Below are positions 1-64,000 of a stretch of 64,000 bases of DNA, one piece after another. Below the pieces are notes generated by a model. It did not search any database and was not told the origin of the DNA. It was given only the letters and a program-made list of their open reading frames with translations. The stretch comes from an uncultured Erysipelotrichaceae bacterium. GTDB lineage: Bacteria; Bacillota_I; Bacilli_A; RFN20; CAG-826. The translations under genes and the position numbers were made by a program. Numbering within the stretch: position 1 is the first letter of the stretch; every line of letters begins with the position of its first letter. The stretch covers positions 1-64,000 of the forward strand of contig CADBXE010000001.1 in NCBI GenBank assembly GCA_902798595.1. Direction: 5' to 3'.

Positions 1-404
1 ATTTAGTAGACCAAACAATATGATAATTAATGTTAAAAACACATGTTCTATTGTGTCTTAATTCTTCCATAGGTTTTCCTACATATAGTATAGCAAAAAT
101 ATGTAGATTATTCCACATAATATTTTATATTATCTATCTTATTATTTACCTTGCATATAGTAAGTGATAATGACTCTTTAAACACTTTCATCTCGGCAGT
201 TGAACAACCGAGGATTCCCGTTTAATTTCCTAAAGGTAAGAATTATTATCTAAGATATCGCGATATTGAATACACCATAAATGCGAGCAGTTATACTGTT
301 ATAACCGCGAAAGTTATTAAACCAGTAATGTAGTCATAATCTTTAATGGTATTAATTTATTAATAGAAAAGTTGTATAATAGAGCATTGCATAAAGGCTT
401 TGTT
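1..404. other. Intergenic region upstream of the protease gene
   Basis: I see no convincing gene here. It holds an 8-bp inverted repeat (CTACATAT/ATATGTAG, about 79-106), a short CTCGG/CCGAG hairpin near 192-213 that could be the end of an upstream transcript, and a perfect 12-bp palindrome ATATCGCGATAT at 255-266 whose 13-base core recurs at 8700-8712. A TATAAT box at 375-380 is the likely promoter of the next gene. Confidence 0.5.
255..266. promoter_or_regulatory. Palindrome ATATCGCGATAT, candidate operator copy 1
   Basis: A perfect 12-bp dyad about 110 bp upstream of the -10 box of the metalloprotease gene. The 13-mer TATCGCGATATTG is repeated exactly at 8700-8712 ahead of an HTH membrane-protein gene. 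The symmetry and the match suggest a regulator site; the regulator is unknown. Confidence 0.35.
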
Positions 405-3248
405 ATGAAAAAGAAATTACTACCATTATTTATTATTCCTTTCCTATTAACTGGTTGTTCCTTATTTGGGGATATTTTAGATGACAGTCCAACATACTCA
501 TATATCGATAAATCTTCCGATAATAAGAATACGAGTAGTATTTCTGTTGATACAGGTAACACTAATCAGACAAGTAAACCAACAGAAAGACCATATATCG
601 CTTTTGACGCGACAGGTTTTGAACGTAATGAAGAAAATGGTAATTATTTAATCACCGTTAAAAGAGGTGGCAGTTTCACTATTAACGCAGTAATCGCTAA
701 TGGGGATAGCTCTGAATACTCTTTGATTTATTCGTGGGCTGCAGGTAGTGAATATGGCACCATTAATAATAATGTTGTAAGAATCAATGATGATGCCAGA
801 TTAACTGCTACTCCATATGTCAAAATTGAACTGAAGAAAAATGGTTCTGATGGTGTAATTGATATCGTTTTAATTAGAATCACCATTATTGATAAATACC
901 AAGTCTCTGTGGTTTCTAAGAGTGAAGATGTTCTTGTCGTTAAATCAGACGTTACTGGTATCGATTATCAAATTAATGTGCCTTTGGCTAATACCTTCTA
1001 TGAATTACCAGTGGTTAAGTTAGAAGATTATGATGAGCCATACACTGTGGAATACGTTAACGATGATGGTGAATACTATAAAGATAAGATCGAATTTAGA
1101 AATGAAGAAAGTAACACCTATTTCCAAATCGTTGATAAATTCAATATGTTATCCAATTATCGTTTTCACGCTTTAATTAAAGATAACGAAAATAAAACAC
1201 TTAAAGATTTAGTTTTAGCTGCGACTGAAACTCTTGATAGCGAAGATGTCTTAACCGTTTATTATGGCGAATATAGCGAAAGAATTAGTAATGGCCAAAC
1301 AATTACTATCGAAAAGGAAGAAACGGCTTCTATTGCCTTAAATTCATATTTTAACGGCAATGCTTTGGCAACCTATAGCAGCGCCTATAGTGTCACTAGT
1401 GAAGATGTCACGGTTGCTTCTATCTCTAAGAAAGCTATTTCTGGTACTTCTACATATGTCATTAATCCACTAGGTAAAGTGGGCACTACAAAAATCAGTG
1501 TCTCTTATACATTCACTAATAGAGAAACAACATACACAGTTGATTTCTATGTCTCAGTTGTGGACACTAAGACACTTGAATCCATCTACGTCCCAGCGGG
1601 CGCTGATGCGTTTAAGGTTTATAACGAAAATAACATCATTATTAATGGTAAGATTTACGCTATTTATAGTGTCGGTGAACCTGAAGCTATCAACGGTCAT
1701 CCAAACCTCAGTGTCACTGTGAGTATGATTAATAGAAAATACGTTAAGGTGACACTCTCCTATACATATAGAGGTGTGACTAAAGAAGCCTCTTATGATG
1801 TAGATACTGATCCTACTCCAACATATGCTAAACGTTTATTAACTAAGAACTATCAAACTATGTGGGCTAATGCTGGTTATGTAACTATGCCAACAAAAGG
1901 TGACGCTGCTGCGTTAGTCATTCCTATTTGGTTTACTGATAGCGCTGACTTCATTAGCGTTGAAAAGAAAGATGAAAGTGGTTTAAATCAAAAAGAACAA
2001 GTCTTACAAGACATCAATTTAGTGGTCTTTGGTGAAAATGATGAAGTCCCATGGAGAAGTTTAAAGACATATTATCGTGAAGAATCATATGGCGCTTTAA
2101 ATATTGTTGGTAAAGTATCTGATTGGTATGAAGTAGATCATGCCTCCACAACGTACGCTTATCAAGATACCGCGATTAATACTCTCGCAGCTTCCGCGGT
2201 GAAATGGTACTTTGATAACAATCCAAGTGAAACACGTGGTGATTATGATAAAAATAACGATGGTAAGATTGATACATTAATTCTTTACTACGGCACTAAC
2301 TACCATAGCTTTAGAGATAACGGACAACCTCAAACAGCTAACTGGTTAAGAAGAACCAATAGCACTGGTGATAGTAGTATTTCTAACTATGCTTGGATGT
2401 CATTTGCGACCACTTATAACATTGATGGCTTAAGAACATCTAGGACTGGTCAATTAGACATTAATGATTTATCAAACTATGGTTTATATTCCAGAACTGT
2501 TATTCACGAGGTCGGCCACGCTTTAGGTTTATCTGATTATTATGATAAATCCATGACTAGAGAACCTGTTGGTGTCCTTAATATGCAATCTAGTGATTCA
2601 GGTGGTCATGATGCCTTCAGTGTCATGGCGATGGGTTGGACAGAACCATATGTCTTCTCCGCTGAAGACGCTGCTACTTCAACTCAACCAACCATAGAAA
2701 TCACCATTAAAGATTTCCAAAGCAGTGGTGATTTGATTATCCTCACTCCTAAATGGGATGGTTATCCATATGATTATTTATATAATCCATCAAATCCAAA
2801 CCCACCAGATTACAAAGAAATCTTTGATGAATATCTAGTGTTAGAATTATATACCCCAACTGGCTTAAATGCGAAAGAAGCCGCTAGAACGGATGTTGAT
2901 AACGCAAAAGTGCCAGGTATCAGATTATGGCACGTTAACGCTAAATTAGGTAGTAATGGTCGACACCTCTATACTAATAGCGCTACCGATACAAATTATG
3001 ATTTATTACATCTTATTAGAAATGATGTTAATAAAGACTACAACTCTTTAGCGAGATTAAGTGATGCTGATTTATTCAAACAAGGAGATTCATTCACCAT
3101 GGATAAATTCAAATCACAATTTTATAACCATGATGGTAAGTTAGATGATGGTCGTGGCTTAGGTTTCTCCTTTGGTGTTACAAAGATTGAAACAGATACC
3201 TATGGTAACGCAACTGCGACAATCAGAATCGCCTATATCGGTGGTTAA
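405..3248 (+). CDS. M6-like (immune inhibitor A type) secreted metalloprotease lipoprotein
   Basis: A 947-aa exported zinc protease. The N-terminus is a lipoprotein signal with lipobox LLTGCS, so it is probably lipid-anchored on the outer face of the membrane. The first ~450 residues are beta-rich Ig-like (BIG-type) repeats. The catalytic region near residue 700 has HEVGHALGLSDYYD, the HExxHxxGxxD zinc signature of M6/InhA-like peptidases, followed by FSVMAMGW, which resembles the Met-turn. The start at 405 is chosen over an upstream TTG because it begins the signal peptide (MKKKLLPLF). The TATAAT at 375-380 gives a short leader. The substrate is unknown; extracellular protein degradation is the likely role. 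Family assignment is fairly secure. Confidence 0.85.
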   Translation: MKKKLLPLFIIPFLLTGCSLFGDILDDSPTYSYIDKSSDNKNTSSISVDTGNTNQTSKPTERPYIAFDATGFERNEENGNYLITVKRGGSFTINAVIANGDSSEYSLIYSWAAGSEYGTINNNVVRINDDARLTATPYVKIELKKNGSDGVIDIVLIRITIIDKYQVSVVSKSEDVLVVKSDVTGIDYQINVPLANTFYELPVVKLEDYDEPYTVEYVNDDGEYYKDKIEFRNEESNTYFQIVDKFNMLSNYRFHALIKDNENKTLKDLVLAATETLDSEDVLTVYYGEYSERISNGQTITIEKEETASIALNSYFNGNALATYSSAYSVTSEDVTVASISKKAISGTSTYVINPLGKVGTTKISVSYTFTNRETTYTVDFYVSVVDTKTLESIYVPAGADAFKVYNENNIIINGKIYAIYSVGEPEAINGHPNLSVTVSMINRKYVKVTLSYTYRGVTKEASYDVDTDPTPTYAKRLLTKNYQTMWANAGYVTMPTKGDAAALVIPIWFTDSADFISVEKKDESGLNQKEQVLQDINLVVFGENDEVPWRSLKTYYREESYGALNIVGKVSDWYEVDHASTTYAYQDTAINTLAASAVKWYFDNNPSETRGDYDKNNDGKIDTLILYYGTNYHSFRDNGQPQTANWLRRTNSTGDSSISNYAWMSFATTYNIDGLRTSRTGQLDINDLSNYGLYSRTVIHEVGHALGLSDYYDKSMTREPVGVLNMQSSDSGGHDAFSVMAMGWTEPYVFSAEDAATSTQPTIEITIKDFQSSGDLIILTPKWDGYPYDYLYNPSNPNPPDYKEIFDEYLVLELYTPTGLNAKEAARTDVDNAKVPGIRLWHVNAKLGSNGRHLYTNSATDTNYDLLHLIRNDVNKDYNSLARLSDADLFKQGDSFTMDKFKSQFYNHDGKLDDGRGLGFSFGVTKIETDTYGNATATIRIAYIGG

Positions 3249-3261
3249 TATAAAATTCTAT

Positions 3262-3290
3262 TGCATTAACATCCCATATTAGATATATTT
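3262..3290 (+). promoter_or_regulatory. Promoter TTGCAT-17-TATATT of small-RNA-like element A
   Basis: -35 TTGCAT at 3262-3267 and -10 TATATT at 3285-3290 with a 17-bp spacer. The same two hexamers with the same spacing occur at 5580-5608. Transcription would begin near 3297 and meet a terminator about 80 nt later. Confidence 0.55.
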
Positions 3291-3380
3291 ATGGGGCTGC
3301 TCGATAGAGTAGCAATGAATTTTTTCTAAGTATCTAGGAAAACTCACTGGAAGGGAAGCCAGTGGGTTTTCATTTATTTT
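3291..3380 (+). ncRNA. Small-RNA-like element A with terminator
   Basis: Between the promoter above and a strong terminator (stem 3340-3351/3360-3372, loop of 8, then a T-rich run) lies about 80 nt with a hairpin GCTGCTC/GAGTAGC near 3296-3314 and no ORF. The element shares promoter, first hairpin and layout with 5580-5712. It also ends the protease transcript. It could instead be an attenuated leader of the gene at 3456. Confidence 0.5.
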
Positions 3381-3455
3381 TGTTCGATTAATTCAAAATT
3401 TTTTAGCAGATTTCTTTATATTATATTGTCTTATAAGTAGGAGGGACCAAATAAT

Positions 3456-5483
3456 ATGAAAAAATCTGTCCTTATTGTACCTTTATTGATGTTACCTTTC
3501 CTTTGCTCATGTGATGAAAATGGAACAAGTAGCTTTAATCATAACGTTACTGTGAGTTTCGATTCTAATGGTGGCACTCAAGTAGCGGAGCAATCCATCA
3601 AACGCGGTAGAAAAGCCACTAAGCCAGAAGATCCATTTAAAGAAGGCTACACATTTGCCAACTGGACCTATCACGATAATGAATATGACTTTGATACACC
3701 GGTTTACAAAGATATTACTTTAGTCGCTAATTATGTCCTAAATGATTACACAGTCGTCTTTAAAAATGTTGATGGTACTGTCTTAGATACTCAAGATAAT
3801 CTTCACTTTGGCGACGCTATTAAATATCACGGTGAAAGGCCAACATATCCTAATCCAAATCCTGAATACACATATTTATTCGCAGGTTGGGATCAACCGT
3901 TGATTGTTACTGGTGATATGGTAATTAATGCCTTATTCAATAGCAGATACGCAAAATACACTCTTCGTTATGTGAGTCGTGACATGGTTGTCCTTTATGA
4001 AGGCATCATTGATAATCCTGAAAATATCCCAGCATATCCAAATGGTAGACTACCAGACTACGCTGAAAACGGCTTACAATATCAATTCAGTGGTTGGCGT
4101 AGAGTGGATAACAATGATGAAATCACCATGTATGCCCAATATGAAGCCTGTTCCTATGGTGTGAACTTCAATATGAATGTTGTTTCTGGCTACGAAGGTG
4201 ATGCAGAAAATGTCGTTCTTCCAAGAAAGTGGAACGGTTACACAATCGATACAATCGGTGAAGAAGCTTTTAAAGATTGTACCTTTGTTAAAGAAGTTGA
4301 TGTTCCTGAAACAGTTAATGACGTTTTAATGAATGCTTTCCAAAACTGCACAGGCTTAGAATCCATCTCCTTTAAAGAAGGCTTACACTTCTTAGAAAAT
4401 AAAGCATTTAATGGCTGTACTTCTTTAAGAAGCATTAGTATTCCTAATAGTTTCATTAATATTTCATCTAACGCTTTTGAAGGCTGTACCGCTCTTACAT
4501 ATAACGAATATCAAAACGGTTTATATTTAGGTAACGCTAATAATCCATATTTAGTATTAATGTCCTTAATTAATAAATCAGCAGATTCATTCACAATGCA
4601 CGATAACTGTGAAGTTACCGCTGGTAGTGCCTTTACAGAAACAACCGCATTAAGAAATGTTGTGGTTTCTAATAGCCTTAGACAATTAGGTCAAAATGGA
4701 TTCTGCTATTGCACCAATCTCAACGCTACCACATACGATAACGCTAAATACATTGGTAGTGCGACTAACCCATACTTAGTGCTTATTAAAGCCAATAATA
4801 AATCAATTGATGAATGTAATGTTCACACTAACTGCAAACTTATCGATGATAACGCATTTAATGGCTGCACAAAATTAAAAGGTGTTGTCCTACCAGCGGG
4901 ACTTACCTACTTAGGTATGCAAGCCTTCTATAACTGTGAAGCATTAACCGCTATCGATGTTCCTGCTTCTGTTGTCAGTATTGATCCACTGGCGTTTGCT
5001 AAATGCAAGAAACTTGAAACAGTAGTGTTACATGATGGTCTTATCTATATCGAACCAAATGCCTTTGCGCAATGCGAAGCCTTAAAGGAAATTACAATTC
5101 CTGATACTGTTATCTATCTTGGCGATTCCGCTTTCAGCGCATGTACTGCTTTAGAAGAAGTAACCTTATCTAAGAATCTTATTAAGATTTGTAGAAACAC
5201 ATTCTCAAACTGCAGTTCCTTAAAGAGTGTCTTTATCCCTAAAGACGTTAACGAAATCAAAGAAAGAGCGTTCTATGGCTGCACAAGTCTTGAAACCGTT
5301 TATATGCCTTATAGTGTTAAAGTTTTAGGGGCTAGACTCTTTACAGGTATCAACCGTCAAGTAGTCATTAACTACGCTGGTAGAGAAGCTGATTGGAACG
5401 ATATCGTTAAAGATGCCACTTGGAATTCAGGTGCCAACCAACTTGTCGTGGAGTTCCCTGATTATCAAGCAGAACAAGAATAA
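3456..5483 (+). CDS. BspA-type leucine-rich repeat lipoprotein with InlB B-like repeats
   Basis: A 675-aa surface protein. The signal peptide ends in lipobox LCSC (residues ~16-19). Residues ~28-95 form a Listeria-Bacteroides (InlB B) repeat, with the typical FDSNGG...Y.F..W pattern, followed by two diverged copies to about residue 230. From ~245 to 650 run BspA/LRR_5-type repeats built on AF..C..L..I.IP. Known relatives act as adhesins or host/matrix-binding proteins in gut and oral bacteria. The start is supported by a strong AGGAGGG ribosome site 11 nt upstream. A terminator follows at 5531-5569. Confidence 0.88.
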   Translation: MKKSVLIVPLLMLPFLCSCDENGTSSFNHNVTVSFDSNGGTQVAEQSIKRGRKATKPEDPFKEGYTFANWTYHDNEYDFDTPVYKDITLVANYVLNDYTVVFKNVDGTVLDTQDNLHFGDAIKYHGERPTYPNPNPEYTYLFAGWDQPLIVTGDMVINALFNSRYAKYTLRYVSRDMVVLYEGIIDNPENIPAYPNGRLPDYAENGLQYQFSGWRRVDNNDEITMYAQYEACSYGVNFNMNVVSGYEGDAENVVLPRKWNGYTIDTIGEEAFKDCTFVKEVDVPETVNDVLMNAFQNCTGLESISFKEGLHFLENKAFNGCTSLRSISIPNSFINISSNAFEGCTALTYNEYQNGLYLGNANNPYLVLMSLINKSADSFTMHDNCEVTAGSAFTETTALRNVVVSNSLRQLGQNGFCYCTNLNATTYDNAKYIGSATNPYLVLIKANNKSIDECNVHTNCKLIDDNAFNGCTKLKGVVLPAGLTYLGMQAFYNCEALTAIDVPASVVSIDPLAFAKCKKLETVVLHDGLIYIEPNAFAQCEALKEITIPDTVIYLGDSAFSACTALEEVTLSKNLIKICRNTFSNCSSLKSVFIPKDVNEIKERAFYGCTSLETVYMPYSVKVLGARLFTGINRQVVINYAGREADWNDIVKDATWNSGANQLVVEFPDYQAEQE

Positions 5484-5530
5484 CTAAAGAAGTAATTGGC
5501 CCGCCGACGCCATTTACATAAACCATCTAT

Positions 5531-5569
5531 AAAACCCGCTCCGTTCTCCTGCTGCGGGTTTTATTTTTT
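5531..5569 (+). terminator. Rho-independent terminator after the BspA-like gene
   Basis: AAAACCCGC (5531-5539) pairs with GCGGGTTTT (5554-5562), followed by a T-run. It closes the adhesin transcript. Confidence 0.85.
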
Positions 5570-5579
5570 AAAATAACAC

Positions 5580-5608
5580 TTGCATTACTAACAAATAATA
5601 GATATATT
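5580..5608 (+). promoter_or_regulatory. Promoter TTGCAT-17-TATATT of small-RNA-like element B
   Basis: -35 TTGCAT at 5580-5585 and -10 TATATT at 5603-5608, spacer 17, directly after the preceding terminator. It is nearly identical to the promoter at 3262-3290, including the AGATATATT context. Confidence 0.6.
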
Positions 5609-5712
5609 AATCAGGCTCGAAAGAGCAAACTACTAAAAGCCTACTAAAAGGCTACATTCAACATTTTCTAGAGGGACCCGTTTTTTTATGATTTAGCCGG
5701 GTCTTTTCTTTT
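5609..5712 (+). ncRNA. Small-RNA-like element B with terminator
   Basis: About 98 nt from the predicted start to a terminator (GACCCG 5675-5680 / CGGGTC 5698-5703, then T-rich). It is an isolated transcription unit with its own promoter and terminator and no ORF. Internal hairpins are GCTC/GAGC near 5615-5625 and AGCCT/AGGCT near 5638-5653, with a repeated ACTAAAAG. It looks like a sibling of element A. Confidence 0.55.
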
Positions 5713-5762
5713 GATGACATCTTAATATTATTTGTTATAATAATATCTAGAGGTACTTATAT

Positions 5763-6440
5763 ATGTTTAAATTCTGGGGTGATGGCTCAGACTTTTCAAA
5801 GTCTTTAGTGGACGCCATCAAAGTAAGAAGTACAGAAAACTTCAATTGGACTTTTATTTTCATCTTAGCTGTAGTTTTTTATGTCTACTGGAGTGAAATC
5901 CATAAAAAGAACTATCCAGCCGTACAAGCTGGCTTAGCCTTATATGGTGTGCACTGGTTATATGAAATCACTAACGCGATTATTGGTAAGATCAGTGGTT
6001 ATCCATTATGGTCAGTATCTAATGATTCCACGACATTTATTCTTTTAATAGGTGTTTCTTGGGAATTATCAATGATGTTCTCTTTAGCGGGTATTATCTC
6101 CTTTAAGATGATGCCTCAGGATAGAACAAAGAGATACTTTGCTAGAGGTAAGTTTAAGGGTATTAGTTGCAAACTCATGGTCGCTATTGAGATGGCCTTA
6201 TTATTCGCCTTATTTGAGTCCTTCCTAGCGGGTACATCTAACCATTCATTTATTTGGGTCTATCCATGGTGGGGTGTTATCCCAGTATTTATTACTACCT
6301 ATATTCCATTCTTCTTAGCTAGTAACTATGTTCCAGATATGAAACCAAAGACACGTAACATCTTCTTAATCTCTGAATGGGGATTAGTGGCATTATTATT
6401 AGCGATCTTAATTCCTTGTGGGTTATCTAAAAACAAATAG
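5763..6440 (+). CDS. Multi-pass membrane protein, function unknown
   Basis: A 225-aa protein with about six hydrophobic segments and no catalytic motif I recognise. The promoter TATAAT at 5736-5741 lies 21 nt upstream; the ribosome site is weak (AGAGGT). The gene is monocistronic: a small-RNA-like element precedes it and an S-box riboswitch with its own promoter begins just after its stop. Confidence 0.65.
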   Translation: MFKFWGDGSDFSKSLVDAIKVRSTENFNWTFIFILAVVFYVYWSEIHKKNYPAVQAGLALYGVHWLYEITNAIIGKISGYPLWSVSNDSTTFILLIGVSWELSMMFSLAGIISFKMMPQDRTKRYFARGKFKGISCKLMVAIEMALLFALFESFLAGTSNHSFIWVYPWWGVIPVFITTYIPFFLASNYVPDMKPKTRNIFLISEWGLVALLLAILIPCGLSKNK

Positions 6441-6445
6441 TTGTT

Positions 6446-6451
6446 ATATAA
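6446..6451 (+). promoter_or_regulatory. Probable -10 box for the S-box leader
   Basis: TATAAT lies about 10 nt before the P1 helix of the riboswitch. A weak TTATCT is the possible -35. It overlaps the end of the upstream membrane protein's region, so the riboswitch transcript is independent. Confidence 0.5.
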
Positions 6452-6455
6452 TATA

Positions 6456-6547
6456 CCCATCCATAAAGAGAACGGTGAGGGACAAGCCCTATAACCCGTC
6501 AGCAACCTGCTATATAGATAGTAAGGTGCTAATGCTTGATCGATGGG
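6456..6547 (+). ncRNA. SAM-I (S-box) riboswitch aptamer
   Basis: The region shows the S-box core: AGAACGGTGAGGGACAAGCC, GCAACC and the diagnostic AAGGTGCTAA, closed by a P1 helix CCCATC (6456-6461) with GATGGG (6542-6547). It binds S-adenosylmethionine and, as in known S-boxes, should turn the downstream gene off when SAM is plentiful. The expression platform follows: AATAATT (around 6549) can pair with AATTATT (around 6567) as an antiterminator that excludes the terminator at 6574-6596. Confidence 0.92.
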
Positions 6548-6573
6548 GAATAATTGACACGGGATTAATTATT

Positions 6574-6607
6574 GCTCCTATCGATGCGATGGGAGCTTTT
6601 CTTCTTT
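6574..6607 (+). terminator. Riboswitch-controlled intrinsic terminator
   Basis: GCTCCTATCG (6574-6583) pairs with CGATGGGAGC (6587-6596), loop ATG, followed by TTTTCTTCTTT. The 5' arm overlaps the antiterminator and resembles the P1 strand, giving the usual S-box competition. Confidence 0.9.
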
Positions 6608-6638
6608 ATGGATATAAACATAAGGAGAAAAGATATAT

Positions 6639-6887
6639 ATGTTTAAGATTTATGAGCTCCGTTATAAAGATAGGAATAGTGGAGTTGGTTTTGTATTCTA
6701 CGCTAGAAGCGAGGTATTTGCGGATAGATTAGCTAGTAGAATAACTGCTTTAGGCATATATAGCCTTCAGAGAAGAAAAATGGGTTATAAGAAAGAATGC
6801 TACACAGAGATACCACCATATGAGTTGGAATTCGAACAAGATGAATATGTAGAAGATATGGAAAGCAGCTACAGTGTAGTTAAATAA
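6639..6887 (+). CDS. 82-aa protein of unknown function under SAM riboswitch control
   Basis: A soluble protein (N-terminus MFKIYELRYKDRN) with an acidic C-terminus (about residues 60-82). I do not recognise a family. A good ribosome site, AAGGAG, sits 12 nt before the ATG, after the S-box terminator. It is the only gene on this transcript, because a perfect 9-bp hairpin (6883-6904) spans its stop codon. S-box control implies a role tied to methionine, cysteine or SAM metabolism, but nothing in the sequence says which. Confidence 0.75.
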   Translation: MFKIYELRYKDRNSGVGFVFYARSEVFADRLASRITALGIYSLQRRKMGYKKECYTEIPPYELEFEQDEYVEDMESSYSVVK

Positions 6888-6904
6888 GAAACATATTTCT
6901 TATT
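6883..6904 (+). terminator. Hairpin over the stop codon of the 82-aa gene
   Basis: AATAAGAAA/TTTCTTATT, 9 bp with a 4-nt loop. The T-run after it is short, so termination may be partial; it may act as a 3'-end stabiliser. Confidence 0.45.
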
Positions 6905-6965
6905 ACTGAGCACGAGCCCACTCATACTCGAATAGATTTTTAGTGACTTTCCTACAGGAAAAAGG

Positions 6966-7067
6966 TATGATTTTTGCCTCAAAAACACATAAACACGTCG
7001 TGTAACCGCGACTCACTCATAATTATTCAGAAGCTCTTACAAGTACTTATACTTGAGGGCTTTTTCA
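6966..7067 (+). ncRNA. Possible small RNA with terminator
   Basis: TATGAT at 6966-6971 could be a -10 box (weak -35). Downstream are a palindrome ACACGTCGTGT and a terminator: AGCTCT near 7029 with AGGGCT near 7057, inner stem CAAGTA/TACTTG, then TTTTTC. No ORF of note. The following stretch to 7291 holds a hairpin AGGGAA/TTCCCT near 7111-7128 and a duplicated GGGAATATGTTTT but no gene. Confidence 0.35.
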
Positions 7068-7291
7068 GGCTTTGTGGGAATATGTTTTTTAAGTTTAGGG
7101 TCCCATATCAGGGAATATGTTTTCCCTATTATATATTTATATATAAGGATATAGGAGTTGTCATATTTGACAGAGCGCTAAAAACACTAATTTTTTAGGG
7201 AAGGCAAAACTGACTACAAAAGTTGTCGCCAATGACTACTATTTGATATAGCTAAGTGTTATCATATTTGTGTTCAACGGAGGAAAGAAAC

Positions 7292-8386
7292 ATGACCAGC
7301 TTACAGAAAAACATTGATCATTATATGGAATTAAAAGGCATCAAAATGTATAGCCATCTTCTTCGCGCTATCGCTCTAAAACTTGGTATTAAAAGCCAGG
7401 ATGCATATGACTTTGCCAATAGAGAAAAGGCGAACTTTTCTAAAATGCTGAAAGGCGAAAGACCTCTTAAATACGAATACATCATTCCGCTAGAAAAAAT
7501 CTTTGGCGTTTCTTTAGCTAGGATGATGGACGAAGACTCCTATAAGTTTCCGGTAGAAAAAGAAATGGTGCCATACATTAAAGGCTTTAGATATTATGCT
7601 TATTTAGATAATAAAGACTTATATGAAAAGGAATTGGCTACGTTACTCAGTAAAGAAGGAAAATCAATACTTCATGAAATGGATGAATTTGGCAAAACAT
7701 TCCTTGATTATGTAGTTGAATACAAGGCGGTTAACGGTGTTAGATTCTTGCATGATTTCTATAAAATTAGACTAAGATTTTGGACTAATCAATTTGAAAC
7801 AGAACCAAAGGGAATCTTTTGGATCCATGATACAGCTATTGAATTTTGTAGAATGGTGGCAAATATGGGTGATTTGAAATTGTTCAATGATATTTATGAT
7901 TCCTATTGCATGTTTGCGTCAAACGGATTCTACCTTCCTCAAATACTTTATAGTCAAGATGATTTCTATGAAATAGTCATGGACCACGAATATTTATTTA
8001 ATGATCTGTTTGATATCAAAACTTATAAATATGAATTTGGTCCATCAGGGAAAAGAAAACAAGGAAGAGACGGCATGTCTTTCAGCTCGATAAATCCTGT
8101 TATAAATGGTTGCTTAAACTATGCATTAAAGCATTTAGATAAATATAAAAAACAAGCTCAAGAGATTTTGAAGTTTGGAATTGAACATAACGCCAGAGTT
8201 AAAGAAGGGCTTACTTTAAAACCAGAAGATGTCTACATCGATGAAATCGGCGGCCTAAGAAATATTAGAAATAACGATGTTGTCGATATTGCGATAGAAG
8301 CGAATGTTAAAGATATTAAAGACAATGAAATAAACAAATTAATTTCTGAATTGCCTAAATTTAATGAACCATATTGGAGAAGATAA
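7292..8386 (+). CDS. HTH-containing protein of unknown function
   Basis: A 364-aa protein whose first ~85 residues resemble a divergent XRE/Cro-like helix-turn-helix region, with a putative recognition region NREKANFSKMLKGERPLKYE and then IIPLEKIFGVSLARMMDED. The remaining ~280 residues are predicted helical, with no motif I recognise. The start at 7292 is chosen because GGAGGAA lies 7 nt upstream. A 47-aa acidic ORF begins 2 nt after the stop and is probably translated with it. The layout recalls a regulator with a small partner; the function is open. Confidence 0.6.
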   Translation: MTSLQKNIDHYMELKGIKMYSHLLRAIALKLGIKSQDAYDFANREKANFSKMLKGERPLKYEYIIPLEKIFGVSLARMMDEDSYKFPVEKEMVPYIKGFRYYAYLDNKDLYEKELATLLSKEGKSILHEMDEFGKTFLDYVVEYKAVNGVRFLHDFYKIRLRFWTNQFETEPKGIFWIHDTAIEFCRMVANMGDLKLFNDIYDSYCMFASNGFYLPQILYSQDDFYEIVMDHEYLFNDLFDIKTYKYEFGPSGKRKQGRDGMSFSSINPVINGCLNYALKHLDKYKKQAQEILKFGIEHNARVKEGLTLKPEDVYIDEIGGLRNIRNNDVVDIAIEANVKDIKDNEINKLISELPKFNEPYWRR

Positions 8387-8388
8387 TT

Positions 8389-8532
8389 ATGGGCCCAAAA
8401 TGGTGTTTGAACTACGATTCAGGTGATTATGAATGGATCGATGAAAACGGATATAGCTGGGATCAAGGCGAATATGTTTATAACTGGGATCGCAGCGCAT
8501 TCGACGATGATGACGAAGACGATAATTGGTAA
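8389..8532 (+). CDS. 47-aa acidic, Trp-rich small protein
   Basis: The ORF starts 2 nt after the HTH protein's stop, so reinitiation is likely. It has five Trp, four Tyr, and a C-terminal acidic tail (DDDDEDDNW). It has no signal peptide or basic patch. The strong negative charge is reminiscent of DNA mimics or small inhibitors of nucleic-acid-binding proteins, but this is only inference. A terminator follows 40 nt later, so the two genes form a closed operon. Confidence 0.6.
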   Translation: MGPKWCLNYDSGDYEWIDENGYSWDQGEYVYNWDRSAFDDDDEDDNW

Positions 8533-8571
8533 ATAGCATATACCTCCTTTCTATCCTTTCTCTGCAGAGAG

Positions 8572-8616
8572 GTTCCTGCCAGTGTTCTCCTCACACTAAT
8601 GGTGGGAACTTTTCTT
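8572..8616 (+). terminator. Terminator after the HTH/acidic-protein pair
   Basis: GTTCC-TGCCA-GTGT pairs with ACACT-TGG-GGGAAC with small bulges, followed by TTTTC. The rest of the gap to 8836 holds the palindrome at 8700 and the promoter at 8729-8756. Confidence 0.75.
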
Positions 8617-8699
8617 ATGTACAAGTGAAGGGATTCACTCAAAGAGTGTTTGTAAGTCGTTTACAATATTTATAAAATAAGTATGTACATGCACGTAAG

Positions 8700-8712
8700 T
8701 ATCGCGATATTG
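8700..8712. promoter_or_regulatory. Palindrome-containing 13-mer, candidate operator copy 2
   Basis: TATCGCGATATTG, with dyad core TATCGCGATA, matches 256-268 exactly. It lies about 17 bp before the -35 of the next gene, a typical position for a regulator site. Confidence 0.35.
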
Positions 8713-8728
8713 GATAATATGTATTTAT

Positions 8729-8756
8729 TTGACAAATAAAGCGCTAATTCTATTTT
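8729..8756 (+). promoter_or_regulatory. Promoter TTGACA-16-TATTTT
   Basis: -35 TTGACA at 8729-8734 and -10 TATTTT at 8751-8756, giving a leader of about 74 nt for the HTH membrane-protein gene. Confidence 0.55.
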
Positions 8757-8836
8757 TTGGCGAATCAACTCGCGTTCTCAGTTATTTAAAAAAATCGCCG
8801 AAACGGTGAGTATGTTAGGGAAAGAGGTATCCGAAC

Positions 8837-9751
8837 ATGACATTAGGACAAAAAATTAAAAAGTTAAGAAATGATAAAAACTTAACTCAAAAAGATTTAG
8901 CGGATCAAGTACATGTCACTTTCCAAACAGTAAGTAAATGGGAAAATGATGAAAACGAACCAGATGTTGCTACATTAAGAGAATTATCAAAGCTATTTGA
9001 TTGCTCTATGGATTATCTCCTGAGCGAAGAAGAAAGCGAAGAACCAAAACAAGAGGTAGTTGATGCGCCAGCAGCAACACAGGTTATAGAGCGAGTTAAT
9101 CAAACAATTATTATTCATCAAAAAGAATTGCATGTTTGCAGAAGATGCAATAAGGATATTCCTGATGAAGAGTTATATGTTGAACATCTATCAAGAAGAG
9201 AAAGACACGGACGCGCTTGGAGAACGGTTCCTGCAGGAGAAGCTTTTTATCATAAAGACTGTTGGGAACAAGTTGTCAAAGAAAGAAAAGAAGCTGAACG
9301 TATAAGAAGAGCTGGTATAGCTCACAAGAATAAAGTTAAAACATTTGGATTGGGCATCTTTGCTGGCGCAGTGGCTTTAGTTATTTCTTTACTAGTTATG
9401 CTAATTGGATATAAAGGATCTATTCACCCAGCCGCAGCAGTTGGCTGCAGTATTTTTATTAGCTACCTTGCTTTCGCAATGATTTACTGCATCGTTTCTG
9501 GCTCATATATAGGCGATGTATTTGTGTGGTGCGCTAGTGCATCGATTAGATTTCCAGGCTTAATTTTCAGTTGGAGCATAGAAGGATTCATTTGGGTTAT
9601 TGCTATGAAGATATTGTTTGCCATAATTGCATTCATATTTGGCATACTAGCATTCTTCTTTGCTGTTGGTTTGTCCGCTTTGCTAGGCGGAGTATCATTC
9701 CCATTTGTTTTAATTCACAATATACGTACTGAATATCAAGATTGTTTCTAA
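8837..9751 (+). CDS. XRE-type HTH regulator fused to a Cys/His metal-site region and a membrane domain
   Basis: A 304-aa protein. Residues ~4-58 are a clear XRE helix-turn-helix (LTQKDLADQVHVTFQTVSKW). Residues ~97-145 contain CRRC and HKDC, a likely zinc-binding pair. From ~170 to 300 there are about four hydrophobic segments. A DNA-binding domain on a membrane protein suggests a sensor that reads an envelope signal. The ribosome site is weak (AAGAGGT). The next gene, a secreted lipoprotein, starts 13 nt downstream and is probably co-transcribed, so it may be the regulator's target or partner. Confidence 0.75.
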   Translation: MTLGQKIKKLRNDKNLTQKDLADQVHVTFQTVSKWENDENEPDVATLRELSKLFDCSMDYLLSEEESEEPKQEVVDAPAATQVIERVNQTIIIHQKELHVCRRCNKDIPDEELYVEHLSRRERHGRAWRTVPAGEAFYHKDCWEQVVKERKEAERIRRAGIAHKNKVKTFGLGIFAGAVALVISLLVMLIGYKGSIHPAAAVGCSIFISYLAFAMIYCIVSGSYIGDVFVWCASASIRFPGLIFSWSIEGFIWVIAMKILFAIIAFIFGILAFFFAVGLSALLGGVSFPFVLIHNIRTEYQDCF

Positions 9752-9764
9752 AGGGAGGGAAACC

Positions 9765-11708
9765 ATGAAAAAGAAATACTTATTATTCGCGTTATTGCCA
9801 TTATTGTTAGCCGGCTGTGGTGGAAATGGTAATAATGAACAACCATCATCCTCCAAGGCTCCAGAAAGCCAAAAATCCAGCGAACCTAGTAACTCAAGCG
9901 TTAGTGCTAGTAGTCCTACTAGTTCAAATTCTAGTAGTGGTGTAGTTATTGAACAATTTACAATTACATTCAAAGATGAAGAAGATCGTGTTCTTGAATC
10001 CAAGAAATGGGACAAAGGAGCAACTCCTTCATACAATTACACAAAAGCGGATACCCAAGAGTGGGATTACACAGTTCAAGGCTGGGCCACTTCTCTAGGT
10101 GGAACAGTCATTACCATTCCTGCTGTTAGTGCGGATGCTACATATTGGGCTGTTGTTAGCAAAGTAAAACAACAGTACACAATTACATTTGAAAGTAATG
10201 GTGGTACATCCGTTGCCGCTATTACAGAGGACTATGGTACTGCTGTTGCAAAACCAGCAGATCCTAAGAAAGATAACCATAGCTTTGTAGCGTGGTCATA
10301 TGATGCTGCTGGTTCACAAGTAGTTAGTTGGCCATTAACTTTAACTAAAAATGAAAAGTTATACGCTAACTGGAATGAAATAGTTAACATCAAAGCATAT
10401 TTACAAACCTTAATGGCGGTGGTTAATCATGACCCATATGGTTATATTCCAGAAAAGATGAGACCAGAAAATTCTGATAACCACGTCACTGCTGAACAAG
10501 TCGCCTATGACTTCACAACGTTTAATAACGTCAGTGCTATCAAATATGGTGGTTATGGCGAACAATGGAGAATGGTCATTGATAACATTAAAGAAAGCGA
10601 AAGATTCTACTCAGTATTATCTTTAGGCGAAGCTGCAATAAATGCATCTGTTGCGTTATTCAATAACTACTTAGATAACAATCCTGGCACAACTGCTACC
10701 TATACATTAAATGAGACGGCATATACCGCTAAACTAAATTTCTCTAGTAATGTTTTGTCATATACAATTCAATACAAAACGGGTTTAACCATTCCTCTAT
10801 TTGGCGAGGTGCTGCCACAAATTGATATGACATATGATGTCTCAACATTACAAAAAGCTGTAAGAATTCAACTTTCTGAAAACAACGCAATGAGATACTC
10901 TGTGACAGATAATTCATATATATTTGGTTTAGAATATGGCTTAAGCAATGTTAGCAGAAAAGCGTGCCTACAACTCAACCGTATGTATGGTGGTTCTATT
11001 GAAGGTCATATCTATGAATACATTCAATACAAAGATAAAGATTTAATGCCAGCGTGTGCTGATTTCTATATTGACGACACATATACTTCAGTCGTTGGTA
11101 ATAAAGCCAGTGGTATGCCTGGATTCACAGGTTATATCAACGAACTTTACAAAACAAACGAAGGCAAACTTCTTGGCTATGAAGTTAGAGAAACATTCAC
11201 CAAGTGGGGTGTTACTGCGACATACCATACCTTATGGTTTAACTTAAATAACATCACAGGTATTAATAGCGTTAAAGCCATTGAGAACGGTGAAACAACA
11301 TTTGGATTGGGCGCCAACAATACTCACGATATTTATTTAAATGGCAGTGGTTCAATCTTTGAACCAACATACAACACTAAGCTAATGGTTAAAACATCTA
11401 GAAAATATGATGTCGAAATGAGAAAACAATACTTCTATGGATATAATGAAGGTCAATTCACTGAATATGAAGTGCAATTACCAATGATGTTCATTCAAGC
11501 TGATCACGATGGGTACACAAACTTCACTGATTTCCCAGCAGATATTCTCTCTAAGAGCGGTATCACTGCTAGTGTGAACTTGGCGGAAGCATACCTAGAC
11601 AAAATTCAAAGCGATTACGCTAAACTGGTTGATATCTTTATTGCACATAAAGGCAGCGTCACTGGTGAAGCTATTGAAAATTACATTGGTAGTGCCGTTA
11701 TTCTCTAA
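9765..11708 (+). CDS. Large lipoprotein with Ser-rich linker and B-like repeats
   Basis: A 647-aa surface lipoprotein with lipobox LLLAGCGG, then a Ser/Asn/Pro-rich linker (about residues 24-62). Two InlB B-like repeats follow (about 64-130 and 139-205; ITFESNGGTSV is the clear signature). The C-terminal ~440 residues are beta-rich and unrecognised. An AGGGAGGG ribosome site precedes the ATG. It is co-transcribed with the upstream HTH membrane protein and ends at the terminator at 11731. Probably extracellular binding; substrate unknown. Confidence 0.78.
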   Translation: MKKKYLLFALLPLLLAGCGGNGNNEQPSSSKAPESQKSSEPSNSSVSASSPTSSNSSSGVVIEQFTITFKDEEDRVLESKKWDKGATPSYNYTKADTQEWDYTVQGWATSLGGTVITIPAVSADATYWAVVSKVKQQYTITFESNGGTSVAAITEDYGTAVAKPADPKKDNHSFVAWSYDAAGSQVVSWPLTLTKNEKLYANWNEIVNIKAYLQTLMAVVNHDPYGYIPEKMRPENSDNHVTAEQVAYDFTTFNNVSAIKYGGYGEQWRMVIDNIKESERFYSVLSLGEAAINASVALFNNYLDNNPGTTATYTLNETAYTAKLNFSSNVLSYTIQYKTGLTIPLFGEVLPQIDMTYDVSTLQKAVRIQLSENNAMRYSVTDNSYIFGLEYGLSNVSRKACLQLNRMYGGSIEGHIYEYIQYKDKDLMPACADFYIDDTYTSVVGNKASGMPGFTGYINELYKTNEGKLLGYEVRETFTKWGVTATYHTLWFNLNNITGINSVKAIENGETTFGLGANNTHDIYLNGSGSIFEPTYNTKLMVKTSRKYDVEMRKQYFYGYNEGQFTEYEVQLPMMFIQADHDGYTNFTDFPADILSKSGITASVNLAEAYLDKIQSDYAKLVDIFIAHKGSVTGEAIENYIGSAVIL

Positions 11709-11730
11709 TAAAAGTATTGAATAATTAATT

Positions 11731-11762
11731 AGCCACGTATCTTGTAAGTGCGTGGCTTTTTA
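11731..11762 (+). terminator. Terminator after the B-repeat lipoprotein
   Basis: AGCCACG (11731-11737) pairs with CGTGGCT (11751-11757), followed by a T-run. Confidence 0.85.
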
Positions 11763-11800
11763 AGTTGCGCTTCATTAAAAAGAACTAAAAAAGGTGAACA

Positions 11801-12940
11801 ATGCTAAAATGTTTGATGAGGAAAAAAAGTATGAATAGATCGATTAATGATTGCAGCGAAGAAGCAAAAAAGAATTGGGAATATCTCCTTAAGAATTTCA
11901 CGCCTGAAAAAATAGAACAAATGACAAATAAGGATAATTACGTTATCGGCAAGGGGCCTAGTAACTTATCGTTTTGCTATTTGGTTGAAGTTGGAACTAG
12001 AGAACTAGGTGATGTTAGAGGCGCGAATTCATCAAAATTTGGTCTTTGGTTCGGAACAAAAGGCAAAGACAAAGAACGAAAATATAGGGCAACTTCTAAG
12101 CATTTTAATGAGGATGTTGAAAGAGCGTTTTCTGAAATAAAAAGTGCCCTCTCCTCGTTAATTAGAAAAGCCCAATCACTAACTGAGTTTAGAGATATTA
12201 AGTCTACTATAATCAGTGATATGTTTAAGTATAAGATTATTTATTTGTACAATCCTGAAATAATGATTCCATCTTTCTTTTTGAAAGATCTAATGCATTT
12301 TGAAAAGTGTCTGAAACTGCGCTGTCATAATAAATTTGAAGATTGCCAAAAAAGCCTGATGGAATATAAAAAAGCCCATAACGCAAAAATGAGCAATCAT
12401 AAGTTCATGCTTATGCTCTATAACAAATACGGACGTTACAACACAGCTGTTGCTAATAAAATTAATGACGAGAATGATCTCGCTTTGAATAAGCGATTGC
12501 TGTGTTCAAAAGACCCACAAGAACAATATACAACAGTTGCTAAACCGAAAAAGCAATTGAAAAAGGGTGCTGACAATGTTTATTACTATCCTAGAGATTA
12601 TAAAATGGCCCTTCACGCCTTAAAGAACGCTAACCATCGATGCGAGAATGAATCAACTCATGAATGCTTTGAGAGAAGAAGCGATGGCAAGCCATATACA
12701 GAAGTTCATCATTTAGTACCTTTATGCTTTCATGATGATTTTGATGTGTCATTAGACGTACCAGAAAATATTGTTTCTCTATGCAGTAGCTGCCACAACG
12801 AGATACATTATGGTAAAAAAGCTGATGCTATGATTAAAAAACTTTATTATCAGAGAAAAGAGAAATTAACGGAGGCTGGTATTGAAATTACTCTTGAAGA
12901 ACTGCTTAACATGTACCACACTATTAATTCTCGTGGATAA
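11801..12940 (+). CDS. HNH endonuclease with uncharacterised N-terminal region
   Basis: A 379-aa protein. The C-terminal ~100 residues carry an HNH fold: a Cys pair (HRCENE...HECF), the metal-binding EVHHLVPL and the closing CSSCHNEIHYG. The N-terminal ~270 residues are unrecognised; FCYLVEVGTRELGDVRG near residue 50 may form part of a substrate-recognition domain. The layout resembles McrA-like restriction endonucleases that cut modified DNA. Translation could start at 11801 (AAGGTG upstream) or 11831 (GAGGAAA upstream). It lies at the edge of the defence-type gene cluster. Confidence 0.75.
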   Translation: MLKCLMRKKSMNRSINDCSEEAKKNWEYLLKNFTPEKIEQMTNKDNYVIGKGPSNLSFCYLVEVGTRELGDVRGANSSKFGLWFGTKGKDKERKYRATSKHFNEDVERAFSEIKSALSSLIRKAQSLTEFRDIKSTIISDMFKYKIIYLYNPEIMIPSFFLKDLMHFEKCLKLRCHNKFEDCQKSLMEYKKAHNAKMSNHKFMLMLYNKYGRYNTAVANKINDENDLALNKRLLCSKDPQEQYTTVAKPKKQLKKGADNVYYYPRDYKMALHALKNANHRCENESTHECFERRSDGKPYTEVHHLVPLCFHDDFDVSLDVPENIVSLCSSCHNEIHYGKKADAMIKKLYYQRKEKLTEAGIEITLEELLNMYHTINSRG

Positions 12941-12941
12941 C

Positions 12942-12984
12942 AAAAAAATCACAATGTGTATTGATAACTCGCTTTGATTTTTTT
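12942..12984. terminator. Bidirectional terminator between convergent genes
   Basis: AAAAAAATCA (12942-12951) and TGATTTTTTT (12975-12984) form a 10-bp AT-rich stem with a T-run on each strand, separating the HNH gene from the minus-strand gene. Confidence 0.55.
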
Positions 12985-13022
12985 CTTGCGTTTAACTTTG
13001 TCTTGACAGACGCTTCAGAAGT

Positions 13023-13886
13023 CTATTTACGTTTACTCAATACATTTGCAAGGAAAAATGCTGATAGTAGTGTTTTTCTATTGGTCCTCTTAGCATAGTC
13101 TTTAATGTAAGACCTAAAAACCAAAAAGCAAGAAGCTGCAATAGTAATCATCAATTCTAAATCAGCATCCTCATCAAATACATCCAACCGAGACAAGCCG
13201 TACTCACCATCTTCGTTTACAATGTCCCATTGGATGAATGCTTTGCATTTTTCTAAATCAGGTTCGCCTTTTATTGAATAGATATATGTTTTGTCAAAGA
13301 AAGCTATTCCGGCCTCATATGCTATTAATTCGTATTTGGTCTTATTGTTTTCCAAATAAATATCAAGGTCTTCAGTTATAACGATAACCGCCACTTTCTT
13401 GTTGCTCTTATCAAACAAGGCCATCTTTTTTGAAGATAACGCAGCGTAACTAAGATAATAATCAGCATCGTCTTCAATGCTGAAGTATCTACCTCTTTTT
13501 TGAAATTCAAATAGTTCATTTCCTAAAGATTGGCCTGAAACAAAGATGTCTTTATAACTGTTGCCATAGATATTGGTGATGTAGTATCTTCCGATTGCTT
13601 CATCGTCGCTAACAACTGCGACTTCTTGTCTGCCGTTGTAATTAATGGCGTTCCAAAATTTTGGGTATTTATGATATTTGTTTATAAACTTCACTCTTTT
13701 ACTAACGTAGTGATTGTAGAGTTTAAGGACATGTATAGCATCCTCTAGATTTTTAGAATGATTGATAGTGTTAACAACATTATCTAACACTTTGTTATCA
13801 TCATAGTTTTCACTGGTGGGTTTATAACCAATCTCATCAAAAAAGATATGAATTCTCAAAAGTAAATATCCTGTGCTTTTTAACAT
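13023..13886 (-). CDS. Protein of unknown function
   Basis: A 287-aa protein. Residues ~150-215 contain a beta-hairpin-like run with alternating residues (KKMALFDKSNKKVAVIVIT) that faintly recalls LURP-one/tubby-like folds; this is weak. The C-terminus has a hydrophobic stretch (about 243-258) and a basic end. No catalytic motif seen. It is monocistronic, convergent with the HNH gene and divergent from the SRA/Nudix/nuclease gene. Confidence 0.5.
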   Translation of the reverse strand: MLKSTGYLLLRIHIFFDEIGYKPTSENYDDNKVLDNVVNTINHSKNLEDAIHVLKLYNHYVSKRVKFINKYHKYPKFWNAINYNGRQEVAVVSDDEAIGRYYITNIYGNSYKDIFVSGQSLGNELFEFQKRGRYFSIEDDADYYLSYAALSSKKMALFDKSNKKVAVIVITEDLDIYLENNKTKYELIAYEAGIAFFDKTYIYSIKGEPDLEKCKAFIQWDIVNEDGEYGLSRLDVFDEDADLELMITIAASCFLVFRSYIKDYAKRTNRKTLLSAFFLANVLSKRK

Positions 13887-13999
13887 ATCTACACAATATC
13901 ACGAAACACAATGGTAGACGTAGTGAAATACAGATAGTACAAGCGCTAAATATAGAAATAGTTTGATCTGAGATCTCTTAGCTGCTAAGCTGCTAATTG

Positions 14000-15373
14000 A
14001 TGAAGATTAATGAATTCATAAAAGGACACATCTATAACAGAGAAGATTTAAGAAGTGCTTTTGGTGGTTCCTTTTATCGTGGAATGAATAAATGTAACAA
14101 AACCAATACTTTAGTACTTATTTCAAAGCACACATCGAACCGCATCTATGGAGACCTTTTCCAAAATAACCAACTTATTTATACTGGCGAAGGCCAAAAA
14201 GGTGACCAAACATATACTGGGGCGAATAAAGATTTATTATATTCAGAAGAAAATAAACTACCCGTGTATCTGTTTGTGGTCTTTAAAAATCAACAATATA
14301 CATACTATGGTACCGTTCATCTCAATGGACAACCATATTTTGAAAATGAATTAGATGTTGATGGAAATGATAGAAAAGTTATCAGATTTCCATTAGTGCT
14401 ATCGACTGACTTCATACCACTAACTCCAGAACAAATGAAGAACCATCTTGTAGCAGGCATTGTTCCTGAAAGAAAAGCTCTACAAGTAGTGGGCGCCGCT
14501 ATCGTTAATGAAAATGGTGAAGTGTTATGCGCTCAAAGAGGATATGGTTCCTTAAAAGGTAAGTGGGAATTCCCTGGTGGCAAGATTGAAAAAGACGAAA
14601 GTGACGCCGAAGCTTTAGCTAGAGAAATAAAAGAAGAACTTGGCATCAAAGTTGATGTCAAAGAAATGATTGATGAAAACTATCACGAATATGATAGCTT
14701 TAGTGTCAACTTAAAAGTGTATAAATGCCAATATGTTGCTGGCGAAATAAACGATTCGGAACACCAATCTTTAAAATGGGTTGAGAGTAAAAAACTTAAT
14801 GATTTAGATTGGGCTGACGCTGATAAACCAATTGTCGACACTTATCTAGATTCTTTACCAAGAGCAATTGATGGCGAACCCCTTCAATTAAAATACTACG
14901 AAGCTAAGGCTGTTGAAACTTCTGACAGAGAACTCTTAAGAGCGGTCCAAGATTACGAAAGAGCCCAAAGAAATCAACGTAAGGCCGGAGAGTCTGCCGA
15001 ACAAGCAGTCATTAATTATGAAAAAGATAAGTTAAACAACTCTGGCCGTCCAGATTTAGCGGATATGGTTAAACAAGTTTCTAGGCAGTCTTCTGATTTT
15101 GGATACGATATTCTTTCCTTTGAAATCAATAATGGCGTAGCTCAAGAAGTACATATTGAAGTCAAATCCGCAAAGATGAGCAACTCGTATATCGAATTCT
15201 TTATTAGTGAGAACGAATTGAACAAATTCAGAAATGATGCCGCATATAAGGTGTATTGTCTTATTAGAATGGGTAGAAATTATAAATTACACGAAGTGAA
15301 TAAAACAGATTTCTTTGCTCATAACTACCTATCACCAATGTCATATAGGGTTCGTATTAGAATTGCAGAATAG
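14000..15373 (+). CDS. Fusion: SRA/ScoMcrA-like reader domain, Nudix hydrolase, DUF3883 nuclease domain
   Basis: A 457-aa three-part protein. Residues ~5-135 have the pattern HIYNREDLRSAFGG ... LIYTGEGQKGDQ, seen in SRA-like modified-DNA-binding domains of ScoMcrA-type restriction enzymes. Residues ~158-285 are a Nudix/MutT hydrolase with an intact box (G.....E.......REI.EELG) after FPGG, and most resemble 8-oxo-dGTP-type enzymes. Residues ~335-455 match DUF3883, a PD-(D/E)XK-type fold, with GYDILSFE and IEVKSA giving the D and ExK residues. The ATG at 14000 is preferred to the adjoining TTG. All catalytic residues look intact. The architecture suggests sensing modified nucleotides or DNA and cutting; the role in defence is inferred. 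Confidence 0.8.
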   Translation: MKINEFIKGHIYNREDLRSAFGGSFYRGMNKCNKTNTLVLISKHTSNRIYGDLFQNNQLIYTGEGQKGDQTYTGANKDLLYSEENKLPVYLFVVFKNQQYTYYGTVHLNGQPYFENELDVDGNDRKVIRFPLVLSTDFIPLTPEQMKNHLVAGIVPERKALQVVGAAIVNENGEVLCAQRGYGSLKGKWEFPGGKIEKDESDAEALAREIKEELGIKVDVKEMIDENYHEYDSFSVNLKVYKCQYVAGEINDSEHQSLKWVESKKLNDLDWADADKPIVDTYLDSLPRAIDGEPLQLKYYEAKAVETSDRELLRAVQDYERAQRNQRKAGESAEQAVINYEKDKLNNSGRPDLADMVKQVSRQSSDFGYDILSFEINNGVAQEVHIEVKSAKMSNSYIEFFISENELNKFRNDAAYKVYCLIRMGRNYKLHEVNKTDFFAHNYLSPMSYRVRIRIAE

Positions 15374-15418
15374 TGTTTTTACCGTATAATTGTTTGTAAC
15401 CAAAGAAGAGAAAATACT

Positions 15419-16126
15419 ATGGAAACATTATGGGTATGTTTGTGGGTTTTTGTGTTTGTTCCGCTCATCATTTCTATTCTATCTTTTCTTGTTGTTCTAA
15501 TTAGATCACCATTTAAATTTCCATATCGTGAGATAACGTTTGATGTTTCTGGTACCAAAAAGCCGAAAATCGAAGACTATATCGATAGGCTTCTGATAAA
15601 CAATAAGATGAATGCAATCGATCGTCATAAATCAGAAATGCTTGCATGGGAAAAAGGCTGTTTAGAAGATATCAAAAAAAGTGTGTACAAAAAAAGAAGA
15701 AATGATCAGTTTATTGCGTCTTTAGATTGGGAGCATGCTTTTATTTTCATATTCACACGCAACAAGACTAGATATAAACAAGTTAACTATGTTAGATATC
15801 CTTATACCGTCGTAGAAGAAATAGGACGTTTTTCTTGCTCTTACAAGTATTTGAAAGATAGATTTAATAAGTTGAATGAGATTGGATTTGAAGCGGTTTT
15901 GTCAGAATATCATTCAAAGAGTCAAAGAAGCTTGATGACAAAAGAATTAAGAGAGCAAATTGCTTTCAGGGACAATTTTACTTGCCAAATATGTGGAAAA
16001 TACATGCCTGACGGTGTTGGCTTACATATCGATCACATTATTCCCGTTTCCAAAGGTGGGAAAAGTGTTCCATCCAATTTGCGAGTCCTTTGCTCAAAAT
16101 GCAATGGCAGAAAATCTGACCACTAA
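15419..16126 (+). CDS. Membrane-anchored HNH endonuclease, paralogue 1
   Basis: A 235-aa protein with one strong N-terminal membrane segment (residues ~4-28), a ~140-residue middle region, and a C-terminal HNH domain: CQICG, then HIDHIIPVSKGGK, SNLRVLC and CSKCN. The nuclease domain would lie in the cytoplasm. It shares the layout of 18364-19197 and 25177-26001 but is more diverged in the middle. A -10 TATAAT at 15385-15390 gives it its own promoter between the reader/Nudix/nuclease gene and the MazG gene. Defence-related activity at the membrane is plausible but unproven. Confidence 0.8.
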   Translation: METLWVCLWVFVFVPLIISILSFLVVLIRSPFKFPYREITFDVSGTKKPKIEDYIDRLLINNKMNAIDRHKSEMLAWEKGCLEDIKKSVYKKRRNDQFIASLDWEHAFIFIFTRNKTRYKQVNYVRYPYTVVEEIGRFSCSYKYLKDRFNKLNEIGFEAVLSEYHSKSQRSLMTKELREQIAFRDNFTCQICGKYMPDGVGLHIDHIIPVSKGGKSVPSNLRVLCSKCNGRKSDH

Positions 16127-16185
16127 AAACGCCTCCTTTTCTTAAAGATCACACTGGTGATATACTTTTTATCGAGGCCATCATT

Positions 16186-16506
16186 ATGAAAAAAGAAACT
16201 ATTAAGCGTATTCGCGATTTTACTATAGATAGAGACTGGGATCAGTTTCACAGTCCTGCTAATTTAGCCAAGTCCATTAGCATTGAAGCTAACGAACTTT
16301 TAGAGTGCTTCCAATGGGATGAAAAGAACTACGATCTTTGCGCAGTTAAAGAAGAACTTGCTGATGTCATAGTGTATTGTCAAAACATGTTAGATAAACT
16401 TGGCTTAGATGTTGATGACATAGTCAATGAAAAGATGGATATGAACGAAGCGAAATATCCAATTGAAAAAGCTAAAGGCAAAGCAGATAAGTATAACAAA
16501 CTATGA
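16186..16506 (+). CDS. MazG-like nucleotide pyrophosphohydrolase
   Basis: A 106-aa all-alpha NTP pyrophosphohydrolase of the MazG/RS21-C6 type. Residues ~30-40 (SIEANELLE) and ~61-66 (EELADV) supply the metal-binding ExxE...ExxD set. Known relatives hydrolyse dCTP, modified dNTPs or ppGpp-type nucleotides to monophosphates. The stop overlaps the next start as ATGA, so it is translationally coupled to the nuclease-helicase, indicating a shared function. A possible TATACT -10 lies about 20 nt upstream. Confidence 0.85.
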   Translation: MKKETIKRIRDFTIDRDWDQFHSPANLAKSISIEANELLECFQWDEKNYDLCAVKEELADVIVYCQNMLDKLGLDVDDIVNEKMDMNEAKYPIEKAKGKADKYNKL

Positions 16507-18362
16507 TTATTTATAACGACACACTTTCATGCTTTAAAAACGATGTTCTTATGAACGCGTTACCCAATATCCTTTCAAATAAACTTCGCGAAAAAGGTAT
16601 TAGTGGTGGCTCAGTAAGCGAAGTTAGATCGTGGAACAATTCACTTCGCTTTATGAAAGACGTCCTTGACGATCCATATTTTTCTCCTAATTGCCAGGTT
16701 GCCATTGAATATAACATTCCGCAGACATCTAAAAGAGTGGATTTTATGATTATGGGTAACAATGGTGAAGAAGATCATGTAGTTGTTGTTGAACTAAAAC
16801 AATGGGGCAAAGTTGAACTCGTGGACAAAACATGCGATCACTCAGTGATGTCTGATTTGCAAAAGCACGAACCTGTTGCCCATCCTTCTTATCAAGCATT
16901 TTCTTATAAATGTTTAATATTGAATTATTGTGATGACAAAAATGTTAATGAAAAAACAATTAAACCATGCGCTTATCTTCACAATTTAGAAGAGAAATAT
17001 CGTTCTATTATTGAAGATAATATTTACAGTGAGTGGACAGCTGAAGCACCTTTGTTTTTACAAAGGGATGTTTTAAAGTTTAGAGAATACATAAAGAAGT
17101 ACATTAGATTGAAAGCAAATGATGGTTCTTTACTCTATAAGATTGAAGAAGGCAGACTAAGACCAACTAAATCTTTACAGGATGCTTTGGATTCGATGCT
17201 TTGCGGAAATAAAGAATTCCACATGATTGATGAACAAGTAGTGGCTTATGACAAAATTATGAAAGCTATTCGCGAATCTAGAGAAGATAACGAAAAGCAT
17301 GTGATCATCATTACCGGCGGTCCTGGTACAGGAAAATCAGTTTTAGCCATTAACGTATTAGCTAGATGCATTATAGATATGAAACTTAATGCATCATATA
17401 TTACTAAAAATATGGCACCTAGAAAGTGCTATGCGAATCTCTTAGCAAAAGGAAATGCTAAGAAGATGATTAATCTTCAAAAGGCAATTCAATCACCTTG
17501 GTGTCTACCAAATACTCCATATAATGGCTTGGATGTAGGCATTTTTGATGAAGCTCACAGAATGCAAAAGAAACCATATAGATATTTTGGCAACGATATG
17601 CTGGAAGACGCAATTAAGGCATCAAGGGTATCGGTTTTCTTCGTTGATGAAGACCAAAGAATAACAATTGATGAGAAGTACAGTGTTGATTCAATAATTG
17701 AGTATGCTGAAAGAGAAAATGCAATTGTCCATAGACCATTCGAGTTGTCTTCACAATTTAGATGCGATGGTAGTGATGGCTATATATCTTTTTTGAACAA
17801 TCTACTTGAGTTGAAGCAAACCGCCAATACAAGATTTGAATTTAATAAATTGAAAGTGGTCCCTTACGATAATCCTGTGAAGATGAGAGATGATTTAAGA
17901 GAACTAAACAAAAAGAACAATAAAACAAGAATGATTGCTGGTTATTGTTATGATTGGAATGTTAAAAAGCATAGAGGTGAATGGGATATCGTCATTGGCG
18001 ACGACTTCAAAGCAAAATGGAATTTGGAAAATGATGACCATTGGGCTGTGAATCCTAATTCTTTTGAAGAGATTGGCTGTATCCATACATGTCAAGGAAT
18101 GGAATTCGATTATGTTGGTGTCTTTATTGGAAAAGACCTCTATTACGACGGCCAACATGTAAGGACTAACAGAAATGCCATTTCTAGAGATGATAGTTCT
18201 AGTGGCATTAGGCTAAAAACAACTTCAGACGATGAAGCTGATAAACTTATTAGAAGGACATACAAAGTTCTTCTGACTAGAGGCTTAAAAGGCTGTTTCA
18301 TTTATTGTGAAGACGCCCCTCTTAGAGACTATTTAAAAAAGATTCTAGAAAGAAGAAACTAG
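16503..18362 (+). CDS. PD-(D/E)XK nuclease fused to DUF2075/SF1-type ATPase-helicase
   Basis: A 619-aa protein. Residues ~65-110 contain a nuclease core (RVDFMIM ... VVVVELKQW) with the D and ExK triad. Residues ~265-615 are a DUF2075/Schlafen-group-3-like helicase: Walker A GGPGTGKS, DEAH in VGIFDEAHRMQ, motif III FFVDEDQR, then CQGMEFDYVGVFIG and a C-terminal LLTRGLKGCFIY typical of SF1 motifs V/VI. It starts within the MazG stop codon and is followed 2 nt later by a membrane HNH nuclease gene. This trio is typical of defence-island content; its exact target is unknown. Confidence 0.85.
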   Translation: MIIYNDTLSCFKNDVLMNALPNILSNKLREKGISGGSVSEVRSWNNSLRFMKDVLDDPYFSPNCQVAIEYNIPQTSKRVDFMIMGNNGEEDHVVVVELKQWGKVELVDKTCDHSVMSDLQKHEPVAHPSYQAFSYKCLILNYCDDKNVNEKTIKPCAYLHNLEEKYRSIIEDNIYSEWTAEAPLFLQRDVLKFREYIKKYIRLKANDGSLLYKIEEGRLRPTKSLQDALDSMLCGNKEFHMIDEQVVAYDKIMKAIRESREDNEKHVIIITGGPGTGKSVLAINVLARCIIDMKLNASYITKNMAPRKCYANLLAKGNAKKMINLQKAIQSPWCLPNTPYNGLDVGIFDEAHRMQKKPYRYFGNDMLEDAIKASRVSVFFVDEDQRITIDEKYSVDSIIEYAERENAIVHRPFELSSQFRCDGSDGYISFLNNLLELKQTANTRFEFNKLKVVPYDNPVKMRDDLRELNKKNNKTRMIAGYCYDWNVKKHRGEWDIVIGDDFKAKWNLENDDHWAVNPNSFEEIGCIHTCQGMEFDYVGVFIGKDLYYDGQHVRTNRNAISRDDSSSGIRLKTTSDDEADKLIRRTYKVLLTRGLKGCFIYCEDAPLRDYLKKILERRN

Positions 18363-18363
18363 T

Positions 18364-19197
18364 ATGAAAACTGAACAAATCATCGCTCTCACTATTTTTG
18401 TGTTTATCGTAATAGCGGTTATAGCGCTCGTTGTTTTCGTTTCAATTAGAAATAACATATATAAAAAATTTGTTCTCGCAAATAGTGTTTCAATTAGAAA
18501 AATAAAAGAAATCAATATTAGGTATACATTCAAAACGTATGACCAAGCAGTTAGATTCCATCATAGATTTGATAATAAAGGATACTGGCGTAAGACCGAA
18601 CCAGTCGCGTTTTTAAGTAGAGAAATCAGAAATGATCTATCATATTGGTTTGATGTAAGAGATAAAATCGAGTTCAACAAAACTAGTGGTAATAAGTATT
18701 TTAAAGAGATCAAGGAAGCATATGTTCCTATCTCAAAAGATATTTGTGAGACCAATAAAAAACGCTTTAAAAAATGCTGTAAATTTGAAAAGAGATTGTT
18801 TGATTCACTTATAAAACATCCACAAACTACTATTAAAATTAATGTGGTTTTGAGATATGTTTCTGCCAAAGGAAAAGTCGATCTTTCAAAAGCGGAAAGC
18901 TTTGACTACGTTGCTTTGAATAGAATTTTGGATTCCATTTCAACGTCTAGAGTTGATAGGGAAACTTATGAAAGATTAGCTACAGCTGAACGCGCAATGC
19001 TTTCTGATAGTATGAGGTATGACGTTCTTAGAAGAGATGGGTTTAGATGTGTTTTGTGTGGGATGTCTGCAAAAGATGGTGCGGTACTTCATGTTGACCA
19101 CATCATACCTGTTTCAAAGGGTGGAAAAACAGAGCTTAGTAATTTAAGAACGTTGTGTGAGAAGTGCAACATTGGAAAGAGTAATAAAATCGAATAA
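18364..19197 (+). CDS. Membrane-anchored HNH endonuclease, paralogue 2
   Basis: A 277-aa protein with an N-terminal membrane segment (residues ~5-28), a helical basic middle region and a C-terminal HNH domain (CVLCG, HVDHIIPVSKGGK, NLRTLCEKCN). It starts 2 nt after the helicase stop, so it belongs to the MazG/nuclease-helicase operon. The stretch just after the membrane anchor (IYKKFVLANSVSIRKIKEIN) closely parallels that of 25177-26001, showing these two are true paralogues. Confidence 0.82.
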   Translation: MKTEQIIALTIFVFIVIAVIALVVFVSIRNNIYKKFVLANSVSIRKIKEINIRYTFKTYDQAVRFHHRFDNKGYWRKTEPVAFLSREIRNDLSYWFDVRDKIEFNKTSGNKYFKEIKEAYVPISKDICETNKKRFKKCCKFEKRLFDSLIKHPQTTIKINVVLRYVSAKGKVDLSKAESFDYVALNRILDSISTSRVDRETYERLATAERAMLSDSMRYDVLRRDGFRCVLCGMSAKDGAVLHVDHIIPVSKGGKTELSNLRTLCEKCNIGKSNKIE

Positions 19198-19297
19198 TCC
19201 AAATATGGCTATTATCAAGAAAGATTCTTTCTATATCAATTAATAAAAGTTATTGTTTAATTGTTCTAGTTCGCACAATCGATAGAGGAATAGAAGC

Positions 19298-20335
19298 ATG
19301 GAAAATTATAAATTTAATCACTTTTCAAGCACCGGAATCAAAAGAGACCCTATTTTTAAAGCTGATTCTTTCGATGTGTTTGGTGATAGTTTGCGTGAGT
19401 ATTATTCTCCGATACTGTTTGAAATACATCTTCAAAACAAGAGACGCTTTAGGTATTGCTTGGTTAATCCTAATGAAATTATCAACGACGGCAATGCTCT
19501 ACTTCAAATTAGACGATATTTGATTGCTCATGAGTACAATGAAGATAGAGAAAAACCAGTTAATACCTATTTTATTGGCGATTTAAATAAAGCCATTGAA
19601 GTATCATCAACTTTTTCTAATCAAACAATTATTCATGTTACTTATGAAATGGTTAAACAATGGTATCCAAAGAGTATTGATGGAATTTTTGATGTAATTA
19701 TTGGCTTTGTTCTTCAGCACCAAAAGTTCAATGGCCAGATGTTTCGATTCTATGACATTGATGATGATGTATTGTTTGTTGACTCTTCTTTGAGTGATGA
19801 CGAAAAAAGGGCATATAAGCAATTTATGCTTCAAAGCATGAAAAAAGAAGGACTCATTGAAGTAATTGAAGGCGAATTTGCCGTGGATACTTTTGTGCTT
19901 ACTTCTAAAGCCATTTCTATGCATCAAAAAAGTGCATTAGATATCAGCAATAGAGATGCTTTTATAGCTATAAAATTTAATGATAATGGGGATAGAATTG
20001 GAATTATTTGCGACGCGATAACCGAAGCTGGTTTCAATCCAATAGTCATGAATAGAATTGAAACCAATAACTGGATTATGCCTGAAATATTTCATTACAT
20101 TCAAACAAGTCGTTTTGTTGTTGTGGATTTTAGTTTGCCTTGTGATGGTGCTTACTATGAAGCAGGCTATGCCGCTGCTTTAAACAAGCCAGTTATTCAT
20201 TTGTTTGATAAAAGAACCGAAACTGAAGACAACAAACTACATTTCGACATAGCTCAAAAATCGACTATCTTCTATGAAGATTTTAAAGATCTTAAAATAC
20301 GTCTAGTTAATCGTATTAAGGCCACAATTAAATGA
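19298..20335 (+). CDS. Nucleoside 2-deoxyribosyltransferase/TIR-like domain protein
   Basis: A 345-aa protein. The C-terminal ~130 residues resemble the nucleoside 2-deoxyribosyltransferase-like fold: FIAIKFNDN near residue 220, VVVDFSLPCDGAYYEAGYAAAL near 270-290, then NKPVIHLFD. The Tyr/Glu-containing YYEAGYAAALNKPVI is the family hallmark. Related domains cleave N-glycosidic bonds of nucleotides or NAD and occur as effectors in anti-phage systems. The N-terminal ~200 residues are unrecognised. GAGGAA precedes the ATG. The stop overlaps the next start (ATGA), so this is the first gene of a three-gene operon. Confidence 0.7.
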   Translation: MENYKFNHFSSTGIKRDPIFKADSFDVFGDSLREYYSPILFEIHLQNKRRFRYCLVNPNEIINDGNALLQIRRYLIAHEYNEDREKPVNTYFIGDLNKAIEVSSTFSNQTIIHVTYEMVKQWYPKSIDGIFDVIIGFVLQHQKFNGQMFRFYDIDDDVLFVDSSLSDDEKRAYKQFMLQSMKKEGLIEVIEGEFAVDTFVLTSKAISMHQKSALDISNRDAFIAIKFNDNGDRIGIICDAITEAGFNPIVMNRIETNNWIMPEIFHYIQTSRFVVVDFSLPCDGAYYEAGYAAALNKPVIHLFDKRTETEDNKLHFDIAQKSTIFYEDFKDLKIRLVNRIKATIK

Positions 20336-21279
20336 TTATCTATAAGTACCTAAAATTTGAAGATGCGCTTAAAACACTCGATAACAATAGTGTTGCTTTG
20401 AGCAATCCTGCTGACTATAACGATCCTTTTGATTGCGTTCTAACTCCAACAAAAGAAGATGAGAATGAGTGCTTTTTACGGATTAGAAATTATTATTTCT
20501 TCAAAGAGTTCTCAAAGATAATGTTGGAGAAGAAAATAGAAATTCCTTTTGGGCTGAGGTGGGTGAGAAAGGAATTAAAAATTTTCAAATGGATAATGAA
20601 GAAAAATCCATATTACGATAAAATGCCTGCCTTTGACGGAGTGATTGATATTGCCTTAAACAAATACTTTGAAAAAGAACCTAGAGCAAGAATTGAAATG
20701 GATAAGCAACAAAAAAGATTTTCTAAAAAAGTACATGGAATTGTTAAAAAGATTAGAGAATCATTGCTTGTATCTTGCTTTAGCAAAAGCAACAATTCTA
20801 TTTTGATGTGGTCTCATTATGCGAACAAGCACAAGGGAGTGTGCGTTGAGTTTGAAGTAGCATCAGAAGATTTTCAAGAAGTTAAATATGACAAAAAAAG
20901 AACTCAATTAGATCTTAAGACAATTACTGCTATTGTACTTGGCCATGATTACATAGGCGAGAATGTAGATTCTAATAATCCATCAATTGCGAAAAAGATT
21001 AAAAAAATATTGTATACAAAATTTATAGATTGGCATTACGAAAACGAAGTAAGAATTGCGTTTACAAAACACGATGAGAACGATAGCATTTTTTATTCTG
21101 AAAAAGATGATAGATTTCTTTTAAAAATGCCTAAAATAAAGAGAATCTATACGGGATGTAGAATCGAAAAAGATGATTTAAAAATGCTTAAAAAGAAATA
21201 TCGAAACATCGAAATAGTTCAAATGAAAGACTCCGAAAAAGAGTATAAGGTTTTTGAATCCGGATATAAGAAAGGATAG
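20332..21279 (+). CDS. DUF2971 family protein
   Basis: A 315-aa protein matching DUF2971: N-terminal YKYLKFEDALKTL ... LSNPADYNDPFDC, and the central CFSKSNNSILMWSHYANKHKGVCVEF. The biochemical function of the family is not settled, though members are often seen in defence neighbourhoods. Its start lies inside the previous stop codon, so expression is coupled to the deoxyribosyltransferase-like protein. The third gene follows after 6 nt. It is very Lys-rich in the C-terminal third. Confidence 0.78.
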   Translation: MIIYKYLKFEDALKTLDNNSVALSNPADYNDPFDCVLTPTKEDENECFLRIRNYYFFKEFSKIMLEKKIEIPFGLRWVRKELKIFKWIMKKNPYYDKMPAFDGVIDIALNKYFEKEPRARIEMDKQQKRFSKKVHGIVKKIRESLLVSCFSKSNNSILMWSHYANKHKGVCVEFEVASEDFQEVKYDKKRTQLDLKTITAIVLGHDYIGENVDSNNPSIAKKIKKILYTKFIDWHYENEVRIAFTKHDENDSIFYSEKDDRFLLKMPKIKRIYTGCRIEKDDLKMLKKKYRNIEIVQMKDSEKEYKVFESGYKKG

Positions 21280-21285
21280 TAAGAA

Positions 21286-22026
21286 ATGGGCACATCTACT
21301 GAAGGAGTAAGATATCTTGAAAAATATATTTTTGATAACGAAATTACTTATCCGAGTAACGGTTCTTTTGACTACTCTTTTTTAAACCATGTTTTTGATA
21401 GCATTCAAATATTGGATAGACCAGATTTTTATTCGATAGTAGGAAACACTATATACATTATTGAGCATTTCGAAATAGATTCTACGAAGCACAACAGAAA
21501 AGGTAGCAAGCAGAAAATAGAAGAGTTTAAAGATGAATTAAGATTTCAGCAAGTTGCTGGTGCAAATAACGACAACATGAGCATTTATAATGGCCAAATT
21601 AATGCCGAACCAAAAATCGAATTTTATAAGGAAAACCTATTCGCCGCTTTTGATGATCATTACAACAAAATCGAATCCTATAAAAACCATGTCCGAGAAT
21701 TAGTTCAAGATTTTGATAAGTATAAAGTTGTGACAATATTTATAATTGAAGATTCATCTATTTTTGGTAGTTTATATTTTAAGAACGGTTTAAAATTGTT
21801 GCTTCCTGTTTTCGCAAGAGAATTTAACAGTTATTTTAAAAGCAAACAAAATCTAGATTTGGTCTTATGTTCTAGCGAAACAAACACTAATACAAAGATA
21901 TCGTGGATTTTGGCTAGGTGTGATATTGAACATATGCTCGATAAAGAGGTCTCGCTCAACGATATAGAATTGGTAGATTTAAGGCCAATGTCTTTAAGAG
22001 CAAGCATATTTATTCCAAAGAAATAA
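21286..22026 (+). CDS. Unknown protein, third gene of the deoxyribosyltransferase-like/DUF2971 operon
   Basis: A 246-aa soluble protein that I do not recognise. Residues ~47-72 (PDFYSIVGNTIYIIEHFEID) have the beta-hairpin look of a nuclease core but lack an obvious ExK, so I do not assign one. It follows DUF2971 by 6 nt with ribosome site AAAGGA, indicating the same operon. The promoter of the next gene starts about 40 nt beyond its stop. Confidence 0.6.
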   Translation: MGTSTEGVRYLEKYIFDNEITYPSNGSFDYSFLNHVFDSIQILDRPDFYSIVGNTIYIIEHFEIDSTKHNRKGSKQKIEEFKDELRFQQVAGANNDNMSIYNGQINAEPKIEFYKENLFAAFDDHYNKIESYKNHVRELVQDFDKYKVVTIFIIEDSSIFGSLYFKNGLKLLLPVFAREFNSYFKSKQNLDLVLCSSETNTNTKISWILARCDIEHMLDKEVSLNDIELVDLRPMSLRASIFIPKK

Positions 22027-22079
22027 AGTCACTTTTTTGGTGGTGCAACCTATAGATAAAATATCTATAATTGTTTAGT

Positions 22080-22718
22080 ATGATTAGACCTGACATTAAA
22101 GATTTTCTAAAGACTATACCTAATGATGTTACCTTAGTAGCGGCCACTAAGTATGGTTCTATCTCTGACTTAAGAGAGTTATTTAATGCAGGTGTCCACT
22201 CTTTTGGGGAAAATAGAGTGGATTCTTTCCTACTTAAATATGAAGCACTTAAAGATTTAGATATTACTTGGTGCTTTATTGGTCACTTACAACGCAATAA
22301 AGCCAAAGAAGTGATTAATAAGATTGATTATCTACATTCTTTAGATTCATTAGAACTAGTTAAAACCATTAATAAATATAGAAAAGAACCTCTTAACTGT
22401 TTTATAGAGGTATCTATTAATCTTGAAGAGAATAAAAATGGTGTCCCTTTTTATAATCTTAAAGATTTTATAAAAGAATGCTTAAAGTATCCTAATATTA
22501 ATATCGTGGGATTAATGATGATGGCAAAAGCCAACTCATCAATAGACAGTCTCCACACACAATTTAGAAAACTAAAAGAATTAAAAGAAGAAGTTAATAA
22601 AGAACTTAATATTAATATCCCTTATCTATCTATGGGTATGAGTGACGATTATCTAGTAGCGATAGAAGAAGGCGCTACTCATATTAGATTAGGAAGAATA
22701 CTATTTGATAAAATGTAA
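22080..22718 (+). CDS. yggS: YggS/PLPBP family pyridoxal-phosphate homeostasis protein
   Basis: A 212-aa PLP-binding protein. Conserved features are VAATKYG (with the PLP-binding Lys), GENRVDSF, WCFIGHLQRNKAK, MMMAKA, and the C-terminal SMGMSDDY...AIEEGATHIRLGRILF phosphate-binding region. The family buffers PLP and amino-acid pools and has no known catalytic activity. The ATG at 22080 is chosen over a TTG 9 nt upstream because TATAAT ends at 22071, leaving 8 nt: a leaderless-looking transcript. A small Lys/Gly repeat protein follows 14 nt later. Confidence 0.92.
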   Translation: MIRPDIKDFLKTIPNDVTLVAATKYGSISDLRELFNAGVHSFGENRVDSFLLKYEALKDLDITWCFIGHLQRNKAKEVINKIDYLHSLDSLELVKTINKYRKEPLNCFIEVSINLEENKNGVPFYNLKDFIKECLKYPNINIVGLMMMAKANSSIDSLHTQFRKLKELKEEVNKELNINIPYLSMGMSDDYLVAIEEGATHIRLGRILFDKM

Positions 22719-22732
22719 GAAGGTAATAGATT

Positions 22733-22957
22733 ATGTCCACAAAAGAAAGATGGAAATTAACAGGTAAAAATACAGGTAAAGCCTTTGCCAATTTTGGTAA
22801 AGCTTTAGGCAAAACAATGAAGACGGTATTTACCGATGATGAAAATATGATCGAAGCTAACGGTCATACTGAAGTCAGTAATGCTTGGAGAGAAACTGGT
22901 AAATCCTTTGGGGAAGCTGGTAAGTCTTTAGGTAAAGCCTTTGCTAATAAAGACTAA
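22733..22957 (+). CDS. 74-aa Gly/Lys-rich repeat protein
   Basis: A small basic protein built from two amphipathic repeats of the form GKxFxxxGKxLGKxF (about residues 11-32 and 55-72) around an acidic linker. It may bind membranes or nucleic acid. A ribosome site AAGAAGGT is present. It is co-transcribed with yggS; similar small proteins of unknown function occur in Firmicutes. The stop overlaps that of the convergent minus-strand gene by 4 nt. Confidence 0.65.
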   Translation: MSTKERWKLTGKNTGKAFANFGKALGKTMKTVFTDDENMIEANGHTEVSNAWRETGKSFGEAGKSLGKAFANKD

Positions 22958-23964
22958 CTATTTAGCTTGCCACTATATTCGAATTCATAAATATCAAAAG
23001 GATTACCTAAGGATATTAATCGACCCTTATTGTTAACCGCTAAGTGTTCAAACTCTTTATAAACACCAAACTGTTCACCTAAGTTTTTATATTCCTTAAT
23101 AATGGTTTTATTTTTTAAATCAACAACTCTCATAACTGGCATTCTTAAAGGTTCGTCTTTAGAACCAAATGAGAATGTTTGATATAAGTGACTATGAGAG
23201 ATGAAACCACCTTGAGTGGCGGTTTCACTCGCTAATTCAAATCTATCAATAGGGTTATCAGTATGTAGTTCATAATATTCTTCCCTATAGCTTGGCATTG
23301 GGAAAGAATAATACCTTAACTTATTAGTGTCCCCTCTCATATAGTTACTTTCTGTATATCCAGCGTAATAGATGAGACCTTCATCAAAGTCATAATATGA
23401 GTTTGGATAATAGATAGTGTCTTCGGTTTTATCAAACACTAATTGTATTGTTTGTACTGGTTCAATGTGATAGACGCCACCTTTACTATAAATACGATAC
23501 GCAATTGTGGAATGGACATTCTTATGTTCCATAGAAATATAGAACAAAGGATATTCATCACTCATCTTATAATACTGATCCCCAAAGAAGGCTTGGTTAC
23601 AGTGGTATTCACTGTTAAAGTTACCTTCAATATGATGCAATAACTGCATAGTATTGGAATCATATATTTGAATGGCTTCTAAGCCATCTAAACAGACAAC
23701 ATATTTATCTTCATAGCAAGCCGCACCTTGATATGAATAGTTAGATGAACTTTGTGAGACCTTACCAATATGTTTAATCGCGGTGATTTCAAACTTACTA
23801 TCATCAACATCTAACGATTCACCTTGATAGTATTCATTATGATATGTTGCGTCCACACTGAAGATATATTGACCAACGGAAATAACTGAAGGTATCAGTA
23901 ACGCTAAAACTAAGATAGTGGAGTACCTTTTAAAGAAGGGCTTTTTATTTTTGTTCTTCTTCAT
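22954..23964 (-). CDS. Membrane-anchored extracellular protein, function unknown
   Basis: A 336-aa protein with a basic N-terminus and one membrane segment (about residues 15-35), then a beta-rich extracellular region whose repeating KYVVCLDGLEAIQIYD-like strands suggest a beta-propeller-like fold (inferred). AGGAGG lies 8 nt before the ATG. It is the second gene of an operon with the membrane protein at 23945-24592, overlapping it by 20 nt. Confidence 0.6.
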   Translation of the reverse strand: MKKNKNKKPFFKRYSTILVLALLIPSVISVGQYIFSVDATYHNEYYQGESLDVDDSKFEITAIKHIGKVSQSSSNYSYQGAACYEDKYVVCLDGLEAIQIYDSNTMQLLHHIEGNFNSEYHCNQAFFGDQYYKMSDEYPLFYISMEHKNVHSTIAYRIYSKGGVYHIEPVQTIQLVFDKTEDTIYYPNSYYDFDEGLIYYAGYTESNYMRGDTNKLRYYSFPMPSYREEYYELHTDNPIDRFELASETATQGGFISHSHLYQTFSFGSKDEPLRMPVMRVVDLKNKTIIKEYKNLGEQFGVYKEFEHLAVNNKGRLISLGNPFDIYEFEYSGKLNS

Positions 23965-24592
23965 TATGTTCCTCCTCTTTTATGTTCTTTTTCATATCTA
24001 TTAACATGGTCAAAACGATGACAAACATAAATGTGTACATCGTAAATCTCATTGCGATACCACCGTATCTAAATATAGCGGCTACTAAATAGTTAGTTTT
24101 AACAATATTAAATGAACCTATAAAGCTCATAAGGTTTATCACGATTGTCAAAACAATCACAATAATGAAACCTAATCTACTTCTTCTAACGTTCTTATTA
24201 AGTTCTAGTTCTTTAAATCTATCCTTAGAACCTAAGAAGAAATAAGCATAAGCGACACATAATAAGATATCAGAAGAGACACCTAATCCTCTTCCCCACG
24301 CGACTGTCATATCTTCTGTAGACTCTTTTGCGATTGTCGCTAATATGCTGATAAATAAACAAATAATAGAAGTGATAAAAGCGTAGAAGTAGTTCTTATT
24401 GAATTCATGCAGCTTAACCGCTGCAGTAATCATTAAGATAAACGCAATATCTTGGAATAAAGAAAAGACAGATAAGATACCCGCTAATGCTTTAATAGAA
24501 CCACCATATTGAAATAAGCCCAGCATCATAAAAAGCTGTGCAATTGTGAATAGTAAAAAAGCCTGGTGATATTTTTTGATATTGTTGTCCAT
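23945..24592 (-). CDS. Multi-pass membrane protein, function unknown
   Basis: A 215-aa protein with about six hydrophobic segments and an acidic/Lys-rich C-terminal tail (KKNIKEEEHNEEEQK). It is the first gene of a two-gene minus-strand operon with the anchored extracellular protein, and divergent from the macrodomain gene. Confidence 0.62.
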   Translation of the reverse strand: MDNNIKKYHQAFLLFTIAQLFMMLGLFQYGGSIKALAGILSVFSLFQDIAFILMITAAVKLHEFNKNYFYAFITSIICLFISILATIAKESTEDMTVAWGRGLGVSSDILLCVAYAYFFLGSKDRFKELELNKNVRRSRLGFIIVIVLTIVINLMSFIGSFNIVKTNYLVAAIFRYGGIAMRFTMYTFMFVIVLTMLIDMKKNIKEEEHNEEEQK

Positions 24593-24626
24593 ACTTATAT
24601 ACCAATTATACCCCTATAAATAGATG

Positions 24627-24632
24627 TATACT
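24627..24632 (+). promoter_or_regulatory. -10 box for a leaderless macrodomain transcript
   Basis: TATACT ends 9 nt before the ATG at 24642, and there is no Shine-Dalgarno sequence. This position decides the start: an in-frame ATG at 24624 lies upstream of the -10 and cannot be used from this promoter. Confidence 0.55.
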
Positions 24633-24641
24633 AATAATGAC

Positions 24642-25169
24642 ATGAAAATAGAAATCATATACATAGATATCACTAAGATAGGTAATAAAGCTGATGCGAT
24701 TGTTAACGCCGCGAATGAAACATTATTAGGCGGTGGTGGTGTTGATGGCGCCATCCATAGAGCGGCAGGCCCTAAACTATTAGAAGAATGTAGAACCTTA
24801 GGGGGCTGTAAACCAGGAGAGGCTAAAGCCACAAAAGCCTATAACTTAAATAACAAATATATTATCCATACAGTGGGTCCTAGATATTGGTCAGATCCAA
24901 ATCCAGAAGAGACGTTATATAACTGTTATATCAATTCTTTAAAACTAGGGGATTCTTTAGGATTAGAATCTATTGCTTTCCCTTCTATATCTACAGGAGC
25001 ATTTGGCTATCCTATAGAAGAAGCTGCGGAGGTATGCGTTAAAGCATTGTTCACTTATAAACCAACTCACATTAAGAGAGTGTATATGTGCATATATCCA
25101 AATAGAGATAATTTGGAAATATATGATAGAACGTTCAAGAATTATCAATATAAAATTATTAATAAGTGA
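24642..25169 (+). CDS. Macrodomain protein (ADP-ribose/O-acetyl-ADP-ribose hydrolase type)
   Basis: A 175-aa stand-alone macrodomain. Signatures are [26 protein letters not shown] (catalytic Asn and the glycine loop), [18 protein letters not shown] and [12 protein letters not shown]. The family removes ADP-ribose from proteins or nucleic acids or deacetylates O-acetyl-ADP-ribose. The gene is followed by a membrane HNH nuclease gene after 7 nt. The pairing suggests that it protects against, or works with, ADP-ribosylation in the same defence context; this is inference. Confidence 0.9.
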
Positions 25170-25176
25170 GGCTTAG

Positions 25177-26001
25177 ATGGACCCAAAAGTTGCGTTAATC
25201 CTTTTCTTATTTGTGCCTTTGGCAATTTTTCTTGCAATCTTTATTCCTGTATCGATTGTCAGAAAAATATACTCTGATTTTGTTTTGAAGCATAGCGTAG
25301 CAATTAAGACTCTAAAAGAAATAAACAAGCACTACAAATTTGCGGATGTGAAATCCCAAACGATTATGCACCGCTATGACAATAGAAACTATTACGAAAC
25401 CATTTCCACCAAGGATTACTTAACTTATCAGCTTGTTTTCATACAAAAAAGTGTTTTTGAAAAGTTAAACGATGCTGAAAGCAATAAAAGGAAGTTTGAA
25501 AAATATAAAGAGGAGATAAATGAGAAATGCAAGCTCAATTCTTTTGATACAGAGAGCCTTCCAAAAAATTTAAACAGACTAAAGAGATTTGAAAAGAAAC
25601 TCTTTATTAAGACCACACAAAACCCAACTATAGAATTCTTTATTCACGTTCGTTTGATATTAACTAAAATTAATGACCAATATATCGCTTCTAAGGAGAA
25701 GATATATGATGCTAAAACTATCAGAAGTTTAATTGGTAGAGTTAACAATAAGATTGGTAACCGTTATCAGGATAGAGAGATATGGGATGCTATTAGCCGC
25801 GTAGAAAGAGAAAGAGTCAGCAACAAACTAAGATTTAGAGTGTACAACAGAGACCATAATCGCTGCGTTAAATGTGGTAGTAGAAGAAACTTAGAAATTG
25901 ACCATATTATCCCTATTTCCAAGGGTGGTAAAACCGTATACAGCAACCTTCAAACTCTTTGTCATAGGTGCAATGCAATCAAGGGATCTACCATCGAATA
26001 A
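25177..26001 (+). CDS. Membrane-anchored HNH endonuclease, paralogue 3
   Basis: A 274-aa protein with an N-terminal membrane segment (about residues 4-28), a conserved post-membrane region (IYSDFVLKHSVAIKTLKEIN, matching paralogue 2) and a C-terminal HNH domain (CVKCG, EIDHIIPISKGGK, CHRCN). GTGAGG precedes the ATG, and it is second in an operon with the macrodomain gene. Confidence 0.82.
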   Translation: MDPKVALILFLFVPLAIFLAIFIPVSIVRKIYSDFVLKHSVAIKTLKEINKHYKFADVKSQTIMHRYDNRNYYETISTKDYLTYQLVFIQKSVFEKLNDAESNKRKFEKYKEEINEKCKLNSFDTESLPKNLNRLKRFEKKLFIKTTQNPTIEFFIHVRLILTKINDQYIASKEKIYDAKTIRSLIGRVNNKIGNRYQDREIWDAISRVERERVSNKLRFRVYNRDHNRCVKCGSRRNLEIDHIIPISKGGKTVYSNLQTLCHRCNAIKGSTIE

Positions 26002-26023
26002 ATTGAATAAATAAACATTTTTA

Positions 26024-26132
26024 TTTACACAAGTAAACATTTTGTATATTATATGCTTTCCGGCCATCGCGTTGATGTTGGGTTATGATGTCCGGGAAGG
26101 TCCCGTAACTAGCTAGACGGGATTTTTTCTTT
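26024..26132 (+). ncRNA. Possible small structured RNA with terminator
   Basis: TTTACA (26024-26029) and TATATT (26045-26050) may form a promoter (15-bp spacer, short). The transcript would hold a stem CTTTCCGG (26056-26063) with CCGG-GAAG (26092-26099), an inner CATC/GATG hairpin, and a terminator TCCCGT (26101-26106)/ACGGGA (26117-26122) with a T-run. It also terminates the HNH operon. No ORF. Confidence 0.4.
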
Positions 26133-26219
26133 TATTCATAAAAAAGATTAAAAATATCCTAAAAGTATTGACGTGTATTAATACGATTAGTACACTATTG
26201 GTTGAGTGGAGAATAACTA

Positions 26220-27503
26220 ATGAAAAAGATATTACTCATTGTTACTATCATTGGAAGCTTATTTGTGGGAGGCTGTGAACAAACAGACGGTCCTTCTACT
26301 AAAGGCTATTTTATAGACTACACAAAGACATTTAGACAATCATACGATAACCTTGATACTCAATTAGATCATTTTAATAGAGAGGGCGTTTATGACATCT
26401 CTAGTATTGATGAAGTAGAAGAAACATACACCTATATGGGTGATAAAGAAGTATTTAATGCTGCGACATCTAAAACAGAGTTCTTTAACGATAAAACCGC
26501 TGTTAATGCGAATGCATATATCGCTGAAACAAATACTAATCACACATTAAAAGTCAAATCACCTAAAGAAAATATCGATGAGAAATACACTTCTCAAATA
26601 TTAAAATGGGATAACGATTACTACGCTTATCTCACCGTTGAGACAATCAATCGTAATGATAAAGTGGAAAAGCATTACGATGCATCCCATAAAGAATATG
26701 GCACTGATGCTTTTCTAGATATCTATCCTAGCCAATACGGTAGTGGTTATCTTGATCGTAAATATAGAGCCTGTTTATATAGCAGTTCTATCATCGAAAA
26801 GAATGAAGGAAACGTAGAGTACATTCGTAGAGAACAAGCATATTTCCTTTATAACTCCGATTACTGTTTAGAGAAATATCATTACTATGATGAAATAGTG
26901 ACTAATAAAGATATAGAAACAGGTGAGCTTTACAATAATAAACGTGTTGTTTCATATCACTATCATGAAATTGATTACCACTATAAGGAAAAAAGAAAAC
27001 AAAGAGAGATTAAAGAATTAAACGCTAATTATGGTGATATCCCATTCTTCTTAGATGTGGAACTTACTAAGTGTGAAGCTAATTATGATGCACATTACGG
27101 TGTTCATGAGGGAACATATATGTCATCACCATTAACATACGAAGAAAACATTGAAACCTATTGGCGCCGTCATTATCACTTCGTCGTGTCATTTAACGAA
27201 TATAGCAACCAAGGTGTTCCACCTAATTACGCAGCAAAGATGGTCTTTGATGTTAACTATATGATTGGGGGACATGAAGAAATGATGGAATACACCATTT
27301 CTCTGTTTGACTATATTGATTACTTTGAGAGCAATGAATTTGTGGTTGCTGGTTTTTATTATATGATTTGCACTTCTGACCCACACTACGAATCAATTGT
27401 TATCTTTGATGTTACCCTTACCCTTGATGGAGAAAGACCATCACTAACAGTGGATAAAATAGAAATAATAAACAATATTGAATATGGAAAAGATGGCCAA
27501 TGA
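26220..27503 (+). CDS. Lipoprotein of unknown function
   Basis: A 427-aa protein with lipobox FVGGCEQ. The mature part is Tyr/His-rich and beta-rich with no family I know. A promoter TTGACG-17-TACACT (26168-26196) and ribosome site GTGGAG are present. The terminator stem begins before the stop codon. Extracytoplasmic, lipid-anchored. Confidence 0.68.
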   Translation: MKKILLIVTIIGSLFVGGCEQTDGPSTKGYFIDYTKTFRQSYDNLDTQLDHFNREGVYDISSIDEVEETYTYMGDKEVFNAATSKTEFFNDKTAVNANAYIAETNTNHTLKVKSPKENIDEKYTSQILKWDNDYYAYLTVETINRNDKVEKHYDASHKEYGTDAFLDIYPSQYGSGYLDRKYRACLYSSSIIEKNEGNVEYIRREQAYFLYNSDYCLEKYHYYDEIVTNKDIETGELYNNKRVVSYHYHEIDYHYKEKRKQREIKELNANYGDIPFFLDVELTKCEANYDAHYGVHEGTYMSSPLTYEENIETYWRRHYHFVVSFNEYSNQGVPPNYAAKMVFDVNYMIGGHEEMMEYTISLFDYIDYFESNEFVVAGFYYMICTSDPHYESIVIFDVTLTLDGERPSLTVDKIEIINNIEYGKDGQ

Positions 27504-27520
27504 TAGCCATCTTTTTTTAT
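27491..27520 (+). terminator. Terminator overlapping the stop codon
   Basis: AGATGGC (27491-27497) pairs with GCCATCT (27505-27511), then TTTTTT. The TGA stop lies in the loop. Confidence 0.8.
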
Positions 27521-27582
27521 AAAACTAGCAGTTTTATCATTTTTATTGGTCTAATAAGTGAAGGCAATCTAGAATAATAGAG

Positions 27583-28302
27583 ATGAAAAAACAAAATAAT
27601 GCTGAAAACACCGATAAAAAAGAGAAGAAATATACTTCGTTAAAAGTATCTATTATTTCTTTTGCAATTTTATCAATCATCTCTATCCCTTTATGGATAC
27701 TGTTAGCTAGATATTTTGATTTAGGAAAACTTGCTAAAGGAGTTAGCAGTGTTTCTACTTCACAAGATACTGAAATAGACGATACAGGCTCCATCATCTT
27801 TGAAAACAAAATGCTCACCATCATTAATAGAGAGATTCAATATAGCAATGACACTAATGAATGTGATGATATCGCCTGTATCACTTATAAGGATGAAGGC
27901 GACAATAAATACACCTATAGCGTGACCGCTAGTTCAACTAGTGAAGGCGGCTATATCTTATATACCATCTCTTATAACCATATTATTTGTTCAAGCGATA
28001 AGATGATTGATCAATATATGAATGAAATCACTTTAGAAGAGATAGAGAACTATGGTTTCACCTTAAGTCATAGCCCAAATCTCTATCAATTAAGTAGTGG
28101 CTCTAATAAGAGAATATATACCTCTATAGTGGATGGTATACAAACAATATCAGGCGTTTATAGCGATGGTAATGAGTTCTATATCTATCAAAATCATGTT
28201 ACAGAAAGCCCTAATAGTGCTTTTAATGAACCAGCGGAACAAATAATCAAACAAAATAGTATTTTAAAGGATTATTATAGTTATAAGACAAGGAGCATTT
28301 AA
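27583..28302 (+). CDS. Membrane-anchored protein, function unknown
   Basis: A 239-aa protein with a Lys-rich cytoplasmic N-terminus (about 20 residues), one membrane segment (about 25-48) and an extracellular beta-rich domain. It has little recognisable Shine-Dalgarno sequence; TAGAAT at 27570-27575 ends 7 nt before the ATG with TTGGTC 18 bp upstream, so it may be leaderless. It is the first gene of a seven-gene run ending with the lipoprotein array. Confidence 0.6.
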   Translation: MKKQNNAENTDKKEKKYTSLKVSIISFAILSIISIPLWILLARYFDLGKLAKGVSSVSTSQDTEIDDTGSIIFENKMLTIINREIQYSNDTNECDDIACITYKDEGDNKYTYSVTASSTSEGGYILYTISYNHIICSSDKMIDQYMNEITLEEIENYGFTLSHSPNLYQLSSGSNKRIYTSIVDGIQTISGVYSDGNEFYIYQNHVTESPNSAFNEPAEQIIKQNSILKDYYSYKTRSI

Positions 28303-28304
28303 GT

Positions 28305-28829
28305 ATGATATATCCAAGACAAATTGGTGATAAAGAATATACAAGACAACAACTTTTAGACTATGGTATAGCCCATTATCCAAAGTTCTATTGGATTCCA
28401 AGAGGCATTGGTATTGCTTCTATGGTTTCTGGCTTACTAGTTGTTTTACCATCAATCATGGGCATACTCTATCTTCAAGATATTGCTAGAGAATTTGAAA
28501 CAACGATTGACTATACTGAGCTTATTGTCTATTTAATCCTAGGTATCATTGACTCTATAATCGGTATTGTCTTGTTCATCATCTCCTTTAGAAAGAAAGC
28601 TGATGAAGACTATATCGCTCATGCGATTGCACAATTAAGTAAAGTCGCTCTTGCTCAACAAATGTCTGAAAATATGCAAGCCTTATCTCCAAAAGAAGAA
28701 AAAGAAGAAACACCTTCTTACGATCCAAAACTTGAAGAACTTAAAAAGTATAAAAAACTTCTCGATGAAGGTTTAATCTCTCAAGAAGTATATGACGCTA
28801 AGCAAAGAGAATATTTAGGTAGTAAATAA
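28305..28829 (+). CDS. Membrane protein with C-terminal SHOCT domain
   Basis: A 174-aa protein with two membrane segments (about residues 43-65 and 80-103) and a C-terminal SHOCT motif (LKKYKKLLDEGLISQEVYDAKQREYL). SHOCT is a short oligomerisation domain often at the ends of membrane or regulatory proteins. AAGGAG precedes the ATG, 2 nt after the previous stop. Confidence 0.72.
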   Translation: MIYPRQIGDKEYTRQQLLDYGIAHYPKFYWIPRGIGIASMVSGLLVVLPSIMGILYLQDIAREFETTIDYTELIVYLILGIIDSIIGIVLFIISFRKKADEDYIAHAIAQLSKVALAQQMSENMQALSPKEEKEETPSYDPKLEELKKYKKLLDEGLISQEVYDAKQREYLGSK

Positions 28830-28831
28830 CC

Positions 28832-29542
28832 ATGAAAAAGAAATTATTAGTTTTAACATCGTTTATAGCGTTAAGCGCTACCCTTGCCGCCTGCGGTGAG
28901 TCCACAATATCTTATAAAGGTAGCAATTCACGCAGTCATGGATCCACTAATGGTGAATATGTTAGTCCATATCAACAATACGGTTATGACACAACACCTT
29001 ATACACCAAGATTCAATGATTACGATACAACCGGTGCAAATACTTTTAGAATTAATTTATTAAACTATGGTTATATCATTAACGGACAGACTTTTTATCC
29101 TTCTGAAGTAAGTGGTGATATTTATGATGTCACCCCACAAAGCATTTCTCAGGGTTATGATTACGTTCATATTATGCGTGTTGATAGAAATGGCTTCTTC
29201 TTATATAGCGTGGGTAGTGATAAGATTTATCGCTTTGCCAGCAGTTCAGAAGCACAAATCATACAAATGGGTCTTTATGACTATGATAATAATGGTGTTA
29301 AAGACATTGTGACCTGGGGAGAAAATAAGTCTGCTTCGCAATATGTTCTTAACATATTTGATATGAGTAAAAGTACATTATTTAATGTTACAAAACTAAG
29401 TTTTTCTCATCCTGATGACCTTTCCTTATTCTTCTATGATTCAGGTATCTACATCAATCAAAAGAAGGTATATTACGTTGATGGTGAGTTCTATTGCACC
29501 AGTATCTTCAATTACACAAGACCTACTTATTACACAACATGA
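28832..29542 (+). CDS. Tandem lipoprotein paralogue 1
   Basis: A 236-aa lipoprotein (MKKKLLVLTSFIALSATLAACGE). It contains a DYDNNGVKDIVTW segment around residue 150, an FG-GAP/calcium-loop-like DxDxNGxxD pattern, and a final strand ending in V.YVDGEFYC. It is the first of five tandem relatives and ends in an ATGA overlap with the next. Function unknown. Confidence 0.75.
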   Translation: MKKKLLVLTSFIALSATLAACGESTISYKGSNSRSHGSTNGEYVSPYQQYGYDTTPYTPRFNDYDTTGANTFRINLLNYGYIINGQTFYPSEVSGDIYDVTPQSISQGYDYVHIMRVDRNGFFLYSVGSDKIYRFASSSEAQIIQMGLYDYDNNGVKDIVTWGENKSASQYVLNIFDMSKSTLFNVTKLSFSHPDDLSLFFYDSGIYINQKKVYYVDGEFYCTSIFNYTRPTYYTT

Positions 29543-30249
29543 AAAAGAAACTGTTATTAATCTCCGCCTTTATTGCGTTAACCGCTTCCATCGTGGGATG
29601 TGGTGAAACTACAGTGACACATATCGCTAGTGGTAGTCGTTCAAAAGATCCCGCTACTTTTGTTGCGGATAGTAATTATGACCTAGCGTATTATGAATTT
29701 GACATGAATAACGAGGTTAAAGGGTATAGTTCTTTTAAAGGAGACTTATTAGATAACGGCTATATATTAAACGGACAAACATATCCGTATACCAATGTTT
29801 TTGATCATACGCTTGATACTACGTCAAAGAGTATCTCTGATCAAACGGATACTTTTCGCATGTATTTTATTTATAGTTCTGGCCAAATGTATGTACATTT
29901 CCCTGATAAACATGAAGTGTACCTATTTTATACAGAAAGACAGACAAACACTATCCAAATCGGATGCGTCGATTACAACAATGATGGTGCTTTAGATATT
30001 GTTTCTTGGGCTTATGATAGTGTTCATTGTGAATATCGAATTGATATCTTTGACACAAAGACATACCGTATGTTTGCCGTTGGTCCAATTGTATGCTCAA
30101 CAGGCAAAGAAGATTATACCTTCCATTTCTATGGTAATTCCTTTTATATAAACGGTAACAAAGTCTATTACTCCTATGGTACATTCCAATGTAAGGGAGT
30201 GTTTAATAATCAATTCCCATCTTATTATGAGATATCTCGAGAATCATGA
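29539..30249 (+). CDS. Tandem lipoprotein paralogue 2
   Basis: Same layout as its neighbour: signal MKKKLLLISAFIALTAS, lipobox VGCGE, DYNNDGALDIVSWAYD calcium-loop-like segment and C-terminal INGNKVYYSYGTFQC. The start at 29539 overlaps the previous TGA and is chosen over a longer in-frame ORF because it begins the signal peptide. 236 aa. Confidence 0.75.
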   Translation: MKKKLLLISAFIALTASIVGCGETTVTHIASGSRSKDPATFVADSNYDLAYYEFDMNNEVKGYSSFKGDLLDNGYILNGQTYPYTNVFDHTLDTTSKSISDQTDTFRMYFIYSSGQMYVHFPDKHEVYLFYTERQTNTIQIGCVDYNNDGALDIVSWAYDSVHCEYRIDIFDTKTYRMFAVGPIVCSTGKEDYTFHFYGNSFYINGNKVYYSYGTFQCKGVFNNQFPSYYEISRES

Positions 30250-30896
30250 AAAAGAAACTATTAGTTCTAGCATCTTTTATCGCTTTACTGGGAACTTTGG
30301 TTGGATGTGGTGATATAACAGTCTCCCATAAAGCCAGTGATCATTCACGTTCGATAAGAAATACCCAAGGTATTGATGAATTTTGTCTAGCCTTAGACGG
30401 CGGTTATCGTATCAACCATTCGGATACTTCTTATCATGTCACTAGTAATAGAAACTATCCAAAGGAAAACATCTATAATGTCACCCCTAGTGCCCTTTCA
30501 AAAATAACTGATGACATTCAAGTCTTCAGCGTTGATGGTTATGGCTTATTCTTCTATTATCGAGAAGAAGGAGAAGTATATCGTTTAGATTATGGTAGTA
30601 TCGATTTCAGATCAATAGTTGCTATGGATTTAGTGGACTATGGTGTTAGTGAAGGTACATTTATCATGATGTGGATTTATAATGATTCACTCATCTTTCA
30701 AAGCCTTGAAGCGTTCGATATTTCCGAAAAGCTCACTCTTCATATCTGGTATCACCTTGTTAATGAGGATAACCCTCCTCTTACCTGTTATATAAATGGA
30801 CACGGTTGCTACATAGAAGACCAAAGAGTGGTTTGCTCCCAACGCAAATTCTCTTGCCCTACCTTATTTGAAAACGTTGATCCATTTGGAGACTAA
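30246..30896 (+). CDS. Tandem lipoprotein paralogue 3 (degenerate loop)
   Basis: A 216-aa member with lipobox VGCGD and the same N-terminal and C-terminal patterns. The calcium-loop segment is lost: the equivalent position reads DLVDYGVSEGTFIMMW, so it may have changed or lost binding. It overlaps paralogue 2 by ATGA. Confidence 0.72.
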   Translation: MKKKLLVLASFIALLGTLVGCGDITVSHKASDHSRSIRNTQGIDEFCLALDGGYRINHSDTSYHVTSNRNYPKENIYNVTPSALSKITDDIQVFSVDGYGLFFYYREEGEVYRLDYGSIDFRSIVAMDLVDYGVSEGTFIMMWIYNDSLIFQSLEAFDISEKLTLHIWYHLVNEDNPPLTCYINGHGCYIEDQRVVCSQRKFSCPTLFENVDPFGD

Positions 30897-30898
30897 TT

Positions 30899-31600
30899 AT
30901 GAAAAAGAAACTGTTAGTTTTATTTTCGTTTACCGCTTTACTGGGAACTTTGGCTGGATGTGGTGAGACCACTGTGTCGTTTAAGCCATCTTCTTCCAGC
31001 AAAAGTGTTTTTGTTCCAACGCAAGACCCTACTGATTATTATCGTCCCGCTCCTCGTGAAGATGATGATAATGATTATGTGAAACTTTTTTGCGAAGTAA
31101 TGAGCACGAATGGTTATATTACTGCCAATGGTAGTGAAAGAAGTGCCGCTAATTTTGGTTTTCAACTCCCTGATGTTACGGATATAACCCCTTTCAGTGT
31201 TTCTGACCAAATCAGTGGTCTTAGAGTCATGAGGCTACTTGGAAGTAGTGCATACTTCTTTTTTCCTGATACACGCACAATCTATGAATGTCCTTATGCA
31301 CATGGGAACATCATCGATCAAATAGGTGTGGTGGACTATGACAACAATGGAAATAAGGATGTTGTCTATTGGGCAATTAATGAAGAAACGTATCGTGAGA
31401 ACAAATATTATCTATGTCTATACGATAGGAGAGAAGGGAAAATTGGGTGTATTACAACTTTTGAAAAAACCGCTGAAACGGATTATGTTTTTTCAATCGA
31501 GGGGAATAGCTTCTATATTAACGGTAAGGAAGTATATTATAAAGATGGTTATTTCATATGTGATGGTTGGTTTAAAGTAGCCAAGCCAAAAAAATTATGA
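30899..31600 (+). CDS. Tandem lipoprotein paralogue 4
   Basis: A 233-aa lipoprotein with lipobox AGCGE, a Ser-rich linker, DYDNNGNKDVVYW near residue 145 and INGKEVYYKDGYFIC at the C-terminus. A GGAG ribosome site precedes it; the stop overlaps the start of paralogue 5. Confidence 0.75.
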   Translation: MKKKLLVLFSFTALLGTLAGCGETTVSFKPSSSSKSVFVPTQDPTDYYRPAPREDDDNDYVKLFCEVMSTNGYITANGSERSAANFGFQLPDVTDITPFSVSDQISGLRVMRLLGSSAYFFFPDTRTIYECPYAHGNIIDQIGVVDYDNNGNKDVVYWAINEETYRENKYYLCLYDRREGKIGCITTFEKTAETDYVFSIEGNSFYINGKEVYYKDGYFICDGWFKVAKPKKL

Positions 31601-32262
31601 AAAAGAAATTATTAGTTCTAACATCTTTTATCGCTTTAGTGGCAGCCACTGTTGGATGTGGTGAAACTTTTATCTCTTATAAAGCTAGTAATTCTACTTT
31701 ATTAGCGTCATCTTCCACATCTAAAAAGATTGTGTACACAAATGATTCTTTTTCCTATTATGCTCCTAATTATAATGATGAAAAATATCAAACTCGAACG
31801 TTTATTAGAGATTTGATAGACACAGACTTAGTGAGTGAAAAAACAATGGACTATCACGCCGCTAACGTGACACCAGATGCCATCTTAGAAAGATCAGAAA
31901 ACATTGAAATATATTATGTCGAAGAACTTGATGAATACTTTGTCTATTATCCTAATGGTCCTATCATTCATCCTTTCTCTTCCGGCAATAATGGTGTGTT
32001 TCAACAAATCGGTTTAGTTGATTTATATCGAGATGGTCACGTTGATGTTGTTGCGTGGTCGATCAATCGCCAAGAAAAAACATATTCCCTTGATTACTAT
32101 GACTCTATGAATCGCAGAATGGGAAGAGCCGCTGTTCTTAGTTACGACGATGAACAGGACTATGTTTTTAGGTTTGACCCAAATTACTGTTATATTAACA
32201 ATACACAAGTTGAATATTTTAATGGTGTCATCTACTGCCCAGGTATTTTTAACGATAAATAA
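31597..32262 (+). CDS. Tandem lipoprotein paralogue 5
   Basis: A 221-aa lipoprotein with lipobox VGCGE, loop segment DLYRDGHVDVVAWS and the closing motif INNTQVEYFNGVIYC. Last of the array. A 7-bp hairpin TAAAGAC/GTCTTTA (32259-32285) follows and may end the transcript. Confidence 0.75.
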   Translation: MKKKLLVLTSFIALVAATVGCGETFISYKASNSTLLASSSTSKKIVYTNDSFSYYAPNYNDEKYQTRTFIRDLIDTDLVSEKTMDYHAANVTPDAILERSENIEIYYVEELDEYFVYYPNGPIIHPFSSGNNGVFQQIGLVDLYRDGHVDVVAWSINRQEKTYSLDYYDSMNRRMGRAAVLSYDDEQDYVFRFDPNYCYINNTQVEYFNGVIYCPGIFNDK

Positions 32263-32303
32263 AGACTTTATACTATTTGTCTTTAGACATAAGTTTATGT
32301 AAA

Positions 32304-32326
32304 ATGGTTCTTGATAAAGGAACCAT
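32304..32326. promoter_or_regulatory. Inverted repeat over the xylanase promoter
   Basis: ATGGTTC (32304-32310) and GAACCAT (32320-32326) form a perfect 7-bp dyad. It overlaps the -10 (TAAAAT 32300-32305, -35 TTGTCT 32277-32282) and the likely transcription start, as a repressor site would. It also includes part of the Shine-Dalgarno AAAGGA. Confidence 0.4.
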
Positions 32327-32331
32327 CGAAT

Positions 32332-34020
32332 ATGAACTATAAGAAACGACTTTTGTGTGCGGTTATTCCTTTTTTAACCGCATCTTTACTTCTTGGTTGT
32401 AAAAAGGGGAATCAACCAGAAGAAAGCAAAGAACCAAAACCATTAGAAATAGGGGATACCGTTAAGGAATGGACATCCTCTAAAGATAGCAATGAATTAC
32501 CATTGGGTATGGCCAATAAGAACAGCCAAGGTGAAATCGTTAATGACTTTGGTCATGAAGATAACAGTGCACTTAAATATGAAGTAGCATACACTGCAAA
32601 AGAAGCTTATTTAGGTAGTGATTTATTAGAGAAACCATATTTTACAGAAGATGATGCGAAGAACGGGGATATTATCTCCTTATTTGTCTATGTTCCAGAA
32701 AATAGCAATCTTACTTCATTGCAAATGGAAGTCTTTCCTATTTCTATGAACAACTCTTTGAAGAGTAATTTATTAACGGTGACAGACGATAACATTAATA
32801 CATGGATTAGATTAATGGTGTCCTTTGATACATTAGAAACCCTCGGGGCTATTAGATTAAATTACAAAGTCGCTAATGATGGCTATACCGCGGGATTCTA
32901 TGTTGATGATATCAATATCACCTTAGGTGAAGAAACAGTGAAGACTGAGTATCAATATAATGATGAATCTTTATATAAAACATACGAAGACTACTTTAAA
33001 GTTGGTACGTGTATGAGCAATCAAATGATGCGTAATACAGAATTTAGAAGAATCCTTAAAGATAACTTCAATAGTGTGACCGCGGAAAACGAAGGCAAAC
33101 CACAGTACATCCTTGATCAAGAAACTTCCCAACAACTAGCGAAATCTGATGAAACACAAGTCGCTATTACTACCGCACCATTTGAGAAGATGTATAGCTA
33201 TTGCGAAGCTAACCATATCAAAGTAAGACACCATACCTTAGTGTGGTTTGACCAAACTCCACAGTGGTTCTTTAGAAAAGGCTACACCGATAGAGGAGCG
33301 GTGGTTAGTAAAGAAATCATGCTTCAACGTATGGAAAACTTCATTAAGAATGTTTTTGAAACACTTAATAATAGATGGCCAGGACTTGTCTATGCAGTGG
33401 ACGTCGCTAATGAGGCGGTACAAAACGGACAAATTAGAAAAACCGATAATAATGGTGCGAATCCAAACTATTGGTATCAAACTATTGGTGACGACTTCGT
33501 CTATTACGCTTTTAAATACGCAAGACAATATACCGCAGAAGGACAAGCCTTATACTATAACGACTACGCTTATGATTACGACACTAATAACTGTCGCTTT
33601 GCTCTTAATACATTATTAAAGAAAGCCATCGCGGAAAACTTAATTGATGGTGTGGGTATTCAAACTCACTTATCGACAACCGCAAGCGTTGATAACATCA
33701 TTACTGATGCGAAGCTAATCCATCAAAAAGGTTTAGCGTGCCAACTTACCGAAATTGATGTCACCACGAGTGGTAACTCTAAAACCATTTTTAATAACCA
33801 AGGCACATATTATAAAAACTTAGTGACTAAGGTTTTAAAAGCTAACCAAGAAGGACAAACAAATATCAACGCTTTAATCTTATGGGGTATCACAGATAAT
33901 AACTCTTGGAGAAGAGGACAATACCCATTGTTGTTCAATGATAACTACGGCAAGAAACCAGCTTATTATGGCTTCTTAGATGCAATTGAAAGCGTGAGAC
34001 CAGTAGAACAAGGACAATAG
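32332..34020 (+). CDS. GH10 endo-1,4-beta-xylanase lipoprotein
   Basis: A 562-aa surface xylanase. Signal peptide with lipobox LLLGCKK. Residues ~45-205 form a beta-sandwich-like module that may bind carbohydrate. From ~215 to 555 is a GH10 barrel: FNSVTAENE, IKVRHHTLVW, VDVANEAV with the acid/base Glu (~360), and QLTEIDV with the nucleophile Glu (~472), then LWGITDNNSW. It hydrolyses xylan outside the cell. The ATG at 32332 is preferred for its signal peptide and the AAAGGA upstream. The STAS-kinase gene starts 14 nt after the stop. Confidence 0.93.
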   Translation: MNYKKRLLCAVIPFLTASLLLGCKKGNQPEESKEPKPLEIGDTVKEWTSSKDSNELPLGMANKNSQGEIVNDFGHEDNSALKYEVAYTAKEAYLGSDLLEKPYFTEDDAKNGDIISLFVYVPENSNLTSLQMEVFPISMNNSLKSNLLTVTDDNINTWIRLMVSFDTLETLGAIRLNYKVANDGYTAGFYVDDINITLGEETVKTEYQYNDESLYKTYEDYFKVGTCMSNQMMRNTEFRRILKDNFNSVTAENEGKPQYILDQETSQQLAKSDETQVAITTAPFEKMYSYCEANHIKVRHHTLVWFDQTPQWFFRKGYTDRGAVVSKEIMLQRMENFIKNVFETLNNRWPGLVYAVDVANEAVQNGQIRKTDNNGANPNYWYQTIGDDFVYYAFKYARQYTAEGQALYYNDYAYDYDTNNCRFALNTLLKKAIAENLIDGVGIQTHLSTTASVDNIITDAKLIHQKGLACQLTEIDVTTSGNSKTIFNNQGTYYKNLVTKVLKANQEGQTNINALILWGITDNNSWRRGQYPLLFNDNYGKKPAYYGFLDAIESVRPVEQGQ

Positions 34021-34033
34021 GCCTAATAAAAGT

Positions 34034-35164
34034 ATGGAGACCCTTCATTATCAATTACCATCCTCGTTATCTTTTGATAACTGCGAACTAGTGGAGAAAG
34101 AGATAAACAACCTTTTAAGCCAACAAAACTATGAAGCAGTAACACTTGACGCAGGTAACACTAAATACATCTCTAGTGCGGGTTTACGCGTTGTTTTAGG
34201 CATTAAAAAGAAAATAGATAATACATCTGTTATTAATGCTTCTACGGAAGTGTATGACATCTTTGAGATGACTGGCTTCACTAAGATTGTTAATGTCGAA
34301 AAAGCGTACCCAGTCATTTCCATTGAAGGCTGTCCTTTAATTGGTAAAGGCGCTCATGGAGCGGTCTACCGCTTAGCGCCAGATACCATCGTTAAAGTCT
34401 ATTACGATGAACATACCACAATTGAAGATATTAAAAACGAAAGAGAACTTTCAAAGAAAGCCTTTGTCATGGGCTTACCAACTGCGATTGCTTTACAAAT
34501 CGTTAAAGTGGGGGAAGACTATGGCACAATCTTTGAACTATTAGATGCGACATCATGCACTAAATATGTCAATGAAAGCCAAGAGAACACTGATGCCTTT
34601 ATTGATAAAGCCGTCAAGATTCTTAAATACATGCATAGTAGAGAAATTAATGATGGTTCTTTACCTGATATGAAACAATTAACATTTGGCTATTTAGAAA
34701 AAGTTAAAAGTTTCTTAGATGAGCAAACATATAACACCCTTTATAAATTGATTAATGAAGTTCCAGATTCAAGAACATTAATGCATGGTGATTTCCATCT
34801 TAAAAACCAACTAATGGTGGGCAATGACTTAATGCTTATTGATATGGATACTTTATGTATTGGTGATCCAATCTTTGAATTAGCCTCGATTTGCAATTCT
34901 TATTATGAATTCAGTTTCTTAGATCCTCGCTCAGTGGAAGACTTCCTCGGTATATCTGTTGATAAAGCTCGATATATTTGGAAAGAACTTTCTAGAAAGT
35001 ACTATTCTGATTTAAATGATGAAGAATATATTAAGATTTCTAATAAAGCCAGAGTGCTGGGCTGCATGAGAGCGCTTCATTTCTTTAATAAGCGTGGCTA
35101 TCCAAAAGAAACATTCGATCATTGCCTTAACGATTTAAAAGAATCTTTAACAAAAATAGCGTAA
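34034..35164 (+). CDS. STAS domain fused to aminoglycoside-phosphotransferase-like kinase, copy 1
   Basis: A 376-aa protein. Residues ~1-95 are a STAS (anti-anti-sigma-type) domain with TKYISSAGLRVVLGIKKK, the usual regulatory Ser site. Residues ~100-370 are an APH-like kinase: glycine loop GKGAHGAVYRL, VKVYYDE, catalytic HGDFHLKNQL and LIDMD. It resembles the family TIGR02172. This fusion links a partner-switching module to a small-molecule or protein kinase. No Shine-Dalgarno sequence is obvious. A sister copy lies at 49021-50175, next to a matching phosphatase. Confidence 0.85.
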   Translation: METLHYQLPSSLSFDNCELVEKEINNLLSQQNYEAVTLDAGNTKYISSAGLRVVLGIKKKIDNTSVINASTEVYDIFEMTGFTKIVNVEKAYPVISIEGCPLIGKGAHGAVYRLAPDTIVKVYYDEHTTIEDIKNERELSKKAFVMGLPTAIALQIVKVGEDYGTIFELLDATSCTKYVNESQENTDAFIDKAVKILKYMHSREINDGSLPDMKQLTFGYLEKVKSFLDEQTYNTLYKLINEVPDSRTLMHGDFHLKNQLMVGNDLMLIDMDTLCIGDPIFELASICNSYYEFSFLDPRSVEDFLGISVDKARYIWKELSRKYYSDLNDEEYIKISNKARVLGCMRALHFFNKRGYPKETFDHCLNDLKESLTKIA

Positions 35165-35188
35165 ATTAGTACCACCGTACCAAAAAAC

Positions 35189-35216
35189 TTGATAATTGTT
35201 CAGAATTGCCTATAAT
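35189..35216 (+). promoter_or_regulatory. Promoter TTGATA-16-TATAAT for a leaderless DUF3990 gene
   Basis: -35 TTGATA 35189-35194, -10 TATAAT 35211-35216. The ATG at 35223 begins 6 nt later, so transcription starts about at the initiation codon. Confidence 0.75.
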
Positions 35217-35222
35217 AAAGGT

Positions 35223-35882
35223 ATGATTATTTACCATGGCAGCAAGTCGATAGTTAAAGAACCGCAATGTAAAGGATCAAATCCAAATAACGATTATGGT
35301 CCGGCATTTTACATGACTTTAGATTTAGAATCTGCGAAGTCATGGGCTTGCAAAAACGATATTATTGGCTTGGTTAATAAATATAGAATTGATAACAACA
35401 CTTTTCAAAAACTCAAGATATTAGACCTAACTGATAGAACTAAATACAATGCCTTAAATTGGATAGCGATTTTGATGCATTTTCGCGAATTGCCTCCATA
35501 TTTCAAGCAAGACAATCAACAAGCCTTAGCTTGGTTAAGCAAATATTATATAGATGTCGAACAATATGATGTGGTAATTGGTTACCGAGCAGATGATTCG
35601 TATTTTAAATTTCCTTTAGGATTCATCGATGGGAAATTAGCTTATGATGATTTAGAGACAGTCTATCTTAAAGGAAATCTTGGCGTACAATACGCTTTTA
35701 TCTCCGAACGTGCGATCAAGCTACTTAGATTCATAAAAGTAATTAATTGTGAATCTACGTTTTTGGGTATACACTACGCAATTGTTTCAAAAGCTAGCGC
35801 AGAGGTGAACGCAATATTGGATTTGCCAAGTGACTATAAAAAGACCTATTTGCTAGATTTAATGAGGAAAGACAATGGATGA
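35223..35882 (+). CDS. DUF3990-family ADP-ribosyltransferase-like toxin, copy 1
   Basis: A 219-aa protein matching DUF3990 (IIYHGSKSIVKEP, NNDYGPAFYMT, and later DVVIGYRADDSYFKFP). The HGS and YM/Y.T motifs fit the ADP-ribosyltransferase-like fold, proposed as a toxin. Its stop overlaps the next gene by 8 nt (ATGGATGA). The start at 35223 is chosen over an upstream candidate because of the -10 placement. Copy 2 is at 38623-39279. Confidence 0.75.
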   Translation: MIIYHGSKSIVKEPQCKGSNPNNDYGPAFYMTLDLESAKSWACKNDIIGLVNKYRIDNNTFQKLKILDLTDRTKYNALNWIAILMHFRELPPYFKQDNQQALAWLSKYYIDVEQYDVVIGYRADDSYFKFPLGFIDGKLAYDDLETVYLKGNLGVQYAFISERAIKLLRFIKVINCESTFLGIHYAIVSKASAEVNAILDLPSDYKKTYLLDLMRKDNG

Positions 35883-36480
35883 TCGTTATTTTTATCAATA
35901 TTCTAAAATACTAGAAAGAATTTTTTCGGCCGGCTTTAAGTATGACTATTCATTCAATGCGATTGAAAAATGCATCGCCGATAGCGGCTTCTTTCGTCTT
36001 GTTGAAACTAGCCATCATGGGGTAGCTCCGCTTGGAAACGAACAAAACTTAATTGATGCTTTTTTTCCTGAACGTAAAATCAACTCAAACGATGTCCCAA
36101 TATATAATCACTGTCTATGGGCAGCAGATGCTTACATATGGATACAATTTAAAACACGATTATCTTTTGAAGCTATTTTTTTAATTTTGCCACTTGAAGT
36201 CATGTATGATAGATTTCCTATTTATCACGAGATGGACTTTTCTCATATTGTCAATTACTTCCTTGAAAGACAGAAAGAGCATACCATCTTCGCTATTTTG
36301 TTAGAAAGATATGGTTATAAGCTCAATGATGTTGCGGAAAAGACTGGTATCTCCAAGGATACGCTTTATAGTTTTAAACAAGGCAAAAGAGATATAAGAA
36401 AAGCCAATGTTGATATTGTTCAAAAACTGGCAAGCTATTTCCACGTGCGAATAGAGACTTTTGCGAGCATCGCTCTATAA
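35875..36480 (+). CDS. Likely cognate antitoxin with C-terminal HTH, copy 1
   Basis: A 201-aa protein with an N-terminal region of unknown fold and a C-terminal XRE-like helix-turn-helix (about residues 147-190: LNDVAEKTGISKDTLYSFK). It overlaps the DUF3990 gene by 8 nt, and the same pairing recurs at 39272. Likely antitoxin and autorepressor by arrangement; DUF3990 is more often found with other small partners (DUF3791). Function inferred. Confidence 0.65.
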   Translation: MDDRYFYQYSKILERIFSAGFKYDYSFNAIEKCIADSGFFRLVETSHHGVAPLGNEQNLIDAFFPERKINSNDVPIYNHCLWAADAYIWIQFKTRLSFEAIFLILPLEVMYDRFPIYHEMDFSHIVNYFLERQKEHTIFAILLERYGYKLNDVAEKTGISKDTLYSFKQGKRDIRKANVDIVQKLASYFHVRIETFASIAL

Positions 36481-36487
36481 AGAGTGA

Positions 36488-36493
36488 TATAGT
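36488..36493 (+). promoter_or_regulatory. -10 box TATAGT before the channel gene
   Basis: TATAGT ends 9 nt before the ATG at 36503 with no Shine-Dalgarno sequence, another leaderless-looking start. Confidence 0.45.
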
Positions 36494-36502
36494 ATTTACA
36501 TT

Positions 36503-37408
36503 ATGAGCAAACGCAAAACTGATTTCTTTCAAAAACCATTCATGAAAGTGCTATTAACATTAGTTAGTACTGTGCTTTCCACTTTGGTTTTAGCGTTCTC
36601 CGCTTTAACGATTTTACAAATCTATGAAAAGACACCAGAAGAAGCTAGTAAGTTTTTAATTTGGGTCTTTATGGCGACAGCTTTATTAAGTATTGTTTCG
36701 TTCTTAAAAGACCGCACCAAATTGAACTTCATTAGGTCTTTAATACTTTTTATATTTAACGCTATTTTGGGTATTGTCTCCTTATCTGGCAATACATATA
36801 ATCCCCAAGTATTCCAAATCACCGCAGGATTATATTGTTTATCCATTGTCATATCTAGAGCATTCTCGCTTATTCAAAAGCACGATATACGTAGCATTGT
36901 TTTAAACGGTTTAATCATTGCCTTCGCCGTTGTTTTAGCGGTTGGTATATTTATTACTCCAGCGGAAGAAAACGTTGTCACAATTGTGACTTTAGAATGT
37001 GTTTTTATCGCCGTGGTATCCTTCATTGAAGCGGCGATGATTATCTTTGCGACTTTGAAAGTAAAAGTCTTATTTAAGATTATTGTTTCCACATTCTCTT
37101 TAGAAATCTTATTTGGTTTATTAACCACGATTATATGCTTCTCCATTGTTCTTCAAACAGTGGAACCAGGTATCACTAATTTCCCAGATGCCTTATGGTA
37201 TAGCTTCGCGGTAGTGACTACGATTGGTTTTGGCGATTTTACCGCGGTTACTCCTTTAGGAAGAGTATTAACAGTGATCTTAGGATTATACGGCATTATC
37301 GCTGTCGCGGTCATCACCTCTATCATTGTTAACTTCTATAACGAAACATCTGGTAGAAGAGACCAAAAAGAACTAAAAGAGATTAGTAAAGAAGAGAAAG
37401 AAAAATAG
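36503..37408 (+). CDS. Potassium-channel-like membrane protein
   Basis: A 301-aa protein with about seven hydrophobic segments. The pore loop is near residue 235 (WYSFAVVTTIGFGDFTAVT), with selectivity filter TIGFGD, followed by a final transmembrane helix and a charged tail (KELKEISKEEKEK). The family conducts K+. The upstream helices may act as a voltage- or lipid-responsive module. A DUF4177-like 50-aa protein follows 2 nt after the stop. Confidence 0.85.
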   Translation: MSKRKTDFFQKPFMKVLLTLVSTVLSTLVLAFSALTILQIYEKTPEEASKFLIWVFMATALLSIVSFLKDRTKLNFIRSLILFIFNAILGIVSLSGNTYNPQVFQITAGLYCLSIVISRAFSLIQKHDIRSIVLNGLIIAFAVVLAVGIFITPAEENVVTIVTLECVFIAVVSFIEAAMIIFATLKVKVLFKIIVSTFSLEILFGLLTTIICFSIVLQTVEPGITNFPDALWYSFAVVTTIGFGDFTAVTPLGRVLTVILGLYGIIAVAVITSIIVNFYNETSGRRDQKELKEISKEEKEK

Positions 37409-37410
37409 TT

Positions 37411-37563
37411 ATGTACGAATATAAAGTCGAAGTCTATAAAGTCAAAGAAGCAGAAGCCAAAATGAATGAACTCGCTAAAAGTGGCTGGAGAGTAATCGAA
37501 GTCAGCCCAAATATGGCGATGGGCTATGGTATCGTTGTGACTTTTGAAAGAGAAAAACAATAA
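37411..37563 (+). CDS. DUF4177-like 50-aa protein
   Basis: The short protein MYEYKVEVYKVKEAEAKMNE continues to LAKSGWRVIEV and a hydrophobic/basic C-terminus, matching the DUF4177 pattern (YEYKV...LN..GW.VV). Function unknown. It starts 2 nt after the channel stop. Confidence 0.65.
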   Translation: MYEYKVEVYKVKEAEAKMNELAKSGWRVIEVSPNMAMGYGIVVTFEREKQ

Positions 37564-37565
37564 AC

Positions 37566-37601
37566 AAAAAGACCCGTTCACATAACGTGATGGGCCTTTT
37601 A
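37566..37601. terminator. Bidirectional terminator
   Basis: A stem around CAC-ATAAC-GTG with flanking A- and T-runs ends both the channel/DUF4177 operon and the minus-strand gene. Confidence 0.65.
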
Positions 37602-37802
37602 ATTAATGTTTTTGGTGTGTAATTCTTTAATAGCAGCTTCCGCTGTTTCTAAATCAATCACACCTTCATCATATAGACGCATTATTTCTTTAGCTTTATC
37701 GCTTGGCTTTCCTGCTCCTACTGAACTAATGTTCTCCGCAAAAGCGACTAAATCTTCTTTATCAGATGATACTTTTATGTGGATTGACCTACTCTTTTTC
37801 AT
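37599..37802 (-). CDS. 67-aa SHOCT-like small protein
   Basis: A small soluble protein whose C-terminal half (KAKEIMRLYDEGVIDLETAE) resembles a SHOCT/short oligomerisation motif. The start at 37802 (MKKSRSI) is chosen over an upstream ATG at 37820. No membrane segment. Function unknown. Confidence 0.5.
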   Translation of the reverse strand: MKKSRSIHIKVSSDKEDLVAFAENISSVGAGKPSDKAKEIMRLYDEGVIDLETAEAAIKELHTKNIN

Positions 37803-37912
37803 ATCTTTATTGTGCCACAAATGATTTATGAACTGAATAATAAACCATACACTTTAACGATTAATTCTTATATTAAAATGTGATAAGATTTTTTCGATTG
37901 GTACCAAACATT

Positions 37913-38539
37913 ATGAAAAAGAAATTAATCATTCTTATAGCAGCAACATTATTAATTGTTTTCTTTACATTCATGCCCCAGTTTATTCCTTTAACTGGTT
38001 TCCCAAGTTATTTCTTTAAGATTGGTATCTATATGTTGATGGGCGCTACCGCAGTGGTCGCTATGATATTAACGGGTATTAAGATAGATTTTGATCCTAA
38101 GAATATTTGGCAATATGTTATCGGTTTAGGTATTGCATTAACATTATCTTTCTTATGCGCATTCTTACCTGCAATGCTAGGTAATTCTATCGTTGGGGGT
38201 CATCAAGACTTTAAGTTATATGTTTTATTATTAGATTTTGTTTTCTTTGTTCTCTTCGTAGGACCAATTGAAGAATTAGTGTTCAGAGTTTATTATCAAG
38301 AAACATTTTGTGGTTTCTTTAAAAAGCATAAATGGATAGGTGTCATTATTGCCGCGGCATTATTTGGTATTTGGCACATCATTAATGGTAGTCTTTTCCA
38401 AGTCTTATTTACCTTTGGCTTTGGTTTAATATTTGGCTTCGCTAAATACTTCCTTAAGAACTGCAAATACTTAGGCTTAGCTTTAGGCCATGGCATTTAT
38501 GATTTCTTAAATGTCATTGTTTGCATGTTTGTGATTTAA
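37913..38539 (+). CDS. CPBP family intramembrane metalloprotease
   Basis: A 208-aa membrane protein with about six segments. The CAAX/CPBP motifs are EELVFRVYY (EExxxR), FGIWH (FxxxH) and GHGIYDFLN. Relatives cleave prenylated or signal peptides, or protect bacteriocin producers. Start from the hydrophobic N-terminus MKKKLIIL. Confidence 0.85.
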   Translation: MKKKLIILIAATLLIVFFTFMPQFIPLTGFPSYFFKIGIYMLMGATAVVAMILTGIKIDFDPKNIWQYVIGLGIALTLSFLCAFLPAMLGNSIVGGHQDFKLYVLLLDFVFFVLFVGPIEELVFRVYYQETFCGFFKKHKWIGVIIAAALFGIWHIINGSLFQVLFTFGFGLIFGFAKYFLKNCKYLGLALGHGIYDFLNVIVCMFVI

Positions 38540-38584
38540 ATGTGTACCTAAAACAAATAAAACATGGTAGTAGAGTACTATAGA

Positions 38585-38622
38585 TTGACAATAATACCTA
38601 CACAAAGTATAATATTTTGTGT
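38585..38622 (+). promoter_or_regulatory. Promoter TTGACA-17-TATAAT with palindrome over the -10
   Basis: -35 TTGACA (38585-38590) and -10 TATAAT (38608-38613). A 7-bp dyad ACACAAA (38600-38606)/TTTGTGT (38616-38622) centres on the -10 and reaches the ATG at 38623, so a repressor bound there would block polymerase. The HTH antitoxin-like protein of this operon is the natural candidate. Confidence 0.7.
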
Positions 38623-39279
38623 ATGGAAAGAATAATTTATCACGGTAGTGATTGTATTGTTGAAAAACCACAGTTTGGGTTAGGAAACAAGTTCAATGAT
38701 TATGGACTTGGTTTTTACTGCTGTTCTAATAAAGAATTAGCAAAAGAATGGGCATCAAAAAGAAAAGGTGCGGGCTTTGTTAATAGATATAGAATTAGAG
38801 ATGATCGTTTAAAGATTCTTGATTTAACCAACCCCCCATATAATAACGTTCTTTATTGGGTTGCTTTATTAGTTCACAATCGCAAACTGCCAGAAGCACT
38901 CAAAGATAAACACCCAGTTGAACTAGAGTATCTAGAAAAAAGATACTTAATTGATATCTCGAAATATGATGTAGTGATTGGTTATCGCGCTGATGATAGC
39001 TATTTCCAATTTCCAGAATCATTTATTAAAGGCGAAATCACTCTGAAATCACTAGAGCAAATCTTTCTCTCTGGAGATTTGGGCAAACAATATGTTCTTG
39101 TATCTCAAAGGGCTTTTTCAAATCTTCACTTTTTAGATTTTGAGGAAACTTATGAAGTTAGCAGAGAACAGTATTATGTAAGAAAAGCAAAAGCGGATGG
39201 CATCTATGCTGACTTAATAAAAAGCGATCGTTATGTGAAAGGAATACGTCTAAGGGACTTGGCTTTTGACAATGAATAA
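38623..39279 (+). CDS. DUF3990-family ADP-ribosyltransferase-like toxin, copy 2
   Basis: A 218-aa paralogue of 35223-35882: RIIYHGSDCIVEKP, NDYGLGFYC, DVVIGYRADDSYFQFP, then QLGKQYVLVSQRAF-type C-terminal strands. The start is the ATG at 38623, 9 nt after the -10. It overlaps the next gene by 8 nt (ATGAATAA). Confidence 0.75.
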   Translation: MERIIYHGSDCIVEKPQFGLGNKFNDYGLGFYCCSNKELAKEWASKRKGAGFVNRYRIRDDRLKILDLTNPPYNNVLYWVALLVHNRKLPEALKDKHPVELEYLEKRYLIDISKYDVVIGYRADDSYFQFPESFIKGEITLKSLEQIFLSGDLGKQYVLVSQRAFSNLHFLDFEETYEVSREQYYVRKAKADGIYADLIKSDRYVKGIRLRDLAFDNE

Positions 39280-39880
39280 ATACTTAATTTATGACATAAA
39301 GGAAACATTCTGCCGCTATTTTGTTGTTGCTATCCATAACAAAATGAATTTAACAGCTTTTACTGATTATCTTGCAAGTAGTGATTATCTAAGGAATATC
39401 GAAAACGGAAATTTGATTGAAATCTCAGACATTTCCGTTGAAGAAGGATATCATTCAATAGTGGGCAATAATATAGCTAAGGATGATAGTTTTGGCATAT
39501 ATAATGATGCTTACTGGTGTGGGTATTGTTACTTTGAACTATTCCTAATGCTACGCAAACCATTTTCATATTTGTTTTTAAAATTACCATTAGAAAAAAT
39601 GCTAGACCTTTATAATGTTTATCACGAAATGGATATCTCTCAACTAGTGGATTATTTCCACGACAAAGAAAAAGAAGAAACGATATTAAGACTTCTTTGT
39701 AAACGTTATAGATGCTCCATTAATAAATTAAGCAAAGCAACAGGTATAAGCGCTAATACGCTAAACAAATATCGTTCTAGTGATCAATCCTTATATAACG
39801 CCTCATTTCAAAACATCTATAAAATAAGCGTATTTTTTAAAACACCAATATCTTTATTCGTGGAAGAGATAAAAATATAA
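39272..39880 (+). CDS. Likely cognate antitoxin with C-terminal HTH, copy 2
   Basis: A 202-aa paralogue of the protein at 35875-36480, with the same length, a similar middle (LPLEKMLDLYNVYHEMDIS) and a C-terminal helix-turn-helix (INKLSKATGISANTLNKYR). The ATG at 39272 overlaps the toxin stop by 8 nt, the same overlap as copy 1. Confidence 0.65.
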   Translation: MNKYLIYDIKETFCRYFVVAIHNKMNLTAFTDYLASSDYLRNIENGNLIEISDISVEEGYHSIVGNNIAKDDSFGIYNDAYWCGYCYFELFLMLRKPFSYLFLKLPLEKMLDLYNVYHEMDISQLVDYFHDKEKEETILRLLCKRYRCSINKLSKATGISANTLNKYRSSDQSLYNASFQNIYKISVFFKTPISLFVEEIKI

Positions 39881-39921
39881 ATACATTTTTCTTTGCAAAG
39901 TTATTTATTGTGATATTATTA

Positions 39922-39937
39922 GTTAGTGGTGACTAAC
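39922..39937. promoter_or_regulatory. Metal-regulator operator GTTAGT-N4-ACTAAC, site 1
   Basis: A perfect inverted repeat at the promoter of the HMA/ZIP/DtxR cassette, just downstream of a TATTAT/TATTAG -10. The same sequence occurs twice before feoA (44452 and 44487). Confidence 0.8.
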
Positions 39938-39967
39938 TCATGTAGTGAATCACCATAGGTAACTAGT

Positions 39968-40219
39968 ATGAATAAATATATCTTAGGCATTGATGGTATG
40001 AGGTGTGGAATGTGCGAAATGCACGTTGAAGACACATTAAGGAAGGACTTTCCAAATTACAAGAAAGTGAAAGCTTCCCATCTTTCAGCAACAGTGGTGT
40101 TTATCACCCCTTTAGAGATAAGCGAAAAAGAATTCATCGATGCTTTTTATCCAACAGGTTATAGGATTACTAGTTACCAAAAAACACAGGCTATTAAAAA
40201 GTTGTCCTTTTGGAGGTAA
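39968..40219 (+). CDS. Heavy-metal-associated (CopZ-like) small protein
   Basis: An 83-aa HMA-fold protein with the metal-binding GMRCGMC loop near residue 11-17. It could be a copper or zinc chaperone. It is the first gene of the metal cassette and ends over the ribosome site of the ZIP transporter gene. Confidence 0.8.
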   Translation: MNKYILGIDGMRCGMCEMHVEDTLRKDFPNYKKVKASHLSATVVFITPLEISEKEFIDAFYPTGYRITSYQKTQAIKKLSFWR

Positions 40220-40224
40220 TCAAT

Positions 40225-41022
40225 ATGCAAGACTTTGTCTATCCATTAATTGGTATACCCCTAATATTTATCTGTACAACATTAGGGGCATTATTTGTCT
40301 TCTTTATTCGCAAAAAAGAAATCTCACCAAGATTAAATAAAATCTTTACCGGCTTTGCCGCAGGCGTGATGTTCTCCGCTTCATTCTTTTCCCTTATTAA
40401 ACCGGCTTTAGAGGATGGAAACGTCTCTTATATGCCTAATTGGCTAGTGGTAGTTATTTCCATCGTTCTAGGCGCTGGATTCTTATGGTTAATTGATAAG
40501 GTGGTGCCACACTTTCACTCTCAAGAAAACAAAGAAGAAGGTGTAAGAACTAAATCACTATCTAAAACTTCTAAGATGTTTTTAGCGGTCACCATCCACA
40601 ATGTCCCAGAAGGTTTATCCGTTGGTATTGCCTTTGGTGTCGCTTTATCACAAAGCAATAACCATGCCTTATTAGTGGGCGCTTTATTACTCGCCATTGG
40701 TATTGGTATTCAAAACATTCCAGAAGGCGCAGTGGTATCCTTACCAATTAAAGGTGAAAGCGGTTCCTCCACTAAAGCATTCTTATTTGGTATGCTATCA
40801 GGCGTTGTGGAACCAGTTGCTGCAATATTTGGTTTATTCTTAGCGATGCAAATTCAAGGCATTATGCCATGGGCTCTCGCGTTCGCTGCGGGTTGTATGA
40901 TCTATGTTGTCGCGGAAGAGATGATTCCAGAAATGACAAGCGAAGGTCATGATCACTTTGGTGTTTGGTCGTTTATCGTGGGATTTGTCATCATGCTTGC
41001 ATTGGATTGTATTCAATTCTAG
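40225..41022 (+). CDS. ZIP family metal transporter
   Basis: A 265-aa membrane protein with the ZIP signatures HNVPEGLSVGIAFGVAL and QNIPEGAVVSLP in the metal-transport helices, a His-containing cytoplasmic loop (HFHSQENKEE) and eight hydrophobic segments. It imports Zn2+, Fe2+ or Mn2+. GGAGGT precedes the ATG at 40225, which is preferred to 40210. Confidence 0.92.
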   Translation: MQDFVYPLIGIPLIFICTTLGALFVFFIRKKEISPRLNKIFTGFAAGVMFSASFFSLIKPALEDGNVSYMPNWLVVVISIVLGAGFLWLIDKVVPHFHSQENKEEGVRTKSLSKTSKMFLAVTIHNVPEGLSVGIAFGVALSQSNNHALLVGALLLAIGIGIQNIPEGAVVSLPIKGESGSSTKAFLFGMLSGVVEPVAAIFGLFLAMQIQGIMPWALAFAAGCMIYVVAEEMIPEMTSEGHDHFGVWSFIVGFVIMLALDCIQF

Positions 41023-41033
41023 AAAGAAAGTTG

Positions 41034-41039
41034 TATAAT
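41034..41039 (+). promoter_or_regulatory. -10 box TATAAT before the DtxR-family gene
   Basis: TATAAT ends 7 nt before the ATG at 41047. An in-frame ATG at 41038 overlaps the box, so 41047 is the start if this internal promoter is used. Confidence 0.5.
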
Positions 41040-41046
41040 GAGAAAC

Positions 41047-41409
41047 ATGAATAAAAAAGAATCACGTGAAGATTATTTAGAAGCGATTTTACAATTGGAA
41101 AAGGAAGGTAAGAATCCTAAGTCAATTGATGTCGCAAACAAACTAGGGTTTTCCAAACCTAGTGTTTCTATCGCTGTTAAGAAACTTAAACAAGAAGGAT
41201 TAATATCCGTCAAGGAAGATGGTGAACTCGTCTTAAGCGATATTGGTAGAAGAATTGCTGAGAACACCTTAGAGAAACATGAGTTCTTAACTTCATTCTT
41301 TATCAAGATAGGTGTTGATCCTCAAAGTGCGGAAGATCAAGCTTGCGAAATCGAACACGCGATTAACGAAGAAACGTTCCAAAAATTAAAAGAATTCCTC
41401 GGTAAGTAA
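41047..41409 (+). CDS. DtxR/MntR-family metal-dependent repressor
   Basis: A 120-aa protein. Winged helix-turn-helix (about residues 5-62: SREDYLEAILQLEKEGKNPK, VANKLGFSKPSVSIAVKKL) and a dimerisation/metal domain ending ...EHEINEETFQKLKEF-like; the short length is typical of MntR/IdeR-core proteins without an SH3-like domain. It probably binds the GTTAGT-N4-ACTAAC sites and represses the metal cassette and feo genes when metal is plentiful. Confidence 0.88.
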   Translation: MNKKESREDYLEAILQLEKEGKNPKSIDVANKLGFSKPSVSIAVKKLKQEGLISVKEDGELVLSDIGRRIAENTLEKHEFLTSFFIKIGVDPQSAEDQACEIEHAINEETFQKLKEFLGK

Positions 41410-41450
41410 TTATCGGGATTTTTATAATAAGGGTCATCGTTGGAACTCTT

Positions 41451-42254
41451 ATGCTCCATTACCAATTCCTGCATATAAATAAAATGAACAAAAAAGCAAT
41501 GAAAGAATTTGAATTTGATATCATTGGCCTGTCCGATGCTTTTTTCAAAGATGAAAAGACTATTGAAAGAATGCAAAGGTTTAACACAAATAAAGAAGAA
41601 ATAGTTGGCTGTCAAAGGAAGGAACTATTGTCTTGGTTAGAGAATGCGAAAAATGTTATCCTTTCTCGTGACATTGCTAAAGACACTTTTGCTCTAGATG
41701 TGTGTTGTCCAATCGGTTCTGTCTACGAGCCAAACGAAGAATATCTCATGAGGATTGTTGATTTTTTAGAATTCTTGCTCTTAGAAGATAATCGTGACTA
41801 TGCTAAAAAAGTCTTCGTTGACGATCCAGCAGATATGCATGGAGCCTCGGCGCACTCAGATATCATGTCAGCGTTAGTGGTAGACAATAAGTATTTATTC
41901 TCTTATCACCCTAATGATATGAAACATATAGTTAATTCTGTCGATAGATTTGCTGGTCTACTGCCGTATTTGTACAATAACAATTATAAAAAACTTTATG
42001 ATAGAACATTTTTAATGTGTTTAACTGTAATGAAAACGTATTCCTCAAAAAGCGGAAAGATGGTTCTAGCCGCACTGAATTTTTTAAAGGAAAATGATAG
42101 TGTAAAATATGATATTTTTTCGAAAGAATTTGATGAAATAAGAAAACAAGATGAGTCAATTTGGAACAAACCGTTGCTCTATGGCCATTACGGCAATGGC
42201 TTTGAAATCAGGAAAGAGTATTGGGATCTCCCATTCATGGAAGCCTTAGAATAA
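41451..42254 (+). CDS. Protein of unknown function
   Basis: A 267-aa soluble protein without a recognisable motif; it has a mixed alpha/beta look and acidic regions. The start is uncertain: 41451 or 41484, neither with a good ribosome site. A TATAAT box lies about 25 nt upstream. Confidence 0.5.
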   Translation: MLHYQFLHINKMNKKAMKEFEFDIIGLSDAFFKDEKTIERMQRFNTNKEEIVGCQRKELLSWLENAKNVILSRDIAKDTFALDVCCPIGSVYEPNEEYLMRIVDFLEFLLLEDNRDYAKKVFVDDPADMHGASAHSDIMSALVVDNKYLFSYHPNDMKHIVNSVDRFAGLLPYLYNNNYKKLYDRTFLMCLTVMKTYSSKSGKMVLAALNFLKENDSVKYDIFSKEFDEIRKQDESIWNKPLLYGHYGNGFEIRKEYWDLPFMEALE

Positions 42255-42269
42255 CATTTATCTATATTT

Positions 42270-42653
42270 TTATTTTTGTTATATACCCTTTTAGTTGGTA
42301 AGGGTGATACTTGGCTACCTTATTTAATCCTGTTCATCGGTAGTGCGATTGTTTTTGCTTTCGTAGTCTTAAAGGTTGCTCCATAAAAGAGTATCTATCT
42401 TAACTCATGTATGTGCTATGGACAGTTAACTTTGTTATAGTCTTATTCCATTCTTTTAAGTATTGTTCCTAGTAACTATTAAATACTTGCGACAAGCGTG
42501 ATGGCTTTTATTGCGTTATTACCATTAGGCACTGACGACCGTCCTTTCAGAATGTATTTGTTCGTGATGTTTGAATCCGCTTTATATTTAACGTTCTTTT
42601 ATTTCTTTAAAATCCCTAAAGCATTTAACTTAGATATGCGGTCTAAGAATTAA
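42270..42653 (+). pseudogene. Degraded membrane-protein gene
   Basis: Two reading-frame remnants survive: a hydrophobic stretch 42271-42386 with ...LPYLILFIGSAIVFAFVVLK..., then after a broken section a second piece 42499-42653 reading MAFIALLPLGTDDRPFRMYL and ending in FKIPKAFNLDMRSKN. The pieces are hydrophobic and in different contexts separated by stops, as expected for an inactivated transmembrane gene. Parent family unknown. Confidence 0.55.
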
Positions 42654-42681
42654 ATTAAATATTATTAATAATGATTAAAAA

Positions 42682-42712
42682 GGCACTGAAAATTAATCCA
42701 GTGCTTTTTTAT
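42682..42712 (+). terminator. Terminator after the pseudogene
   Basis: GGCACTG (42682-42688) pairs with CAGTGC (42699-42704), followed by a T-run. Confidence 0.85.
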
Positions 42713-42862
42713 TTTTGCTTTTAAGCATAGCTTAATACGATTTTTTCGATAAATATTGTAAAGAAATGTATAAATATGTACAATTATGGTGAAAAGAGAA
42801 TTTGCCGAGTATTTCGGAACAAATCTCTTTCTCAGATAACTACTACAAAGGAGGAAGAAATT

Positions 42863-44341
42863 ATGTGGGTAGCATTAATCATCACAGGCGTTGTTATCGT
42901 GACCTTAGTCGTCATTTTTATCGCCTGCTCTTACACAAAGGCCAGACCAGATGAAGCCATTATGGTATCCGGCCTCGGCAAAAGAAAAATTTTAAGAGGA
43001 AAAGCGGGTTGGAGAATTCCATTCTTGCAAAGAAAAGACCGCTTATCACTCAAGGTTTTCCAAGTCGATATTAAGACTAGAGAACCAATTCCAACACGCG
43101 AATTCATTAACATCAATGTTGATGGCGTCGCAAACTTAAAGATCTCTAGTGATCCAGAATTACTCGAAAGAGCGTTCGAAGCCACATTAGGCATGAACCA
43201 AGATGACTTAATTGAACAAGTCAAACAAGTTCTTGAAGGTAACATGAGAGAAATCGTTGGTACAGTCGGTATCCGCGAACTCGTCCAAGATAGAAAGGGT
43301 GTTGCCACTAAGGTGCAAGAAAACGTCATCCCAGATATGGGTAAACTAGGTATTGAACTAGTGAACTTCAATATCCAAAACTTCTCTGATAGAAATAACG
43401 TCATTGAAAACTTGGGTATTGATAATATCTCCCAAATCTCCAAGGAAGCTGCGATTGCTAAAGCAAACGCTGAAAGAGATGTCAGCATTGCCAGAGCCAA
43501 AGCCGCGCAAGAAGCTAATGAAGCAGAAGTTAATTCTAAGACAGTCATTGTTCAAAAGAACACCGAATATGCCTTAAAAGAAGCGGAATTAAAGATCAAA
43601 ACAGATACCGCTAAAGCTAACGCTGATGCCGCTTATCGTATTCAAGAACAAAAGAGACAAGAAGAAATCAACATCGCTACAACCAACGCAGAAATTTCTA
43701 AGAGAGAAAGAGAAGTTGAACTTGGTAATAAAGAAGTTGAATTAGCCGAAAAGAAATTAGCGGCTACCATCAACAAAAAAGCCGATGCTGAAAAATACGC
43801 GACAGAAAAAGCTGCTGAAGCAGAACTCTTCAAGAGAAAAACAGTCGCTGAAGCTGAACTCGTTGAAGCACAACGCAAAGCGGAAATTAAGAAAGTGGCT
43901 GCGGAAGCTGAAAAGACCGCTCGTGAACAAGCTGCCACAGCCGTTCGTATTGAAGCGGATGCTAATAAAGAAGCTGCCTTAATGGAAGCCCAAGGTATCG
44001 AAGCTAAAGGTAAAGCAGAAGCCGATGCCATCAAAGCCAAAGCCGATGCTATGGAACACTATAACGATGCAGCTAAATTAAAATTAATCTTAGAAAGCAA
44101 CGTCTTACCAGAAACAGTCAGAGCCTACAGTGAACCAATCGCTGCTGCCTTAGCGCAAATCGATGGCATCACAATGTACGGTGATGGCAATGAAGCTAAA
44201 TTAGTTTCTGAAATCCAACAACATGGTGATCAAATCTTCGCTGGTCTCAATAAGACCTTAGGTATTGACCTCAAGAGTGTCTTATTAGGCTACTTCGGCA
44301 ATAAGATCATCACTGACAAAAAAGAAAAAGAAAGCAAGTAA
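42863..44341 (+). CDS. Flotillin-like membrane scaffold protein
   Basis: A 492-aa protein with an N-terminal membrane segment (about residues 2-24), a band-7/PHB domain (DEAIMVSG, FININVDGVANLKI) and a long Ala/Glu/Lys coiled coil (about 190-400), ending in a glycine-rich tail. This is the FloT/YuaG type, which organises functional membrane microdomains. GGAGG precedes the ATG at 42863, preferred over an upstream start. Confidence 0.92.
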   Translation: MWVALIITGVVIVTLVVIFIACSYTKARPDEAIMVSGLGKRKILRGKAGWRIPFLQRKDRLSLKVFQVDIKTREPIPTREFININVDGVANLKISSDPELLERAFEATLGMNQDDLIEQVKQVLEGNMREIVGTVGIRELVQDRKGVATKVQENVIPDMGKLGIELVNFNIQNFSDRNNVIENLGIDNISQISKEAAIAKANAERDVSIARAKAAQEANEAEVNSKTVIVQKNTEYALKEAELKIKTDTAKANADAAYRIQEQKRQEEINIATTNAEISKREREVELGNKEVELAEKKLAATINKKADAEKYATEKAAEAELFKRKTVAEAELVEAQRKAEIKKVAAEAEKTAREQAATAVRIEADANKEAALMEAQGIEAKGKAEADAIKAKADAMEHYNDAAKLKLILESNVLPETVRAYSEPIAAALAQIDGITMYGDGNEAKLVSEIQQHGDQIFAGLNKTLGIDLKSVLLGYFGNKIITDKKEKESK

Positions 44342-44355
44342 TGTTCTTTCTCCGG

Positions 44356-44389
44356 GACGTCCTGTTTGCCGACCAGGGCGTCTTTTTTA
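44356..44389 (+). terminator. Terminator after the flotillin gene
   Basis: GACGTCCTG (44356-44364) pairs with CAGGGCGTC (44374-44382), then TTTTTT. Confidence 0.85.
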
Positions 44390-44417
44390 TGTTAACTATT
44401 TTTTCTTACAATAACAT

Positions 44418-44445
44418 TTGACACGAAATATATTTAATATATAAT
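44418..44445 (+). promoter_or_regulatory. feo promoter TTGACA-16-TATAAT
   Basis: -35 TTGACA 44418-44423 and -10 TATAAT 44440-44445, followed at once by the first operator (44452), so bound repressor would block the start site. Confidence 0.75.
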
Positions 44446-44451
44446 ATAGTG

Positions 44452-44467
44452 GTTAGTTTAGACTAAC
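44452..44467. promoter_or_regulatory. Metal-regulator operator GTTAGT-N4-ACTAAC, site 2
   Basis: Perfect inverted repeat at the feo transcription start, identical in arms to the site at 39922. Confidence 0.82.
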
Positions 44468-44486
44468 TATTATTTTTGAGATAAGC

Positions 44487-44502
44487 GTTAGTAATGACTA
44501 AC
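44487..44502. promoter_or_regulatory. Metal-regulator operator GTTAGT-N4-ACTAAC, site 3
   Basis: A third copy, centred 35 bp after site 2, just before the feoA ribosome site AAAGGA. Confidence 0.82.
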
Positions 44503-44520
44503 TGAAAGGAAGTAATAAGT

Positions 44521-44733
44521 ATGCCAATAGCTCTAGCTCCAGTTAATGAAGAAGTCACAATCATCAGAGTGCTCGCTGATGAAAAGAATAAAAAACATTT
44601 AGAAAGTTTAGGTATTTTAGTGAACGCTAAAGTGACCGTCGTTTCTTCCATGAATGGCGGAGTTATTTTAATGGTTAAAAGTGGCAGACTTGCGCTCGAT
44701 CGCTCGATTGCTTCCAAAATTCTAGTAGCGTAG
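44521..44733 (+). CDS. feoA: FeoA-domain protein 1
   Basis: A 70-aa SH3-like FeoA protein. It has the pattern TIIRVLADEKNKKHLESLGI...KVTVVSSMNGGVILMVKSGRLALDRSIA. FeoA proteins bind FeoB and support Fe2+ uptake. It is the first gene of the feo operon, with another FeoA and FeoB downstream. Confidence 0.88.
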   Translation: MPIALAPVNEEVTIIRVLADEKNKKHLESLGILVNAKVTVVSSMNGGVILMVKSGRLALDRSIASKILVA

Positions 44734-44746
44734 AAAGGTAGGGCAT

Positions 44747-44986
44747 ATGCTAAAAAAACTAGACCAAATTGAAAAAGGCGAGACTGGCCTTGTGAAAAGC
44801 GTGGAAGGTGACGGTAAGATTCGTCGTCGCTTATTCGATATGGGTGTTACCCCAGGCGCAAAAGTAACATTAAGAAAGAAAGCTCCTTTCGGTGATCCTA
44901 TTGAAGTAACCATCCGTGGTTATGAATTATCGTTAAGAAAAGCAGAAGCTTGCTTAATCAATATCGAAGTGGAGGACGCAAAGTAG
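44747..44986 (+). CDS. feoA: FeoA-domain protein 2
   Basis: A 79-aa second FeoA: GLVKSVEGDGKIRRRLFDMG, VTPGAKVTLRKKAPFGDPIE and ISLR..EA..I.V. AAAGGT lies upstream; it ends 1 nt before feoB. Confidence 0.9.
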   Translation: MLKKLDQIEKGETGLVKSVEGDGKIRRRLFDMGVTPGAKVTLRKKAPFGDPIEVTIRGYELSLRKAEACLINIEVEDAK

Positions 44987-44987
44987 T

Positions 44988-47282
44988 ATGAGAAAATTTG
45001 CTTTAGCGGGTAATCCTAACTCCGGTAAAACGACATTATTCAACTCTTTAACAGGCGCGACAGCACACGTAGGTAACTGGCCAGGCGTCACTGTTGATAA
45101 AAGAGAAGGTACATATCGTAAATTAGGTGAACCAATTTATATTGTTGACTTACCTGGTATTTATTCCTTATCACCATATACTCCTGAAGAAGTGGTGTCT
45201 CGTAATTACATCTTGGAAGAAAAACCAGATTGTGTCATCAACATCATTGATGCGACAAACTTAGAAAGAAACTTATACTTAACCACTCAATTATTAGAAA
45301 TTGATGTGCCAGTAGTTGTTGCACTTAACATGTCTGACGTTGTCAGAAAAAACGGCGATAAAATTGACGCCGAAACATTAAGTAAGAGATTAGGCACACC
45401 AGTTGTGGAAATCTCCGCTTTAAGACAAGAAAACTTAGATGCTTTAATGGAAGCCGCTGTTAAGGCTGCCTCTAATGAAAGAAAAGGCTCCACAATTGTT
45501 AGTGATAAGGATTTATTACATTTAATTAGTGATGTCCAAATCGCTTTGGAACTCAAAGGCATTGAAAACCCATTATTCCACGCTGTTAAATTAGTGGAAC
45601 TCGATGAGCTTGAAACAGCCATGCATCCAGATTTAGTGGAAACAGTTAATAAGTTCAAAGCGTCATTCAAAAATGAAACATTCGGTAGTGACTTTGAAGC
45701 TTTAATCGCTGATGAAAGATATGAATACATTGCGAAGAACTACGCCACTACATTAACAAAAGCGCCAAAAGCTGAAGATAAGGGCGAAGATACATTAACC
45801 AAATCCGATAAAATCGATAAGGTTATGACACATAGAATTTGGGCTATCCCATTATTCGTGGTCATTATGTTCTTCATTTTCCACTTCACATTCTCTGAAG
45901 ACTTATTCTTCTTAAATAGAATCTTTGGCTTAGAGATTAGCCATGAAGGTTGGATCAACTTCTTCACTGGTATGGCTCCAGAATTTGATGAAGCAACTGG
46001 TGAATTATTACCATTAGGTGGTATCCCATCTATTGGTGTGTGGTTACAATCTTGGTTTGGTTGGTTAACTGGTAGCGTCATTGATTGGTTTGGCTCATGG
46101 ATGCCAGCAGGTCAATGGTATACATCACTTGTTTGTGATGGCTTATTAACCGGTTTAGATGCCGTCTTATCATTCGTTCCACAAATTATGATTCTCTTCC
46201 TCTTCATCGCTATCCTTGAAGACAGTGGATATATGGCACGTGTAGCCTTTATCTTAGATAGAGCGTTTAGAAAATTCGGTTTATCTGGTAAAGCCTTCAT
46301 CCCAATGTTAACTGGTTTTGGTTGTAGTGTTCCTGCCATCATGGCCACTAGAACATTAGAAGATGAAAGAGAAAAGAACAGAACCATTAGATTAATGACT
46401 TGCTTCTCTTGTGGCGCTAAAGCACCTATCTGGGCATTACTTGCCGGTGTTGGTGCCATGGCGGGCTTCGCTGGTGACATCTTCGTCTTTACTATCTATG
46501 TCGGTGGTATTGCCTGTGCGATTATCTTCGCTTTATTTATGAAGTTATTCTCCAAAGATCAATATGTGTCTCCATTCATTATGGAATTACCACAATACCA
46601 TATGCCACAAGCACGTAACGTGGGCGCGCATCTTTGGGAAAAATTCAAACACTATTTAATTAAAGCTGGTACTATTATCGCCGCTTGTACAATCGTCATT
46701 TGGGCGCTTAAGTCCTTCGGTTGGGAAGATGGCAAATTCGGCTTATTATTATTCGAAGAATTAAATGCTGAAACTGGTGAAATGGAATGGGTCCTCCATA
46801 TTGATGGATCTATCCTTGCTTACTTAGGTAGAGGCTTACGTTACTTCTTCTATCCTCTTGGATGTTTAGAAGGTGGTTGGACCAATAATGTTGATGGTTG
46901 GAAATATGTTGTTTCCACATTAACTGGTTTAATTGCTAAAGAAGACGTTGTCGCCACAATGGCGGAACTTGGCTTAGATGAAGGTACAGTGGGCTTATCC
47001 TTAGCAGGTGTCTACAGCTTCGCAGTTTATAACTTATTCACAATTCCATGCTTCGCCGCAATCGGTGCTGCTTCTGGTGAACAAAAAGGTAAAGAATTCT
47101 GGCTTACCATGTTATGGTGGTTCGCTATGTCCTATGGCTTTGCCTTGGTGGTCTACTGGGTTGGTAGCTTATATGCAGTAGCATGGTGGGGTGGCTTATT
47201 AGTAACCCTCGCTTTAGCGGGTGCAGTTGTCGGTGCGGGCATTGTTGTCAGTAGACGTCATAAAGCCGCTTTAGCGCAATAA
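44988..47282 (+). CDS. feoB: FeoB ferrous-iron transporter
   Basis: A 764-aa Fe2+ transporter. N-terminal GTPase: G1 GNPNSGKTTLFN (residues ~8-19), G2 region PGVTVDKREG, G3 DLPG and G4 NMSD. Then two Gate domains with Cys-rich membrane segments (SCGAKAPIW, MLTGFGCSVPAIMATR). GGAGGA precedes the ATG. Confidence 0.96.
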   Translation: MRKFALAGNPNSGKTTLFNSLTGATAHVGNWPGVTVDKREGTYRKLGEPIYIVDLPGIYSLSPYTPEEVVSRNYILEEKPDCVINIIDATNLERNLYLTTQLLEIDVPVVVALNMSDVVRKNGDKIDAETLSKRLGTPVVEISALRQENLDALMEAAVKAASNERKGSTIVSDKDLLHLISDVQIALELKGIENPLFHAVKLVELDELETAMHPDLVETVNKFKASFKNETFGSDFEALIADERYEYIAKNYATTLTKAPKAEDKGEDTLTKSDKIDKVMTHRIWAIPLFVVIMFFIFHFTFSEDLFFLNRIFGLEISHEGWINFFTGMAPEFDEATGELLPLGGIPSIGVWLQSWFGWLTGSVIDWFGSWMPAGQWYTSLVCDGLLTGLDAVLSFVPQIMILFLFIAILEDSGYMARVAFILDRAFRKFGLSGKAFIPMLTGFGCSVPAIMATRTLEDEREKNRTIRLMTCFSCGAKAPIWALLAGVGAMAGFAGDIFVFTIYVGGIACAIIFALFMKLFSKDQYVSPFIMELPQYHMPQARNVGAHLWEKFKHYLIKAGTIIAACTIVIWALKSFGWEDGKFGLLLFEELNAETGEMEWVLHIDGSILAYLGRGLRYFFYPLGCLEGGWTNNVDGWKYVVSTLTGLIAKEDVVATMAELGLDEGTVGLSLAGVYSFAVYNLFTIPCFAAIGAASGEQKGKEFWLTMLWWFAMSYGFALVVYWVGSLYAVAWWGGLLVTLALAGAVVGAGIVVSRRHKAALAQ

Positions 47283-47306
47283 AAAACAAAAGAAAGAGAG
47301 TATTAC

Positions 47307-47504
47307 ATGGCTTGGTTTGAACCGTTAATCATTATTGCAGTCGTATCATTCGTCTTAGGCGTGATAGTCTTGAACTTTTATTTGAAGAAAAAAGGTAAAA
47401 GTTTAGGTGGCGATTGTGGTGGCAACTGTGCAAACTGCAAAGCGCAATGTTCTAACTGTACAAAGATGTACAAAGAATATAAAGACATGTATTCGAAAAA
47501 CTAA
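47307..47504 (+). CDS. FeoB-associated Cys-rich membrane protein
   Basis: A 65-aa protein with one N-terminal membrane segment (about residues 6-27) and a Cys-rich tail, C..NCANCKAQCSNC. It matches the FeoB-associated Cys-rich family and closes the feo operon. Confidence 0.88.
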   Translation: MAWFEPLIIIAVVSFVLGVIVLNFYLKKKGKSLGGDCGGNCANCKAQCSNCTKMYKEYKDMYSKN

Positions 47505-47519
47505 TTTAAAACACCAACA

Positions 47520-47626
47520 ATTCTTATCAATAATCAGTCACATTCGCAATCGTTTCTCCTTGGGTGTGACAAAACTATGTTTGGAATTTAGCCAACATCC
47601 AATCCTTCTCCTATATTGATAAGAAT
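47520..47626 (+). ncRNA. Structured element closed by a 13-bp inverted repeat
   Basis: ATTCTTATCAATA (47520-47532) pairs perfectly with TATTGATAAGAAT (47614-47626). Inside are a TCACA/TGTGA hairpin and a TTGG/CCAA hairpin. It lies in the feo 3' region and could be a structured 3' RNA, an sRNA or a MITE-like element with terminal inverted repeats. I see no known riboswitch consensus. Confidence 0.5.
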
Positions 47627-47631
47627 GAAGA

Positions 47632-47696
47632 CTTAAAGGCTCTACACTTTAAGTTATTGGCAAGAAGCACTTTTAACCGGGTGCTTCTTTTATTTG
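47632..47696 (+). terminator. Hairpin and terminator after the feo operon
   Basis: CTTAAAG (47632-47638)/CTTTAAG (47647-47653), followed by AGAAGCAC (47663-47670)/GTGCTTCT (47681-47688) and a T-rich run. Confidence 0.8.
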
Positions 47697-47774
47697 TGAT
47701 ATTTGTCAGGAATAGTGTACTATTATTAGCAGATTCACTTCATGATCTAGTCTAATTAATGAAGGTACAAACAT

Positions 47775-48701
47775 ATGAAATTCAATAAGGCTATTATTTT
47801 ACCAATAATGATGGTGACCTCTATAAGCACTCTTACAGGCTGCAGTCAAAAGATTAACTATAAACAGTTTTCTGATATCTTTGTAGACTGTTCTAATACT
47901 GAACAAAATTCTTACTATTTTGAAACCCAATATGGTTATAACGTTTATTATGAAGATTGCGATTCCTATATATTTAACGAAATTAAGAAATTACAACCAG
48001 TGAAGAGATTCACCGCTACAGATGTAACCCAAAAACACTTTGTTTATAACCTTGTCCACTCTGTAAAGACTAATAATTCCGACTATTATGAACGATATAG
48101 AAGCCAAATGTTTTTCTATATTAATGGTTCAATAGTTGTTAATGATTATGGTTATGGCGTCCTTGATTCATATAACTATTTCACAATGAGCGCAGATGAT
48201 GCTGCTAGTTTTTTCAAAATGGCGGAAGATAAGTTTGACGCTAACGATAATGCCATTCAACAAGATAGAGACAGCACAAAGACAGATAAAAGCATTGATG
48301 CTTTCCTAAATGCACTTACTAACCAAGAAACTATTATTGGTAATGTTTCTAAAAATGGTTATAGCAGTATAAATGATTATGAAACTTTCACTGACGATGG
48401 AGCGTTATTAAGAACCTTAAAGAATGTCGAATATAACTATTTCGCCACTGAAGAATGTGAAAAGTATATCTTAGAAGATAAGAATCTCCTTTTCTATAAC
48501 TTCGCTAAAGAAGATATTGGAAACGAAATCAAGCAGGCTTGGTTTTTAACTTTAGAAAACAATTACCGTTATGTGCGAGTTTACAACATGATGGAAAGAG
48601 ATAGTTTAAATAGACCAAATATCGCCTACGTTAATGTCTATAGTATTTCTAAAGAAGCAGGCGTGACTATTTATAACGAAGCAAAGAAACAACTGGGCTA
48701 A
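47775..48701 (+). CDS. Lipoprotein of unknown function
   Basis: A 308-aa protein with lipobox LTGCSQK. The mature part is acidic and Tyr/Asn-rich with no motif I know. GAAGGT precedes the ATG. Confidence 0.65.
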   Translation: MKFNKAIILPIMMVTSISTLTGCSQKINYKQFSDIFVDCSNTEQNSYYFETQYGYNVYYEDCDSYIFNEIKKLQPVKRFTATDVTQKHFVYNLVHSVKTNNSDYYERYRSQMFFYINGSIVVNDYGYGVLDSYNYFTMSADDAASFFKMAEDKFDANDNAIQQDRDSTKTDKSIDAFLNALTNQETIIGNVSKNGYSSINDYETFTDDGALLRTLKNVEYNYFATEECEKYILEDKNLLFYNFAKEDIGNEIKQAWFLTLENNYRYVRVYNMMERDSLNRPNIAYVNVYSISKEAGVTIYNEAKKQLG

Positions 48702-49020
48702 GTAAGTGCCTATTTATAAAAATCTAATTCGGTATTTTTTCGATAAAAATATCTAGATAATTTCAATAATAAGGGCTATATTAAAAGTAGTTAGTTTTCT
48801 TTATAAAAGTTTGGTTACCTATTTTTGTGTAACTTATAAAACAACTTTCCCTCTTCTTTCCTTTACCGAAGAAGAAAAAATAGCTGCATACCCGAAAAGT
48901 TTTCTCATAATGACGCAGCCGAAAAAAGGTGGTGCTAGAACACCTTTTTTTGTTGCACCTTTATGCGCACATGAGTGCTATAATAGTGACAAGAACAAAA
49001 AACATATTAAGGAGTCAGAT
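48702..49020 (+). other. Leader region with an internal terminator before the second STAS-kinase gene
   Basis: I see no gene. A 10-bp perfect stem AAAAAAGGTG (48922-48931)/CACCTTTTTT (48941-48950) with a T-run looks like an intrinsic terminator or attenuator. Just upstream a GCTGC/GCAGC stem brackets 48882-48918. TATAAT at about 48979-48984 could start a short transcript after the terminator. A TTTTTTCGAT motif sits at 48735-48744. Confidence 0.45.
48922..48951 (+). terminator. Intrinsic terminator in the STAS-kinase leader
   Basis: Ten-base-pair stem with an A-run on the 5' arm and a T-run in the 3' arm. It may end the transcript of an unidentified RNA or the lipoprotein upstream. Confidence 0.6.
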
Positions 49021-50175
49021 ATGCGATTTAATTTAGAAAACAATGTTCTTTCCTTGTTCTTTGAAGGGGAACTTAATTCTTATAATGCTGATGATGTTGA
49101 AAAAGAAATCGAAGGCATTACTGACCAACAAACATTCAAAACCTTAAACTTAGACTTCGCCGCTTTACGTTATGTCTCTAGTGCGGGCCTACGTATCATT
49201 CTTAAACTTAAACAAAAATATGATGACGTTCACGTTAAAGAAGCGTCATTAGAAGTTTATGATGTCTTAAGTATGACTGGATTCGTTAATATCATGGATG
49301 TTTCTAAAGCTTTAAAAGTCGTGGACATTAAAGGCGCAGAAGTAATTGGCGAAGGTTTCTTCTCCACAGTTTATAGATTAGATAAAGACACAATCGTTAA
49401 AGTCTTTAAAAGAACAAGCGATGAACATCAAATTGAAAGAGAATTAAAACTCGCCAAGCAAGCTTTTGTCGCAGGTGTTCCAACCGCAATATCATTTGAT
49501 ATTGTTAAAGTTGGTGATAAGTTTGGTGTGCGTTTTGAAATGCTTGACTGTATGTCTTTAAAGAATGCTTTTGTGAAAAACCCTGACCAATATGATTCCT
49601 TATTAGATAGATATGTTGCTCTTTTAAAGAAGATTAATTCCACTGAATGTCTTGATCCAATTATTCCTGATATTAAAAAGTTCTATTTACAAAAGGTGAA
49701 AGAGATTAAACCGTATCTTGATGAAAAAGATGGTGATAAGTGCTTTGAACTCATTGATAATGTCCCAGATAGAATGACATTCGTTCATGGCGACTGCCAC
49801 TTCAAAAACATCATGGTGCAAGGTGATGAATTCCTTTTGATTGACATGGATACCTTATCACGTGGTCACCCAATTTTCGAATTAGCGGCATTACGCGCTC
49901 CATACATTGCCTTTGAAGAAGACGATCCGGGCAATAACGAAAAGTTCTTAGGAGTGACTGCTGAATTTTCTAAGAAACTATATAACGACTTAGTTAATAA
50001 ATACTTTGGTAATGATGATGAAAACATTAAAGATAAGATTGCTTTAGTTTGCTATATCCACATGATGTGGTGGACTTTAACTAACCAAAGAGATAATGAA
50101 AAGAGATTCAATGGTTGTAAGAAGAGACTTGAAAACTTACTCCATAAATATAACGATTTAGACATTGGTGCATAA
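49021..50175 (+). CDS. STAS domain fused to aminoglycoside-phosphotransferase-like kinase, copy 2
   Basis: A 384-aa paralogue of 34034-35164. STAS region ~1-95 (LDFAALRYVSSAGLRIILKLK with the Ser site). APH-like kinase ~100-384: GEGFFSTVYRL, VKVFKR, catalytic HGDCHFKNIM and LIDMDTLS. AAGGAG precedes the ATG. Immediately downstream is a PP2C/HATPase fusion, completing a partner-switching set: phosphatase and kinase acting on the STAS Ser. Confidence 0.87.
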   Translation: MRFNLENNVLSLFFEGELNSYNADDVEKEIEGITDQQTFKTLNLDFAALRYVSSAGLRIILKLKQKYDDVHVKEASLEVYDVLSMTGFVNIMDVSKALKVVDIKGAEVIGEGFFSTVYRLDKDTIVKVFKRTSDEHQIERELKLAKQAFVAGVPTAISFDIVKVGDKFGVRFEMLDCMSLKNAFVKNPDQYDSLLDRYVALLKKINSTECLDPIIPDIKKFYLQKVKEIKPYLDEKDGDKCFELIDNVPDRMTFVHGDCHFKNIMVQGDEFLLIDMDTLSRGHPIFELAALRAPYIAFEEDDPGNNEKFLGVTAEFSKKLYNDLVNKYFGNDDENIKDKIALVCYIHMMWWTLTNQRDNEKRFNGCKKRLENLLHKYNDLDIGA

Positions 50176-50176
50176 G

Positions 50177-52039
50177 ATGACTGAAGTTGAGAGAAATAAA
50201 TATCTAGAAGCATATTACGACAATGAAGCCGATGCGAATAGGCAGATGGGTTTTGCTAACTCCATCGGTGGTGTTTTAGTTTTAGGCATTTGGATCTGTT
50301 ATTTAACAGGGGCTTTCTTTGCTAGCGATTGGATTAAACCTTTAATTAATGTTATTTTCCCAATCAGCGCGTTGATTTTGTTCACCCCGTTACTTTATAA
50401 CTTCCGCTTCAAAAAGGTTCTTAGAAAGCCTAATTACAAGTTCTTTGTGGTTTTCTCATTTATCTTTGTTGTGGCCGCTCTTAATATCTTGTTACCAAAG
50501 AACTCTTTAATCGGCTGGGCGTTGTGCATTGTTGTCGCTAACCATTACTATAATCCTAAACTTGGAGGCTTTGCTTTTGGTGTTTGTTTAGTCTTAATGC
50601 TGCTTTGCTTATATGGTTCATTATTTGTTGGTGAATATGATCCTAACTTATTAGGCACAAGAATCATTGATGGCGAAGTTGATGAAAATGTCTTTGGTAT
50701 CGAAGAACGCTACGAATTATTGCAAGAACAGTTGGCGAAAGGTAACAACCGCTATTTAGAAGCTTTCACTCTTAATTATTTACCACGAGCGGCTTTATTC
50801 ACGGTTATCTTTATTGTTTCTAACGCTTTAAATATTCGTACGTATAAGTTATTAGTCAAAGAAATCAGTATTAATACTGAACAAGAAAAGACCAAAACAG
50901 AATTAGATGTTGCTAGAGATATTCAAATAGCCACATTACCAACTGGTTTTGTGACTTCTAAAGATATTGAAATCCAAGCGGAACTTAAACCCGCCAAACA
51001 AGTGGGTGGTGACTTCTATGACTATTTCCAACTTGATGATGAACATATTGCATTAGTCATCGCTGACGTCTCTGGTAAGGGCATTCCAGCAGCGATGTTT
51101 ATGATGAAAACAATCACTTGCTTCAAGAATATTGTTTCCATCTCTAAGTCTCCAGCGGAGACACTTAAAGAAGTGAATAAGACCATTAATAAGGGCAATG
51201 ATTCAAATATGTTTGTAACTTGCTTCTTTGCTATTATTAACACTAAAACGGGAGAGATGCGTTTCGCTAACGCGGGTCATAATCCTCCATTAGTGGGGCA
51301 AAATAAAAACTACAAATACTTAAAGTGTCAATCAGGCTTCGTCCTTGGACCACTTAAAGATGTCTTTGTGGTGGATGAAGTGTATAAGTTAAATAATGGT
51401 GATACGTTAACTCTTTATACGGATGGTATTACTGAAGCTAGAAATAAACACGGTTTATTCTATGGTGAAGATCGATTAATCGATATCTTTAACCATAAAG
51501 AATACTCATGCTTAGTGGAACTTCATCACTCACTAAAAGACGATATTGAAAGATTCGTTGATGGCGAAGATCAAGCGGACGATATGACCTATATCACTAT
51601 TAAATATCATGGTGATAATTATCTTTACGAAGAACAAAGATTTAAAGGTGTGAAAGAGAACTTATCTAAGATGATTCAAATGATCGATGATTTCGGTCGC
51701 AAGATGCATTTAGAAGAGATGTTCATCAATAATCTCAATGTAGTCGCTGATGAAATGTTATCTAATATTGTGAAATATGGTTACGCTGATTACACCGATG
51801 ATATATTCATTCGTCTACTTTATAACCAGGACAAAAACGAATTTGTATTAACCATTATTGACCGTGGTGTGCAGTTCAATCCATTCAGTGTTAATAACAA
51901 GCCACTTTCTGGAGATCAAGATGTCTCAAGAATGAAAGAAGGCGGACTAGGTATTCTGATTGTGAAGAAACTGATGAGCGAATACGCTTACGATTACATC
52001 AATAAGAAGAACATCGTCACTTTGAAGAAAAAGTTTTAA
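50177..52039 (+). CDS. Membrane SpoIIE/RsbU-type phosphatase fused to an RsbW-like ATPase domain
   Basis: A 620-aa protein. N-terminal ~230 residues hold about six membrane segments. Residues ~250-480 are a PP2C (SpoIIE) phosphatase: DVARDIQIATLP, KPAKQVGGDFYDYF, VIADVSGKGIPAA and TDGITEARN. Residues ~490-620 are a HATPase_c serine-kinase/anti-sigma-like domain (VADEMLSNIVKYGY, GGLGILIVKKLM). It starts 2 nt after the STAS-kinase gene. It would control STAS phosphorylation in response to a membrane signal. No sigma factor gene is in the window. Confidence 0.9.
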   Translation: MTEVERNKYLEAYYDNEADANRQMGFANSIGGVLVLGIWICYLTGAFFASDWIKPLINVIFPISALILFTPLLYNFRFKKVLRKPNYKFFVVFSFIFVVAALNILLPKNSLIGWALCIVVANHYYNPKLGGFAFGVCLVLMLLCLYGSLFVGEYDPNLLGTRIIDGEVDENVFGIEERYELLQEQLAKGNNRYLEAFTLNYLPRAALFTVIFIVSNALNIRTYKLLVKEISINTEQEKTKTELDVARDIQIATLPTGFVTSKDIEIQAELKPAKQVGGDFYDYFQLDDEHIALVIADVSGKGIPAAMFMMKTITCFKNIVSISKSPAETLKEVNKTINKGNDSNMFVTCFFAIINTKTGEMRFANAGHNPPLVGQNKNYKYLKCQSGFVLGPLKDVFVVDEVYKLNNGDTLTLYTDGITEARNKHGLFYGEDRLIDIFNHKEYSCLVELHHSLKDDIERFVDGEDQADDMTYITIKYHGDNYLYEEQRFKGVKENLSKMIQMIDDFGRKMHLEEMFINNLNVVADEMLSNIVKYGYADYTDDIFIRLLYNQDKNEFVLTIIDRGVQFNPFSVNNKPLSGDQDVSRMKEGGLGILIVKKLMSEYAYDYINKKNIVTLKKKF

Positions 52040-52071
52040 TTTATAAGATTTTTAGGAAAAAAATCGATTAT

Positions 52072-52101
52072 GCCTCCTATTTATTAAGTAGGAGGCTTTT
52101 T
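52072..52101 (+). terminator. Terminator after the phosphatase gene
   Basis: GCCTCCTA (52072-52079) pairs with TAGGAGGC (52089-52096), then a T-run. The 3' arm is also a perfect Shine-Dalgarno sequence for a 64-aa ORF starting at 52102, so the hairpin may hide that site. Confidence 0.75.
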
Positions 52102-52296
52102 ATGAGCAATACTAAACAACCATTCAAAAGACACTTTAGCCCTTTTAAGTTGGAAACACAAATAGATGTAGATATTACGTATCCGGAAATAAAAAAAGCC
52201 GGTCGATCACAGACAAGTCATGACAACGTCAAGGTCGTGAATAATAATTGCCCCGGCAAGGCTATTAAAACAAAAAAGAGTGAAAAAATCAAATAA
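52102..52296 (+). CDS. Possible 64-aa basic protein, doubtful
   Basis: An ORF starting 6 nt after AGGAGG, encoding a basic protein (MSNTKQPFKRHFSPFKLETQ...). Its second half runs through the first copy of a structured DNA repeat, which suggests a chance ORF, and a terminator stem overlaps its ribosome site. It is listed because the ribosome site is strong. Confidence 0.3.
   Translation: MSNTKQPFKRHFSPFKLETQIDVDITYPEIKKAGRSQTSHDNVKVVNNNCPGKAIKTKKSEKIK
52150..52178 (+). promoter_or_regulatory. Possible promoter TTGGAA-17-TATTAC for the tandem repeat RNA
   Basis: -35 TTGGAA (52150-52155), -10 TATTAC (52173-52178), spacer 17. Transcription would start near 52185, right at the first repeat, and end at the terminator 52383-52424. 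Confidence 0.4.
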
Positions 52297-52382
52297 AAAA
52301 AGCCGGCGGATCACAGACAAAAAAGGTCGTGAATAATATAACAACCGGCAAAATCATTAAAACAAATATAAGTTTAAAAAGC
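52187..52382 (+). repeat. Two tandem copies of a structured element (possible ncRNA)
   Basis: Copy A at 52187-52290 and copy B at 52291-52382 share the opening 16-mer AAATAAAAAAAGCCGG, then GATCACAGACAA, AAGGTCGTGAATAAT, CCGGCAA and ATTAAAACAAA. Both fold alike: an outer GCCGG/CCGGC helix and an inner CACAGAC/GTCGTG helix with a bulged A. Copy A has a longer loop. Conserved stems with a variable loop point to RNA function. Confidence 0.65.
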
Positions 52383-52424
52383 AAATAAAAGGGACGTAAA
52401 TCAATCCACGTCCCTTTTATTTTG
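52383..52424. terminator. Bidirectional terminator, 15-bp stem
   Basis: AAATAAAAGGGACGT (52383-52397) pairs perfectly with ACGTCCCTTTTATTT (52408-52422). It ends the repeat-element transcript from the left and the minus-strand fusion gene from the right. Confidence 0.85.
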
Positions 52425-52434
52425 GTATTTTAGA

Positions 52435-54435
52435 TTATTCTTCTTTAAACATATCTGTGGATAAGTATCTTTCACCAGTATCTGGTAATAAGACCACGAT
52501 AGTTTTACTTTGATTTTCTTTTCTTTGAGCTAAGATAGTAGCCGCTTTCACAGCAGCGCCACTAGAGATACCCACTAATAAGCCTTCTTTTCTTGCTAAT
52601 GTTCTACCAGTAGCGAAGGCATCTTCGTTAGATACTGTGATAATCTCATCATAGATATCAGTGTTAAGTGTCTGAGGAACAAAGCCCGCACCAATACCTT
52701 GAATCTTGTGTGGACCAGGTGTGCCTTTAGAAAGAACTGGTGAGGATTCTGGTTCAACAGCGACAATCTTAATATTTGGATTTTGTTCTTTTAAGTATTT
52801 ACCAACACCAGAGATAGTGCCACCTGTACCAACACCTGCGACAAAGATATCCACTCTACCACTTAATTGTTCAAAGATTTCTGGACCAGTTGTTAAGTAG
52901 TGGGCATTTGGATTTTCTGGGTTAGTGAATTGAGAAGGAATAACGCTATTTGGATATTCTTTATGTAATTCTTCCGCTTTAGCGATTGCACCTTTCATAC
53001 CTAATTTTCCATCAGTGAGAACGAGTTCCGCACCATAGGCTTTAAGAAGGTTTCTTCTTTCCATAGACATGGTATCTGGCATAACCACGATGAAGCGATA
53101 GCCACGAGCCGCAGCGATCATCGCTAAACCAATACCAGTATTACCACTTGTTGGTTCAATTAAGATGGTGTTCTTATTGATTAAGCCATCTTTTTCCGCT
53201 TTATCAATCATCGCTTTAGCGATTCTGTCTTTGACAGAACCTGCTGGGTTGAAGTATTCAACCTTAGCGATAATTCTAGCGTTTAATTTTAAGTTGTTTT
53301 CGTAGTTTGTGAGCTCCACTAAAGGAGTTTTACCGACTGCTTCGTCGACATGTTTATAAATCATTTTTCTATTAGTCCTTTCGATGTCGTTTAGTTTATT
53401 AACTAAACCGTTTAATAATGGTTCAAATTTTACACCGTACCAGTGAATCTTATCACTTTGGGTGTAGTTAATACATCGATAGACGTAATCAGCGGCGATT
53501 TTCACTGAAAGATATAAGTCTCTGTTCTTGAGATATGAAGCCACGAATGTAGATGAAAAGACATCACCTGTTCCATGATAACCTTCCCCAATCTTATGAT
53601 GTTTGTAGTATTGGAAGTAATTATCGTAGTACATATAAACACCTGTGGTGTTCTTTTTAAGACTTACATCAGTCAAAATGATTTTCGCATCTGTATATTT
53701 ACGTAATTCTTTTAATAAGTTTTCAATGTATTCTTGATCATACTGTTCTTGATAAGGAATACCTGTCATAAAGCATGCTTCAGTAATGTTAGGTAAAATC
53801 ACATCCGCAATTTTGATTAATTCACGCATCTTGATTGCGTAATCAATGTTAAAGGCGGGATAAAGTTTACCTTTATCACCCATTGCTGGATCAATAATAA
53901 CCAATGCTTTTTCTTTCTTGCATTGTTGAATGGCTCTAATAGTGAAATCCACTAAAGAGATGCTACCTAAATAACCAGTGTATACTGCATCAAATTTAAG
54001 CTTTTCATCTTTCCAGTGATTTAAGAACTTCGCTAGTTCTTCGTCCATATCTTTGTACTGGAAGTTTTTAAATCCAGAAGTATGGGTTGAAAGAATGGAA
54101 GTTGGTAAAATCGCTGTTTCATAACCACAGGCACTTAAGATAGGTAATGCCACTGTAATAGAGCATTGACCATAGCAGGAGACATCTTGAATGGTTAAGA
54201 TCTTTTTATCACGATTCTCTAATGATGGTTCTTCGTTAATGTCGAAAAATAATTCATTAACGTTTAAGGCATACTTTTCAGCAAATAAGACGATTTTATC
54301 GTAGCTCATTTCGCTTTCACCTTTTTCAATTTTGCTAATCATTGACTTATCACAATAGCCGAGAGAAGCGGCTAATTCTGATTGAGTCATATGGAATCTT
54401 TGTCTAATTTTTTTAACTAATAATCCGAATTTCAT
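52435..54435 (-). CDS. Fusion: XRE HTH, pyridoxal kinase (PdxY-like), cysteine synthase
   Basis: A 666-aa three-domain protein. Residues 1-62: XRE helix-turn-helix ([20 protein letters not shown]). Residues ~75-340: PLP-salvage kinase ([36 protein letters not shown]). Residues 358-666: cysteine synthase/O-acetylserine sulfhydrylase ([10 protein letters not shown] with the PLP Lys, [22 protein letters not shown]). AAAGGA and an ATG at 53364 remain in frame at the junction, so the synthase may also be made alone. The start at 54435 is preferred: TATACT ends 6 nt upstream. An assembly error that removed a stop is possible. Confidence 0.82.
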
Positions 54436-54441
54436 GGCAAA

Positions 54442-54471
54442 AGTATATAACAAAAGTTGAATGACACTCAA
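54442..54471 (-). promoter_or_regulatory. Promoter TTGAGT-18-TATACT of the kinase-synthase fusion
   Basis: On the minus strand, -35 TTGAGT (54471-54466) and -10 TATACT (54447-54442), then 6 nt to the ATG at 54435: leaderless layout. Confidence 0.55.
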
Positions 54472-54524
54472 CTATTATGCATCGTAAATTTGTATTATGT
54501 TATTTTAATATCAACAGCATATGC

Positions 54525-54530
54525 TATGAT
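54525..54530 (+). promoter_or_regulatory. Extended -10 TGCTATGAT before the ABC exporter
   Basis: TATGAT preceded by TGC ends 7 nt before the ATG at 54538. With no Shine-Dalgarno sequence, the transcript looks leaderless; it is divergent from the fusion gene. Confidence 0.5.
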
Positions 54531-54537
54531 ATTAACA

Positions 54538-56349
54538 ATGATAAATAAAGTTAGTGACTCATATAGACATCATATTATTAGTATTGCTTTAGGGCCATTT
54601 TTAAAGGCTATTGAAGCATTTTTTGATTTACTTATTCCTTTATTTATGAAAGCCATTATTGATTTAAACCAATATGGTAATCCAAGCACTATTCCAAATA
54701 AGATTTCTTCTAGCGTTGCTAGTTTTATAAGAGCATTCAATCCATCCGCTAATAATGTGGGCGATGCTTTAATGGGCGGACTCATTATTTTACTGATGGG
54801 TATTATTGGTTATGTCATTACGATGTTTAGTCAATATCTTGCCGCGCGTAGCTCCGTTGATGTTGGTACAGAAATTAGAGAAGCTTTATATCGTAAGATG
54901 CTTGTTCTTTCCAAAAAAGAAAGAGAAGAAGTTGGTCCAGGTAAGTTACTAACCGTTCTAAACAGCGACACATATCAATTACAACATGGTGTGTTGTTCT
55001 TTGTTAGATTAGCGGTACGTGCTCCATTCATTTTATTAGGCTCATTAATTATGTCCTTTGTCCTTGACTGGAGAGTGGGGTTAGTTTTCTTAGCAATTGT
55101 TCCAATTATCTTCTTAGTGAACTTCCTAGTTCTTAGAAAATCCTCTAAGGGTTATGTTGATATTCAAAATGATTTAGATGAGTTATCCAATAAGACTAGT
55201 GAAACCACTGATGGGGCAAGAGTCGTTAGGGCGTCTAATCAACAAGAAAATGAAGATCAAGAATTCGCTACTAAAACAGAAGTCTATCAAGAAAAGGCTA
55301 TTAAAGTTAATCGCGTTAATTCATTGATCAACCCATTAACTTTTGCGATTACCTCAATCGTTTTAATTATCATCATTCTTTTACTTAAAGATTCTCTCTT
55401 CAGTGGAGACAATACTTTAATTGCCTCAACGATTATCGCTGAGATGGCATATCTATCACAAATCTTCTTTGTGGTTACTCAATTCTCGATGGTGGTTATT
55501 GAACTAGTTAAGGCCCATGTTTCCTCTAAACGAATTGATTCCATTTTGCGTATTGAACCAGCAATTAAAAACGGCAACGATATCTCCGTTAAATTAAGTG
55601 GTCCAATTATTAAATTTAACCACGTGTCGTTTACTTTTAATGATAACAAAGGTTATTTCCTAAAAGATTTAGACTTTGAAATTAGAAAAGGTGAAACGTT
55701 TGGTATTATCGGTGGAACCGGTAGTGGTAAGTCCACAGTCATTAACTTAATTGAAAGATTCTATGATGCGAATAAGGGTGAAATACTATATCGCGGTAAA
55801 CCTATTAAGAGTTATCCATTAACCACTTTAAGAAATGATATTGGTTTAGTTAATCAAAAGTCCTCATTATTTAAAGGCACTATTAAGTCTAACTATTTAA
55901 TGAGTAATCCATATGCAACAGATGCAGATATTATCCAAGCCTTAAAAGACGCGCAAGCATATGAATTCGTTTCTAAATATGAAGATGGTATTAACCACGA
56001 AGTTAATGAAGGTGGTATGAACTTTTCTGGTGGCCAAAGACAAAGACTTTGTATTGGTCGTGCATTAGTGAGAAAGCCACACTTATTAATCTTAGATGAC
56101 GCGACAAGCGCTTTAGACTTATTAACCGATAAAAGAGTTAGAGAAGTCATTAATTCTTATGATGATATGACTAAGGTCATTGTCTCCCAAAGAGTGGCCA
56201 CAATTCAAAACGCTGATTATATCTTGGTCTTAGAAGGTGGCAAGGTCGTTGGTCTTGGTAAACATCAAGACTTATTAAAAGACTGCCCAATCTATAAAGA
56301 GATTTATCAAACACAAATTAAGAAAGGTAAGTATGAACGCAAAGAATAG
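54538..56349 (+). CDS. ABC exporter half-transporter 1 (degenerate-site subunit)
   Basis: A 603-aa half-transporter with six membrane segments and a C-terminal ATPase: Walker A GGTGSGKST, signature FSGGQRQRL, Walker B LLILDDATSALD. The residue after the Walker B Asp is Asp instead of Glu, as in the degenerate half of heterodimeric exporters such as TM287/288 or BmrC. The start at 54538 is preferred over upstream ATGs. The next gene overlaps its end. Confidence 0.9.
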   Translation: MINKVSDSYRHHIISIALGPFLKAIEAFFDLLIPLFMKAIIDLNQYGNPSTIPNKISSSVASFIRAFNPSANNVGDALMGGLIILLMGIIGYVITMFSQYLAARSSVDVGTEIREALYRKMLVLSKKEREEVGPGKLLTVLNSDTYQLQHGVLFFVRLAVRAPFILLGSLIMSFVLDWRVGLVFLAIVPIIFLVNFLVLRKSSKGYVDIQNDLDELSNKTSETTDGARVVRASNQQENEDQEFATKTEVYQEKAIKVNRVNSLINPLTFAITSIVLIIIILLLKDSLFSGDNTLIASTIIAEMAYLSQIFFVVTQFSMVVIELVKAHVSSKRIDSILRIEPAIKNGNDISVKLSGPIIKFNHVSFTFNDNKGYFLKDLDFEIRKGETFGIIGGTGSGKSTVINLIERFYDANKGEILYRGKPIKSYPLTTLRNDIGLVNQKSSLFKGTIKSNYLMSNPYATDADIIQALKDAQAYEFVSKYEDGINHEVNEGGMNFSGGQRQRLCIGRALVRKPHLLILDDATSALDLLTDKRVREVINSYDDMTKVIVSQRVATIQNADYILVLEGGKVVGLGKHQDLLKDCPIYKEIYQTQIKKGKYERKE

Positions 56350-58066
56350 ATTATTTACATATCTAAAAGCTAAACGCGGTCAGTTATTACTCGCCATTCT
56401 TTTCGCCTTGCTCTTTGTCGTGGCGCAAATCGCTCAACCATTCTTGCTAGGTAAAGCGCTTGATGCTTCTTCTCCAGAAGTAAATAATCAAAACTTATTT
56501 AATATTTATATCTTTATTGCCTTAGGCCTTGTGGTCATCGGTGTAATATTCGGTTATCTATTTGAAGTCATTGTGATGAACATTTCTCAAAAGGTTATTA
56601 AGCAAGCTAGAGATGATGTGTATCAAAAGATTAACTCTATCTCCATTAAAGACTTTGATATGAAGAGACATGGTGATATTGTTCAACTTGAAATTAGAGA
56701 TATGGAAAACTTCGCGATGGGTATGTTCGCAGTTTTCAAAACCTTAATGCAAGGTGTCTTAACTATTATCATTACCATCATCCTAATGGTGTTAGTGAAC
56801 TGGATTCTTGCTTTAGTCGTCATCATCCTAACCCCATTATCTGTCTTAATGGCGAGAATCGTTTCTAGGTTCTCCTATAAACACTATAAAAAGCAATCAG
56901 AACTACAAGCTTCGTTGAACGCTAGTAGCTTAGAAACACTCAATAATATCGATATTGTGCAGTCTTTAAACTATGAAGAAGCTTCTATTAAGACATTTAA
57001 CGAAATTAACCAAAAACTACAAAAAGAAGGGAGAATTGCGCAGTTTTCTGCTTCTTGGGTTAATCCTTCAACCCGTTTAGTTAATAACGTTATTTACGTC
57101 ATTATAGGTGTTATTGGTATTGTCATGCTTTCTAATCACGATGCGCTTTTAACTGTTGCTGCGGTCATGTCTATTGGTCGTTTATCTAGTTTCTTAAGTT
57201 ACACAAATCAATACTCAAAACCATTTAATGAAGTAAGTAATGTTGTCGCAGAATTTGAAAACGCGAAAGCTTCATTTAAACGTATTAATGATTTCTTAAA
57301 TATCATCGATGATGAAGATAAAGGTAAAGATGAAATCAAAGAGATTAAAAGCATTGAATTTAAGAAGATGTCTTTCTCTTATGATGTTGATAGACCATTA
57401 ATTAATAACTTCAACTTAAAGATATCTAAAGGACAAAAGGTCGCTATCGTTGGTCCTACAGGCGCGGGTAAAACTACTTTAATTAACTTATTAATGAGAT
57501 TCTATGATCCTAATGATGGTTCAATCCTCATTAACAAGAAACCATATGAAGAAATTAGAAAAGAATCTTTAAGAAATAAAGTGGGTATGGTTCTTCAAGA
57601 TACCTGGATTTTTAAAGGCACAATCTTAGATAATATTCGTTATTTCAAGAAAGACGCTTCTCAAAAAGAAGTGAGAGAAGCGGCAAAGAAAGCACACGCT
57701 GATATCTTTATTAATACCTTACCTAATGGCTACTTAACTGAGGTCAGTAATAAACATGGTCTATCTGAAGGTCAAAGACAAATGATTGCGATTGCTAGAA
57801 TCATGCTCCTTAATCCTGAACTAGTTATTTTAGATGAAGCCACATCTAATATTGATACGCGTAGTGAGAAGCTCATTACAGACGCATTTGATTTAATGAT
57901 GAAAGAGAAAACATCTATTGTTATCGCTCATAGATTATCGACGATTGAAAAAGCCGATATCATTATCGTTATGAGAGATGGCAAAATAGTGGAAACAGGT
58001 AATCATGCTGATTTAATGAAGAAACAAGGATTCTATTACGAGTTATATTCTTCTCAATATAAATAG
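56333..58066 (+). CDS. ABC exporter half-transporter 2 (catalytic subunit)
   Basis: A 577-aa half-transporter with six membrane segments. Walker A GPTGAGKTT, signature LSEGQRQM, Walker B LVILDEATSNID with a normal catalytic Glu, and AHRLSTIEKAD. It overlaps subunit 1 by 17 nt; AAAGGTAAG precedes the ATG. Together the pair forms a heterodimeric multidrug or lipid exporter. Confidence 0.93.
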   Translation: MNAKNRLFTYLKAKRGQLLLAILFALLFVVAQIAQPFLLGKALDASSPEVNNQNLFNIYIFIALGLVVIGVIFGYLFEVIVMNISQKVIKQARDDVYQKINSISIKDFDMKRHGDIVQLEIRDMENFAMGMFAVFKTLMQGVLTIIITIILMVLVNWILALVVIILTPLSVLMARIVSRFSYKHYKKQSELQASLNASSLETLNNIDIVQSLNYEEASIKTFNEINQKLQKEGRIAQFSASWVNPSTRLVNNVIYVIIGVIGIVMLSNHDALLTVAAVMSIGRLSSFLSYTNQYSKPFNEVSNVVAEFENAKASFKRINDFLNIIDDEDKGKDEIKEIKSIEFKKMSFSYDVDRPLINNFNLKISKGQKVAIVGPTGAGKTTLINLLMRFYDPNDGSILINKKPYEEIRKESLRNKVGMVLQDTWIFKGTILDNIRYFKKDASQKEVREAAKKAHADIFINTLPNGYLTEVSNKHGLSEGQRQMIAIARIMLLNPELVILDEATSNIDTRSEKLITDAFDLMMKEKTSIVIAHRLSTIEKADIIIVMRDGKIVETGNHADLMKKQGFYYELYSSQYK

Positions 58067-58078
58067 AGGAGAGATATT

Positions 58079-58699
58079 ATGGCTAAAGGTGGAAAACATA
58101 AACTAACCGCTAAACGCATTGCCTTAATAATGGCGATTATCTCTTTAGTGTCTTTTCTTTATAAATTAGGTCTAGGTATTTTATCTAGTTCGATGATTTT
58201 AATTGTAGCCTCGATCTCTACATTAATCGTTTGCGTTTGTAAGTTCTTATTCTGGCATAAGATGAATGGCACAAGAAGCGAGAAAAAGAGAACCTATTTC
58301 TTCATGATGACATTAGCGTTAGCCTTTGGTGTTTTATTCTTGCTATTTGCCGTACTTAAAGTAGGTGGCATTGATACCTCTAGTAAGAATAACTTCGAAG
58401 GCATTATTGGTTATATCTTTATTGCCTTTGTCATCTTGATGTTTGTTTTATCAATTATCAATTTAAAAGGTGCATTAGAAAAAGATGACTTGGTGGTCAT
58501 CGGTATTAAGGAAATGATCTTTGTTTCCGCTTTAGCGGACGCTGTAATTATTGAAGAATTCTTATATAAAGTGATACTTAAGTATCAAGGCATTCCATTT
58601 ATGGGATTAATAAATAACTACTTTCCACTTATTACAGCGGTAGCAATGTTATTAGTGCCACTTCACATGTTTAAAAGATTTAGGAATTACGAAGCTTAA
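58079..58699 (+). CDS. Multi-pass membrane protein, function unknown
   Basis: A 206-aa protein with about five hydrophobic segments and a basic N-terminus (MAKGGKHKLTAKR). AGGAG lies 8 nt upstream. It follows the exporter by 12 nt and is probably in its operon. Its end overlaps the convergent permease gene by 4 nt. Confidence 0.6.
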   Translation: MAKGGKHKLTAKRIALIMAIISLVSFLYKLGLGILSSSMILIVASISTLIVCVCKFLFWHKMNGTRSEKKRTYFFMMTLALAFGVLFLLFAVLKVGGIDTSSKNNFEGIIGYIFIAFVILMFVLSIINLKGALEKDDLVVIGIKEMIFVSALADAVIIEEFLYKVILKYQGIPFMGLINNYFPLITAVAMLLVPLHMFKRFRNYEA

Positions 58700-60000
58700 A
58701 GCATTATCACTAACATTCCTAATGCTGTAGCGATAACAGGAACAGAAATAATTACGCCATATTTGACGAATTGTTTAAATGTGTATTTAACATCGTATTT
58801 AGTTAATAAGTTTTCAAACATGATACCAGCGAGCGCGCCAACTGGTGTTAAGAAAGCACCGATGTTACTACCAATGATGGTGGCGTATATTGCTTGATAA
58901 TATTTAACACCTTCTAAGGCTACTGGGATATCCGCGTAAAGGATAGACATTGGGATATTGTTGACCATATTCGCGGCTAAGAAGGAAGATGTACCATAAC
59001 CAAAGATAGGGGACACGTGGCTTAATAATTCACCAATTTTAGTAGCGATTCCTTGGTAGTGGAGGGCAATAACCACAATCGACATTGATAGGACAAATGG
59101 AATTAATTGATAAGGTAATCTCTTTAAAGAATTGGTTAAGAAATGCCATTGTTTTCTTCTGACTAATCTAGTGATGATAATGAACACTAATAAGGATGAA
59201 GCGCATATCAAAGATATGAGCCACATATCTAAACCAATATATGGGGAAATGATTAAGAAGATTAAACAAGCACCTAAATGGGCAATGCCAATAATTAAAT
59301 CAAGTTTACTTTCAATCTTAACTACTTCACAATCGTCACAATTAAGTGGTTCTTTGTGTTGCTTAATGAATAATAAACGAATTAACACTAATTCAATGAA
59401 ACCCGCACATAAGGTTGGGATAGCCATCACTTTGAAATACTCGATGAAGTTAATACCTGCACTCGTGGCTAAATAGATATTCGTTGGGTTACCAATAATA
59501 AACATCATTGACCATGTATTAGCGGCAGTGAATTCTGCGATTAAATATGGTAAAGGGCAAATCTTAGTTCTCTTACAGAAGAAACAGATAAATGGTGTGA
59601 AAGTAAGAATCACAATATCGTTAGAGGTAAATACTGTTAAGAAAGAGACCAAGAAGTATAACGCAAAGAATAATGTTAATTGACTATTCTTAGCTTTAGA
59701 AACCGCTAAGGAAGCAAGATATTTAAATAGACCAACTTCATCCAAAAAGATAGAAAGAATGGTCATTGAGAAAAACAACACTAAGATTTTTAACGGATTA
59801 ACAGCGGAGCTGCTGGTCCAAGAGTCCTTAATTTCATTAATTGGACATAATTGTGCAATTACTAAGATTAACGCTCCAATGATAGCGGCAACCCAATAGG
59901 TATCTAAAGTGACCTTACCTAACTTGATTCTTGGGAAGAACAGTGTGGAGAGGGTGATACCGAGGAATGTCACAATGCTAATAATTAAGGTTGCAATCAT
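58696..60000 (-). CDS. ArsB/SLC13-like ion or anion permease
   Basis: A 434-aa membrane protein with about 11 hydrophobic segments in two similar halves, matching the ArsB/NhaD/SLC13 (CitMHS) superfamily: VFTSNDIVILTFTPF in the first half and NMVNNIPMSIL plus GSNIGAFLTPVGALAGI in the second. The substrate is unclear. The start at 60000 is chosen for the -10 TATGAT ending 10 nt upstream with TTGCAT at 16 bp. Confidence 0.85.
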   Translation of the reverse strand: MIATLIISIVTFLGITLSTLFFPRIKLGKVTLDTYWVAAIIGALILVIAQLCPINEIKDSWTSSSAVNPLKILVLFFSMTILSIFLDEVGLFKYLASLAVSKAKNSQLTLFFALYFLVSFLTVFTSNDIVILTFTPFICFFCKRTKICPLPYLIAEFTAANTWSMMFIIGNPTNIYLATSAGINFIEYFKVMAIPTLCAGFIELVLIRLLFIKQHKEPLNCDDCEVVKIESKLDLIIGIAHLGACLIFLIISPYIGLDMWLISLICASSLLVFIIITRLVRRKQWHFLTNSLKRLPYQLIPFVLSMSIVVIALHYQGIATKIGELLSHVSPIFGYGTSSFLAANMVNNIPMSILYADIPVALEGVKYYQAIYATIIGSNIGAFLTPVGALAGIMFENLLTKYDVKYTFKQFVKYGVIISVPVIATALGMLVIML

Positions 60001-60010
60001 ACAAATGAGT

Positions 60011-60038
60011 ATCATAGACCTTTTACAAAGTAATGCAA
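60011..60038 (-). promoter_or_regulatory. Promoter TTGCAT-16-TATGAT of the permease gene
   Basis: On the minus strand, -35 TTGCAT (60038-60033) and -10 TATGAT (60016-60011), 10 nt before the ATG at 60000. The transcript has a very short leader. Confidence 0.5.
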
Positions 60039-60107
60039 TAGTTTGCAATGAAAAATAGCACAATACGTGCTAATATATTACTAACTAACAAACAAGGAGG
60101 GCTATTT

Positions 60108-61694
60108 ATGAAAAAGTTTTTACGCAACTTATTTTCTGGTTACTTTATTGTGCTGATCATTTTGTTGCTAGAATTGGCTATCTTCATTTTCATTCAGTTC
60201 TTCCTTGAAGATACCGTTGCTTTTATCCTTGGCAAAGCCGAAGAAGATGTCAAACTTACTGTCATACTCGTTTATCTATTGTTAAGAATTGTTGTTTTCT
60301 TTGTCGCCTTTTTCATTTTCTTTAGAATTGTTAATAAACCAGAAGATCCAGAATTCAAGATTCCTTGGATTGTAGGCATGCTTCTTTTACCATTCTTTAC
60401 TTCTGTTGTGTTCTTAATCTTTGGCAACCATGGTTTAAATAAGAGAGATAAGTTAATTATTGGGGCTACCGTTAATGCTTATCGGTCTTATTTCAAACTA
60501 AACAAAAAAGAGATCGCTCAAGTAGGTGAAGAGCTAGATAGGGCATATGGTACTTTTAAATATGTAAAAAATGTCACCAAACTAGGCGCTCATAAAGGTA
60601 ACAGAGTGACCTATTATAAAGACGGAGAAACATTCTTCCCAGAATTAATCGAATCTTTAAAGCTCGCAGAAGAGTTCATCTTTATGGAATTCTTTATCAT
60701 TACAGACGGTAAAGAATGGGATGCTGTTAAAGAGATTTTAATTCAAAAGGCTAACGAGGGTGTTGATGTACGTATTGTTTATGACGATATGGGTTGTAGT
60801 GGCACTATCTCCCCTAAAACACCAAGAATCTTAAAACAATATGGCATCAAGTGTTATAAATTCCATCCGTTTAGACCAATCCTTTCTGGGGTCTACAATA
60901 ACCGTGATCATAGAAAGATTGTTATCATTGACCACAAGATGGCCTTCACTGGTGGTATGAACCTTGCTGATGAATACGCTAATAAAATTAAAAGATTTGG
61001 CTATTGGAAAGATACAATGGTTAAGATTGAAGGCAGCGCAATTAATAACTTATTAGTTATTTTCCTTCAAAACTTTAACTTATGTGCTGGCTGGGTCAGC
61101 AACTTTAATAAGTACTTAGACTATGAATATGAAACATACGACGACGAAGGCTATGTCATGCCATTTGGTGATGGTCCTGGTGGTATTGATAACGCTTTGA
61201 TTGGTGAACAGACATATATCAACATCCTTAACTACGCTAAAGAAAAAGTATATATCTCCACACCATATTTAATCCCAACATATAGCTTATTAGATGCATT
61301 GAGAAACGCTGCGCTTAGAGGTGTAGAAGTTAATCTTATTGTTCCAGGTATTCCTGATAAGAAGTTAGCTTATTGGATGGCCAAGTCTAATTTTAGGTTC
61401 TTATTAGAAGCTGGTGTCAATATTTATACATATACCCCAGGCTTTAACCATATGAAGACCGTTATTGCGGATAACGAATTAGCGTTCGTTGGCACGATTA
61501 ATTTCGATTTTAGAAGCCTTGTGCATCACTTTGAGTGTGGCGCGGTCCTCTATAAATGCAATTGTATGAACGAAATAACTGAAGATTTTGAACAGATGAT
61601 TAAAGTAAGCAAAAAAGTGCCACAGAATTATCGTTTCAGAGGTATTAAGAAAAGTATCTGTAGTGTCCTTAAAATCATCTCCGCCCTCTTCTAA
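60108..61694 (+). CDS. cls: Cardiolipin synthase
   Basis: A 528-aa enzyme with two N-terminal membrane segments and two PLD motifs: HRKIVIIDHKMAFTGGMN (residues ~278-295) and HMKTVIADNELAFVGTIN (~455-472). It joins two phosphatidylglycerols to cardiolipin. AGGAGGG lies 8 nt before the ATG at 60108. Confidence 0.94.
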   Translation: MKKFLRNLFSGYFIVLIILLLELAIFIFIQFFLEDTVAFILGKAEEDVKLTVILVYLLLRIVVFFVAFFIFFRIVNKPEDPEFKIPWIVGMLLLPFFTSVVFLIFGNHGLNKRDKLIIGATVNAYRSYFKLNKKEIAQVGEELDRAYGTFKYVKNVTKLGAHKGNRVTYYKDGETFFPELIESLKLAEEFIFMEFFIITDGKEWDAVKEILIQKANEGVDVRIVYDDMGCSGTISPKTPRILKQYGIKCYKFHPFRPILSGVYNNRDHRKIVIIDHKMAFTGGMNLADEYANKIKRFGYWKDTMVKIEGSAINNLLVIFLQNFNLCAGWVSNFNKYLDYEYETYDDEGYVMPFGDGPGGIDNALIGEQTYINILNYAKEKVYISTPYLIPTYSLLDALRNAALRGVEVNLIVPGIPDKKLAYWMAKSNFRFLLEAGVNIYTYTPGFNHMKTVIADNELAFVGTINFDFRSLVHHFECGAVLYKCNCMNEITEDFEQMIKVSKKVPQNYRFRGIKKSICSVLKIISALF

Positions 61695-61702
61695 ATGGAT
61701 CG

Positions 61703-61740
61703 TTTAAGGTTTATTTAAGGTTAGATATTCATTGTTTAAG
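61703..61740 (+). promoter_or_regulatory. Direct repeats TTTAAGG ahead of the two-component operon
   Basis: TTTAAGG at 61703-61709 and 61714-61720 (11-bp period), with a third TTTAAG at 61735-61740 about two turns later. OmpR-family regulators bind such 11-bp direct repeats, so autoregulation is likely. Confidence 0.6.
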
Positions 61741-61741
61741 T

Positions 61742-62422
61742 ATGAAATTACTCCTAGTGGAAGATTCCTTACAACTTAATAAAGCGCTAACTACCGTCTT
61801 AAAAAGAAACTCATTCGTTGTCGATAGTGCTTTTGATGGTGAAGAAGCTCTCTTGTTTATTGATCAATACAAATACGACATTATCATTCTCGATATCATG
61901 CTTCCTAAAGTTAATGGCTTGGAAGTTTTAAAAATAGCGAGAAGCAAAAAGATTAATACACCAATTATTATGCTTACTGCGAAAAGCACAACTGAAGATA
62001 AGATTGTGGGCTTAGATTTAGGCGCGGATGATTATTTGCCAAAACCATTTAATGTTGATGAACTATTAGCCCGTATTAGAGCGCTTCTCCGTCGTAAACC
62101 TGCTTATGATGAAGTAGAAACATTATCCTTTGGGGATTTAGAGTTAGACATCAATACCCTAATGCTATCCACGAAAGAAGATAAAGTACCTTTGATGAAC
62201 AAAGAAATGCAAATCATGACCTTATTAATGAAGGCTAAAGGTAACGTTGTCTCTTTAGAAACTATTTCTAAGAACGCTTGGGATATTGAATCATATTCCA
62301 CGAGTGAAAATGTTTGGGTCTTTATTTCTTATTTAAGAAAGAAGATTGAAAAGATTAAATCTAGTGTAAAGATTAAATCTATCCGTTACCAGGGTTACTA
62401 TTTGGAGTGCCAAAATGATTAA
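61742..62422 (+). CDS. OmpR-family response regulator
   Basis: A 226-aa regulator. Receiver: acidic pair VEDS, phospho-Asp in IIILDIMLPKVNG (~52), Thr/Ser PIIMLTA and Lys in PKPF. C-terminal winged helix (NKEMQIMTLLMKAKGNVVS, then SYLRKKIEKI). Its end overlaps the kinase start by 8 nt. Confidence 0.94.
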   Translation: MKLLLVEDSLQLNKALTTVLKRNSFVVDSAFDGEEALLFIDQYKYDIIILDIMLPKVNGLEVLKIARSKKINTPIIMLTAKSTTEDKIVGLDLGADDYLPKPFNVDELLARIRALLRRKPAYDEVETLSFGDLELDINTLMLSTKEDKVPLMNKEMQIMTLLMKAKGNVVSLETISKNAWDIESYSTSENVWVFISYLRKKIEKIKSSVKIKSIRYQGYYLECQND

Positions 62423-63809
62423 GAAACTAAGGCTCCGCTTCATATTAAGCGCTCTTTTCTCTATCTTCTTAGTCTTAGCCGCGACCATCGCGGCCATTAA
62501 TGTATCTAACTACGTTCGCGCGGAACGTGATACTGCAACGTTATTGGACCAAGTAGTGGACAGAGAACGTGAATCATTAGTGAAACAAAACTCTTTTGAT
62601 TATGTCAATAGAGGTCAACCAGGTGGTCAAGGTGGTTGGGGTCAACCAGGTCAACCAGGTGGTAACCCTGAAGAACAGCCGGAAAAGCCAGATGAGTTTC
62701 AATTTAAAGAAAGCGATCCCAACAAAGACGATCCACGTGGTCAATATTTCATCACTGTTTTTAATACTGATAGCAGTGTTGAGTATACATACTTCCATAT
62801 GATTTCCGTTGATAAAGAAGCGGATCAACAAATGGCCATCACTGTTTATAACGGCAATAAATTAACAGGCAAAATTGGTAACTATTCTTTTAAGAAAATA
62901 ACCAAAACAGACTACGCTAGACAACATTATTATTCCGCAACATGGAACAACACTGGCTATAGGATGGATTATGAAGAAGTGGATGAACAAGTGCCTTTCA
63001 CCGCGACATATGTTGTGTTCGTGGATACCACTGAAGCAAGCAAATCTTTTGGTAACTGGTTAGCGACCTCAGTTATTATTGCTTTGGTGAGCTATACAAT
63101 TATCGCAACGTTAATCATTGTTTCTAGTCACTTTGTTTTTAGAACTAGTGAAGAATCATATAAAAAACAAAAAGCGTTTATCACCAATGCTTCCCATGAG
63201 CTAAAAACGCCATTAACCATTATTAATACCGATGTTGAGATTCTTAAGATGGACCATGGGGAAAACGAATGGACTGATTCAATCGCTGATCAAGTGAGAA
63301 GATTAACAATGATGACTAATCAATTAGTCACTCTTTCTAGACTTGATGAGGCTAATATGCAAAACTACCCATTCACTGTGTTTTCTATTTCCCAATTAGC
63401 AAAAGAATCCGTGGATGCTTTCTTACCAACATATGAGAAATCTGGTTTTAAATTTAAAAGCGATATTGATGAGGATATAGATGTACGTGCGAACAAATAT
63501 TTAATTAATGAATTATTCTATATCTTCTTAGATAATGCGCTTAAGTACGCAACCCCTAAAGGGGAAATCATCTTCAATGTTAAAAAGACTAATAAGAATA
63601 AATTAGAAATTTTATTCTCTAATGATACTGATGATAAAGAAGTTGATATTAATCAACTCTTTGAAAGATTCTATCGTAGCCCTAAGAACAGCAAAAAAGA
63701 AGGCTCCGGTATTGGTTTAAGTATCGCTAAAGAGATTATTGAACTACATAAAGGTAAAGTATCTGCTTCTTTAAGAAACGGTAAGATTTACTTCAATATC
63801 TCATTCTAA
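62415..63809 (+). CDS. Sensor histidine kinase with Gly/Gln/Pro-rich extracellular segment
   Basis: A 464-aa kinase. Two membrane segments (about residues 8-30 and 216-245) flank an extracellular sensor that begins with a Gly/Gln/Pro-rich stretch (about 62-92) of GQPGG-like units. H-box ASHELKTPLT, N-box NALKYA, G-box GSGIGLSIAKEI. It phosphorylates the regulator encoded just upstream. A 12-bp terminator follows. Confidence 0.92.
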   Translation: MIKKLRLRFILSALFSIFLVLAATIAAINVSNYVRAERDTATLLDQVVDRERESLVKQNSFDYVNRGQPGGQGGWGQPGQPGGNPEEQPEKPDEFQFKESDPNKDDPRGQYFITVFNTDSSVEYTYFHMISVDKEADQQMAITVYNGNKLTGKIGNYSFKKITKTDYARQHYYSATWNNTGYRMDYEEVDEQVPFTATYVVFVDTTEASKSFGNWLATSVIIALVSYTIIATLIIVSSHFVFRTSEESYKKQKAFITNASHELKTPLTIINTDVEILKMDHGENEWTDSIADQVRRLTMMTNQLVTLSRLDEANMQNYPFTVFSISQLAKESVDAFLPTYEKSGFKFKSDIDEDIDVRANKYLINELFYIFLDNALKYATPKGEIIFNVKKTNKNKLEILFSNDTDDKEVDINQLFERFYRSPKNSKKEGSGIGLSIAKEIIELHKGKVSASLRNGKIYFNISF

Positions 63810-63864
63810 AAACAAACTTAACAAAAAGATTTTTGATTTTAATTTCGTTTAAGTTTGTTTTTTT
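63810..63864 (+). terminator. Terminator after the two-component operon
   Basis: AAACAAACTTAA (63810-63821) pairs with TTAAGTTTGTTT (63849-63860), 12 bp, then T-rich. Confidence 0.82.
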
Positions 63865-63940
63865 AATATGGAACTGACAATAGAGGCAAACTATATACCC
63901 AACATCCCTCTTTTGTCGTAACGGAAAGGAGGTCAAATAG

Positions 63941-64000
63941 ATGGACGTTATTACTGTCATGAAACGTTACGAGATGAAGTTTATCCTTACTAAGGAACAG
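63941..64000 (+). CDS. Start of a VTC-domain (polyphosphate polymerase-like) gene, partial
   Basis: The first 20 codons read MDVITVMKRYEMKFILTKEQ before the window ends. The KRYEMKF.L opening matches VTC-domain/polyphosphate polymerase proteins. AAAGGAGGT lies 8 nt upstream. Confidence 0.65.
   Translation, partial: MDVITVMKRYEMKFILTKEQ

Follow-up and report, generated by a model that had tools for sequence, protein, structure and literature searches.

Modification-dependent restriction enzymes have no accompanying methylase to mark the DNA of the host. To our knowledge, it is rarely asked how the host then escapes damage to itself when modified bases are salvaged. Each single domain considered here is already known, as are SRA readers joined to nucleases; a coupling of such readers to Nudix hydrolases was not found in the literature searched. 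The characterised relatives TagI and SauUSI read 5mC/5hmC (PMC6212794, PMC7913695), and TagI rejects glucosylated 5hmC while accepting 5mC and 5hmC (PMC6212794). In SauUSI, the proposed target recogniser is the DUF3427 domain, whose structure is an SRA fold (PMC3874153, PMC7913695). Among nucleotide hydrolases, 5-methyl-dCTP is a substrate of NudG and MutT2 (NudG: PMC5158307), the kcat/Km of NudG being 1.3e6 per M per s for 5-methyl-dCTP versus 4.7e4 for CTP (PMC5158307), and human DCTPP1 prefers dCTP and 5-methyl-dCTP (PMC4491611).

The window, meaning the whole stretch of 64,000 nucleotides that was analysed, comes from a gut bacterium and encodes a protein that combines an SRA, a Nudix and a NOV_C domain. 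With a probability of roughly 0.6, we read this protein as a modification-dependent restriction nuclease with a built-in modified-dCTP hydrolase, the most likely purpose of which is self-protection.

Architecture and conservation of the SRA-Nudix-NOV_C protein

The open reading frame spans 13997-15373 on the + strand, and the ATG at 14000, from which residues are numbered here, gives 457 aa. Its features are as follows.

14000..15373, + strand: three-domain protein SRA-Nudix-NOV_C, 457 aa (ORF, Pfam, orthologue profiles, Foldseek; eight related loci)
14000..14416, + strand: predicted SRA domain, putative modified-cytosine reader, residues 1-139 (SAD_SRA/DUF3427 in orthologues; AlphaFold and Foldseek)
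14147..14182, + strand: predicted flipped-base pocket Tyr50, Asp52, Tyr61 (Y-x-D-x8-Y-T-G; invariant in 7/7 N-termini; TagI spacing)
14486..14839, + strand: Nudix hydrolase domain, NudG/MutT2 class, matching PADLOC candidate PDC-S07 (Pfam; PADLOC E 2e-48; Foldseek)
14576..14647, + strand: Nudix box, intact (sequence)
14951..15370, + strand: putative NOV_C/DUF3883 PD-(D/E)XK nuclease domain, residues 318-457, common to PD-T4-1 (Pfam PF13020; PADLOC PD-T4-1, PDC-S36)
15107..15166, + strand: putative nuclease catalytic residues D370, E387, K389 (invariant in 12/12 aligned NOV_C domains)

The first-pass annotation had placed three domains in one protein, and this is confirmed as a real arrangement, by Pfam for the Nudix (NUDIX, E 4e-18) and NOV_C/DUF3883 (E 2e-12) domains and by AlphaFold and Foldseek for the SRA domain. 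The layout is SRA at residues 1-139, a NudG/MutT2-class Nudix at ~160-283 and a NOV_C/DUF3883 PD-(D/E)XK domain at ~318-457. Pfam found neither a PLD nuclease nor an SF2 ATPase in the 457-aa protein, which places it outside the SauUSI family, and no HNH domain, which places it outside the ScoMcrA/SRA-HNH family.

The window N-terminus by itself was below threshold in Pfam and gave nothing useful in a single-sequence PDB search, so that sets of orthologues and a structure were required. SAD_SRA was matched by all seven orthologous N-termini (best 1.8e-7) and DUF3427, the SauUSI reader domain, by four of the seven (best 4.9e-8), and a PDB search with a profile of these N-termini returned the SUVH5 SRA and ScoMcrA at weak E values of 0.03-0.3. 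The N-terminus was then modelled with AlphaFold (pLDDT 82) and the model compared with the PDB by Foldseek, and every one of the top 28 matches (E <= 1.3e-3) was an SRA structure, with ScoMcrA first; the structures matched were ScoMcrA, SUVH5, SUVH6, KRYPTONITE, MspJI, SUVH9, UHRF1 and SauUSI. Tyr50, Asp52, Tyr61 and Thr62 are invariant in the seven orthologous N-termini, and the spacing from Asp52 to Tyr61 (Asp+9=Tyr) equals that of D58/Y67 in TagI (PMC6212794). By the model and its Foldseek matches, the N-terminus is, at the level of predicted structure, an SRA domain with the reader fold. Its predicted 5mC-flipping pocket of Asp and aromatic residues is intact, and the initial label of SRA/ScoMcrA-like holds. 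One orthologue (L039) has Asn in place of Asp in the conserved GEGQKGDQ motif. In another genome (L120), a close N-terminal homologue is joined to HNH, which is the classical SRA-HNH layout. Relatives of the reader were not found in the viral-contig scan, and a candidate reader-Nudix match in Cognataquiflexum (L046) was rejected as a Nudix gene alone.

The Nudix domain dominated the matches of a Foldseek search with the whole protein. Its Nudix box is complete, as had been noticed from the sequence, with the full GX5EX7REUXEEXGU within residues 193-216. Among its best structural matches are MutT2 with 5mdCTP, CMP, dCMP or CDP, the 5mdCTP complex at E 8.9e-13, and E. coli Orf135/NudG. In MutT, Asn119 contacts the base; in an alignment with E. 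coli K-12 NudG and MutT, the window Nudix and NudG both have Asp at this position versus Asn119 in MutT. The Nudix box and this NudG-like Asp put the domain in the NudG/MutT2 class, and by analogy with these relatives its substrate would be 5-methyl-dCTP.

The C-terminal domain is probably a nuclease, judged from its profiles and its conserved catalytic residues. PADLOC matched it to PD-T4-1 (E 2e-20) and PDC-S36 (E 4e-22), and the DUF3883 core with D and ExK that the first reading described is borne out by PF13020 and by D370, E387 and K389 (D371/E388/K390 in 458-aa numbering), which are invariant across all fusion orthologues and PD-T4-1-like relatives. The N-terminal domain of PD-T4-1 is absent from the protein, which matches PADLOC profile positions 235-379 of 383 alone.

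A search for the same domain order in other genomes, proposed at the outset, found it in eight related loci with the window counted, all in Bacilli, and several of the named orthologues come from yak and goat omasum assemblies. Plasmid and phage scans gave no full-length relative and matched parts alone. In one copy an in-frame stop separates the reader from the Nudix (L041:8388-8390), and another is cut by a contig end (L044). The interrupted copy comes from one of the two carrier genomes in which a C5-methyltransferase gene is present. Values of dN/dS were ~0.01-0.18 in every domain (0.01-0.06 among the closest orthologues, 0.07-0.18 against L042), and all three domains are under purifying selection. 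A chance arrangement is excluded by the recurrence of the order at eight loci and by these low dN/dS values, each well below 1.

Nudix genes beside SRA-type enzymes, and the local neighbourhood

A NudG-class Nudix adjoins 17 of 30 SauUSI-type (DUF3427) loci in the flank examined, and in one of these 17 (L153) it is fused into a helicase-DUF3427-Nudix protein. The 30 loci were taken from the same class as the window genome, and the flank covered mostly one side of the gene in the DUF3427 and HsdR sets. The same scan found a NudG-class Nudix neighbour in 0/30 HsdR controls; among SLFN-helicase controls the count was 1/30, that one being the window fusion family. The other 13 of the 30 SauUSI-type loci had no Nudix in the flank examined, so the neighbour is frequent and these counts do not support an obligatory one. 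The pairing extends to S. aureus SauUSI itself (PDB 7clg, full length), where the NudG-class Nudix of PDB 5x1x ends 1 bp upstream of the gene (L190:5989-9253); this record bears the unverified label of a Staphylococcus phage and is evidently chromosomal S. aureus DNA. The mechanism paper on SauUSI makes no mention of 'nudix'.

SRA-HNH enzymes show a similar linkage. A Nudix gene overlaps the SRA-HNH gene by 4 bp in Priestia megaterium plasmids; HTH-SRA, SRA-HNH and Nudix genes are consecutive in one genome (G695), and an HTH-SRA gene adjoins a Nudix gene in another (G664). HTH-SRA proteins (L196:1030-2754, L198:1504-2172) are encoded upstream of SRA-HNH genes, Nudix genes or both, and resemble regulators, perhaps ones that sense modified DNA. 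Thus, the link between Nudix and SRA spans at least three nuclease types, in fused and separate forms, with the order of Nudix relative to reader and nuclease varying among loci and the Nudix a separate gene in most genomes. The first-pass annotation knew of no such combination, and while three parts in one chain are real, they are not unique, since a fusion of a SauUSI-type enzyme with Nudix and several two-gene versions exist. We found no published Nudix-SRA or Nudix-SauUSI link in the literature searched, which consisted mostly of papers free of subscription, and no paper within the same scope that brings ScoMcrA, the SRA domain and Nudix together.

In the window, two further genes lie downstream of the fusion.

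16186..16506, + strand: MazG-like protein resembling DCTPP1, a dCTP/5-methyl-dCTP pyrophosphatase (PDB 6sqw/2a3q, E 2.8e-16)
16503..18362, + strand: Schlafen group 3 helicase, paired with the MazG-like gene (Pfam, E 1.8e-86)

Four genomes have this pair together with the fusion. Across the helicase family, MazG and Schlafen helicase (16186-18362 here) form a conserved two-gene pair at 20 of 30 loci; an obligatory operon of fusion, MazG-like gene and helicase was rejected, the fusion being present at 1/30.

Several other genes of the neighbourhood deserve a record. At 11801-12940, an ORF encodes an HNH nuclease fused to the N-terminal domain of PD-T4-1; the window protein with its PD-T4-1-type C-terminal domain is close by. 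Three related HNH proteins have a hydrophobic N-terminal stretch (15419-16126, 18364-19197 and 25177-26001) and are possibly membrane-anchored nucleases; two of them flank the MazG-helicase pair. A macro-domain-like gene, recognised by eye from sequence, lies near the cluster in two genomes (24624-25169; L022:9158-9679), and a DUF2971 protein at 20332-21279 matches PADLOC candidate PDC-S31 (E 8e-36).

The window ORFs examined near the fusion include no methyltransferase, and no C5-methylase was seen in the source genome assembly (1.37 Mb, 25 contigs, 77% complete). A C5-methyltransferase gene is present in one of seven intact carriers (G002) versus 37 of 89 relatives (p = 0.15, not significant). 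An avoidance of C5-methylases by carriers is suggestive at most, with the expected direction and no significance.

Proposed role of the Nudix domain

In accordance with our reading of a nuclease that carries its own modified-dCTP hydrolase, the SRA domain would recognise foreign or phage DNA by flipping out a C5-modified cytosine (5mC or 5hmC), and the NOV_C PD-(D/E)XK domain would then cut near the recognised base. The Nudix domain would hydrolyse the matching free nucleotide, 5-methyl-dCTP and perhaps 5-hydroxymethyl-dCTP, to the monophosphate. Because such nucleases have no partner methylase protecting the host, modified cytosine that enters host DNA via salvage would be their weak point, and clearing of modified dCTP by the Nudix may remove the risk of self-damage. 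Depriving a phage of its modified base could be a second benefit. We favour self-protection because nucleases of this kind have no protective methylase and because the Nudix goes with the reader across the different nuclease types. The original model, that the protein detects modified bases, hydrolyses the matching dNTPs and cuts the DNA, gains support from the recurrent linkage of NudG-class Nudix with SRA and from the 5-methyl-dCTP activity of NudG, MutT2 and DCTPP1; however, the purpose of the Nudix need not be attack, and protection of host DNA by clearing modified dCTP fits the data at least as well as starvation of the phage.

Phage starvation is the strongest of the alternatives, though we consider it unlikely. 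Here the Nudix and the DCTPP1-like neighbour would destroy the modified dCTP of the phage, leaving it either with plain cytosine, open to ordinary restriction, or with the mark, open to the SRA nuclease. One cluster does hold two different pyrophosphohydrolases, both of classes that act on dCTP derivatives, and ordinary restriction genes nearby lend this account some plausibility, orthologues of the fusion adjoining type I (L040) and AlwI-type (L039) genes. It is weakened because a phage whose modified dCTP is destroyed would lose the mark and so escape the SRA reader that sits in the same protein. Moreover, chromosomal SauUSI-Nudix pairs, as in S. aureus, do not seem obviously matched to hypermodified phages.

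We regard as improbable that the Nudix is an allosteric sensor, in which binding of a modified nucleotide, or of the product made from it, would be the signal that switches the nuclease on or off, with catalysis secondary. The position of the Nudix between reader and nuclease in the fusion would suit such a switch, but the variable gene order and the predominance of separate Nudix genes described above would not, and the metal-binding glutamates of the Nudix are kept throughout the alignment. A housekeeping role in cleaning oxidised nucleotides (8-oxo-dGTP or similar), with the restriction linkage reflecting defence-island crowding or post-cut repair, is equally improbable: although the MutT profile also fits the domain (E 8e-25) and similar stand-alone Nudix genes occur in Bacteroidota outside any restriction-type context, other defence genes lack the linkage (none of the HsdR loci), Nudix fusions arose with two different enzyme types, and NudG/MutT2 are among the best structural matches.

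The recurrent tie of a nucleotide-pool enzyme to the reader, in operon or fusion, suggests a concrete answer to the self-damage problem, and the pairing occurs in a well-studied laboratory system, SauUSI. More tentatively, and with somewhat less than even confidence, we suggest that enzymes cutting cytosine-modified DNA, S. aureus SauUSI included, commonly have a Nudix partner that acts as a 'metabolic antidote', preventing modified dCTP from entering host DNA, and replaces the protective methylase of ordinary restriction-modification; the window protein would then be reader, nuclease and antidote in one chain. If this is true, a function would follow for NudG-like Nudix genes that are annotated only as MutT, which form a large class. 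The pairing of reader and Nudix beside restriction enzymes as well studied as SauUSI seems to have gone unremarked.

Comparison with known systems

SauUSI-type enzymes (PLD + SF2 ATPase + DUF3427/SRA) resemble the window protein in the fold and profile family of their SRA reader and are linked, once by fusion, to the same Nudix class, but they use a PLD nuclease and a helicase motor, both of which the window protein lacks. The SRA-HNH enzymes (TagI, ScoA3IV, Tbis1) and ScoMcrA have the same SRA type and, like the window protein, no motor; ScoMcrA is the closest fold match of the window SRA, and the SRA-HNH gene of Priestia has an overlapping Nudix gene. Their nuclease is HNH, whereas the window protein has NOV_C and an internal Nudix and is without the sulfur-binding domain. 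The MspJI family, itself among the fold matches, resembles the window protein in that a single chain carries an SRA and, after it, a PD-(D/E)XK-type nuclease; the MspJI nuclease is of the Mrr type and MspJI has no Nudix, in contrast to NOV_C plus Nudix here.

The other two relatives each resemble one part of the protein. PD-T4-1, as defined in PADLOC, has the NOV_C/DUF3883 domain in common with it, whereas the PD-T4-1 N-terminal domain is found in the neighbouring ORF, fused to HNH. NudG/Orf135 and mycobacterial MutT2 are of the same Nudix class, and NudG shares the Asp at the base-contact position; these are stand-alone enzymes, whereas the window Nudix is an internal domain.
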